Assembly (NCBI GenBank): GCA_029260075.1
Contig: JAJDDY010000015.1
Location: forward strand, 1 to 41,892
Origin: Phycisphaerae bacterium
GTDB lineage: Bacteria; Planctomycetota; Phycisphaerae; UBA1845
Length of the DNA stretch: 41,892 nucleotides
Direction: 5' to 3'
Shown: positions 1 through 41,892 of the stretch, in pieces
Numbering within the stretch: the stretch's first letter is position 1
Layout: each line of letters begins with the position of its first letter
Program-made: the position numbers and the translations under genes
The notes under the pieces: model-generated
The model's database searches: none
Told to the model about the DNA's origin: nothing
The model's input: the letters and a program-made list of their open reading frames with translations, nothing else

Positions 1-261
1 CCGGAAAGCCTACGGATAATGCATTCATCGAATCCTTCAACGGTAGGCTGCGACAAGAGTGCCTGAACGAGAACTGGTTCTTGTCGCTAGAAGATGCGAA
101 GACCAAGATCGAAAACTGGCGCAAGCACTACAACGAACAACGACCCCATGGCTCACTGGGCAACCTGGCCCCCAGCGAATTCGCCAAAAAAGGCCAGAAA
201 GCTTTGACTGGAGAAAACCCTGAGTCTCTCGTTAGGATTGGTACAGTAATGGGGGTAGGTC

Positions 262-262
<1 letters not shown>
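1..262 (+). mobile_element. IS3-family insertion sequence, right end (truncated by window edge)
   Basis: Frame 3 from base 3 encodes the C-terminal part of an IS3-family OrfB transposase (DDE/rve integrase fold). Visible family motifs are AFIESFNGRLRQECLNE, which carries the last catalytic Glu, and YNEQRPHGSLGNLAPSEFA near base 130-180. The element appears to end at 262: the last bases read GTACAGTAATGGGGGTAGGTCA, whose complement starts TGACCTACCCCC as in IS3-family terminal inverted repeats. Immediately after 262 the reading changes to integrase coding sequence, which supports this boundary. The transposase frame has no stop before the IS end and runs on to 443 through flanking DNA, so its terminus may be altered. 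The left end and OrfA lie outside the window. Confidence 0.8.
3..262 (+). CDS. IS3-family transposase OrfB, C-terminal fragment
   Basis: About 86 residues of the catalytic domain are visible, beginning GKPTDNAFIESFNGRL. The E of ESFNGR is the third acidic residue of the DDE triad; the two Asp residues lie upstream of the window. Downstream of SLGNLAPSEFAKKG the frame continues without a stop out of the IS into the neighbouring integrase region, ending at 443; the part after 262 is not transposase. Whether the gene is intact to the left cannot be seen. Confidence 0.75.
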
Positions 263-1012
<750 letters not shown>

Positions 1013-1515
1013 TCTTGGGATAGGAGAGCGGACGAACCCCGTCGGTCAACACGATGCGGCGCCCGTTCGACAGAAGGCTCGGCCGCTAGCGGTGCATAGG
1101 TCGCTGCGCCAGCCGTCCAAGCTTCCGACATACCCAAAGTCTGCGGGGCGGATTGAATCAGGCGAAACGCCGCGCGTCAAGCCCGCACGGGGTGAAAAAC
1201 CTGCGGGCCTGCGTCGCGGCCGCGATGCGCCGGCCGTGGGGCTGAGCCACTTCGCTTCCCGGATAGCATGGGTGCGGGGCGTGCACGCCGAGCAATCTGG
1301 ACCGTGAATCTGCAGATACGCTATGCCGTGGAGTGGATACGCTATGCCGTGAATCCCTTCTCGGCATAAGTAGGTGCGAGAAAGGATTCACGCACCAGCG
1401 GCAGCGGTAGGTGCGAGAAAGGATTCGCGCACCAGCGGTATATTCATGCACCAGCGGGAGAACGGGTTTACGCACCAGCGGGAGAAAAGATTCACGCAGC
1501 AGCGGGTCGCCGCGA
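1013..1515. other. intergenic region with short direct repeats
   Basis: I see no convincing gene here. Small open frames in this stretch are arginine- or proline-rich and have no plausible start signals or family motifs. The right half is made of short repeats, listed separately. A palindrome GGCGTGCACGCC lies near 1278-1289. Confidence 0.6.
1315..1507. repeat. imperfect short tandem repeats (GATACGCTATGCCGTG pair; GCACCAGCGG array)
   Basis: GATACGCTATGCCGTG occurs twice (1315-1330 and 1336-1351). From 1373 there are two near-identical units starting GGTGCGAGAAAGGATTC, followed by four or more spaced copies of GCACCAGCGG (near 1392, 1429, 1448, 1472) with a degenerate one at about 1497. Spacing is uneven (about 19-37 bp), there are no uniform spacers and no cas genes, so this is not a CRISPR array. 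It lies just beyond the 3' end of the first GH130 gene. Confidence 0.6.
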
Positions 1516-2451
1516 TTACATCGGTGCCCGTCGGTCGTTGATGCACAGGTCGACCAACTCGTCGAGGACAGCGGTGCCGACGCACATCACCTTGTCCGCC
1601 CCGCCCCAGTAGATTTTGACGCTGCCGTCGTCTTCGGGAACGGCGCCGCAGGTAAACACGACGTTGTGTACATAGCCGGTGATCTCCCACTCATCATCCG
1701 GTTGCAGAATCCACCGGTCCGACACGCCGATCACGTTGGCGGGGTCTTCAAGGTCGTGCAGGGCTACGCCCAAGCGGTAGACCGAGCCGTCCATCGTCGG
1801 GAACACACCGTGGTAGATGTGCAACCAACCGCGCGACGTGCGGATCGGCGTCGCCCCCGGACCGATTTTCATTTCGTCCCAATGATACGCGACCGGTTTC
1901 ATGACGACGCGGGCGTCACCCCAGTGAATCAAGTCTTTGGAATAGCTGATCCAGATTGACCAGGGTGAAATTTCGCTGTGCGGGCGATCGAGGCGGGCGT
2001 AGCGATCGCCGAACCGCTGCGGAAACAGTACGACGTTGCGCATGTCGGCCTCACTAATCAATGCGACACGCTCGACCGAGTCGAAATCGCGCGTCTTCGC
2101 GAGACCGATGCGCACGCCGTGGCGCGAGTAGGCGCTGTAGGTGATGAGGTATTCACCGTCCATGGCGCAGATGCGTGCGTCTTCCGTGCCGAAGGCTTCG
2201 TATTCGGCGAACGGCTCTTCCGTCGAAGGCACAATGAACGGTTCCGGACGTGCCGTGAACTTGAATCCGTCGTCGCTGTCGGCCAAACCGAGGATGCTTC
2301 GCCCGTTGTGGCGGTGTGATCGGAAGAGCATGACGTAGCGTCCGTTGTGCTTGGTGACGCCGGCGTTGTGAACCGTGACGACGGAGTACGGTATGTCGGA
2401 CGCCTTGAGAATCGGGTTGCCCGAGTAGCGTTTGACCAACGGCTCGTTCAT
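1516..2451 (-). CDS. glycoside hydrolase family 130 protein (beta-mannoside phosphorylase or mannosidase)
   Basis: A 311-residue cytoplasmic five-bladed beta-propeller of family GH130. This family phosphorolyses or hydrolyses beta-linked mannosides, for example mannosyl-glucose or mannobiose. Visible family features are the N-terminal KRYSGNPIL, HNAGVTKHNGRYVMLFR, and GTEDARI near residue 90, which carries the conserved Asp proposed as catalytic acid. IGPGATPI, GWLHIYHGV and YVHNVVFTCG follow. The start is ATG at 2451, preceded by AGGAG at 2459-2463 with a 7-nt spacer; an upstream in-frame TTG would contain this ribosome-binding site, so it is rejected. Phosphorylase versus hydrolase is not resolved from motifs alone. 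It diverges from a second, longer GH130 gene. Confidence 0.88.
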   Translation of the reverse strand: MNEPLVKRYSGNPILKASDIPYSVVTVHNAGVTKHNGRYVMLFRSHRHNGRSILGLADSDDGFKFTARPEPFIVPSTEEPFAEYEAFGTEDARICAMDGEYLITYSAYSRHGVRIGLAKTRDFDSVERVALISEADMRNVVLFPQRFGDRYARLDRPHSEISPWSIWISYSKDLIHWGDARVVMKPVAYHWDEMKIGPGATPIRTSRGWLHIYHGVFPTMDGSVYRLGVALHDLEDPANVIGVSDRWILQPDDEWEITGYVHNVVFTCGAVPEDDGSVKIYWGGADKVMCVGTAVLDELVDLCINDRRAPM

Positions 2452-3134
2452 CGTGTTGCTCCTGTTCAATTGTGTTCGAGGCGGACCTGACTACCGCATC
2501 CTTTGATCGGCTGCAACCGCCGGCGCCACCGAGCTAAACCATACGTTTCCGTCGCGTCCACTAAACACAACGGCGAAAGCGGGCTCGGTTGATCCGCCAC
2601 TGAGCGGAATCGCGAGTTCTCTTCCGTCTGGCCGGGGTCAAGGTTATCGGCAGCGTACTGGCGTTGTCGCCGCCCACGTCGACACAGGCAAGCGTCCGTA
2701 GTTCACAGCCGCACAAGGCCATGGCCACGTGAGCGGTTTCAGCCGCGTTCGCCCGTTGGACGCGGGATAGCTTCGAGCCATCGTCTGGTTAACAGCCTAA
2801 TAATGCTTGTATGCAAAGGACGTTACCTCGAGCCCGCCCGTGACGACGGACCGCGTCCCGATAAAGAGGCGGAAATCGCTAACGGATCACCGGCTGGAAG
2901 CCGGTGCCACGCTCTTCCAACGGGCTGTTGGTCGAAGTCGGACGTCAGCGCCAGCGACCGCTATATCATATTCTTTGGTTGACGCTGCGCCGTACGTGGC
3001 GTAGATACGAGAAGTGCTATGGCCGGCACGGGCGTTTATCGGCGTTCGGGCTTCGATTCAACAATTTACGTTCGGTCGGTGGTTGCGCATCGCGAGCGGG
3101 GCCGCAGAGAAGATCGAGCCGGGGTGGACACACT
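2452..3134. other. intergenic region between divergent GH130 genes
   Basis: This ~680-bp region must hold the promoters for both GH130 genes. I cannot point to a confident -35/-10 pair. It contains one copy of a dispersed palindromic repeat (about 2832-2925). An open frame continuous with the right-hand GH130 gene begins at 2904, but its translation up to 3134 is arginine-rich, includes the repeat and shows no family similarity, so I treat it as non-coding. Confidence 0.55.
2832..2927 (+). repeat. dispersed palindromic repeat, copy A
   Basis: The core CCGGCTGGAAGCCGG lies inside ACCGGCTGGAAGCCGGT, an inverted repeat with a short loop, within about 95 bp that match a second full copy at about 12358-12450 in reverse orientation. 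Both copies share GTGAC-ACGG, an AAGAGG box, a CGCTAA/TGGATCACC box and a terminal TTCAAC/TTCCAAC. When translated, both give a spurious peptide containing HRLEAGATLFQ. A core-only copy occurs at 10386. Confidence 0.75.
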
Positions 3135-4595
3135 GTGATATCGACCGAACTCGACGTATGTCGCGCCGCCGTTCAACTGAGTGCCGACCCGAAACGCGTG
3201 ATGGCGCGATCCTTTATTCCCGGTGGACCGGAGCGTGTCACGGCGATCCTCGATCGCGTACTGCGTTTGCCTGCGCACGAGTCGTCTGCCCTGCTCGACA
3301 GCGTACTACTTCGTTACGGCGACCGTCACAAAAACCTCAAGGAGTTGTTTGAGCGCCACTACGAAGTTGTAGCGCCGCATCTAAACGGCAACGCCCCATC
3401 CTCTGAACACGTACGTCAGTTGATCGGATCCTACTTCACATGCGAATACTCGCTGGAGTGCGTCGCCCTGTTCAACCCGTCGGTCGTGCCACACCCGGAT
3501 CAATCCGGGCTTCCGGCGGATACGTTGCGTTTCGTCATGAGCCTGCGGGCGTGCGGCGAGGGACATATCTCCTCCGTTGAATTTCGCAGTGGAACCGTCG
3601 CGGCGCCGTGTACCATCGAACTCGACGCCATATCGCGCTTCGCCTCCGCGGAACGCCGAACCGGGGCGTATCGCCACGATCGCAATCGGTTTTTCCTCAA
3701 GCTCAAGGAGATCGAGGCGCGCTGGCCGCGGTCGGAGGAGGTTCTTCGCGACGTTGCCGAGCAGTTTACCGCCGACGACCTTGCGGACGCACTTGAGCGG
3801 CTTAGACCGAAGTGTCACAACTGGCGATCGTTCGACGAAATGGCTAACGCTATGCTTTGGGTCGCTCGTTCCAACTATCAACTCGAATTTCCACCTGACT
3901 CCGACCTCGCGGAGCGCGTGATTTTCCCACTGACGGACAACGAAAACCGTGGCATCGAAGACGCGCGATTCGTTTGTTTCACCGACGCCGGGCACAGCGT
4001 CTACTACGGAACATGTACCGCATATAACGGCGTGCATGCATTGCCGCAGTTAATCGAGACCACGGATTTTCGTCGATTCCGCGTGGCCACACTCAACGGT
4101 CGATGTTCACGAAACAAGGGTATGGCCCTGTTTCCACGAAAGATCGCTGATCGATACGCCATGGTGTCGCGCATCGACGGGGAAAACATGTACATCCTTC
4201 GTTCCGACGACATCCTATTCTGGAACGAGGCGGAAATGATCCAACAGCCGGTTCAACCGTGGGAATCCGTACAGATCGGCAATTGCGGATCGCCCATCGA
4301 AACCGCTGAAGGCTGGCTGGTGTTGACGCATGGCGTGGGTCCGATGCGCGAATACCGAATGGGCGCCATGCTGCTCGATCTGGATGATCCGTCGCGAGTG
4401 ATCGGCGCGCTGGCGGACCCGCTACTCATTCCCTCAGAGGACCAACGCGACGGGTATGTGCCGAACGTTGTGTACTCCTGCGGTGGCTTGGTCCACTGCG
4501 GACAACTCGTGATTCCGTACGGGATGGCCGACACGTCCACCGGCGTCGCGCACGTTCCGGTGGATGACGTCCTGGCCCAAATCCGACGCGCGTAG
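3135..4595 (+). CDS. glycoside hydrolase family 130 protein, long form with N-terminal extension
   Basis: A 486-residue protein. Residues ~1-250 form an alpha-helical N-terminal region containing SLRACGEGHISSVEFRSG (~136-152); residues ~250-480 form the GH130 propeller. Recognisable stretches are IFPLTDNENRGIEDARF (~263-279, conserved Asp), YYGTCTAYNG, SRNKGMALFPRKI, YAMVSRIDGENMY, IGNCGSPIETAEGWLVLTHG and GYVPNVVYSCGG. This architecture matches longer GH130 members acting on mannosides. I chose GTG at 3135 because everything upstream in this frame is repeat-containing non-coding DNA; GGGGTGG lies upstream of it as a weak ribosome-binding site. The start is less certain than the family. The gene is divergent from the shorter GH130, suggesting two enzymes for related beta-mannoside linkages. 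Confidence 0.85.
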   Translation: MISTELDVCRAAVQLSADPKRVMARSFIPGGPERVTAILDRVLRLPAHESSALLDSVLLRYGDRHKNLKELFERHYEVVAPHLNGNAPSSEHVRQLIGSYFTCEYSLECVALFNPSVVPHPDQSGLPADTLRFVMSLRACGEGHISSVEFRSGTVAAPCTIELDAISRFASAERRTGAYRHDRNRFFLKLKEIEARWPRSEEVLRDVAEQFTADDLADALERLRPKCHNWRSFDEMANAMLWVARSNYQLEFPPDSDLAERVIFPLTDNENRGIEDARFVCFTDAGHSVYYGTCTAYNGVHALPQLIETTDFRRFRVATLNGRCSRNKGMALFPRKIADRYAMVSRIDGENMYILRSDDILFWNEAEMIQQPVQPWESVQIGNCGSPIETAEGWLVLTHGVGPMREYRMGAMLLDLDDPSRVIGALADPLLIPSEDQRDGYVPNVVYSCGGLVHCGQLVIPYGMADTSTGVAHVPVDDVLAQIRRA

Positions 4596-5253
4596 GCCTT
4601 CCCCTTCCTGTCGAACCGCGCGGACGAAGCCATCAACTCACCAGTCGTCCTGGTGAAGAATCCATCCCTTGACCAAACCTGACGCGAAGTCCCTGGCTGA
4701 TGACCGCTAGTGCTCTGTCCTACATGGATTGAAGGGTTTTCCGAGCCGCGTCCGTAAGGAAGCGGACGTTCGAAAGCCGGCGGCCACAGCTTGAAAACAC
4801 TCCCTCACGGTCGCGGCTCGGTTCGGACCAACCCATCACTTGAGTCTTGACAAAGCACTAGCGCGCTACGGAGTCCGGAATGGGATTCGAGAATGGCGCG
4901 GAGACGATCTCGATATCACCGCCTTCAAGCCGCAAGAATGTCGCAGAACCTGGATGTTCCCTCCCGCCCGCGTCGAACACACCGGGACTTGAACAGTCGC
5001 CTCCGCCGACTCCGATACGCCCCACGTCGCGAGAGGGTGCAAGACAGATTGGGCGGTGTAAAATCGTACGCAGGTGCCGTCAGCCACGTGCGCAAGCATG
5101 ACTATGTCGCGGGATTGCAACCAGCGCCTACAACGGTTACAAAACAGGGCCACACAGAGTTGGTGGGATCTGTCCGCGGCTGGCGCTACGGCTGGTAACG
5201 ACCCTCACGTGTCCGGTTTTGGGCGCAGCGTGAACAACGACTAGAGGAATGAA
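4596..5253. other. intergenic region upstream of yidC
   Basis: The left part holds MITE-like copy 1 (4707-4861). From 4862 to 5253 I see no convincing gene. Candidate frames of 95-101 codons exist on both strands (5153-4866 minus, 4893-5198 plus), but they have no family motifs and no good ribosome-binding site. The yidD and rnpA genes often found before yidC are absent. The yidC promoter should lie in this stretch. Confidence 0.5.
4707..4861. mobile_element. MITE-like element, copy 1 (155 bp)
   Basis: Ends are CTAGTGCTCTGTCC on the left and GACAAAGCACTAG on the right, i.e. terminal inverted repeats. Inside is a second, longer inverted repeat: CCGAGCCGCGTCCGTAAGGA from 4741, matched by the complement of TCACGGTCGCGGCTCGG ending at 4821. 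It has no coding capacity. Copies with the same right end lie at 7478-7631 and 9952-10117. The structure (TIRs, ~155 bp, internal palindrome, several copies) is that of a non-autonomous mobile element. Confidence 0.7.
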
Positions 5254-7365
5254 ATGGGCAATCGGGACACCCTGCGTAACCTGGTAATCGCCGGCGGCAT
5301 ATTTTTGGTGGTGATGGCGGTGCTGCCGTCGCTGATACCGGCGCCGCCGATGGCCACGCCTGAGTCTACGAACCCCGTCGATGCGAAGACGCAGCCGAAA
5401 GATCAATCCGGAACCACTGCTACGCCCACAACCGCCGGTTCGGCCGGTCCCGCACAAATCGCAACCCCGTCCGAGCCCACGAGTGTTTATCACCTTGCGG
5501 AAGCGCCAACCGAGCAACTCATCGAACTCGGGGCATCTCTTGTCGACGGAATTGATCCGAACGCACCACCCCCGCCCTACCGAATGGGTCTACGTCTCAG
5601 CAACGTGGGGGCGTCGATTGATACGGCCACGATCACCGACCATCGCGAAGACCTTCTTCTCGATGGCCCCTACACCATGCTCAAGCCGGTCGAGCGGAGC
5701 AGCGGCAAGGTATGGCGATCGCTGGCGATGGAGAACATCAACATCGACGGCCACGACGTCGGGCTTGCGGACGCGAAGTGGTACGCCCGTCGAGAGGCTG
5801 ATACGAACGAGGGTCAAGGCGTTTCGTTTACGGTTGATGTGATGCATGACGAAGAGCTCGCGCTCCGTCTAACCCGAACAATCCACTTGCCCAAGCAAGA
5901 CGAAACCCTCGGCCGACACGACCTGCATGCTTCTCTGCGTGTCGAAAACTTGTCACCGAAAGCACACAAGGTGGTGGTGACGTACCGCGGTGGTTTGGGT
6001 GTTCGCTTTGCAAGTTCTCGAGGAGGCGATCACTTTGTCGATTGGGGCATTGACGACGGCACGGTTGTCGTCGCCAAACGCCATTCGGGCTCGAGCGCCA
6101 GCCGGAAGTCCAACGAACCACTCAAGATTTTTGAACCGTCCCGGTCGGATCCACACTTGCACCTGTCGTGGGCGGCCACGGCGAACACGTATTTCACATG
6201 TACGATAGCGCCGGAAGACGCAGGACCGGGTAGCGCCGCACGCTCGTTGGCCGAGGTCACGGCCATCGATCTGGACGGATCGAACAAAACCGTCGAGGAC
6301 ACGACGGTTCGTTTCGTCACGACTCAAGTGGAACTCGCGCCCACGGCTGCGCTTGTTCACAACGATGACGTTTACCTCGGTGAAAAGGACGGCGATGCGT
6401 TTCGGGCAGTAGAGGATTACAACAGCCGCAACTATTACGACCAGATTTCCATGGGCTTCGGAATGTGTACGTTCGGCTGGCTGGTCGAGCTGATGATCTG
6501 GCTGCTCAACAGCCTACACGCCCTTTCGCACGACTATGGCGTCGCCATTATTGTTCTCGTGCTCATGGTCCGGACGATGCTGCACCCCATCACCAAGAAG
6601 GGCCAGATCAACATGGTCCGCATGCAGCACCGTATGCAGGAGATGGCGCCGAAGATCGAGGAGATCAAGAAGAAGTACGCCAACGACAAAGCCCGGCTGA
6701 ACCAGGAGATGATGAAGCTCAACATCAACCCCGCCGGTCAGCTTATGAGTTGCCTGCCGATGGTCATACAAATGCCCATTTGGGTCGCCCTGTTCCTCAG
6801 CCTGAGCAGCAACATCGGCATGCGTCACGAGGCCGCGTTTTGGGGACTGACCTGGATCAGCGATCTCACCGCCCCCGATGCATTGATACGATTCGCAACG
6901 CCCATCACCATCCCCGGCGTCGGCTGGAAGCTCACCTCGTTCAACTTGCTTCCGTTGTTCGTATCGTTGTTCATGTACATCCAGCAAAAGCTTCAGCCGA
7001 AACCAGCGCCGAACCCCAACCAAACCGATCAACAAAAACAGCAGCAGGATATGATGAAAATGATGATGCCCATGATGAGCATCATGATGCTGTTGTTTTT
7101 CTACAAAGCACCCAGCGGGCTGAACCTCTACATCATGTGCAGTTCGATGTTCGGCGCTATCGAGCAGCACCGCATCCGCAAGCACATCAAGGAGCGCGAA
7201 GCCGCGGGTACGCTGCACGCCCCACCCAAGAAGAAGAACAAAGATGACGCCCTGGGTAAACGCCCCGGCCGGTTGTCCTTCCTGGAGCGCATGCAGAAAA
7301 TGGCGGACGAAGCTCAGACGGCTCAGCAGAATCAATCCGGCAAGAAGCCCAAAGCCCGCCGGTAG
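5254..7365 (+). CDS. yidC: membrane protein insertase YidC/Oxa1
   Basis: A 703-residue inner-membrane insertase and chaperone that places proteins in the membrane alone or with SecYEG. Residues ~9-30 form the N-terminal membrane anchor. Residues ~50-400 are the large periplasmic beta-domain found in Gram-negative YidC. The conserved Oxa1 core starts near 405, with membrane segments around LVELMIWLLNSLHAL, VAIIVLVLMVRTML, PMVIQMPIWVALF, a long SFNLLPLFVSLFMY and MMSIMMLLFFYKAP. Arg440 in VLMVRTMLHP is the hydrophilic-groove arginine, and the cytoplasmic hairpin is MQHRMQEMAPKIEEIKKKYA. The C-terminal ~60 residues are lysine/arginine-rich, consistent with ribosome contact. The start is ATG with AGAGGA a few bases upstream. 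Signature motifs and length all fit. Confidence 0.97.
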   Translation: MGNRDTLRNLVIAGGIFLVVMAVLPSLIPAPPMATPESTNPVDAKTQPKDQSGTTATPTTAGSAGPAQIATPSEPTSVYHLAEAPTEQLIELGASLVDGIDPNAPPPPYRMGLRLSNVGASIDTATITDHREDLLLDGPYTMLKPVERSSGKVWRSLAMENINIDGHDVGLADAKWYARREADTNEGQGVSFTVDVMHDEELALRLTRTIHLPKQDETLGRHDLHASLRVENLSPKAHKVVVTYRGGLGVRFASSRGGDHFVDWGIDDGTVVVAKRHSGSSASRKSNEPLKIFEPSRSDPHLHLSWAATANTYFTCTIAPEDAGPGSAARSLAEVTAIDLDGSNKTVEDTTVRFVTTQVELAPTAALVHNDDVYLGEKDGDAFRAVEDYNSRNYYDQISMGFGMCTFGWLVELMIWLLNSLHALSHDYGVAIIVLVLMVRTMLHPITKKGQINMVRMQHRMQEMAPKIEEIKKKYANDKARLNQEMMKLNINPAGQLMSCLPMVIQMPIWVALFLSLSSNIGMRHEAAFWGLTWISDLTAPDALIRFATPITIPGVGWKLTSFNLLPLFVSLFMYIQQKLQPKPAPNPNQTDQQKQQQDMMKMMMPMMSIMMLLFFYKAPSGLNLYIMCSSMFGAIEQHRIRKHIKEREAAGTLHAPPKKKNKDDALGKRPGRLSFLERMQKMADEAQTAQQNQSGKKPKARR

Positions 7366-7477
7366 CGCCGTCGCAAGAGTCCGTTCTGTGGGAATCGATC
7401 CGATTGACGATACACGCCGCCTCTGTATCATGCCCCCTCGCGGTTGAGGGACGGTCATGATGTGTCGCCGAAATGGC

Positions 7478-7631
7478 CTAGTGCAGCGTCACAGCTAGGA
7501 TGACGGGTTTACCGAGCCGCGACCGTGAGGGAGCGGCCCCTAGTTAAGCTTTAATCACAGCGTAATGACGCTCTCTAGCTCTCGGCGCCGGATTGAACGC
7601 ACCCGTATCTCTAGGTGTGACAAAGCACTAG
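7478..7631. mobile_element. MITE-like element, copy 2 (154 bp, internal palindrome decayed)
   Basis: Begins CTAGTGCAGCGTCAC and ends GTGTGACAAAGCACTAG. The left internal arm CCGAGCCGCGACCGTGAGGG (from 7512) is intact, but the right arm is no longer complementary (around 7570-7590). The right end is identical to copy 3 over 15 bases. It occupies most of the gap between yidC and the DUF481 gene and probably separates the latter from any promoter further upstream. Confidence 0.65.
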
Positions 7632-7690
7632 CCGTTTTCTTTCCCACGTTGCGGGACGATTGGACAACTTTCCAAGCTAAGGACGACTCA

Positions 7691-8764
7691 ATGAGGATTA
7701 TGCGGACGATCATCGTCGGTCTTGTCGGGCTGCTCATGGCGACGACGACACTTGCCGATACGGTCGAAACTACTGACGGCAGCAGACTCGTCGGGACCAT
7801 CGTTGGAATGGCTGACGGTCGACTGACGATCGACACACAGATCGCAGGCCAACTCAAAATCGACGTCGCGAAGATCGTTTCGATTACGAGCGACAATCCA
7901 CTCGTGGTCAAATTCGCGAGCGGCGACCGCCTTGTCGGAACGATGGGCAAAACAGAGGGCGGCGATCGCTCCGTCATGAAGTCCACTCTCGGCGACATTG
8001 CGATCGACGTGAGCAAGATCGACGCCATGTGGTCGCCCGACGGTGAGGATCCCGTGACGGTCGCATTGAAGAAGGAGGTCGAACAAAGCATAATCGCGGC
8101 GAAGCCGAGCTGGTCAGCCACGCTCGAAGCAGGTGGCACGCGCACGGAAGGCAACACCGACACGCGCATTGCCCGAGGTCGCTTGGACGTCACACGAAAG
8201 ACGAACACCGAGCTACTGGATTTCTACTTAGCGGCTAAGTTCAATGAACAGGACGGGCAACGAACCGTCAACGAGTACCGCGGCGGCATTCGATTCGAGG
8301 AGAAACTGGATAAGAAATTGTTCTGGTACGCTCGCACCGAGTTCGAGTTTGATGAGTTTGAAGAGCTTGATCTGCGATCGACAGCGGCGCTTGGCGGTGG
8401 TTACCACTGGTTCAACAAGCCCGACCACGCCCTCAAGTCCAGTGTTGGGCTCGGGTATCGCCACGAATCATTCGACAGCGGCCGTTCCGAGGACTCGGCG
8501 GTGATCGACCTGGGTGCGAACTACAGACTCGATCTCGCGCCCTGGGTTCACTTCACACAGAGCGTGAGCCTGAGTCCCAGCTTCGACAGCTTCAGCGACT
8601 ACCGGCTTGAGACCGACACGGCATTTGTGATTCCGCTGAAGAACGATCGATGGAAGCTGAAACTCGGCGTGCAGAACGAATACAACTCCCAACCGCAACC
8701 GGGCCTCGACCGCCTCGACAGCACGTACTACGCCAACGTCGTCATGAACATTCTACGGAAGTAG
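7691..8764 (+). CDS. DUF481 (YdiY-like) outer-membrane protein
   Basis: A 357-residue exported protein. Residues 1-~22 are a signal peptide (MRIMRTIIVGLVGLLMATTTLA). Residues ~23-115 contain two short beta-rich units with the pattern DGSRLVGTI...LKIDVAKI and SGDRLVGTM...IAIDVSKI. From ~140 to the end lies a DUF481 beta-barrel-like domain typical of the salt-induced outer-membrane protein YdiY family: ATLEAGGTRTEGNTDTR, NEYRGGIRFEEKL, LFWYARTEFEFDEFEELDL and GLGYRHESF. The protein ends in a short hydrophobic strand (YYANVVMNILRK), as expected for a barrel. I chose ATG 7691 because the signal peptide starts there; the earlier in-frame ATG at 7565 lies inside the MITE-like element. Confidence 0.85.
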   Translation: MRIMRTIIVGLVGLLMATTTLADTVETTDGSRLVGTIVGMADGRLTIDTQIAGQLKIDVAKIVSITSDNPLVVKFASGDRLVGTMGKTEGGDRSVMKSTLGDIAIDVSKIDAMWSPDGEDPVTVALKKEVEQSIIAAKPSWSATLEAGGTRTEGNTDTRIARGRLDVTRKTNTELLDFYLAAKFNEQDGQRTVNEYRGGIRFEEKLDKKLFWYARTEFEFDEFEELDLRSTAALGGGYHWFNKPDHALKSSVGLGYRHESFDSGRSEDSAVIDLGANYRLDLAPWVHFTQSVSLSPSFDSFSDYRLETDTAFVIPLKNDRWKLKLGVQNEYNSQPQPGLDRLDSTYYANVVMNILRK

Positions 8765-8769
8765 AGTCC

Positions 8770-8787
8770 ACGTTCCGACCGGAACGT
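8770..8787 (+). terminator. perfect hairpin after the DUF481 gene (possible terminator)
   Basis: ACGTTCC-GACC-GGAACGT forms a 7-bp stem with a 4-base loop six bases after the stop codon. There is no T-run behind it, so it may only stabilise the transcript 3' end. Confidence 0.35.
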
Positions 8788-8850
8788 CCCAACAACCGCG
8801 TGGCAGAGAAGTTCGCCCCGGGCACATGCGGCGCATCCGCCCCGATTGTG

Positions 8851-8856
8851 TACAAT
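8851..8856 (+). promoter_or_regulatory. -10 box TACAAT upstream of the pilT-like gene
   Basis: TACAAT would start transcription near 8863 and give a leader of about 28 bases carrying GGAGG at 8881-8885. There is no clear -35. The site argues against the upstream TTG at 8846 as translation start, because that codon would precede the transcript. Confidence 0.4.
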
Positions 8857-8890
8857 CCGTGAGGGGTTGATCTCGATCTTGGAGGCTGGT

Positions 8891-9955
8891 TTGAGTTCCG
8901 AAAGAATCCATCTGCTATTGCACGACGCGGCTGCACGCGAGGCGTCCGACGTCCACATCGTCGCCGGATATCCCGTAACTTACCGCGTTCACGGTCGCCT
9001 GGAACCCATCGGTGAGGTTCTCGACGCCGATCGCGCCGCTGCGCTAATCGAATCCATCCTGCCCGAACGCCTATCCGGCCACTTGCACGAGGGCAAGAAC
9101 TTCGACTTTTCGGTGGCCATTGAATACGAAGGGAAACCCTGCCGGTTTCGGGCGAACGCCTACGTCGCCCAATCGCATTGGTGCGCCTGCCTTCGCCACG
9201 TGCCCAACGACATCCCCTTGTTCGAATGGATGAACTTCCCCCGCGGGCTGGCTGAACGACTGATTACGCACACCAACGGTCTGGTCATCGTCACTGGCGT
9301 AACGGGGTCGGGGAAATCCACCACCCTGGCTGCGATGGTGAACCTGCTCAACGAACAAGGTGGCTGTCGCATCATCACCATCGAAGAGCCGATCGAGTAT
9401 ATGCACCACGCCATCAGCACGAGCGTCATCACGCAGCGCGAGGTCGGGCGCGACGTCGATTCGTTCCATGACGGGCTCAAGTATGGGTTGCGCCAGGATC
9501 CGGACGTGATTCTCGTCGGAGAAATTCGCGACCGCGAGACGGCACAGATGGCGCTTAGTGCGGCTGAGACGGGCCACCTGATTCTCACGACATTGCACAC
9601 ACGCGACGCCAAGGGCGCCGTGACGCGTCTTGTCGATCTGTTCCCGCACGCGGCGCAGGACGATGTGCGGTCGCAACTCTCGCTAAGCCTGCGCTCCGTG
9701 GTCAGTCAACACCTTCTTCCGGCCAAGAGCGGCACGGGTAAGCGGGTGTTGGCGTTGGAGATCATGCACGTCAACACACCGGTCCGCGTGGCCATCAAAT
9801 TCGGCAAGATCGATTCGCTTGAGTCCGCAATTCAGACAGGTCGGCGTGACGGCATGGTGACACTGGACGATGAGTTGGACCGACTAACGAAGTCCGGCGC
9901 CATTTCGCGCGAGACCGCCCTCCGCTTCGCCAAAAACCCGGACCAGATTGGCTAG
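8891..9955 (+). CDS. PilT-like type IV pilus retraction ATPase
   Basis: A 354-residue GspE/PilT-family hexameric ATPase that drives pilus retraction. The N-terminal PAS-like domain includes ASDVHIVAGYPVTYRVHGRL. Walker A is GVTGSGKS at residues 136-143 (Lys142). The Asp box lies in IITIEEPIEYMH, Walker B in RQDPDVILVGEIRD, and the His box in TGHLILTTLHT. The usual PilT AIRNLI-type C-terminal motif appears as ESAIQTGRRDGM. The start is inferred as TTG 8891 with GGAGG five bases upstream, supported by a -10 box at 8851. The stop codon TAG at 9953-9955 is the first TAG of an inserted MITE-like element, so the original C-terminus may have differed slightly. No other pilus genes are nearby, and pilB/pilT distinction rests on length and the lack of a PilB N-terminal domain. 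Confidence 0.85.
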   Translation: MSSERIHLLLHDAAAREASDVHIVAGYPVTYRVHGRLEPIGEVLDADRAAALIESILPERLSGHLHEGKNFDFSVAIEYEGKPCRFRANAYVAQSHWCACLRHVPNDIPLFEWMNFPRGLAERLITHTNGLVIVTGVTGSGKSTTLAAMVNLLNEQGGCRIITIEEPIEYMHHAISTSVITQREVGRDVDSFHDGLKYGLRQDPDVILVGEIRDRETAQMALSAAETGHLILTTLHTRDAKGAVTRLVDLFPHAAQDDVRSQLSLSLRSVVSQHLLPAKSGTGKRVLALEIMHVNTPVRVAIKFGKIDSLESAIQTGRRDGMVTLDDELDRLTKSGAISRETALRFAKNPDQIG

Positions 9956-10117
9956 TGCATCACCAACCCTAATTCTGCGGGCTTCGTTCGTTCTTTCCGA
10001 GCCGCGACTGTAAGGGAGCGGACGTCTGAACATCGGTCGTGACCGCACGAAAACACTCCCTCACGGTCGCGGCTCGGATCGGACGAACGCGTCACTTGAG
10101 TCGTGACAAAGCACTAG
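9952..10117. mobile_element. MITE-like element, copy 3 (166 bp)
   Basis: Begins CTAGTGCATCACC and ends GTGACAAAGCACTAG, with an internal palindrome: CCGAGCCGCGACTGTAAGGG from 9998, complemented by CTCCCTCACGGTCGCGGCTC ending near 10076. The bases following the right palindrome arm (GGACGAACGCGTCACTTGAG) match copy 1. The left terminus overlaps the stop codon of the pilT-like gene. Confidence 0.7.
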
Positions 10118-10541
10118 CGCGTAGCCACGCGTCATTGCACAGCGCGTGCCCATTTTTGCGCAGCAAGAGTGGGGGACGGATGAAACATTGGGTAGCTCGT
10201 CGACGCCGTCCGTCCCGCACTCTTCGGGAGTACCCGAAGAATGGGGCATCAAGCCCATCAGTTTCCGAGGATTTGCATTCTTCCAAACCTTGTTCAACGG
10301 CGACACGCCATAACCTTGTGATCATCCGGCTTTGATAGGCAAGTAAGTTGTCGGGACGAGATAGGAATCTCATCCCAGCATGCTAATGGGATCACCGGCT
10401 GGAAGCCGGTGCCACACTTGTGCCACAGCCGACCGGAAGGTAGTACCACACTTGCTTCACTACCTGATGGAAGGTAGTGCCACACTTGCTTCACAACTGG
10501 CTGGAAGCTGGCGCCACACTTGATCGTCAGGTCGGGGATGT
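10118..10541. other. intergenic region, mostly repeat DNA
   Basis: 10118-10385 carries no recognisable gene; short frames on either strand lack start signals and motifs, and this may be decayed sequence. 10386-10522 is a tandem array of palindromic repeats, listed separately. The region lies between the convergent pilT-like gene and the selenoprotein gene. Confidence 0.55.
10386..10522 (+). repeat. four-unit array of GGAAG...GCCACACTTG palindromic repeats
   Basis: Four units of about 27-34 bp each end in (G/A)CCACACTTG. Each has a small inverted repeat around GGAAG: ACCGGCTGGAAGCCGGT; a degenerate CCGACCGGAAGGTAGT; CTACCTGATGGAAGGTAG; and CTGGCTGGAAGCTGG. Compensatory changes keep the arms paired in units 3 and 4 (CTACC/GGTAG), which suggests selection or mobility acting on the hairpin. 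The first unit is the same palindrome as the dispersed repeats at 2832 and 12358. Confidence 0.7.
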
Positions 10542-11162
10542 TCAGCTTAGTGTCGTATCGTCGGTGTCAGCAAGAACTCCATAACCGCCAAAAGCTAAAC
10601 GCTTGCCCGAGTGCTCGAACATCGCCGCCGGCATATCGCGCACGCCCATCGCGTCCGTCCATGTATTGAAGAAACGGAAAAGGGAACACACGGTGATCGC
10701 GTCGAAGATGGCTTCGTCGGAGCAACCCGCCTGGCGTGCCCGATCGACGTCCGCCTGCGTGACTGCGGACGCATCGCTATTGGCCAGATCAACGAGCCGC
10801 AACAACGCCCGGTCCTTCTCTGGAATGGCTGCGGACTCGAAGTCCGTAAGGACAGCGGCCACGAGATCTTTGTCGCCGAGTAACTCAGCCGCGACCGCGG
10901 CGTGCGTGCCGTCTCAGAAGACGCAGGCGTTTCTTCTTGAGACGAACGCCGCAATCAACTCGCGAAAACCGGGCGAAAGCGGCGATGGGGCGCGCATCAC
11001 CGCTTGCACAAAGCTCATCAACAACTTCGCTTGGTCCGGCTTGAACGCCGTCAGATTCATCATTCCGGGGACGGGAAGCCCGGACGCCTTGAGTTGTTGC
11101 ATCGCGGCGCCGAGCGGTCCGCCATTGGCTTCGGCTACAGCGGGGAGAAACACGGTGTGCAT
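10542..11162 (-). CDS. AhpD-like / carboxymuconolactone decarboxylase-family selenoprotein (Sec83)
   Basis: Two frames (11162-10914 and 10913-10542) are in phase and separated only by a TGA at 10916-10914. Read through, they give a 206-residue protein with the complete AhpD catalytic set: Glu68 in FRELIAAF, Cys80, TGA-encoded residue 83 and His87 in ACVF-U-DGTHAAVA. This matches Glu-x11-Cys-x2-Cys-x3-His of mycobacterial AhpD (E118, C130, C133, H137), with the TGA exactly at the resolving/peroxidatic Cys of the CxxC. A SECIS-like hairpin follows. The start is ATG 11162 with GGAGG six bases upstream. The family comprises thiol peroxidases and disulfide reductases; substrate and reductant are unknown. 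Selenoprotein members of this superfamily have been reported. The alternative is a nonsense mutation, but open frame, motif position and hairpin all argue against it. Confidence 0.85.
10888..10901 (-). promoter_or_regulatory. SECIS-like hairpin downstream of the in-frame TGA
   Basis: On the mRNA, 12 bases after the UGA come GCCGC-GGUC-GCGGC: a 5-bp GC-only stem with loop GGUC. The loop starts 17 nt after the UGA. Bacterial SECIS elements typically place a small apical loop with an early G about 16-37 nt after the UGA, and the E. coli fdhF element also presents GGUC in its loop at 18 nt. SelB would bind here. Confidence 0.7.
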
Positions 11163-11223
11163 CGACGACCTCCAATCGGTATAGCGACATCAGCGTGACA
11201 TGTGCAGCGCTCTGTCAATGGTT

Positions 11224-11303
11224 GGGTGGCCCATGGCTTCAGCCGTGGGGGAGTCGAATCGGCGTCGGATTCGACTCCCCCACCTCTAAAGAGATGGCCA
11301 CCC
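11224..11303. repeat. long imperfect palindrome (possible REP-type element or bidirectional terminator)
   Basis: The inner arms GTGGGGGAGTCGAATC (11245-11260) and GATTCGACTCCCCCAC (11268-11283) are perfectly complementary. Outer arms GGGTGGCCCAT and ATGGCCACCC (11294-11303) also pair, with one extra base. It sits between the SGNH-like lipoprotein gene and the selenoprotein gene, both minus strand, so it may end the upstream transcript. Confidence 0.65.
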
Positions 11304-11356
11304 GGTGCGTGTGGCGTAACCGAAACTCTAAGTGCCGCCTAATTGGCACTCCAAAA

Positions 11357-12181
11357 CTACTCGACCCGTCTTGATTCCATGTATGCGTGCATCATGTTCA
11401 CGACGTCATAACTATGCGCGTGCATCTTCTGCACGACATCTTCCCTCGCGTCCGCGCCGGCTACGGTTCGATACCATCCCTCAGCCATGATTTTCATACC
11501 GCGCTCGTTGGGGTGGACGCGGTCCTGCGTGAACGCGCCCGGATGTTCGTTACGCGTCGGCGTCCAGACGTCAGGCCCTTGGAAGATGAAATTGTGACCG
11601 CGACTCAGCAAGACATCAAGCGCCAAGCGTTCGTTACCGACTTCCGGCTCGATCGGCTGCTTGTAAATGTGCATGCCGTAGTAGACGCGATCGATACCGT
11701 GCTCGTGAAGTCTGACGGCGAGTTTTTCGAGGGCGTCCGCCCCAATCTCAATACCCTTGCGGTCGTCGGCCGATGCAATCGGTCCGCGTTGCGTGCGCGT
11801 GAACTGAAGCGACTGCTGACACAGCGCGATCTTCGGCTGCGGCGCGTCGCCACGCAGGCGGGCATCGTCACCCCAATAGTCACGCAGCATCGGCATCATC
11901 GTACGCTTGTACGTATCAGAATCCGGTTCGCCGATCCACCGCTCGACCGCAGCGCCACCGATCGTGGCGTTAAGCACGTAGTACTTGCGCTTACCACCCG
12001 CATGATCATCCAGCATATCCTGAAGCATGTCGGGCCACGCGAACGAGGTGGAATAGCCGACGATCACGAAGGACTTCTCACGACCGTCCAGCAACGTGTG
12101 CGTAGTCGCACACCCTGTCGATGCCAACGCCGGACCCACGACCAAGACGGCCATGGCCAATCGTCGAAAAAGATTGCTCAT
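11357..12181 (-). CDS. SGNH/GDSL-hydrolase-like lipoprotein
   Basis: A 274-residue protein with an N-terminal signal (FRRLAMAVLVVGPALASTGC). Cys24 is a likely lipidation site, although Ser at -3 is not the most usual lipobox residue. After the signal, SFVIVGYSTSFAWPDML resembles block I of SGNH hydrolases, with Ser in place of the GDS serine, and DRVHPNERGMKIMAEGWY near the end matches the DxxH block V that supplies the catalytic Asp/His. VLNATIGGAAVERW may serve as block II. The fold assignment is an inference from these spaced motifs. Such esterases or acetylhydrolases often deacylate carbohydrates. ATG 12181 is preceded by GGAGAG. The gene stands alone between repeat-rich gaps. Confidence 0.65.
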   Translation of the reverse strand: MSNLFRRLAMAVLVVGPALASTGCATTHTLLDGREKSFVIVGYSTSFAWPDMLQDMLDDHAGGKRKYYVLNATIGGAAVERWIGEPDSDTYKRTMMPMLRDYWGDDARLRGDAPQPKIALCQQSLQFTRTQRGPIASADDRKGIEIGADALEKLAVRLHEHGIDRVYYGMHIYKQPIEPEVGNERLALDVLLSRGHNFIFQGPDVWTPTRNEHPGAFTQDRVHPNERGMKIMAEGWYRTVAGADAREDVVQKMHAHSYDVVNMMHAYMESRRVE

Positions 12182-12748
12182 TCGTTCTCTCCGATTTGTG
12201 TCGAGGGAATGGCGACGCGGACTCCGGCCCGATTCACTAAGCGCAGTGGCTCATAATGACGACCACATGCACAGCACGCCGCCCCTGAACCAACACGAAG
12301 GAATTTGTCCCCGAACATGACGTCGGTGTCAACTACGCATACCGGCCCTACCCTGACGGCCTGTTGAAAAAGTGTGGCACCGGCTTCCAGCCGGTGATCC
12401 ATTAGCGGTTTTCTCCTCTTGACCGGGACAAGTCCCGTTGTCACGGGGGATTCGCGGTGACGCGCTTGAATTCCTGCATCGTTCAACACCCTGCTAATAC
12501 CGTTTCCAAAAACGTCGGGCCATACTTCGCTCCTCCCCCTTCATAAGGTGGGGCCGGGGAAGGTTTTTTCCAGACCGAAGCCCCCTTGATCCCCCCTTCG
12601 CAGGGGGGAAAGAACGTAAGACAGCCAATTCTGGACACGGCACTAGGACGGTGTAGGAGGGCGGCGCCTTTTCACATGCGTCGAGCAATCGTTCTGGAAT
12701 TGCTCGGCGACGCGAACGTCTACGGGAAATACCGTTGGCGATTGGTCG
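12182..12748. other. repeat-rich intergenic region
   Basis: No convincing gene is present. It contains a reverse-oriented copy of the dispersed palindromic repeat (12358-12450), a GC hairpin CCCCCC-TTCGCA-GGGGGG at 12591-12608, and a lone sequence GGACACGGCACTAG ending at 12645 that resembles the MITE terminal repeat. Short frames here translate repeats only. Confidence 0.6.
12358..12450 (-). repeat. dispersed palindromic repeat, copy B
   Basis: The reverse complement matches copy A (2832-2925) over roughly 90 bp: GACAACGGGACTTG, GGTCAAGAGG, CGCTAATGGATCACC, the palindrome CCGGCTGGAAGCCGG and GTGCCACACTTTTTCAACA. Confidence 0.75.
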
Positions 12749-14242
12749 TTAGCACGCCCCGCGTAGGAACGTGCCGGCGGTTCTGAAAAGGATCATCATG
12801 TCCAGTTCGAAAGACGTGTGTTTGAGGTAGTAGAGATCGTACTGAAGTTTACGCTTCGCATCTTCGATCGTGCTTCCGTATCGAAAACTGATCTGCGCCC
12901 AACCGGTAATGCCGGGCTTGACGAGGTGACGCTCTGCGTAGAACGGCACGCAACGATTCAACTCGTCGACAATGTCCGGGCGCTCCGGGCGCGGTCCGAC
13001 GACGGACATCTTTCCGATGAGCACATTGTACAGCTGCGGCAACTCATCAAGACGAGTGCGCCGAAGGAATCGCCCCACCCGCGTCACGCGAGGATCATTG
13101 GGTGTAGCCCAAACACTATTGCCAGACTCCGCGTCAAGGCGCATCGTGCGAAACTTGAACAACCGGAACGGACGTCCGTTCTGCCCCACGCGCTCCTGCG
13201 AATAGAACGCCGGCCCGCCATCCGCGAGCCTGATCATAAGCGCTATGATCGGCCACAGTGGCGCAGTCAAGATCAATCCGATACTGGCCACCACTAGGTC
13301 CGACAAACGCTTGAGCGTAGCTTGTTCGTCGCAGTGAACCTCCAGGTCGGCGAAGAGAAACCAACTCGGCGTAATCCCGTCGACCAAGATTTGGCCAGTG
13401 GCTTTTTCGTAGAAGATGGCTTCGTTCGTAACGCGACAACCTCGCTGTAGCGACGGAGCGATCCAACTCATAGCCTCTGCGCCGCGTGACGCGGCATCCC
13501 CAACCACGATATCGGTCACGCCCATGCGACCCAACTCAGGCACGCGATCGGCGATGGATCCGAGATGGAATTCCCTCGGACCGGATTCGTCAGCCGCGCC
13601 TTCTGTTGAGGCATATCCGACGAGGCGATATTCGTGCAACAGACCGTCCGCCTGCGCCCGCTCAAACGACTCATACAAAGCGCGGGGACCAACAACGAGC
13701 AAGCCGCTGTGGACTTTGTCCACGACCCACCATGCAGCCAACCTGATGCCCACACCGCCAACGAAAAAGATGGAAAAATTGATCGCGGACACGCGCCGAC
13801 TCACCGTCGAATACATGACCACGTAGATGATGGCGTAGGCGAGTATCGCAGCTGTACCGGTCGTCAAGAACATTCGCGTCAGTGTCCGCGAACGACTGAC
13901 AATCGTCTCCCGTTCGTACAGACCGAAGACCAGGCTGGCACAGATTACGGAAAACGCATAGACCGCAGCCGCCTGCCAAAGAGCAATGTGCGGTGTGGTC
14001 AGCTGCGCCGGGGGCGGGAACACGCCATAGGCGACGTAGACACCGGTGCCAAGAATCGCCAAGTCGACAAGAAGCCAAGTGGACGCGGGAAGGCCCAGTA
14101 TCGACCGACCGATAAGCTGGGTCCATCGAGCGCGCGCCGACTCCGCACTCGTCAGGTTCGGACGACGTGCGGCGGCGGACTGTTGCGGCAATGGCGGCGC
14201 GACAACGGTCGCCCCACCGGCGCCAACGGCTTCGATGCGCAT
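12749..14242 (-). CDS. exopolysaccharide-initiating polyprenyl-phosphate sugar-phosphotransferase (WcaJ/EpsE type)
   Basis: A 497-residue membrane enzyme that transfers a sugar-1-phosphate to undecaprenyl phosphate, the first step of exopolysaccharide or O-unit assembly. Four predicted membrane segments lie in roughly the first 170 residues (WLLVDLAILGTGVYVAYGVF, AVYAFSVICASLVFGL, TTGTAAILAYAIIYVVM, INFSIFFVGGVGIRLAAWW). A Rossmann-like middle domain and a re-entrant helix (LVVASIGLILTAPLWPIIALM) follow. The catalytic C-terminal domain shows FYSQERVGQNGRPFRLFKFR, RFLRRTRLDELPQLYNVL, MSVVGPRPERP and KPGITGWAQ. I chose ATG 14242, which has GGGAAGG six bases upstream, over the in-frame ATG at 14281 with no good site. 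The gene diverges from a lipoprotein gene across a ~270-bp promoter region. Confidence 0.9.
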   Translation of the reverse strand: MRIEAVGAGGATVVAPPLPQQSAAARRPNLTSAESARARWTQLIGRSILGLPASTWLLVDLAILGTGVYVAYGVFPPPAQLTTPHIALWQAAAVYAFSVICASLVFGLYERETIVSRSRTLTRMFLTTGTAAILAYAIIYVVMYSTVSRRVSAINFSIFFVGGVGIRLAAWWVVDKVHSGLLVVGPRALYESFERAQADGLLHEYRLVGYASTEGAADESGPREFHLGSIADRVPELGRMGVTDIVVGDAASRGAEAMSWIAPSLQRGCRVTNEAIFYEKATGQILVDGITPSWFLFADLEVHCDEQATLKRLSDLVVASIGLILTAPLWPIIALMIRLADGGPAFYSQERVGQNGRPFRLFKFRTMRLDAESGNSVWATPNDPRVTRVGRFLRRTRLDELPQLYNVLIGKMSVVGPRPERPDIVDELNRCVPFYAERHLVKPGITGWAQISFRYGSTIEDAKRKLQYDLYYLKHTSFELDMMILFRTAGTFLRGAC

Positions 14243-14508
14243 GGAATACCTTCCCGTAAGCAGTACCGGTAAATCGGTCATTCGCGGACTCGCAGTAAAT
14301 TATCGGCACCCAATTCTCGCGACCGGGGAATTGTGGCACGATCGACAATGCCCGATAACTCATAGTACCGACCATCTTTGCGGCGACGCGATGCGTGGTT
14401 TTTTGGACCAGTATCCCGCGTCGTGACCCGATATTCTCAGGGAGACGCGGAATCGGATTCAGCGGTTGAAACCCGTCCGCATAGGCGAGATGCTACTACA
14501 CTGACTTG

Positions 14509-15324
14509 ATGAAGCTCGAATCCAACCATCTTCAACTGGCGTGCGCGCCGGGCCTGCTCCTAGCTTTGACGAGCGTGGTTGGCTTAGCCGGTTGCGCGTC
14601 GAAGCAACCAGTAGTGACCTGGACACCTCAAGCGGAGGTCCGATGGTCCGATCTCGTGAGCCGGCCTGTCGCACCGCCGAACAGCGGCTATCGTTTGGCG
14701 TCGCGTCCACACGATCCGGGGATGTTCCCGGCGTCCATCGCGGTGGCTCGCGTCGCCATCGTCGACGACAAGGACATCGAATTACTTGAACACCCTAAGC
14801 TCATTCGCAATCCGAAAAATGAGTTCTTGCAATGGAACACGGCGCTCGACGACCAACTCGCGGTCAGCGAGCTGTTTCCGATCGCCAACTGGGATCTTGG
14901 AGGCGGTCCTGTCTCGACGGCACAGATTCTCGCTTCGTTTCGGGCGCTCGGGGCCCAACTAGGCCTCATTTACGCCATGAACCGACCCACCGCTGACGAC
15001 AGCGAACTGCTCGGCGTTCTGTACGACGTTCGAACGAACGAACCGATCGCCCTACTGCGATCCGAAGCGACGTCGACGGTGACGAATGAAGAAGCCGAAG
15101 AGTCGAAGGAACCGATCGACTATTGGAAAACGGACTCTCGGGCGCTGGCACGCGCCGAGTTCGCCCTGCATTTGCACGACTGTATTCGCAATCTGATTGT
15201 GGACGACAATCCCGTGCCCTCCGCAATGCCGGCAAGTTGGCGATCCCACGGGCGCCGTCGGACCGTGGAGTGGCCGCCGACGGAACGAAAACGGAAGTCC
15301 AGCATACGCTCGAAAGCCAATTGA
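14509..15324 (+). CDS. predicted lipoprotein of unknown function
   Basis: A 271-residue protein with a signal peptide ending in VVGLAGC, giving Cys29 as lipidation site. The mature part begins with a Pro-rich linker, then a mixed alpha/beta region including ASIAVARVAIVDD, SELFPIANWDLGGG, AQILASFRALGAQLGLIYAMNR and LLGVLYDVRTNEPIALL. The last of these resembles the nucleotide- or ligand-binding folds of outer-membrane assembly lipoproteins, but I cannot assign a family. The C-terminus is strongly basic (RRRTVEWPPTERKRKSS). The ATG follows an adjacent TTG at 14506. A VanZ-type gene follows 112 bases later, so the two may be co-transcribed. Confidence 0.65.
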   Translation: MKLESNHLQLACAPGLLLALTSVVGLAGCASKQPVVTWTPQAEVRWSDLVSRPVAPPNSGYRLASRPHDPGMFPASIAVARVAIVDDKDIELLEHPKLIRNPKNEFLQWNTALDDQLAVSELFPIANWDLGGGPVSTAQILASFRALGAQLGLIYAMNRPTADDSELLGVLYDVRTNEPIALLRSEATSTVTNEEAEESKEPIDYWKTDSRALARAEFALHLHDCIRNLIVDDNPVPSAMPASWRSHGRRRTVEWPPTERKRKSSIRSKAN

Positions 15325-15436
15325 ATAGTCAGCGCGAAAACAAGTAGGGTAGCGTGAGCTGGCTGCACTCCCGTCGGCGTGGGTCCGAAGTGTTCACGCC
15401 CCGGCCCGATTCACCGGCGGTACCGGGGTGGCACCG

Positions 15437-17029
15437 ATGACGCACAGCACATCCAAGACGACCGCCCTTCAATTCCTCGTTCGCCACTACGTTGAAATGA
15501 TGACCGCACTGGTCGCCCTGTTAATCCTTCAGACCGGATTGGTTCCGTTCGACTTCGCGCAGGGCGGAAACAGCTTCGGAAGCACGGGGTTCCTTGTCTC
15601 AACCCAATCGTTCGTCACCGCGCCCGATCTGATCACCAACATCTTCCTATACATTCCCTTCGGCATGCTCGTCCATTGGACGTTGCGCCGGCGCGCGACG
15701 TGGCGGACCGTGCGGTGGATGATGACCGTGCTGTTCGGCGCTGCACTAAGCCTCACCATCGAGTGGTTGCAGTCGTATTCGTCCACCCGCGTGTCGTCGA
15801 TGATCGATCTTACCGCCAACGTAATCGGTACGGCCATCGGTGCATCGCTGTCGTGGGTCGCCGTCTTGCTGATTCCTCGGATCATCGGGACCGCGCTCGC
15901 CGAATGCCACAACCGCCCGCAAGCCACATTGCTACGACTTTACATTATCGCGTTGGTGATCATGGCCGCCGTTCCGTTTTCACTGTCCTTCGACGTGGGC
16001 CAACTCAAGCGATCCGTCGGCACTACGGTCTGGACACCATTCGGAATGAGCATCGCCGAGCAAGCGACACGTGGCAAGATCGGTGCGGAGGACTACGCGC
16101 TGCAGAGTCACATGAAGTACCGCGAGATGAAACGGTGGTCGCGATGGTCTGCCGAATGCGCGTCGTTTCTCGTATTGAGTTGGCTATTGATGGGCGTGGT
16201 ACGCGGCGACTACGGGTTCGCCGCGCGCACGTCCGTGTGGCTGGTCTGGTTCTTCGGCGTCGCGCTGGCGATCGGACTGAGCGTGTTGCAATTCCTGATC
16301 GTGTCGCGTGTTTCCGACACGACCGACATCCTATTTCGTTTCACCGGTCTGTCCGCAGGCGTGTTGACGCACGCCACCTATTCGCAAAGACGACAGAAGT
16401 TCGGTACCGAATGGTCCATCCACCAGACACGAACGTGGGTTCGACATGCATGCACGTTGACCGTCATGTACATCGTCTACACCGGGTTGCTACCCTTCGA
16501 CTTCGCGCGACCGTCGGGCAGACTGTCGCAAGCGATGGCGTTCGACGGCTTCCTCCCATTCTTCGCCTACCAAGCCGCACGCTTCGACGTCATGATGGAC
16601 GACGTGATGGAGAAGTTCGTTTCCTATGCAATGCTGGCAGGGCTGACCGCCCAACTTTGGTCCTACAAACACAACCCAAACGACGCCCCGCGGCTCAAGG
16701 GGATACTGATGCGCTGCTTGGCTTTGTCGTGTGCGATTGAGGTAATTCAGATATTGATACCCGTTCGCGTGCCAAGCCTCACCGATCCGATCATCGCGGC
16801 ATGCGCATGTTTCGTCGGACTCGTCGGCCAACGTTACGCCGTGGCGTTCTGGCAATTCGCGGCCACGGATGCGGTGCTCGTCGATCCGCGTCGAATCCGT
16901 ACGGTCCGCGGCAGACCAACGCTCGCACCGGCCGACGCGCTCATCGCCTCGCTCGCTGACCCGCGTCCCGATGCACCCCTCGAACAGACCCCACAGCCAG
17001 TGTCACGACCTCGCAACCCGGTCCGGTGA
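15437..17029 (+). CDS. tandem VanZ-domain membrane protein
   Basis: A 530-residue polytopic membrane protein with two VanZ-like domains. Domain 1 (~20-150) contains GLVPFDFAQGG, DLITNIFLYIPFGMLVHW and LTIEWLQSYSSTRVSSMIDL, followed by ANVIGTAIGASL. Domain 2 (~330-480) repeats the pattern as GLLPFDFARPSG, EKFVSYAMLAGLTAQLW and SCAIEVIQILIPVRVPSLTD. Between them are further membrane helices. The paired PFDF and EWLQ/EVIQ...S..D motifs are the VanZ hallmarks. The family is linked to teicoplanin resistance in enterococci and to cell-envelope or exopolysaccharide loci elsewhere; the function here is unknown. ATG 15437 is preferred to an in-frame GTG nine bases upstream. The C-terminus is proline-rich. 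Confidence 0.82.
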   Translation: MTHSTSKTTALQFLVRHYVEMMTALVALLILQTGLVPFDFAQGGNSFGSTGFLVSTQSFVTAPDLITNIFLYIPFGMLVHWTLRRRATWRTVRWMMTVLFGAALSLTIEWLQSYSSTRVSSMIDLTANVIGTAIGASLSWVAVLLIPRIIGTALAECHNRPQATLLRLYIIALVIMAAVPFSLSFDVGQLKRSVGTTVWTPFGMSIAEQATRGKIGAEDYALQSHMKYREMKRWSRWSAECASFLVLSWLLMGVVRGDYGFAARTSVWLVWFFGVALAIGLSVLQFLIVSRVSDTTDILFRFTGLSAGVLTHATYSQRRQKFGTEWSIHQTRTWVRHACTLTVMYIVYTGLLPFDFARPSGRLSQAMAFDGFLPFFAYQAARFDVMMDDVMEKFVSYAMLAGLTAQLWSYKHNPNDAPRLKGILMRCLALSCAIEVIQILIPVRVPSLTDPIIAACACFVGLVGQRYAVAFWQFAATDAVLVDPRRIRTVRGRPTLAPADALIASLADPRPDAPLEQTPQPVSRPRNPVR

Positions 17030-17305
17030 CGTTTCGCTCGAGCAACTCACACGCCCTCAACCGAATCCGTTCGGCGCATGTTTGACCAAAGCGTTCGACA
17101 CGCCATAATCCGTCCCATGCCGTCGCGTCCGAAAGGCGTCATTCGGTCGAACACGGGTAAATCGACAAATGGCCGGTGGTCGGGCGAAATGCTGGAGCTT
17201 GCATTGTCTTACGTGCCTCGGCGAGTCACGTGAAGGGAATCCCCGAACAGTCACGGGAATCGGTGGCATTTCTTACAAGACACGGAAATACGTAGGAGTC
17301 AGAAC

Positions 17306-18430
17306 GTGAGCAACGCTATCGAGAAACTTTTCGATCTTGGACAATCCGTCTGGTGCGACAATCTGTCGCGCAACATGCTTGACCAAGGTGAGCTCAAGCG
17401 TCTGATCGGGCTCGGGGTTGTCGGGGTCACGTCGAACCCCACGATCTTCATGAAGGCGATCACCGGTAGTGCTGATTACGACGAACCGTTCGATCGCCTC
17501 TTGGGTGAAGACCGCGACCTGGTCGGCATCTACGAAGGCCTCGTGTTGGCCGACATCGCCGAGGCGGCCGACCAACTCAAACCGGTCTACGATCGAACCG
17601 ACGGCGTCGACGGGTTCGTCAGCCTCGAAGTCAATCCGCAATTGGCCTACGACACCGAGGGCACCGTCGCCGAGGGTCGACGACTCTTCGCGGCGCTCGA
17701 CCGCCGCAACGTGTTGATCAAAGTCCCCGCGACCAACGAAGGCATTCCCGCGATCGAAGCGTTGATTGGCGAGGGCGTCAACGTCAACGTCACGCTCATC
17801 TTCTCACTCGACATGTATCAAAGAGTCATCGACGCGTACGTCAATGGTCTTCAAACGTGCGTTCGTAATGGCAGAGACGTGTCCCGCGTAGCGTCCGTCG
17901 CATCGTTCTTCATCTCTCGGGTAGACTCGGCCGTCGACGCACTGCTCGAAGCCAAACGAGAGTCCGGCGCGGACGTAGGCGATCTACCCGGTCAGGCGGC
18001 CATCGCGAACGCACGACTCGCCTACGCACGGTTCAAACAATGTTTCGACACATCAACGGCGGGACCGTTTGCCGAACTCGCCACTCAAGGAGCACGTGTT
18101 CAAAGACCGCTTTGGGCCAGCACGAGCGTGAAGAACCCCGCGTATTCACCCACGAAATACACCGACGGCTTGATCGCGCCCGACACCGTCAACACGCTTC
18201 CGCCAGCCACGATCGAATCCGTCATGAACGGCGGCGATGCGTCCATATCCATCGACGACAACATCTCAGCCGATCAGGCATGCTTCGACCGTCTGTCTTC
18301 ACTGGGCATCGACATCAACGCCGTCACCGACAAACTTCTCACCGACGGGGTCAAGGTATTTGCGGACTCATTCGACCAGTTGCTTGAGGATTTGAGTACG
18401 AAGAAAGAGCAGCTACGCACGGCGGGTTGA
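17306..18430 (+). CDS. tal: transaldolase
   Basis: A 374-residue transaldolase moving the dihydroxyacetone unit of sedoheptulose-7-phosphate to glyceraldehyde-3-phosphate in the non-oxidative pentose phosphate pathway. The length and sequence fit the long mycobacterial/cyanobacterial-type subfamily. Diagnostic motifs are GVTSNPTIFMKAI, DGFVSLEVNP and NVLIKVPAT, with the Schiff-base Lys139, followed by NVNVTLIFSLDMY, SVASFFISRVDS and LWASTSVKNPAYSPTKY. GTG 17306 is preceded by AGGAG with a 7-base gap. The following HEPN-like frame opens directly after the stop codon. Confidence 0.95.
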   Translation: MSNAIEKLFDLGQSVWCDNLSRNMLDQGELKRLIGLGVVGVTSNPTIFMKAITGSADYDEPFDRLLGEDRDLVGIYEGLVLADIAEAADQLKPVYDRTDGVDGFVSLEVNPQLAYDTEGTVAEGRRLFAALDRRNVLIKVPATNEGIPAIEALIGEGVNVNVTLIFSLDMYQRVIDAYVNGLQTCVRNGRDVSRVASVASFFISRVDSAVDALLEAKRESGADVGDLPGQAAIANARLAYARFKQCFDTSTAGPFAELATQGARVQRPLWASTSVKNPAYSPTKYTDGLIAPDTVNTLPPATIESVMNGGDASISIDDNISADQACFDRLSSLGIDINAVTDKLLTDGVKVFADSFDQLLEDLSTKKEQLRTAG

Positions 18431-18529
18431 GTGCACAAGACGATACTCCGTGCCGCAAACGACTCCGGAATTGGCGCTGGGAGTCCGTCTCGCGACGACA
18501 GATCGATCGAGCGCGAAGAGCCTCGCGAC

Positions 18530-19132
18530 ATGAACGAAGAATTGCGATGGATGCTTGCGTCGATAACGCACCTGCTTAGAGCAAGAGACTACTACGGCGC
18601 ATTCTTCATGTGCCTAAGTGCAATTGAACCTCTCGCTCAAAAACGGTATCCGGAACTTGGAAACGGCAAGCGGTTCCAGCGATTCCTCCATGAAGAACGC
18701 AAGCCATTCTGGGGCGCCAACGTATCCTTCCCTGACGCCACGAAATGCGGGCACAGCCCGAAGATAAATCCACCTGATCTGGAAGGATTTGAATACGATA
18801 TTGAGAGATGGATCCAGGCACTGCACGTTCATCTCGCGGAAACGAAGAAGGACCTAATCCCAATTGAACTCGTACTCTGGAAGTACTGTCGCAACCCAAT
18901 TGTTCACGAGGGCTCACGACTTGCTGTCGATGGCGAAACAGCTGTAACCCTGGATTGGTCGGTCCCGCCACCACCTACGTTTAGGGTAGATCAGGGGGCG
19001 AAAAACGTCATCGTAATCAGCGGTCCTTTCCTGTTGCATATTCTGTATCAGATCGTGGCTAAGCATCTTGGCCCATCAGGATGCTCTGGAAGTCCTGAGC
19101 CGAGAGCTAAGGCCGCCCCATCAGCACAATGA
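18530..19132 (+). CDS. HEPN-like domain protein, function unknown
   Basis: A 200-residue, mostly helical protein. Residues 20-45 (DYYGAFFMCLSAIEPLAQKR) look like the first HEPN helix, and residues 115-127 (VLWKYCRNPIVHEG) contain Arg121-Asn-x3-His126, the Rx4H motif with a polar second residue that marks metal-independent HEPN ribonucleases. The family identification rests on this motif and the helical context only. Many HEPN proteins act in toxin-antitoxin or abortive-infection systems; no MNT nucleotidyltransferase or other antitoxin partner is adjacent. The frame is open from 18431, one base after tal, but 18431-18529 looks like linker DNA and ATG 18530 begins the domain. Base composition looks less GC-rich than in the neighbouring genes. 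Confidence 0.6.
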   Translation: MNEELRWMLASITHLLRARDYYGAFFMCLSAIEPLAQKRYPELGNGKRFQRFLHEERKPFWGANVSFPDATKCGHSPKINPPDLEGFEYDIERWIQALHVHLAETKKDLIPIELVLWKYCRNPIVHEGSRLAVDGETAVTLDWSVPPPPTFRVDQGAKNVIVISGPFLLHILYQIVAKHLGPSGCSGSPEPRAKAAPSAQ

Positions 19133-19235
19133 TCGGTCGGACTTGGCTCGGCACTCTGACCGCTTCGCCACGCAACTTCCAAGGTAACAACACGGGATTG
19201 CTGCGATGGAGATGCCTGCGACGAACGCGTGAGCG

Positions 19236-20765
19236 CTACAGTTGCCGATCAAGCCGACGGTAGTGAACCGCCTCCAGCACATCGTCCGCGCTAATGTCCT
19301 CCCGCTCGGCGAGGTCGGCGATCGTTCGGCTCACGCGGAGAATCTTGTCATGGGCACGGGCGGAGAGTCCGAGTTCGGTTAGCGCCTGGCGCAGGATCGT
19401 TTCGCAAGCGTCGTCAAGACCGCAGAAGCGGCGGACGCTCTTGCTGCTCATGCGGCCATTGGCGTTCGTCGTGTCCTCAACAAACCGTTTCTTCTGACGA
19501 CTCGTAGCCGCCAAGACGTGATCGCGCATGGCGGCTGACGAGGTGCCGTCACGTTTGCTGCGCAGCTCGGAAAACGGCACGGCCGGTACTTCGACATGAA
19601 TGTCGATTCGGTCAACCAACGGCCCGCTTATTCGTGCCAAATACTTGTCGATCTGCGGCGGCGAACACTTGCAGGGTTTCCGGGCGTCTCCAAAATAACC
19701 ACAGGGACACGGGTTCATCGCAGCCAACATCAAGACCGAAGCTGGATACGTGGTCGTGGTATGCGCGCGGGCGATCGTGATCTCTCCATCCTCTAGCGGT
19801 TGCCGCAAGGCTTCAAGCGCGGTGCGCGAGAACTCCGGAAACTCGTCAAGAAAGAGCACGCCATGATGCGCCAACGAAACCTCGCCAGCCTTGGGCACCG
19901 AGCCCCCACCCACGAGCGCGGGCGTGCTGGCTGAGTGGTGCGGTGAGCGCACCGGCCGCGTGGCAAGCAACGCCACGCGCGGACGAAGTTCACCCGCGAC
20001 CGAATGAATCCGCGTCGTCTCCAAAGATTCTTCGAGCGTCAACGGTGGAAGAATGGTCGGAAACCGCTTGGCCAGCATTGTTTTCCCCGAACCCGGCGGA
20101 CCGATCAGCAAAACGTTATGCTTCCCAGCCGCAGCGATCGTGAGGGCACGCTTCACGTGCTCTTGGCCACGAACATCGGAGAAGTCGCAATCGTAAATAG
20201 ACGACGATGCGAACACGGCCTCCAGATCTACGGTCGCGGGCTCGAGCGGAAGCTGGCCCGCGAGAAAACCCGTGGCCTCGGTCAGGCAACTGACCGGGAT
20301 AACATCGAGACCCTCAACGACGGCGGCTTCGGGCGCGTTCTCGACCGGAAGGATGATCCCACGCATACCACGATCCTTGGCAAGGATTGCGGCGGAGAGC
20401 GCACCTCGAACCGGTCGCACGCGACCGTCAAGGGCCAACTCACCCGCGACGAGGTAGCCATTGGTATCGTCGCTGACTACGTTGCCGTTCGCGAAGCTGA
20501 TCCCCAGCGCGATAGGCAGATCAAAAATCGGCCCCTCTTTCCGAAGGTCCGCCGGCGCCAGATTGATGACAGTCTTGTGTCGAGGAAATTCATAGCCGGA
20601 GTTTTGCATCGCGCTGCGAACACGCTCGATGCTCTCCTTGACCGCAGCATCCGGCATACCAACAACCGTGGCGCCGGCGAATCCGCGCGCAGCGACGTCC
20701 ACTTCCACTTCGATTGGAACGGCTTCGATGCCGTTGAAGGCCACGCTGTGTAGCTGGGCAATCAT
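19236..20765 (-). CDS. YifB/ComM-family Mg-chelatase-like AAA+ ATPase
   Basis: A 509-residue protein. Residues ~1-170 form a Lon-protease-like N-terminal domain (AFNGIEAVPIEVEVD, GMPDAAVKESIERVRSA, INLAPADLRKEG, FDLPIALG). Residues ~195-400 form the AAA+ Mg-chelatase domain, with Walker A GPPGSGKT (Lys228), HHSASTPALVGGG and Walker B VLFLDEFPEF. AAMNPCPCGYFGD has the family's Cys-rich insert, and RISGPLVDRIDIHVEVP precedes a C-terminal helical Mg_chelatase_C domain (GLSARAHDKILRVSRTIADL). In competent bacteria ComM is a branch-migration helicase aiding integration of transforming DNA; whether this applies here is unknown. ATG 20765 lies seven bases behind a TATACT box. Confidence 0.95.
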   Translation of the reverse strand: MIAQLHSVAFNGIEAVPIEVEVDVAARGFAGATVVGMPDAAVKESIERVRSAMQNSGYEFPRHKTVINLAPADLRKEGPIFDLPIALGISFANGNVVSDDTNGYLVAGELALDGRVRPVRGALSAAILAKDRGMRGIILPVENAPEAAVVEGLDVIPVSCLTEATGFLAGQLPLEPATVDLEAVFASSSIYDCDFSDVRGQEHVKRALTIAAAGKHNVLLIGPPGSGKTMLAKRFPTILPPLTLEESLETTRIHSVAGELRPRVALLATRPVRSPHHSASTPALVGGGSVPKAGEVSLAHHGVLFLDEFPEFSRTALEALRQPLEDGEITIARAHTTTTYPASVLMLAAMNPCPCGYFGDARKPCKCSPPQIDKYLARISGPLVDRIDIHVEVPAVPFSELRSKRDGTSSAAMRDHVLAATSRQKKRFVEDTTNANGRMSSKSVRRFCGLDDACETILRQALTELGLSARAHDKILRVSRTIADLAEREDISADDVLEAVHYRRLDRQL

Positions 20766-20772
20766 AGGCGTG

Positions 20773-20778
20773 AGTATA
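20773..20778 (-). promoter_or_regulatory. -10-like box TATACT directly upstream of the YifB-type gene
   Basis: On the minus strand TATACT is followed by CACGCCT and then ATG. With usual spacing, transcription would begin at or within a base or two of the start codon, i.e. a leaderless mRNA. No clear -35 is visible. Confidence 0.35.
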
Positions 20779-20893
20779 CACAGCCATCGCCCGACCGCGA
20801 CCTCCCCAAAAGCGCACCAGAAAGGGCTGCCATGCCCACGCCGCCCGTGGTCGCAACGGACGACGAAGGAAGCCCATTCATGCTGGAAAGCAC

Positions 20894-22801
20894 CTACGCG
20901 GATTCGAGTTTGGACCGGCTTGGCCGCGTGCTGCTAAGTGTGTAGAGAATGGGAAGGAGAAGCATGTCAACGGCTAGAGCGAAAACGGCCGTCGCAGCCA
21001 GCACGACGCCGAACTGTCGGGTCGGAAGGAACGGGCTGATCGAAAACAGACCCATACACGAGGCAGCCACGAACGTACTCCCAACGCACGGGCGCCAACA
21101 ACGAATGAGGCCGCGTGCGGTTTCGGTCGCGCGTCGAAAGGCGCAGACCAAGTGGATCGTATCGTCGATGGCCATGCCGACGGCGATCGCACCAATCATG
21201 AGCGATGGCAATCCGATCGGAAGCTCCGTAATAGCGGCGATCAGGACCAGTCCGCAGATGGGGAGCAGGTTCACCCAAGCCGCGACCATGGCCATCTTGA
21301 AGCTATGTGTCAAACCCCCAATCAAAAGCGCAGCGATCAAACCCATCACCGGCAGCGTAACTATTGCGACGCGCCGAAGGATTGTTGCGGTCGCATTGAT
21401 CTGTGCAGCGACGCCACGCCATTGCAATTGGACATGATGGGCGTCAGCCCAGGCTTGCCACTCCTCCTGTGCCGCCACGAGACCCGGAATCGCATGGCTG
21501 CGAGCGAGTCCCCAGTAGGTAGACTGGTTTCCCGGAACGACGTCCGATACGTTCACGACCTTCCTCACGCCAGTCGTCCTCAACAGCAATGCCGTCGGGT
21601 CGGCCGATCCAGTCACCGTAACCTGGAAAGGTAATGTCCCGGTCAGTCGTTCCTCGATTGTGGAAGAGTCGTGGGTCATTCGGGAATCGGACGGAAAGTA
21701 CGAGAGCGGATTCGTCTCATATTTCAAGTGCGGCATAGCCGCAACGGACCCGAACGTAACAGCAACCGCCGACCAGACAACTGTCTTGCGGTGTCGTGCG
21801 ACGATCGCGAGATTGCCCCGCAGGAGTGGCTCGAGCCAACGCTTGCGCGCACGATGCGACCGACCGACCTCCTTCGGAGCCGGCAGCAGAGTAACAACGG
21901 CGAGCCAAACCAACGCCATACCGAGCGCGCCGCACAGGGCGAACATTCGGAGCGGCGCCAAGTCGCTAATACCCACACTCGCAATTCCCGCCGCCGTAGT
22001 GCCGCAGCACAGCAACAGCGTACCCGCCACCTCGCGCCTTAGCGCACGATGGGCAGCATACGAATACCCCAAGGCCATAACAAGCGGCGGCACCATGGAA
22101 AGAGACATGTCCACCGGAATATGCTGCCAGGAAAGGAGGCCCAACAGGACGCACTGGCTCAGCAAGATTGCGAGCACACCCGTCATCGCCGATCTGCAAC
22201 TCCCAATGATCCACCACAGCCAAACACCACCCATGACGTTAATGAGCAATATGATGATGGGGAGTCGTTGCTGACTGCATTCATTGAGCGACACGTGAAA
22301 GACCGCCGGGCCGGCCAATGCGAAACGACGCATACCCGTTTCATATTCACCCAACGCGCCGCGGATTTGCCGGACAAATACGTCATCGTCAAAACCCCTC
22401 CGCCTAAACACGAAGATGCCCGCGTACATACCATCTTCACTGACGACGAAACTCTCGAGGGTAAGCCCGCGCGCACGCCCAAATTGCTCCACAGACCTCG
22501 CGTTGAGACAGAAACCCACCGAGGGCAACTCAGCAAGAGACGAAACGATCTCACTTTCGGTGAATGCGCTTCGCTCGTATCCAACAATTGCGTATGACTC
22601 CACAACGCCGATGGCGCCCAGCCCTGGAATCCAACTCCCCAGATCATTGTCGATCCGGTAATGCTTGAACCCCATGCCACTGAGGACAGCCGCGACGAGC
22701 CAAGCGCTCCAGATCGCTGACTTGCCAAGACCTCTGCGCGGAGGCTTTGTGGTCGAACGATCTGGCGCGACGTCAGCCAACGATTCGACCCCGGCCGTCA
22801 A
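20894..22801 (-). CDS. RND/MMPL-superfamily exporter
   Basis: A 635-residue polytopic membrane protein of half-length RND/MMPL type, with about 12 predicted membrane helices in two sets. Family features are an extracytoplasmic domain after helix 1 (~60-170), ALGYSYAAHRALRREVAGT in the first sterol-sensing-like block, and LMIGAIAVGMAIDDTIHLVCAF in the second. The GMAIDD Asp pair is the proton-relay motif of this superfamily. MMPL-type proteins export lipids, pigments and glycolipids. The first Met is inside helix 1, so translation must start at TTG, either 22801 or 22780; the latter overlaps the stop of the upstream glycosyltransferase gene. Last gene of the long minus-strand string, consistent with product export. 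Confidence 0.8.
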   Translation of the reverse strand: MTAGVESLADVAPDRSTTKPPRRGLGKSAIWSAWLVAAVLSGMGFKHYRIDNDLGSWIPGLGAIGVVESYAIVGYERSAFTESEIVSSLAELPSVGFCLNARSVEQFGRARGLTLESFVVSEDGMYAGIFVFRRRGFDDDVFVRQIRGALGEYETGMRRFALAGPAVFHVSLNECSQQRLPIIILLINVMGGVWLWWIIGSCRSAMTGVLAILLSQCVLLGLLSWQHIPVDMSLSMVPPLVMALGYSYAAHRALRREVAGTLLLCCGTTAAGIASVGISDLAPLRMFALCGALGMALVWLAVVTLLPAPKEVGRSHRARKRWLEPLLRGNLAIVARHRKTVVWSAVAVTFGSVAAMPHLKYETNPLSYFPSDSRMTHDSSTIEERLTGTLPFQVTVTGSADPTALLLRTTGVRKVVNVSDVVPGNQSTYWGLARSHAIPGLVAAQEEWQAWADAHHVQLQWRGVAAQINATATILRRVAIVTLPVMGLIAALLIGGLTHSFKMAMVAAWVNLLPICGLVLIAAITELPIGLPSLMIGAIAVGMAIDDTIHLVCAFRRATETARGLIRCWRPCVGSTFVAASCMGLFSISPFLPTRQFGVVLAATAVFALAVDMLLLPILYTLSSTRPSRSKLESA

Positions 22802-23996
22802 TGGCGTAGTGCGTGTCGCGCCAGGGGATGCGGCGACTTATCGTCAGCCACCACCACGACTGAATCAGGATTCGCATCACGACGCACACGGATAGGGGAT
22901 ACCACAGCAAATCAAGGCGTCGACATCCCCCCATGCCCCAAAACCGGTAACTGGCCACCATCATTACAACAAGATGGCTTACGCAGAGACCCGCAAAATA
23001 GAGCATGTCAATGTCAATCTTGGAGCCAGTTGTCCACGCAGAATAGAGCGACGTCGCCAGACCGATCGCGACTACATAGGGAAGCAGCGAACCTAGCACA
23101 AGCCACACCACACTTAGGGCAATCTTCGTGCTGCTCCGCAACGCACCGACGTAGATTCTTGACCATCCTCTGACAATGGCGTCATAATTCGAGTACATGC
23201 GCACTGAGACGAGCTCGCGACCCGACGCGACCCAACATGTTAGACCCGACTTCTTCGCATGTTCAGCGAGCGGCACGTCTTCGATGATTGCTGACCGTAC
23301 GGCTTTGTGCCCGCCAATGTGATCATAGGCCGTGCGCCGGAACAATATGAACTGCCCGTTGGCGAACGCGATTGCACTATTCGGGTCGTTCACACGCGGG
23401 GAGCCGAACCAAAGAGCGATGATCCCACCGCACAGAGGAATGGTGGCGTGTTCCCAGAAACCGCCGGCCGCCTGCTGAGGCCAGAGTGTCAGGAAGTCTG
23501 CACCACGATCGCACGCCTCCTCCACCGCGCACGCGATCGCATTCGCCTTGAGTGTGCAGTCAACATCAATGAAGAGGAACCATTCGGCGTCCGCACTACG
23601 CGTGCCCTGCCACAAGGCATGAGACTTGCCCATCCATCCGGCTGGCAGCGTCTCAACTCGCTGCACATTAACGCGGCAGTCAGTCTGCGCGATCTGCTTA
23701 GCGACTTCATACGTATCATCTTCACTACGATCGTCAATGACACGGACCGACAAATTCGGATAGTCCTGTTCCAAGACATGGCGTACACAGTCGACAAGCC
23801 CCGCCGACTCATTTCGTGCGGCAATCACAACACAAACACTCGGTCGGTCGTGGGGCGGTGACGGGAGTGGTCCCTCCTCAGCAACTTCGAGTAACAGCCC
23901 ATCGCGCCGCGCCCTCCGCTGAGCAATGATCAGACCCAGCCACACATTGCAAATGGCGCCCCAGCCGGCGAAGAGTATGATCGTCTGCGTGGACAT
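22773..23996 (-). CDS. membrane-anchored family 2 glycosyltransferase (CrtQ/HpnB-like)
   Basis: A 407-residue protein with an N-terminal membrane helix (IILFAGWGAICNVWLGLII), a cytosolic GT-A domain (~50-290) and three or four C-terminal helices. The GT2 motifs are VCVVIAARNES, VRVIDDRSEDDT, LPAGWMGKSHALWQGT, FIDVDCTL (the DxD), NGQFILFRR and EDVPLAEHAKKSG. The PAGWxGKxxA motif is shared with carotenoid glycosyltransferase CrtQ and hopanoid-associated HpnB-type enzymes, so a lipid acceptor is a reasonable inference. The stop overlaps the start region of the exporter gene. Upstream lies a 132-bp gap holding an inverted repeat; this gene could be transcribed from the lipoprotein gene through that hairpin or have its own promoter. 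Confidence 0.85.
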   Translation of the reverse strand: MSTQTIILFAGWGAICNVWLGLIIAQRRARRDGLLLEVAEEGPLPSPPHDRPSVCVVIAARNESAGLVDCVRHVLEQDYPNLSVRVIDDRSEDDTYEVAKQIAQTDCRVNVQRVETLPAGWMGKSHALWQGTRSADAEWFLFIDVDCTLKANAIACAVEEACDRGADFLTLWPQQAAGGFWEHATIPLCGGIIALWFGSPRVNDPNSAIAFANGQFILFRRTAYDHIGGHKAVRSAIIEDVPLAEHAKKSGLTCWVASGRELVSVRMYSNYDAIVRGWSRIYVGALRSSTKIALSVVWLVLGSLLPYVVAIGLATSLYSAWTTGSKIDIDMLYFAGLCVSHLVVMMVASYRFWGMGGCRRLDLLWYPLSVCVVMRILIQSWWWLTISRRIPWRDTHYAIDGRGRIVG

Positions 23997-24032
23997 CCGG
24001 CTTACTCAGTACGTGTTTTGGAAGTCTCGTTC

Positions 24033-24101
24033 AGAGCCGCGCCCGTAAGGAAGCGGTCCGGTTTCAGTTGCAACAACCGCTCCCTTACAGTCGCGGCTCG
24101 G
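24033..24101. repeat. inverted repeat related to the MITE interior, copy 4 (no terminal repeats)
   Basis: AGAGCCGCGCCCGTAAGGAA (from 24033) pairs with TCCCTTACAGTCGCGGCTCG ending near 24100, around a ~20-base loop. The arms match the internal palindrome of the MITE-like copies, including the flank GGTTCGAACCAACCC seen as GGTTCGGACCAACCC in copy 1, but CTAGTGC ends are missing. It lies within the minus-strand gene string, between the lipoprotein and glycosyltransferase genes, where it could attenuate transcription. Confidence 0.65.
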
Positions 24102-24128
24102 TTCGAACCAACCCTTCCAGGCACCCGT

Positions 24129-25709
24129 TCAGTCGAGTCGCGGAATGCGGAGTGTGTCTTCGAGCAAGTGCGGATCGTCGTGCACATAGTCATCCCAACG
24201 GATCCGCTGCGTGCCCCGTTTGCGCGGCTGACCCGCACTGAGCATTCCCGTAGGGGCCAGCAAGAATCCCTCGCGCCGCCCGGCGTTGTGGACCAGTCCG
24301 TCCGGACCGAACATGCTGCCCATGCCGTCACCTAGCGGAAGGCGATCGAGCATGTCGTAATGCACGAGGTCGTACGAAACATCTTCGACCATGTCCAGCA
24401 TATTGTACGACTCCGGTGTCTGAAACCTGACTTGGCAAACCTCGTGATAACCGGCGGCGGCTAGCACGAGTGGATGAGCAGGAGAGGCGTCCGCGTCGAA
24501 CGTATCAATCACGACCATATCGCGTTTCCCGACGGCGTGCTTCTCGACGGCGAAACGTTTGTCGGGCAACCTAGGACCCCAGGCTCGACGGGCAGCCAAC
24601 TCCACCGCGTCGGACACAAAGATTACGTAACCGCATCCGCAGTTCAGGGATGACTCGACGAACAGTGGATCGTCGTTATCGTCCAGCGTAATGCGAATCA
24701 TAGCGCCATCGATGTGGCCCGCGACCGGATCCTTGTCCGCCATCGCCGGTCGCTCCGAAAACCACCATACGTAATTGAGTTGCTGCAGCCGCTCCCCGCC
24801 AATCTTGGCCACTGTCGTGTACGTGTAGAGCGTGGGCTTCGCCGAATCGATGTGCACCTCAATCTTCTTTCCGTCGCGCGCGAGTCGAACGCCGCCAATT
24901 CTGTCGCTCCCCGCATCGTATGTGCGATTGGTGGGCCATTCCATCCCAATGATCGGAGCATACCTTTCGATAAGCGTGCGCTCCATGGTCTTGGCCGGTC
25001 GCCATACAGCCACGCGATGGAAGAGCTTTTGTGCTTTGGCCACACTCTTCTCAGATAGCTTAGCTTCTTCTCGCTCGATTCCTTTGGTGGTCCAGGATGC
25101 CGCCAGCGCAAGTAGGAAACGGCGCTGCGCTCGCCCTCGATCATCGGGCAGATCTTCAATACCGCTACGAATGGCATGAAGCCGTTCCACCAACTCCGGC
25201 GTAGCCAGAAGATCGATATCGGCCACGTGTCCTCGGCGCGCTGCGCTCGTAAGCGTGGCAGACTGCCCCACATACTGTAGATCCAACTCCAGCGCCACAC
25301 TGGCCATCGCCGCGAACTGAGCTTGCAGTGTAGCCACAGAAGCGTCGACGCCGGCGACCGCTGCGAGAGCGATTCGCGACTTCACGGACATTCGCGCGAT
25401 TTCATTCGCGGCAGCCGATTGACTCAGCGCGCTTGCACCCCGCAGCACCGCCATGGCCATCTGACGCTGAACGCGTTTGTCGGGTTGCTCGATAGCATCG
25501 TCGAGATCGCTAAGCAGCACAGCATTGAACCGATAGTAGGAAGAGACCGTAGTGTGACGGGCGGTCGCATCAGTCACACCCGTCCTCTCCGCATGGTATG
25601 CAATCGCCGGACCGAATTGCTTGGGCGCACATCCGCCCATGAGCAATGCACCCACGAGCAATCCCAGTGGCCACGATCGCAGTGTCCACGCACAAGAACA
25701 ATGTGTCAC
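24129..25709 (-). CDS. large predicted lipoprotein, function unknown
   Basis: A 526-residue protein with a signal peptide and lipobox LLMGGC (Cys27). Residues ~60-220 are helical and Ala-rich (RQMAMAVLRGASALSQSAAANEIARM and on). Residues ~280-526 look like a beta-rich globular domain with GKKIEVHIDSAKPTLYTYTT, LNYVWWFSERPAM, GHIDGAMIRITLDD, SSLNCGCGYVIFVSD and LVLAAAGYHEVCQVRFQ. I do not recognise the family. GTG 25709 has AGGGGA six bases upstream and lies 14 bases after the stop of the adenylating-enzyme gene, so the two are very likely co-transcribed. An envelope role for the pathway product, such as delivery or processing, is conceivable but not shown. Confidence 0.75.
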   Translation of the reverse strand: MTHCSCAWTLRSWPLGLLVGALLMGGCAPKQFGPAIAYHAERTGVTDATARHTTVSSYYRFNAVLLSDLDDAIEQPDKRVQRQMAMAVLRGASALSQSAAANEIARMSVKSRIALAAVAGVDASVATLQAQFAAMASVALELDLQYVGQSATLTSAARRGHVADIDLLATPELVERLHAIRSGIEDLPDDRGRAQRRFLLALAASWTTKGIEREEAKLSEKSVAKAQKLFHRVAVWRPAKTMERTLIERYAPIIGMEWPTNRTYDAGSDRIGGVRLARDGKKIEVHIDSAKPTLYTYTTVAKIGGERLQQLNYVWWFSERPAMADKDPVAGHIDGAMIRITLDDNDDPLFVESSLNCGCGYVIFVSDAVELAARRAWGPRLPDKRFAVEKHAVGKRDMVVIDTFDADASPAHPLVLAAAGYHEVCQVRFQTPESYNMLDMVEDVSYDLVHYDMLDRLPLGDGMGSMFGPDGLVHNAGRREGFLLAPTGMLSAGQPRKRGTQRIRWDDYVHDDPHLLEDTLRIPRLD

Positions 25710-25723
25710 AACAAGTCCCCTAA

Positions 25724-26821
25724 CTAATAGAGCGCAGCGCCAGCGACATTATGCAATGCGGCACGCGGACGCGGCGCTTCCACGCCCAAGAGCCTAAACG
25801 CGGTGGGCGCACCCGACGGCGGCTCACATAGCCGGCCGGTATCTCGTTCACAAACGTTAATGAGTAAGACCGTCTCATCCAATCTGGAAAAAACCAGGCG
25901 ACCTTCGGCACCCGCCCGGTCATAGCAAGGCCGCCCCGTTTCTTCGCCCTCTTCGGCAACAATACCGTAGAGTATGCGGTCTCCATGGGGGTAATACACT
26001 AACTCTCGGTCCACCGCGCCACTCAATTCCAGGCCGCAACCAAAGAGTGTGTTGCCATATCCGGACAAGTGGACGGCGTTTGGAAACGCTTCTGTTTGCA
26101 ATGCCCGCAGTTCGTTCGCGGCGATGGCCATCCCACCATAATGGACGCCGCGAATGCGATCGCGTTGTTCGCGATGCATCGAATCGGCCAGCGCACGAAC
26201 CACAACGGGTGTTGAAAAAAGAATCGTAATCGCCTGACAAGCTACGATCGCGAGGGCTTGATCGACGACGTGCTGAAGGTATCGCTTGGAAGCGAAGCTG
26301 CCGGCCGCGAGTTTCTTCGCCCATCGGGGATCGAAGTCCACGCTGAACGGATTCGCCGACCCGGTCGCGCGGGCAATCGCCTCCGCGGCGCGACCGATGA
26401 TGTGTGGGCCAGACGGCCCGACATACAACCACGTGCCCCCTGTCGGAAAAGCGACGTGTCTGCCGGCGGCCACGAACGGATCGACGAACGCCTCGCGAAA
26501 CTCGTGATTCGAATATGCCGTCCACGCCGGACGTCCCAGCGTGCCTCCGGTTTGAGCAACAATCAACTCGCGCTTGCGACGGCGCATCGAGCGTGGAAGA
26601 AAGTGATCGATAACGCGAGACGCAATATCACTTGGTTCCATGGTCGGCATCCGCGCAAGATCAGCCAGACAATCTACGTCAACGCGCGGATCGAATCCGA
26701 TTTCCTTGACACGATCCAGCCAATAGGGAGTGCCGCACCCCGGATCAAAATGGATCGCAAGAACCTTGCGGAGTCGGGCGTCAATATCAGGAACACTCTC
26801 TACCATCGCCGTACTACTCAT
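25724..26821 (-). CDS. LuxE/PaaK-like acyl-adenylating enzyme
   Basis: A 365-residue protein of the ANL (AMP-forming) superfamily. ELIVAQTGGTLGRPAW (~86-100) corresponds to the AMP-binding P-loop (TSGTTGxP), here TGGTLGRP. FPTGGTWLYVGPSGPHIIG, ILFSTPVVVRALADSM and HLSGYGNTLFGCGLE (adenine-pocket position) follow, then GEETGRPCYDRAGAEGRLVFSRLDE near the hinge. The short length without a full C-terminal subdomain resembles acyl-protein synthetase LuxE and phenylacetate-CoA-ligase-like proteins. It would activate a carboxylic acid as acyl-AMP and pass it to a thiol. The start overlaps the stop of the hydrolase gene by eight bases (ATGAGTAG), indicating translational coupling. The acid substrate is unknown. 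Confidence 0.75.
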   Translation of the reverse strand: MSSTAMVESVPDIDARLRKVLAIHFDPGCGTPYWLDRVKEIGFDPRVDVDCLADLARMPTMEPSDIASRVIDHFLPRSMRRRKRELIVAQTGGTLGRPAWTAYSNHEFREAFVDPFVAAGRHVAFPTGGTWLYVGPSGPHIIGRAAEAIARATGSANPFSVDFDPRWAKKLAAGSFASKRYLQHVVDQALAIVACQAITILFSTPVVVRALADSMHREQRDRIRGVHYGGMAIAANELRALQTEAFPNAVHLSGYGNTLFGCGLELSGAVDRELVYYPHGDRILYGIVAEEGEETGRPCYDRAGAEGRLVFSRLDETVLLINVCERDTGRLCEPPSGAPTAFRLLGVEAPRPRAALHNVAGAALY

Positions 26822-27515
26822 CTCGCAGGATATCCCGGTCGTCCAAGAAGCCCAGCACCGCTTGCGTCACTTCTTCTTCATGCCCGCGAAAAAAGTGGTC
26901 GCCGGCCGACAATTGGATTCGCGTCTTGGGTTCGCGAAGCGCGTCAACCCAAGCGGTTGCCTCGGATACACTGCAGGTAAAGTCATTGTCACTGTGTACT
27001 ACGAGTAGCGGAACCGGAGCGTCGGACAACGCATCGAACGTGTGCCGCTTAGGATTGGGGGAAATCAACACGATCGCTTGGGCATACGACTCCTGAAGAT
27101 GGTGGGCAACAGTCCAACAACCGAAACTATATCCGATCAGAAGCAGTGGCGCGTCGCACGAATTCCGAAGCCACGCTATGGCCGATTTCGTATCTTCGCA
27201 CCAGTCCTGCTCCGCCGGAAGTGTGCCGTCTCGCCAAAATGCCGACATGGCTTCCGGCCAATCTTCCGGACCGCCTTCACTGTCGCCGACGCCGCCATAG
27301 TTGAATGTCAGCGCCACGACGCCGCGCCTCGCCAGTGCGTCCGCCATGGCACGGACGATATTGTTCTGCATATCGCCGCCGAGGAATGGATGTGGTCCGG
27401 CCATTAGCGCGCAGGCCCTCACCTCACCCAAAGCGTACGTCAATGTACCTTCAAGCGCCCGCCCGCAACTGGGTATGCGAACGCCCTCTTCGATTGCTGC
27501 CGCCGCGCTCAACAT
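26814..27515 (-). CDS. alpha/beta hydrolase
   Basis: A 233-residue serine hydrolase. The oxyanion/HG region is AGPHPFLGGDMQNN, the nucleophile elbow is GYSFG, the acid is the Asp of HSDNDFTCS, and the His is in SAGDHFFRGHEEEV, completing a Ser-Asp-His triad. FNYGGVGDSEGG is the usual loop after strand 4 in dienelactone-hydrolase-like and short-chain alpha/beta hydrolases. Possible tasks are thioesterase or esterase release of an acyl intermediate. The start ATG 27515 overlaps the stop of the SDR gene by seven bases (ATGTTGA), and its own stop overlaps the next start by eight, so it is translationally coupled on both sides. Confidence 0.85.
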   Translation of the reverse strand: MLSAAAAIEEGVRIPSCGRALEGTLTYALGEVRACALMAGPHPFLGGDMQNNIVRAMADALARRGVVALTFNYGGVGDSEGGPEDWPEAMSAFWRDGTLPAEQDWCEDTKSAIAWLRNSCDAPLLLIGYSFGCWTVAHHLQESYAQAIVLISPNPKRHTFDALSDAPVPLLVVHSDNDFTCSVSEATAWVDALREPKTRIQLSAGDHFFRGHEEEVTQAVLGFLDDRDILRDE

Positions 27516-29029
27516 GCCAAAGCCGAGTCCTTTTCGCCGACCACCGGAAATTCCTTGATGAATTCACCAATGATCGGAACCATTTTCAAAGCCCGCTCCA
27601 CATCGCCGGTCATTTCGGCGCTGCCGTGGAAGAACACGTCCTGCAGCGGTCTGCAGCAAGCCACAACGTCCACAAGGTCCTCGTACGATAAGAGATACTC
27701 AAACTCGGCTTGCAGGTTGCACGGTACGGCGTGCGTCTCCTCCAGTTGACCGTTGCGGAATCGACTTACCCAACTTCCGCCAGGAGCTCCTTTGATCGTA
27801 TACTGTACAACGGCGGTCAGGTCTTCGACCTTTGCGACTGCGGAACGGGGGACGGCGTCAGGTAGAAACTCCTCGAAGTACCACGCGGGGTCGAATCCGC
27901 CACGACGTGACCGGAAGTCGGTCCTCTCGCCAGACGCCCGACCCCAGTTGGTCTCCTGCGCGTACTTCAAACACCGGGCAAAAGACGCGCCGTCGATCAA
28001 GCGCATTCCTGCCGGCAAGCCTGTTGTACACTCCGAGTCGAACGTCAGACCATTTCGAAAGTAATCAAGACAAACGTTGCCCAGCGAATAAAACAGGTCT
28101 TCGTAGTGGTTCGCGTCTTGGAGTGGCCAACTCGCATCACTGAACCGTCCGCCACCGATATCGAAGTATTCCTCCAGCCAACCCTTCACCTCTTGATGCG
28201 TCGGCGGATCAGAGTTTGTAATGTGATGCACGGACGACGCGCCCGACGAATGCAGCGCCAGTCTCACTATGTGTTCCGCGGCCCAGTTGACGGGGATCAC
28301 ATTACACGTAGCGTCCGCACGGCCAAGAATCCGAAGGGGTATCTGACGGCGGTCTGCTGACTCGCTACTGTCCATAGCCCGCGCGAGAATCTCAGTCGCT
28401 CTGGCCACGACGTACAACCCCTGCATAGCACTGGCTCGGCCGGACTCGCCGTCACCAAAAAGGATTGACGGTCGACAGATCGTGGCGACGCCGAATTGTT
28501 TCGCCCAATCCCACACGAGCGTCTCGGCTTCCCATTTGGATCGCTCGTAGTCGTTTCGTACGGGCGGAACTGTTGGGTAGAATGCCTCCGGAAGATGCCC
28601 CGCCATGGCACCGCATACATACGCTGTGCTAACGTAGACGAATCGGCCAACACCCGCTTCCGCCGCCAGCGAAAGCAGTTCGCGCGTGCCGTTGACATTT
28701 GTCCTTGCCGGTTCACTTGACCCGTTGGTATGAAACACCGTATTGCCCGCGGCGTGCAAGACCAAGTCGGCACCGCGTATGTCGTCCACGCCGAGTGATT
28801 CCGGAAGTGCCCCTTCCACAACCACGACCCGTCCGTCCGCGATCAGCGCCGAGAGATTCAACCCGAGTTCTCCAAGTAGTTTGCGTAGACGCGTGGTGCT
28901 ATCCTGTATGGGGGGACGGAGCAGGACGCGACAGCAGACGTTGGGATTGGCTAGCAAATCAGCGAGGACGTAGTGGCCCAGGAATCCGGTGGCACCGGTG
29001 AGAAACACTACGGTGCGATCAGCGCTCAT
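27509..29029 (-). CDS. SDR-family reductase fused to an SCP2-like lipid-binding domain
   Basis: A 506-residue two-domain protein. Residues ~5-290 form an extended short-chain dehydrogenase of the thioester-reductase / male-sterility (NAD_binding_4) type: TGATGFLG (11-18) binds NAD(P), LVLHAAGNTVF follows, Ser and Tyr161-x3-Lys165 (STAYVCG, YERSK) form the active site, and RPSILFGD completes the motif set. Residues ~385-490 (YTIKGAPGGSWVSRF, LQAEFEYLLSYEDLVDVVAC, FFHGSAEMTGDVERALKM) resemble SCP2 sterol-carrier domains, which bind acyl chains or lipids. Inferred role: reduction of an activated acyl group held or presented by the SCP2-like domain. The start overlaps the radical SAM stop as ATGA. 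SCP2 assignment is by pattern and less certain than SDR. Confidence 0.8.
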   Translation of the reverse strand: MSADRTVVFLTGATGFLGHYVLADLLANPNVCCRVLLRPPIQDSTTRLRKLLGELGLNLSALIADGRVVVVEGALPESLGVDDIRGADLVLHAAGNTVFHTNGSSEPARTNVNGTRELLSLAAEAGVGRFVYVSTAYVCGAMAGHLPEAFYPTVPPVRNDYERSKWEAETLVWDWAKQFGVATICRPSILFGDGESGRASAMQGLYVVARATEILARAMDSSESADRRQIPLRILGRADATCNVIPVNWAAEHIVRLALHSSGASSVHHITNSDPPTHQEVKGWLEEYFDIGGGRFSDASWPLQDANHYEDLFYSLGNVCLDYFRNGLTFDSECTTGLPAGMRLIDGASFARCLKYAQETNWGRASGERTDFRSRRGGFDPAWYFEEFLPDAVPRSAVAKVEDLTAVVQYTIKGAPGGSWVSRFRNGQLEETHAVPCNLQAEFEYLLSYEDLVDVVACCRPLQDVFFHGSAEMTGDVERALKMVPIIGEFIKEFPVVGEKDSALAC

Positions 29030-31284
29030 GATCGAATCTCGCTGAGCGACAGCTTGATCAGTCGTCCGTTTCCAGCGGCCACGCCGCGCGCCAGGGAGGA
29101 CGTGTCGGCGAGGGCGCCGTTACATGAAGAGCCCGCACCAGCCGTACATCCGAAGCAGTGGGCAGCCGTGTTGATCAAACGAGACCGAATCGCGTCGCCG
29201 TGGAGATCGCGGATATGCTTTGGGTGACCTTCACGGAGGGGGACATCCATCATTTGATTGAAATCGCAATCGTACAAACTTCCGTCGTATCCCACTGAAA
29301 TCGTGCGTCGACACATCATGTTGTGCGTAGTGGCGGGATTGAATGCACGCACGAGCTCAGTCATATACGCCGACAACCGCCCGTTGCGCTTCAGATACTT
29401 CTCGAACCGGTTGATTGGCATATTGTTCATCGCAAAAAGCCGGTCGAACACGATCCCATAGCGATCGGACAACGCCTTCTTGTACTCAGCTTCCAAGTCA
29501 TCTTGCGAAGCTCCGAGTTCGGTCTCGGCCGGGTTCCATACCAGATTCAGTGTGAGTCCCGTATTCCGTTTCCCATATCCCAACTCGTTCAGCTTACGTA
29601 TTCCCGCAATGCTCTTGGCGAAACTACCGGTCCCCCGTTGACCATCAGCAGTGCCCTCGTCGACGGACGGAAGTGAAGCGCAAACCTCAATGCCGTGTTC
29701 CGCTAGAAATACGGGCAGGTCTTCATAACCTGGTTCAAATAAGATCGTCAAATTGCACCGGTCGACGACGTGGCAACCGAGCTTCGTGGCCGAACGGGCC
29801 AAGTACCGAAAATGAGGATTCATTTCGGGAGCGCCGCCGGTGATGTCGAGCGTCGCAATATCGAGCCGGGTCAGCGCAGAGAGTACGAAGTCGACAGTCT
29901 CGCGCGTCATTTCTTCGGTTCTATTGGGTCCGGCATCGACGTGGCAATGCTGGCACGCCTGATTGCATTTGCGCCCTAGGTTGACCATGAGTGTCGACAA
30001 ACCGAGCGCTCGAAGTTCACTCGGTTCTCGATGGGCCGCATGTCCTGCAAAACATCGCCCCGCGATATTGTCGATCGCCTGAGCGGGGAGTACCACGGCA
30101 GCACGACCAGCGATCGCTACGTCTGTCGTGCCCCTGCGTGACACTGATCGTTTCTTGGTCGCAAGATCGTGACTATCGAACAGCGAAGCCATCGCGTTCC
30201 AGAAAGCGCCGATCCAATTGTCGCTCGCAACAGCCAGCCCGCGTTCCAGTTCGTCCAACCAAAACCGCGACCACGCGCTTCGTCGCCACGAGCGATACGC
30301 AGACTTGGCCACATCACCGGCCGCGCCAGGTTGCGGCAGTGGCAAGCCGAACGCCACGCCACCTTTAAGAAACTGGATTTCCGATTCGGGACCGGCGGCG
30401 AGGCAATGCGAAATGGCCACGCTTCGCGAAGGGACGTGATAGGTGAACGAAACGCCAACAAGCGATCCGGCCTGTATCAACAGGGCATCGGTCGGAAATA
30501 CTACCTGAACGAACTCATCGTCCAAGCGAGATACCAGACGGGGGCGTTCGCTCACAGCGAATCCTCCACGTCGAGCATACGCGACCTCGACGCCCCACTC
30601 ATCGCTGGCGAGCACCTCGGCTACCACGGCTTTGTTCGGGTTATCCAATGGCGCGGTGGACTCAAACGGCATCGCGACAGCCGCCGCGCGTGGAAGGTAC
30701 GGATCCGGACCGTCGAAGAATGGACTCCCCCACGTACACTCAGTACACCCGGCACAGAAGTAAAGACGCTGCAGTGACCAGTAGTATCGTTCTCGCCATC
30801 GCCGACTCGCTTCGTCGACCCCGACGTCAGAAACATCCTGATGGAAACGATCCCAAATCGCTTGCTTGTGTTCGATGATGCGCCGACTCGCTCGTTCGCC
30901 ATCATCGTCCGCTTGCGACTGTGGTGAGGCCATCGGTCCGTCAGGATATCGAACGAGGGGATTCACACCGGGGCCGGCGTGCATCGGATGCGCGTATAGG
31001 GTTCGCTCCGTCCGGCGATCATAAAGGCACACAACCGACACGATCGCGCCGTCCTCCACAGGTCCGCCCGTCACCGGGAACATCAGACGGACCAGGTAGC
31101 CGGAGAGATCCTTGCGCACAATCGGTTGCGGATCGACTTGTAAGTGTTGGCGCTCAAGCACAAACCGCAGTGCGTGCATCGGCTTGCTGTCGAGGACTCC
31201 TTCTACCAGATCCACCGCCTCGGCAGAGCGCGATCCGAGTATCGGCAGCGACGTAAGCGCCAGATCTTTGCGCATACGGTGCAT
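29026..31284 (-). CDS. radical SAM protein, ArsS-type, with large N-terminal extension
   Basis: 752 residues. Residues ~425-752 match the ArsS family (radical SAM plus Cys-rich C-terminal domain): LMVNLGRKCNQACQHCHVDA carries the CX3CX2C cluster motif (Cys440, 444, 447). LDITGGAPEMNPHFRYLA, LTLNLVWNP, LFAMNNMPINRF, SVGYDGSLYDCDFNQM and HCFGCTAGAGSSC complete it. ArsS is implicated in arsenosugar synthesis, and some family members are selenoproteins; here all positions are Cys. Residues 1-~425 are not part of usual ArsS. They contain two beta-rich blocks (SGYLVRLMFPVTGG...VSVVCLYDR; EFVQVVFPTDALL...VGVSFTYHV) and a CAGCTEC motif, which I cannot assign. ATG 31284 overlaps the stop of a small upstream frame (TAATG). 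No arsM methyltransferase is nearby, so arsenic chemistry is not established. Confidence 0.85.
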   Translation of the reverse strand: MHRMRKDLALTSLPILGSRSAEAVDLVEGVLDSKPMHALRFVLERQHLQVDPQPIVRKDLSGYLVRLMFPVTGGPVEDGAIVSVVCLYDRRTERTLYAHPMHAGPGVNPLVRYPDGPMASPQSQADDDGERASRRIIEHKQAIWDRFHQDVSDVGVDEASRRWRERYYWSLQRLYFCAGCTECTWGSPFFDGPDPYLPRAAAVAMPFESTAPLDNPNKAVVAEVLASDEWGVEVAYARRGGFAVSERPRLVSRLDDEFVQVVFPTDALLIQAGSLVGVSFTYHVPSRSVAISHCLAAGPESEIQFLKGGVAFGLPLPQPGAAGDVAKSAYRSWRRSAWSRFWLDELERGLAVASDNWIGAFWNAMASLFDSHDLATKKRSVSRRGTTDVAIAGRAAVVLPAQAIDNIAGRCFAGHAAHREPSELRALGLSTLMVNLGRKCNQACQHCHVDAGPNRTEEMTRETVDFVLSALTRLDIATLDITGGAPEMNPHFRYLARSATKLGCHVVDRCNLTILFEPGYEDLPVFLAEHGIEVCASLPSVDEGTADGQRGTGSFAKSIAGIRKLNELGYGKRNTGLTLNLVWNPAETELGASQDDLEAEYKKALSDRYGIVFDRLFAMNNMPINRFEKYLKRNGRLSAYMTELVRAFNPATTHNMMCRRTISVGYDGSLYDCDFNQMMDVPLREGHPKHIRDLHGDAIRSRLINTAAHCFGCTAGAGSSCNGALADTSSLARGVAAGNGRLIKLSLSEIRS

Positions 31285-31475
31285 TACGAGCGGTCCCCCA
31301 GCGCGTCGTGATTGGGTTCTAACGCAGTTTTTTGACGTTCAGCTTGGCAGGCCGGACCTAGTTGCGCTGCGGATGCAGCGCTTTCGCCGGCTCGGCCCAG
31401 ATCCTGCCGCCTCGGTACGGGTCGACGGCGCCGTAAGAGTTCGGGCAATCGATCGACGCGGTTCGCACGGTTCAT
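31284..31475 (-). CDS. possible small protein (63 aa) coupled to the radical SAM gene
   Basis: A 63-codon frame lies exactly between two genes. Its ATG (31475-31473) shares a base with the upstream TGA stop (TGATG), GGAGG lies seven bases before it, and its TAA shares two bases with the radical SAM ATG (TAATG). The peptide is arginine-rich at the N-terminus (MNRANRVDRLPELLRRRRPV), then Ala/Gln-rich with one Cys, and ends HDALGDRS. I recognise no family. The double start/stop overlap and strong ribosome-binding site suggest real translation; it may be a coupling leader or a short partner. Low-complexity composition keeps confidence modest. Confidence 0.4.
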   Translation of the reverse strand: MNRANRVDRLPELLRRRRPVPRRQDLGRAGESAASAAQLGPACQAERQKTALEPNHDALGDRS

Positions 31476-31957
31476 CAACACACCTCCGTTGCCTTGAGCG
31501 GATCCCCATGCGGCGCCGCGGAGGCGGTAACGAGCTCGCACGCAGCAAGGTACTCTGCAGCGAACTCCGGCGGAAACACTTCGAGAAGGTATTCGTTTTC
31601 GATCCAAAACTCGATGACGCGAAAAACCCGCCGGCGGTGAACCTCCGCGCGCCAGCCATAATTCGCCGCGACTTCGAACACGCGAGCGGCGTCGCAGGAC
31701 ACGCGTATGGCCGTGTGTGACCCAGAGAGCGCCCTGGGTGTGTCGCGATCCATTAGCTGACACGGTTCCCCCTGTTCACCGGGTGAGAGCTCGATTTCTT
31801 TGCGGTACAGCTCGATCAACGCTCCCGGCGCGCCCAGCATCACGAAGTAGCACCCCGCGTGCAGAAAATCGTAGATGGCATTATCGACGAGTTCGGCCAA
31901 TGCTTTCGCCACCAGCTTCGGGTCTCGAACAGGTATGGACGTATGTAATATGTGCAT
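31475..31957 (-). CDS. small VOC/glyoxalase-like protein
   Basis: 160 residues. MHILHTSIPVRDPKLVAKALAEL resembles the first strand-helix of VOC-superfamily proteins. GCYFVMLGAPGALIELYRKE follows, and HTAIRVSCDAARVFEVAANYGW and IEFWIENEYLLEVFPPEF look like the second babb module ending in the usual glutamate-bearing strand. The assignment is fold-level only; no activity can be inferred. It is the first gene of the minus-strand string, with about 470 bp of divergent spacer to the histidine kinase gene, so the operon promoter should lie between 31958 and 32430. Confidence 0.6.
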   Translation of the reverse strand: MHILHTSIPVRDPKLVAKALAELVDNAIYDFLHAGCYFVMLGAPGALIELYRKEIELSPGEQGEPCQLMDRDTPRALSGSHTAIRVSCDAARVFEVAANYGWRAEVHRRRVFRVIEFWIENEYLLEVFPPEFAAEYLAACELVTASAAPHGDPLKATEVC

Positions 31958-32430
31958 CGGGTATGCCGCTCGCTGGGGTTATCAATGAAATTGATTCAAA
32001 GAATCTGGCCGCCTGTTCGACGAATCACATCCGGCCGCAAATTCGTCAAGGCCTTAGGAAGTTTGCCGCCTCCGTGCGGGCAAAGACATTATACTCCAAA
32101 TCCAGACTGCCGACGCACTTCGGCGGCCCGCTTAGAAGTAATCGGTTGCGTGCTCGGACTGACACGCTCCGGGTCGAGGAACGGACACGACGATCGCGTG
32201 TACGGCGATCGTTCGCAAATGTCCTCGTTCCGTCTATTGTGCGCCCCCGCTTCCCCCCCGGAAAACACGGTCGTGTATAACCCGACACGAATGGCATGCC
32301 TGCGACTACTTCGGCGTATTCTATCCCGAATATCGACAGTGTCCCAAGTTTCTGCAAGAATTGCAGTAGGTTCATGTGCAAGGCGCAATGACGTTATGAT
32401 ACGGGCGCAATCCACCAGTGGAGAGGCCGC
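31958..32430. other. divergent intergenic region (promoters of the lipid-like operon and the two-component system)
   Basis: There is no credible gene in this ~470 bp. Frames on both strands lack motifs and ribosome-binding sites. By position it should carry the promoter for the minus-strand operon and that for the kinase gene. I see no unambiguous -35/-10 pair. Confidence 0.5.
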
Positions 32431-33933
32431 GTGACCCTTGCCAAACGAATGACCTTGCAGAGTCTGGGCTTGTCGACGATGCTCGTCATCCTCGCCACGT
32501 CCTCGGCATGGAGCCTTCTGGCTACCCAAAAATCCGTTAGGATCGCGCGCGATGAGTACCTCGAACTGCGCATGATTTTGAAGCTCGACGAGCACCTCGC
32601 GGCCCTACGTAGCGTCATTGATGTAGGGGGTGATCCACAATCCGCGGACGCGGAGCTAGACGCTGCCGTCCGTCAGATGCAAAGCCTGCTCGGTTTCCAA
32701 ACCCAACAGTACCGCGATGTGGAGCCGCACGAAGAAGAGGAAGGCGGATATCTTCGGGCGCTCGAAGCCGACCTGGCCGACATGGTGTCCTTTTTCGACA
32801 CACACACCGAAGCGGCCGGGGCGACGGGCGTCCTCGCCAGTCTCACTAGCGCCCAGTCTCACCTCCGCGACCTTGCGACCGAAATGGACGAAGCCATCGC
32901 ATCCGCACAGCACGAATCAAACAGAATACTTCAAGTCACATTGGTCGTCCTTATTCTCATTTCGGCGACGACAATGGGTGCGACTGTGCTGGTGAACATC
33001 GCTCAATACCGCAGCGTCGTGGTGCCCGTCCGCCGCCTGCGTGACGGCGTTAGAACGCTCGCATCCGGTCGCTTCGATAAACGGCTACCCGAAGGAAGGG
33101 GTCATGATGATGAATTCGGCGAGCTTGCCCGTGACTTCAACCAGATGGCCGCCGAACTTGACGACCTGTACCGCGACTTGGAGCTCCGCGTTCGAGAAAA
33201 GAGTCGTGAACTCGTTCGTTCAGAGCGACTGGCCAGCGTAGGGTTCCTTGCGGCTGGGGTCGCGCACGAAATCAATAACCCCCTGAACATCATCTCGGGA
33301 CATGCCGAACTCACCCTTCGCCGAGTTCGAAAGCTCGTGGACGCTTCGGAACATAGAGATACCGAGCAGGCCCTTCGAATCATCCGAGACGAATCTTTTC
33401 GCTGTAAGGGAATCATCGAAAAACTGCTGTCCTTGTCCGCCGGCGGAGGCGCCGAACGGGAGCGTGTGGCTCTCGATCAAATCGTCGACGACGTGGCCAC
33501 AATGCTCCGATCGCTAACGCAATACCGCGATCGCAACGTTTCCGTTGACATTGCACCCGGCTCGGACGTGCTGGGGAACGAAACGGAACTTAGACAAGTC
33601 GTGCTCAATCTTGCCATCAACGCCCTAGAAGCCGTCGAGCCGCCGGTAGGTGAGGTTCGCCTCGAAGGCATACGCCACAACGGGACGATTGAGCTGGTCG
33701 TCTCGGACAACGGACACGGCATGACATCCGAAACCCAAGAGCATGTGTTCGACCCATTCTTCACGCAACGCACGTCGACGACGAAGCGCGGGCTTGGGCT
33801 TGGCTTGTCGATCACCCACGCGATTGTCGAATCGCACGGTGGTCGAATTACTGCCTACAGCGATGGGCCGAACCAAGGAAGTCGCTTCGCTGTCGAACTC
33901 CCGGTATTTAACTATGAGGCGGCGCAGGGATGA
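32431..33933 (+). CDS. NtrB-like sensor histidine kinase with HAMP domain
   Basis: 500 residues. Helix 1 (~10-30) and helix 2 (~168-192, ILQVTLVVLILISATTMGATVLVNI) flank a ~135-residue extracytoplasmic helical sensor. The HAMP domain (~195-245, VVPVRRLRDGVRTLASGRFDKR...ELARDFNQMA) leads through a coiled coil to the dimerisation/phosphotransfer domain with His279 in GVAHEINNPLNIISGH. The catalytic ATPase domain shows LRQVVLNLAINALEA (N box), VVSDNGHGM (G1), FDPFFTQR (F box) and GLGLGLSI (G2). GTG 32431 has GGAGAGG five bases upstream. The stop overlaps the regulator start as ATGA. The signal is unknown; control of the divergent operon is possible from position only. Confidence 0.95.
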   Translation: MTLAKRMTLQSLGLSTMLVILATSSAWSLLATQKSVRIARDEYLELRMILKLDEHLAALRSVIDVGGDPQSADAELDAAVRQMQSLLGFQTQQYRDVEPHEEEEGGYLRALEADLADMVSFFDTHTEAAGATGVLASLTSAQSHLRDLATEMDEAIASAQHESNRILQVTLVVLILISATTMGATVLVNIAQYRSVVVPVRRLRDGVRTLASGRFDKRLPEGRGHDDEFGELARDFNQMAAELDDLYRDLELRVREKSRELVRSERLASVGFLAAGVAHEINNPLNIISGHAELTLRRVRKLVDASEHRDTEQALRIIRDESFRCKGIIEKLLSLSAGGGAERERVALDQIVDDVATMLRSLTQYRDRNVSVDIAPGSDVLGNETELRQVVLNLAINALEAVEPPVGEVRLEGIRHNGTIELVVSDNGHGMTSETQEHVFDPFFTQRTSTTKRGLGLGLSITHAIVESHGGRITAYSDGPNQGSRFAVELPVFNYEAAQG

Positions 33934-34550
33934 CCAAATTCACCAAGCCAGCCGAAGAAACCACGGTGCTCGTCGTCGAGGACGAACCGCGACTGCGCGA
34001 TGTGCTGATGTCGAGTGTTGAAGAGTGCGGATTCCGCGCCACGGCAGCGCGGACAGCGGAAGAAGCCATCGAGCAAATGGAACAGAATCCCCACGACGTT
34101 ATCATGCTCGATCTCAACCTCCCGTGCATGGACGGACTACGCTGCTTTGAAATCGTGCGCGAACGCTGGCCCGAAACTGCAGCACTAATTCTCACAGGGT
34201 TTGGAACACTTGAGGCAGCACAGCGGGCCATCCGGCTTGGCGTCGTGGAGTTCCTAACGAAGCCCGCATCGCTCGGCGATATTGAACAAGCGCTTCATCG
34301 CGCCTGGCGAACGAGGTTTGAGCGACGAGAAGAGAGAACCGACACGGTGTCGCCTACCGAGCCGGAACAGACCGAAGGCGTCAATCAGCATCAACCACCG
34401 CGAACGATGCAAGAGATCGAATATGAGTCCATTACCGCGGCATTGGAACGCAACGGCGGCAATCGAGCGGCCGCGGCAGCAGAACTGGGAATGAGCGCCC
34501 GAAAGCTGTACTACAAATTGAGCGAATACAAAGCGACTCGACGAACATAA
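33930..34550 (+). CDS. response regulator, receiver plus Fis-type HTH (ActR/PrrA-like architecture)
   Basis: 206 residues. The receiver domain (~12-125) has acidic pair Glu-Asp in VVEDEPRL, phospho-acceptor Asp61 in MLDLNLP, the conserved Thr in LILTGFG and Lys in FLTKPAS. A Pro/Gln-rich linker leads to a C-terminal Fis-like helix-turn-helix (EYESITAALERNGGNRAAAA...MSARKLYYKL). The central AAA+ domain of NtrC-type regulators is absent, as in the PrrA/ActR/RegA group of redox-responsive regulators. It is translationally coupled to the kinase by the ATGA overlap, so the pair forms a two-component system. Confidence 0.93.
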   Translation: MTKFTKPAEETTVLVVEDEPRLRDVLMSSVEECGFRATAARTAEEAIEQMEQNPHDVIMLDLNLPCMDGLRCFEIVRERWPETAALILTGFGTLEAAQRAIRLGVVEFLTKPASLGDIEQALHRAWRTRFERREERTDTVSPTEPEQTEGVNQHQPPRTMQEIEYESITAALERNGGNRAAAAAELGMSARKLYYKLSEYKATRRT

Positions 34551-34822
34551 TACGCCAACGCTCACCCCACCCACTGTACCGAAACATGTTCCTTGATCAG
34601 TCGGACGCGCTGATGCCCAGCCGAACGACCGTGGAAGCACGTCACGCCGAGTCGACGGAATTTTGCGCGGTCACCGCCGTTTCGGGTCCGGAACCGGCCA
34701 CAGCGTCAAAGAATCTCCCACGCCCGCACTATTCTCTTCTTGCGGAGCGTCGATGGGCTCAGATGCAATGGGCCGTTGAGGACCGATAGACTCAGAGCTC
34801 ATTCTCTTGAAGGAGAAAGGAT

Positions 34823-36554
34823 ATGTTTAGGCACAGCTCATCTCTGTTCACGGTGATTGCTGCCGCAGCCTTTCTGTTCGGTGTAGCGAATCCCGCAAAC
34901 GCACAGGTCAGTTTCGCGTGGGTGACCGTGACCAACGCTGGAAACGCAGCCGATCCGCAGAACGAGGAGAGCGTTCCGGGAATCGGCTCGGTTCCATACC
35001 ACTTCCGTATTGCCAAGTACGAGGTAACCAACGACCAATATACCGAATTCCTCAACGCCGTCGCGAAGACAGACCTCAATGGCCTATACAACGCCTCCAT
35101 GGGCTCCGATCCGCGCCGGGATCACGCAGGCCGGTTCCTCCGGTAGCTTTTCCTACAGCGTGAAGCCCAACATGGGGAACAAACCGGTGAACTACGTTTC
35201 GTCCGCTGACGCGATGCGTTTCGTGAACTGGCTACACAACGGTCAGCCGATTGGCGACCAAGACGTTACTTCGACGGAGGACGGCGTGTACAGCACGTTC
35301 ACGTTCGCTACCCGAGCGGCCGACGCACAGTTCTTCATTCCGACTGAAAGCGAGTGGTACAAGGCGGCGTATCATGTAAGCGTGAGAAGCCCTGACGGCA
35401 ATGTGGACCATTATTACGACTTCCCGATTAGTAGTTTCGCGCCAAACGAAGCGACCGCCAACGCCACCGGCGATATCAGCAACCCAGGTCGGAACGTTGC
35501 GAACTATCTTGCCGGAGCCGACTGGAACGGTCAGGACGGCAACGTAACCACGGTCGGTTCAGCCGGTCCGCTGAGCGAGAGCTTCTACGGTACCTCAGAT
35601 CAGGACGGCAACGTGCGGGAATGGACCGAAACGTTCGTGAACGGTCCTTGCTGTCCGGTGATCCGCGGCGGCTCGGTTCACAATCCCGCGATCTATGCGA
35701 AGTCTGACTTCAGAACCGTCCCACTTCAGTCTATCGAGGCGTACTCGCTCGGATTCCGTGTCGCAAGCCCGTCTCTCTGCCAAGCCTCCAGCCAACCTGG
35801 ACTTGCCGAGATCGTGACAAGTACGGGAACGACGGTCTCACTCCGTACGGCCCGAATGCTCGGTGTGCGTTCATCAAGCGCCGACCCTGGTCAACGCCAG
35901 GCGATACGAATAACGGCCATAGACGTTGCCCCTCCCTTTCACGTTTGGAACGGCAAGTCGATGTGGGTTGGACAACCGCGCGAATTCAGCGAACTCCCCG
36001 GTAGAGGGTATTCCAGCCCAGGCGCGCTAGATTCCGAAGACACCTTTATTTCCTCAGTCCTCCGGTGCGATCCGGTTTATACCGACTGGACACTACTCGG
36101 CGACAGGACGATCTGGATTCGCGGCAAGTTCATCGTCCCCGGCACGATTCAGCCAGGCGGCGGAGGACTATCCGTTACGTCCACATACGCCATTCAGATG
36201 GTCGACGAGAATTGTCTGCGTACCGATCCAGGCAGTTTCGGCATGCCCACGCCGATCACAACCGCTGGTTACGGTGACATTGCGGAACTGAGTGCGGGCG
36301 AAGCCCGTGCCGTCAACGACACCATCGGCGTCGAAGAGTTCTTGCTCGTAGCGCAGAAATTCTCCGGTGCAGGCGGCGTCCCCGGAACGGGTGGCCTGCC
36401 CATCAAAGCCCGGGTCGACATGGTCGGTGTGACCAATACCCTGGTACCCGTTCTCGACGGTGTGATATCGAACCAGGATATCGTCGCCGTTATTGATGCC
36501 TTCGGTGGGGGCGCGTACCCTTTCGTACCGGTGAGCGGCCTCGTGTGCCCCTAA
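34823..36554 (+). pseudogene. secreted SUMF1/FGE-like protein with dockerin-like tail, frameshifted
   Basis: A single gene split by a frame change near 35111-35118. The first part (34823-) has a signal peptide (TVIAAAAFLFGVANPANAQ) and VTVTNAGNAADPQ, then YHFRIAKYEVTNDQYTEFLNAV, running to GLYNASMGSDPR. The second part resumes in the next frame (AGITQAGSSGSFSYSV, KPVNYVSSADAMRFVNWLHNG, FFIPTESEWYKAAYH, TSDQDGNVREWTE, IRGGSVHN, EAYSLGFRVA), which is the SUMF1 fold. A ~240-residue C-terminal region ends with VLDGVISNQDIVAVIDAFGG, a dockerin-like calcium-binding pattern of planctomycete secreted proteins. Loss of one GC from a GCGC run would explain the shift, so a sequencing or assembly error is as likely as a true lesion. 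A strong AAGGAGAAAGG precedes ATG 34823. Confidence 0.75.
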
Positions 36555-36709
36555 CCCGGTTGCACAGTTGGGTAACGTGCGGTCAGATTGCTTGTGCCGG
36601 ATACTATCGTGTGCGATTGCGCAACCCCAACTACCAAGAAAGCGGCCGGACGCACGGCGCCACAGTGACGTCTACTTCGAAAGTCGGGTTCTGGCGTAGC
36701 CGGACTCGG

Positions 36710-37597
36710 CTATGGCGTCGTAATTGTGGCATCCTCGACGATGACCGCATACTTGTAGCCCGCGCCGAAGTCTCGGTCGAGGTTCAGCGTTCCCTCCACA
36801 ACCACAAGGTTTCCCACTGGAGCAAAGCCCGTCTTGGATGTCACGGTAATGTCGTTGCTGGCCGATTCTCCGGTCCCGTCTTGTATGTGCAGCCAGTTGC
36901 TACCTAGGATGCCACGATTGGCTTTGACAACGCGACCGCCGAAACGGACCAGCTTGCCCTTCAATTCCTCCTTGTTGTCAAACAAGTGACCCACGGTCAC
37001 GCCACCCGCAGGCGGTGCGACAACACCTTGACCAGTCAGCGCGGACGCGGCGGACTTCGCCGCGTTTTCAGCTCCGCCAACAGGCGGATGTCCGGCCGGT
37101 AGCTTCGAAGAGGCCAATCGATTCGGTGGATCACTCACGCTCGTGGCTGTTGCGCCGCCGAGCACCTTCGCTTGGCCGACAAACTGAATTTCTTCGAACG
37201 ATCGCTTCAGCGACGGACTGCTAAAATTCTTCATCGTCATCAGCCCAGCGAGTTCGACCTCATCGCCCACCTTCACTGTAAGCCGCCGCGCCGCAGCCCA
37301 GCACTCGCCTTGATCCGAGGCCAGACGGATGTAGGTATATCCGCCAGCGTCCATCGCTTCTTTGACGGTGCCGCGGAGCGGATCGGAGAGTTGCCCGTCG
37401 AGCGACACGTTCGCCTCTGGCGATTGAGGCTCCGCAGAGGCCATTGGCCCATTCACGGAGTTCGTAGAAGTCGTCTCTGGCGTGGAGCGCTCAGCAAGGT
37501 TGGCGGTGGAGGTTCGCTGGGATCCGTTTCCCTGGCCACATCCTGCGGCTACGCCGAGCAAGAGCGAACAGGCCAATATCAGTCGCATGTTTTGCAC
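36710..37597 (-). CDS. lipoprotein with two OB-fold-like domains
   Basis: About 295 residues. The signal LILACSLLLGVAAGC gives Cys20 as lipidation site. A low-complexity Ser/Thr/Pro linker leads to OB-like domain 1 (~80-145, GTVKEAMDAGGYTYIRLASDQGECWAAA, VKVGDEVELAG, MKNFSSPSLKRSFEEIQFVG). After a Pro-rich linker, OB-like domain 2 (~205-290) reads VTVGHLFDNKEELKGKLVRFGGRV, GSNWLHIQDGTG, NLVVVEGTLNLDRDFGAGYKY. The first pattern is typical of small periplasmic OB-fold proteins annotated as nucleic-acid-binding-like. GTG 37597 with AAGGA seven bases upstream is the best start; ATG 37588 is the alternative. Function unknown. Confidence 0.75.
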   Translation of the reverse strand: MQNMRLILACSLLLGVAAGCGQGNGSQRTSTANLAERSTPETTSTNSVNGPMASAEPQSPEANVSLDGQLSDPLRGTVKEAMDAGGYTYIRLASDQGECWAAARRLTVKVGDEVELAGLMTMKNFSSPSLKRSFEEIQFVGQAKVLGGATATSVSDPPNRLASSKLPAGHPPVGGAENAAKSAASALTGQGVVAPPAGGVTVGHLFDNKEELKGKLVRFGGRVVKANRGILGSNWLHIQDGTGESASNDITVTSKTGFAPVGNLVVVEGTLNLDRDFGAGYKYAVIVEDATITTP

Positions 37598-37693
37598 GTA
37601 AGATTCCTTTGTATCGGAGCCAGTTGCCCCCGAGACGCACCGATCAACGCCCTCGGACGGCCTCATGACTCATAGCATTTCGCGTGCCTGAAA

Positions 37694-39631
37694 CTAGTGA
37701 CCGGAAGCACGGTTCCGAGGAAATCTAGCGGATTCGGCCACGGAAATACCGACGGCTAGGAGAACGGCGCAGTCTTCTCGAAAGCATGTTACCACAGAAA
37801 GATCAGGAAACCACTCTTGCGACAACGCGAACGCCCAGCACGGCAGCTCGATCGGCGACGACCGAGCCAGAGCATCGGAGATTTGATAAACCACGTCGAT
37901 CCCATCGGAAACGGCGTCGGGCGCGGGGACCAGTGAGAACTGCCGAATGATGTCCTCTCGCGGTTTGAGGTAGTACGAACGATTGTGGTTGTTCGGGTCG
38001 AGAACGAAGTAGATGCACGGCGAATCAACGGATCGAGCCGTCGCAATGCGCGAAACCCAGTCGGTCAGCACGTCACGATCGCTTGGAACCGGTAGCGCTG
38101 GAATCTTCGTTTCGAGTGTAATGTAGTCCTGAAAATTACTCACGACGATCACATCCGGCGATCGCTGCTCCGCAAGCCAACGAAACAAACGACCATCGTC
38201 CCCCAGGAAACTGGCCTTCCATTGACCGTACGGCGTCACCTCGCGCCGAGCGGCCGACCACCGTTGGTAGGGTCGCGACCACTCCTGCTGAATCAACCAC
38301 GAACAAGCGACCACCAACCCAACGCACAAACCAAGTCGAAGCACCGGGCGCAGGACCAACACAAGCGGTGCGACGAACAGCGCAAAGTAGAACGGCCTGA
38401 ATGGCTCGTAGTACCTGTCCAATCCGACGTAAGTATACTTGTCACCAAAAACACCCGTCGCGCCGACAAGCATCGTGAGCAGTGCGCCCACAATAAGACA
38501 ACTCAGCAGGAAACCCGGCGAGCTGAATCGGGACGATATCGAGCGCCGCCCGCGCTTGGTCATCAGTACACCCGCAATCAGCACAACAGGCCAAATCGCA
38601 AATATCCAATGCACGTACCAATGGTAGTCGTAAAACCCGAGATCCGTGAATCGCCACCAAGCCGTCCAAATATGGTCGAAGGAAAAACTAAGACCCGTCT
38701 GATGTCCAAGGTTCATCTGCTCCTGAATCGACGTCGACGCGCCGAACACGCTGTTGATTGTAATCAAGGAAGCGATCGGCAAGAATGCGCACACGGAAAA
38801 TATCGCAATAGCACTCAGCGGGAGTGCCTTCTTCAAACGCCGCTCGGCAAGAAGCCAGCTTCCGACACCAACGGGAACGAATAGGCTCGCGTAACGAATC
38901 CAAAACAATCCCCCCGCCAGCAAACCGGTGATCGCCATAAGAGCGATCGCGTTTCGTTTCGTGCCACCTTCTTGACACTTGCCAAACAGCGCAACCGCCG
39001 CCAACGCCAGAAGTAAGGCGTACGGCAGCAAGGCACCAACAAGCAAGTCCGTAGACGGATTGATGAGCGACGCTGTCGAGACCGCACACCCAGCGCCAAC
39101 AGCCGCCACCAGCACACCGGTTACACCCGTGGGAACCAGACGTTTGATCCACAGAAACCATCCCACGAGCGCAGCCGCACACGCCATCGTGCTAATCAGA
39201 CGACACGCCGCGATCGAAGTGATCCCGAACACCGACCTCGTTCCTGCCACAAGAAGAGGATAGCCCACAGGCCACTTCGTGAGAAAAACCCAGTCGGCTT
39301 GCCAAGACCACGGTTGTGACGGCGCCACCGGCACCGGCGCGACCGGTCCAAACCCGTCGACCAGCATGTCCGCTGCGGTCAACAAGTAGCAGTAGTCCGA
39401 CTCGACCAACGGCGCAATGGAAGCTCGCCCCGGCAACAAAGAAAGCACCGTCGCCAAAATGCTGAACGCCGCAACCGCCCACACCCAACCGACCACGCCG
39501 CGACGTGCGCGTTGAGACGAACCCTCACTATTGCCCGCTCGATCCGCGCAGCCAGATGCGCCAACGCGCACACGATCATCCTGTTCAATCGCTGGTCTAG
39601 GTTGAACGATTGTTGCCATCGGGGTGGACAT
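37694..39631 (-). CDS. polytopic membrane protein, GT-C glycosyltransferase-like
   Basis: About 645 residues with some 11 predicted membrane helices, for example VVGWVWAVAAFSILATVLSLL, ACRLISTMACAAALVGWFLW, VLVAAVGAGCAVSTASLI and ALLPYALLLALAAVALF. A large first loop after helix 1 (VESDYCYLLTAADMLVDGFG) contains acidic residues in the place expected for the catalytic Asp of GT-C (ArnT/PMT-like) enzymes, which use polyprenyl-phosphate sugars. The C-terminal ~200 residues are soluble and extracytoplasmic. The assignment is by topology and the first-loop pattern; exact substrate is unknown. The open frame extends to 39751, but ATG 39631 or 39619 begins the plausible protein. It is divergent from a GT2 gene that could supply the lipid-linked sugar donor. 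Confidence 0.65.
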   Translation of the reverse strand: MSTPMATIVQPRPAIEQDDRVRVGASGCADRAGNSEGSSQRARRGVVGWVWAVAAFSILATVLSLLPGRASIAPLVESDYCYLLTAADMLVDGFGPVAPVPVAPSQPWSWQADWVFLTKWPVGYPLLVAGTRSVFGITSIAACRLISTMACAAALVGWFLWIKRLVPTGVTGVLVAAVGAGCAVSTASLINPSTDLLVGALLPYALLLALAAVALFGKCQEGGTKRNAIALMAITGLLAGGLFWIRYASLFVPVGVGSWLLAERRLKKALPLSAIAIFSVCAFLPIASLITINSVFGASTSIQEQMNLGHQTGLSFSFDHIWTAWWRFTDLGFYDYHWYVHWIFAIWPVVLIAGVLMTKRGRRSISSRFSSPGFLLSCLIVGALLTMLVGATGVFGDKYTYVGLDRYYEPFRPFYFALFVAPLVLVLRPVLRLGLCVGLVVACSWLIQQEWSRPYQRWSAARREVTPYGQWKASFLGDDGRLFRWLAEQRSPDVIVVSNFQDYITLETKIPALPVPSDRDVLTDWVSRIATARSVDSPCIYFVLDPNNHNRSYYLKPREDIIRQFSLVPAPDAVSDGIDVVYQISDALARSSPIELPCWAFALSQEWFPDLSVVTCFREDCAVLLAVGISVAESARFPRNRASGH

Positions 39632-39810
39632 CCAACGCACACGCGCACACCCTCGGCGCGACTTCGTTATCGGTCCTATCGACGCGTAGGCCGCACGGGA
39701 TGAGATGCGCCCTTGAGCATCTCTATCCCCCCTGCGAACCGCCACCGCCATCCGCGATAGATCTCAAGGCCTGCACCCTCCGCACCGACATGATTATGGG
39801 AACTACTCTT

Positions 39811-41088
39811 ATGAAACTGACCATTGTCATACCGGCGTACAACGAAGAGGACGCGATCGGCTCGACCATTGAGCGAACCGTCGCCGCCCGCGAATCGATC
39901 GTCAATAGTTCACCCATCGACGACGTGGAAGTCATCGTCGTCAGCGACGGTTCGACGGACCGCACGGTCGAGATCGCTTCAGCCTGCAGTAACATTCGCG
40001 TCATCGTGTTCCCTAAGAACCGTGGTTATGGCGCGGCGATCAAGAAGGGATTCGAAGTCGGCAGCGGCGACGTGGTCGGTTTTCTCGACGGCGACGGCAC
40101 GTGCGACCCGAACTTCTTCGGCGACTTGTGTACGGCGTTGATCGAGCAAAATGCATCGGTAGCCATCGGATCGCGCATGGGCCCCGAAAGCCACATGCCC
40201 CGCATCCGCCGCTTGGGCAACCGAATCTACGCCCTGATTCTTTCCGCGCTAAGCAATCGTGTAGTCACTGACACCGCAAGCGGCATGCGCGTCATTCGAC
40301 GTGACACCCTCGAACAGATATATCCCCTTCCCGATGGCCTGCACTTCACGCCCGCGATGAGCGCCCGCGTGCTGATGAGCGATCAGCTCTCCATCGTCGA
40401 ACAACCGATGACCTACGAAGAGCGCGTAGGCGAGTCCAAACTACATGTCGTCAAAGACGGCGTTCGCTTTCTTCGAACGATTCTGGAAATGACGCTGATG
40501 TGGCGACCAGCCACTCTGTTCGTCGCGACAGCAATCGTTTGTCTGGGGCTGATGACGGCGTTCGGGTTGCACCCGATAGAAACGTGGGTGCGATCTGGAA
40601 GTCTAAAGGAAGATATGATCTACCGGCTACTCTTCTGCCTGCTCATGGGCACGATAGGCGTCACGTGCATGGCGGCCGCCGTCGTGGCCGAACACTTACA
40701 CCGTATGTTGAACGACCGCAGGAGCCCCCGAACGTTCGTCTGGAACGTGATCGACAAGCTCTACGGCACCGTCGGCATCGCAGTGCAGTCAGCGATAGGC
40801 CTACCACTGGTCGGCTGGTTAATCGGTCGAGGTGCGTGGTCGTGGATCACCCAAGGCTTCGTCGACGCCCACTGGTCGCGCGTCGTCCTCGCCGGCTTGG
40901 TGGTCTTCACACTGATTCAGTCAATCGCCACGGCGCTAACGATCAACCTGCTGAAATTCCACACCGCCCGAAGTTCGCTGCACCGCAGGCACCACGCCAC
41001 GGAACCAGTATCAGCCGCGGCCACAACAATACAGCCAACGCCCACCGCCGCCCCACACGTCGCTGCAATCTCAGCGGAGCAGGCGTAA
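39811..41088 (+). CDS. polyprenyl-phosphate glycosyltransferase-like GT2 protein with C-terminal membrane domain
   Basis: 425 residues. The GT-A domain (~1-225) shows LTIVIPAYNEEDAIGSTIE, VIVVSDGSTDRTVEI, KNRGYGAAIKKGFEVG and FLDGDGTCDP (DxD), then AIGSRMGPESHMPRIRRLGN and DTASGMRVIRRD, as in dolichyl-phosphate mannose synthase-type and DPM1-like bacterial enzymes. EERVGESKLHVVKDG is the typical end of this domain. Four predicted membrane helices follow (WRPATLFVATAIVCLGL, LLFCLLMGTIGVTCMAAAVV and two more). The start is ATG 39811 with GGGA ten bases upstream; ATG 39790 is an alternative. It probably makes a polyprenyl-phosphate sugar used by a membrane glycosyltransferase such as the divergent neighbour. 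tRNA-Thr lies 29 bases after the stop on the other strand. Confidence 0.88.
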   Translation: MKLTIVIPAYNEEDAIGSTIERTVAARESIVNSSPIDDVEVIVVSDGSTDRTVEIASACSNIRVIVFPKNRGYGAAIKKGFEVGSGDVVGFLDGDGTCDPNFFGDLCTALIEQNASVAIGSRMGPESHMPRIRRLGNRIYALILSALSNRVVTDTASGMRVIRRDTLEQIYPLPDGLHFTPAMSARVLMSDQLSIVEQPMTYEERVGESKLHVVKDGVRFLRTILEMTLMWRPATLFVATAIVCLGLMTAFGLHPIETWVRSGSLKEDMIYRLLFCLLMGTIGVTCMAAAVVAEHLHRMLNDRRSPRTFVWNVIDKLYGTVGIAVQSAIGLPLVGWLIGRGAWSWITQGFVDAHWSRVVLAGLVVFTLIQSIATALTINLLKFHTARSSLHRRHHATEPVSAAATTIQPTPTAAPHVAAISAEQA

Positions 41089-41117
41089 CGCCCGTCTATT
41101 TCAGCACTTACAAGAAC

Positions 41118-41189
41118 AGCCGACCGTGGGAGTTGAACCCACAACCTCAGCTTTACGAAAGCTGCGCTCTACCATTGAGCTAGGTCGGC
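41118..41189 (-). tRNA. tRNA-Thr (anticodon CGU)
   Basis: Minus-strand cloverleaf: acceptor GCCGACC/GGTCGGC, D arm GCTCAATGGTAGAGC, anticodon arm CAGCT-TTCGTAA-AGCTG with anticodon CGT, T arm GTGGG-TTCAACT-CCCAC, discriminator T. CCA is not encoded, matching the tRNA-Lys gene. Confidence 0.95.
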
Positions 41190-41892
41190 GTCGACCGGAC
41201 GCCGCTCTGCAGGGACCAGAGCCATACCGCCGCCCACGAAACAGCCGCGTGCAACCATGCCGACTCTGCCGTCCGCCACACGGCTCGGCCATCAACCATC
41301 GGACTCCGTCGAGGTAGCTCGATGGCTACTGCAGCGGTGTAATCAAAATCGCCTTCCGCGTCAACCACGGCCCGACGGATTGGCATCCGCCGACAGGGCG
41401 ACCGCATGCTAAGATTTCTCCAGCGGGATCGGTTTCGGCGCTGCTCACGATCCACGTCTTCGGCCATCAGACGCGCGTGATCAACTGCCCATTACCGAAC
41501 CCGTACGGCCAAGAGTTTGGAGTGCGATTGTCGTGCATTCACCGCACGTCACAATCGAGGGGCACATCGCCCGCTCGGGCGGCGTACGCTCACGGGGTGC
41601 AAGCCGACCGACCGGTCGTAGGATGCCGTGCCGGTGCGTCTCCCACCGTTGCAAACGCCGATCGGTAAGTCGCGCGAGCCTTCCGGACAGAGTTCCCGCC
41701 CTTGCATGCCATGATCGACAGCGTTCTTTCGAGTGACGTCACTGGGAGAACAAAAGGTGTCAGGACGGAATGGCACTGCCGCCGATTATTGAGCCTCAAT
41801 CGCGGGTGTTTTTGCGTTCGTGCGCAGAAGGCTAGCGCTGCCGCGCGGCGTTCTGTTTTTTCCGCGGCGTGCGGTATCGACCTACGTATCCT
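41190..41892. other. intergenic region at the right edge
   Basis: I find no gene I can support in these ~700 bases. Frames of 60-95 codons exist on both strands but are Arg/Pro-rich without motifs or ribosome-binding sites. The tRNA-Thr promoter should lie just right of 41189. Confidence 0.5.

Follow-up and report, generated by a model that had tools for sequence, protein, structure and literature searches.

An ordinary listing of open reading frames reports two separate pieces on the minus strand of a Phycisphaerae bacterium contig (10914–11162 and 10542–10862), which raises the question of whether this locus is a gene broken by a stop codon or encodes one protein that continues through a TGA. 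The window, by which we mean the whole stretch of DNA analysed, comprises 41,892 nucleotides (contig JAJDDY010000015.1, assembly GCA_029260075.1). The original prediction was of two in-phase frames split by one TGA, which an ordinary annotation would give as two fragments, and both points agree with what we read. What looks like a stop-broken gene is, very probably, the gene of a redox enzyme that contains selenium.

Reading frame and start of the gene

The minus strand reads from 11162 to 10542 as one frame of 206 codons with an ATG start, a single in-frame TGA and a terminal TGA (Table 1). Glu68, Cys80, TGA83 and His87 were found in the AhpD spacing claimed for them, and the strong ribosome-binding site expected before the start is present as GGAGG. 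In comparison with the ortholog L022, the part up to the TGA has 43 identical residues among 79 aligned and the part past it 71 among 111, with different codons for 28 of the 43 and 41 of the 71 identical residues. Such identity despite many codon differences indicates that both halves of the gene are under protein-level selection. The further claim, that family character is kept to the end of the protein, holds up to about residue 195; residues 198–207 are of low confidence in the structure model.

Repeats were observed on either side of the gene. Upstream, a 30-nt inverted repeat (window 11231–11297) is 83% complementary, its arms 7 nt apart. Downstream, a degenerate repeat with 34-nt spacing is arranged around GAAGCCGGTGCCACACTTG at 10394–10522, and occurs also at 12369–12387 and 2897–2915 (five window matches with at most three mismatches, against 0.02 expected).

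Table 1. Positions of the gene and its proposed functional elements in the window.
Feature	Position	Strand	Evidence
Predicted Sec-containing AhpD-like (TIGR01926) gene, 206 codons and TGA stop	10542..11162	(-)	Open frame, profile matches
In-frame TGA at codon 83, very probable selenocysteine codon	10914..10916	(-)	Frame and homolog comparison
Glu68 codon, proposed proton-relay position	10959..10961	(-)	Frame, alignment; relay as described in PMC3141380
Cys80 codon, proposed partner of Sec83 in CxxU	10923..10925	(-)	Frame, alignment
His87 codon, proposed proton-relay position	10902..10904	(-)	Frame, alignment
Putative SECIS hairpin GCCGC-GGUC-GCGGC, 5-bp stem, 4-nt loop	10888..10901	(-)	Synonymous constraint, covariation, bSECIS model
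GGAGG ribosome-binding site, 6 nt before ATG	11169..11173	(-)	Read directly

Family assignment and predicted fold

The read-through protein gave one match to TIGR01926 (NCBIfam, peroxidase-related), of 98.2 bits against a curated cut-off of 81.8, extending through the TGA from residue 11 to 178; the active-site residues of the family, Glu68, Cys80, TGA83 and His87, are also present in order. Pfam CMD matched with 44.5 bits (cut-off 23). The AhpD core model TIGR00778 scored 24.2 bits, under its curated cut-off of 27.8, and the protein is therefore filed under TIGR01926 and not under AhpD proper; the score for TIGR04030 was far under its cut-off. Two (seleno)protein models, NF041238 (AhpD_rel_CFYUT) and NF053654, matched weakly over the AhpD core with 34.4 of 175 bits and 20.1 of 310 bits, respectively, and since these scores are far under the cut-offs the protein is assigned to neither family.

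The structure was predicted from 33 aligned sequences (the window protein, 31 Sec relatives and L154, a relative with Cys at codon 83), with a mean pLDDT of 91.7. The top fold matches of the model, 2prr, 6k40 and 3c1l, are all AhpD-like or peroxidase-related. The Cys-type peroxidase-related structures 6k40, 2oyo, 2prr, 3c1l and 2pfx gave sequence E-values of 1.9e-16 to 3.1e-11 against the window protein and Foldseek TM-scores of 0.68–0.81 against the model, and 6k40, 2oyo and 2prr have Cys at the site where the window protein would have Sec. Mycobacterium tuberculosis AhpD (1gu9) was a weak whole-fold match (E 0.8).

Selenocysteine machinery in the same genome

If the UGA is read as selenocysteine, selA, selB, selD and a tRNA-Sec should be found in the same genome, as the original prediction had pointed out, and all four are present in the window's own assembly (4.92 Mb, 93 contigs). 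The selB (C4:63175–65052) and the adjoining selA (C4:61745–63103) scored over their cut-offs, as did selD, which itself has one in-frame TGA falling in SCAGUAGK, with GCUUCC-GGU-GGAAGC standing after it. One tRNA-Sec on contig C85 exceeded the gathering score and was identified by ARAGORN as tRNA-SeC, anticodon TCA. Two marks of a bacterial selenoprotein are present, namely Sec machinery in the genome and an in-frame TGA aligned with the Cys or Sec of homologs.

Further AhpD-like genes were observed in this genome. Two on contig C86 have one TGA each, and a distant homolog on C56 has no stop and reads CxxC. In the paralog L155 the TGA is followed by another hairpin (GACCUC/GAGGUC), whereas L156 shows only a weak one. 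Other Sec-type TIGR01926-like genes, represented by L155 on C86 and by L026–L050, are common in relatives; they read mostly HYU or LYU, many have DLR after the site, and the codons CTC CGG frequently follow the TGA.

Conservation of the TGA at codon 83

A search of related genomes gave matches in 37 of 60, the window's own included. When the best place in each of 30 genomes was read, TGA was found at codon 83 in 29 of the 30, the window's own among them, and TGT in the other (L025). Many lower-scoring places in this search lacked the stop, indicating that other residues at codon 83 are common further out. In a sample across the phylum, 19 of 392 genomes (own included) matched at E<=1e-35, and all 23 of their places, the window's among these, hold at least one TGA. 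When the loci were read singly, TGA stood at codon 83 in the window and in 19 others; the second copy in each of three tandem pairs (L071, L072, L074) is left out of this count, having been read as its neighbour. AhpD-like genes with a TGA lie side by side as tandem pairs at G205:C200, G174:C33 and G348:C69.

Contigs of named genomes were also scanned. With the single protein as query no relatives were found in these contigs; with the alignment as query, relatives turned up in 250 of 438 pattern matches. The best 80 of these 250 were kept, and 79 have TGA at codon 83 together with Cys at codon 80, the exception being L154 (Thr80/Cys83); picked by likeness to Sec queries, this set is not a census. 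By their titles, these loci belong mostly to Planctomycetota, Gemmatimonadota, Acidobacteria (Acidobacteriota) and myxobacterial isolates (Myxococcota), and a few others (Deltaproteobacteria, Cyanobacteria, a Comamonas record) may be mislabelled. The site codons of L075 and L076 (Planctomycetota; Phycisphaerales) are the same as those of L022 and L023, from genomes of the window's family, in keeping with a planctomycete origin of the window. Gemmatirosa kalamazoonensis also has TGA at codon 83, and Myxococcus xanthus strain AM003 is a further carrier of the gene. The Sec-type copy L051 of G. kalamazoonensis KBS708, with identical hairpin bases, lies on its 1.04-Mb plasmid 2. The site residues of L136, from a record titled Comamonas sp. 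KCTC 72670 (9.0 Mb genome) that is possibly mislabelled, equal those of Pyxidicoccus L112, and a neighbouring ORF of L136 belongs to a family common to the Myxococcus loci L106 and L107.

Alignment of the homologs thus gives Sec or Cys at position 83, as the prediction had anticipated. For the comparisons below, the 27 singly read loci and 80 named loci were pooled and, after removal of L154 and of rows repeating the same 180 nt, yielded 95 distinct Sec sequences. The two fragments of the ORF listing are what would be seen if a former Cys gene had been broken by a change of TGC or TGT to TGA, or if a sequencing error had placed the TGA there. Against a pseudogene stand the recurrence of this TGA across 95 distinct sequences from several phyla, the protein-level selection on the part past the TGA, and the Sec machinery in the genome. 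The shared TGA likewise makes a misreading of TGC or TGT, a concern raised with the prediction, very unlikely. With the TGA common to 95 sequences and selection continuing after it, we reject both the pseudogene and the sequencing error as wholly improbable.

The occurrence of selA was examined in 30 genomes (18 other genomes of the phylum sample, 11 of named Sec loci and that of L154), and 27 were over the cut-off (26 of 29 without L154's). No selA match was obtained in G141 (92% complete) or G273 (67%), and G235 was just under the cut-off. Among the genomes of the relatives search, 51 of 60 have selA over the cut-off, so that co-occurrence gives little contrast. No selA match was found in G002 (98% complete), G005, G007 and G047 despite their TGA-bearing homologs, and only a partial one in G017 and G022; these absences and partial matches may be assembly gaps.

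A SECIS-type hairpin downstream of the UGA

The putative hairpin, which the original prediction does not mention, starts 12 nt after the UGA and its GGUC loop 17 nt after it. As set out in PMC13188914, the bSECIS model has a 4–16 bp stem, a loop of 3–9 nt carrying G at its first two positions and lying 16–37 nt after the UGA, and an MFE <= −7.5. The window element falls within this model (5 bp, GGUC, 17 nt), and its local 20-nt fold gives the hairpin at −9.9 kcal/mol. When the 53 nt that begin at the UGA were folded freely, the hairpin was not the minimum and the fold was no better than shuffles (z 0.20); a 42-nt free fold prefers another structure, the hairpin being obtained from the local 20-nt fold only. 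Searches of Rfam gave no family over 10300–11450 at E<=1, and across the window the only hits to reach gathering scores were two tRNAs. Because free folding of the 53 nt did not single the hairpin out, comparative evidence was needed.

Codon entropy was determined across the 95 distinct Sec sequences at 62 columns in which a four- or six-fold degenerate residue predominates. Codons 88, 91, 90, 89 and 92, in that order, have the five lowest entropies (0.21 to 0.82 bits), with the next column at 1.10 and a mean of 1.45. The bases of these five codons are GCCGCGGTCGCGGC in 63 of the 95 sequences and GCCGCAGTTGCGGC in 11, and a subfamily signature of UGA, 12 nt, then GCCGCGGUCGCGGC or GCCGCAGUUGCGGC is found in 74. 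Stem cells are paired in 98.5% of cases, compared with 19–76% if the stem is slid by 1–3. The outer bases of the loop, 21 and 24, switch jointly from G-C to A-U (GC in 74 sequences, AU in 14, GU in 4, unpaired in 3), and two-sided changes are seen at stem pairs 16-29 (one sequence), 17-28 (one, as G-U) and 18-27 (two). Local folds of 20 nt give this hairpin in at least 88 of the 95. The nearest Cys relatives are without the conserved hairpin codons: in L154 they read GCC GCC TCA ACG ACG and in the Streptomyces rows they are variable, although the residues differ as well. On these comparisons a bacterial SECIS is the best reading of the element after the UGA, though it is not the structure preferred in longer free folds.

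Since an open frame alone cannot identify the residue inserted, the UGA might instead specify Trp or some other amino acid through reassignment, or be passed by plain read-through. Such recoding is most improbable, given that the Cys relatives have Cys at codon 83 and that a hairpin of bSECIS form follows the UGA. Reassignment is also weakly opposed by the 7 of 21 long window ORFs that end in TGA, a count that says little because the ORFs were listed with TGA taken as a stop. Judged from the sequence comparisons, UGA at codon 83 is almost certainly decoded as selenocysteine.

Proposed decoding and chemistry

In the mechanism we propose, SelA and SelD would supply Sec-tRNA and selenophosphate, and tRNA-Sec with SelB would decode UGA83 as Sec, directed by the hairpin. 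Sec83 would stand in for the second Cys in the CxxC site of AhpD; Glu68 and His87 would form a proton relay, and Cys80 would be the resolving residue. Sec83 would attack a peroxide or disulfide to form a Sec-Cys selenenylsulfide with Cys80, which cellular thiols would reduce. The relay of M. tuberculosis AhpD, as described in PMC3141380, consists of Glu118, Cys130, His132, Cys133, His137 and a water. Glu118, Cys130, Cys133 and His137 share the spacing of Glu68, Cys80, Sec83 and His87. Sec83 thereby corresponds in position to Cys133, which we take to be the attacking residue of AhpD, and Cys80 to Cys130. The remaining relay residue, His132 in AhpD and Tyr50 in PA0269 according to the same account (PMC3141380), is Phe82 in the window protein, a point against the scheme.

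The whole explanation, a TIGR01926 selenoprotein with UGA83 decoded via a SECIS and a Sec83/Cys80 redox site, is highly probable in our judgement. Redox chemistry at Sec83 is probable from the family and the motif, and by analogy with the family the protein is likely to function as a Cys-Sec peroxidase or thiol-disulfide reductase. A selenoprotein with another reaction, such as reductive dehalogenation like that of Bmp8, an AhpD-like debrominase, or with a role resembling that of sestrins, would be in keeping with Bmp8 (6ohi, 6ohj) among the fold matches at E<=0.001 and Sestrin2 (5t0n) among the weaker ones, and a CxxU site could fit several two-electron reductions. The peroxidase-related 6k40, 2prr and 3c1l, several of them named uncharacterized, are far closer in fold and sequence, and we consider another reaction unlikely. 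No AhpC was present among the eight neighbouring ORFs scanned with Pfam. Neighbourhood clustering of the 80 loci and the window, with crude ORF calling, gave no clear partner gene; its largest cluster (50 loci) is mostly an antisense frame of the Sec gene itself.

Cysteine relatives and position 80

When 135 rows were compared at the site, 122 read CxxU, 8 TxxC and 5 CxxC. Besides L154, the TxxC group consists of seven genes from Streptomyces plasmids; all but one of its members outscore L025, the best CxxC row, and the eighth falls below it. The sampling (11 plasmid loci of 156 records) was small and self-chosen, so the link between Sec and Cys80 is only a lead. A FastTree tree of the 135 rows requires four changes at codon 83 and two at codon 80; as it is rough and weakly supported, with long branches, no origin is drawn from it. 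We suggest tentatively that a distinct Sec-dominated TIGR01926 subfamily (Planctomycetota, Gemmatimonadota, Acidobacteriota, Myxococcota) may have kept CxxU and a near-invariant SECIS, that Sec and Cys80 may form a unit that plain Cys cannot replace, and that the Cys lineage may have changed mechanism on losing, or never gaining, selenium.

Relation to known AhpD-like selenoproteins

Selenoprotein versions of AhpD-like proteins, whose existence the original prediction noted, are indeed documented and go back to 2005. Of these, 27 AhpD-like (COG2128) Sec sequences with CxxU are given in PMC1088965, 299 of AhpD-like 1 (COG2128, CxxU) are listed in PMC2398784, and a 2026 review table has an AhpD-like protein under TIGR01926 with CxxU (PMC13188914). 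All three share with the window protein a CxxU in which Sec is second. The review gives one example accession and the other two give metagenome counts, and their members may belong to the FU[TIL]GSHAAVAAELL subfamily of the window protein or to others. AhpD-like (COG2128) is also among the genome selenoproteins of PMC1794560, and a carboxymuconolactone decarboxylase is listed for Geobacter sulfurreducens (PMC1242214). Selenoproteins in Planctomycetes are reported in PMC4807772, in a main text without ‘AhpD’. No title or abstract start in the literature searched, which mostly excludes subscription journals, concerns the FU[TIL]GSHAAVAAELL subfamily.

The protein is well supported as a further member of the known AhpD-like TIGR01926 CxxU selenoproteins. 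Unlike the earlier listings, the present case brings together genome, Sec machinery and hairpin conservation, and it adds a subfamily that is dominated by Sec and extends across several phyla; among the Cys relatives compared, the seven with the best scores read TxxC. If the tentative view of position 80 is true, Sec and its Cys80 partner would be one functional unit, and the TxxC lineage, without a resolving Cys, would use another mechanism. The GCCGCGGUCGCGGC/GCCGCAGUUGCGGC signature would make it easier for annotation pipelines to call such selenoproteins in full, both in bacteria of soil and groundwater and in myxobacteria that can be cultured; in the latter, selenium-dependent redox chemistry could be tested directly.
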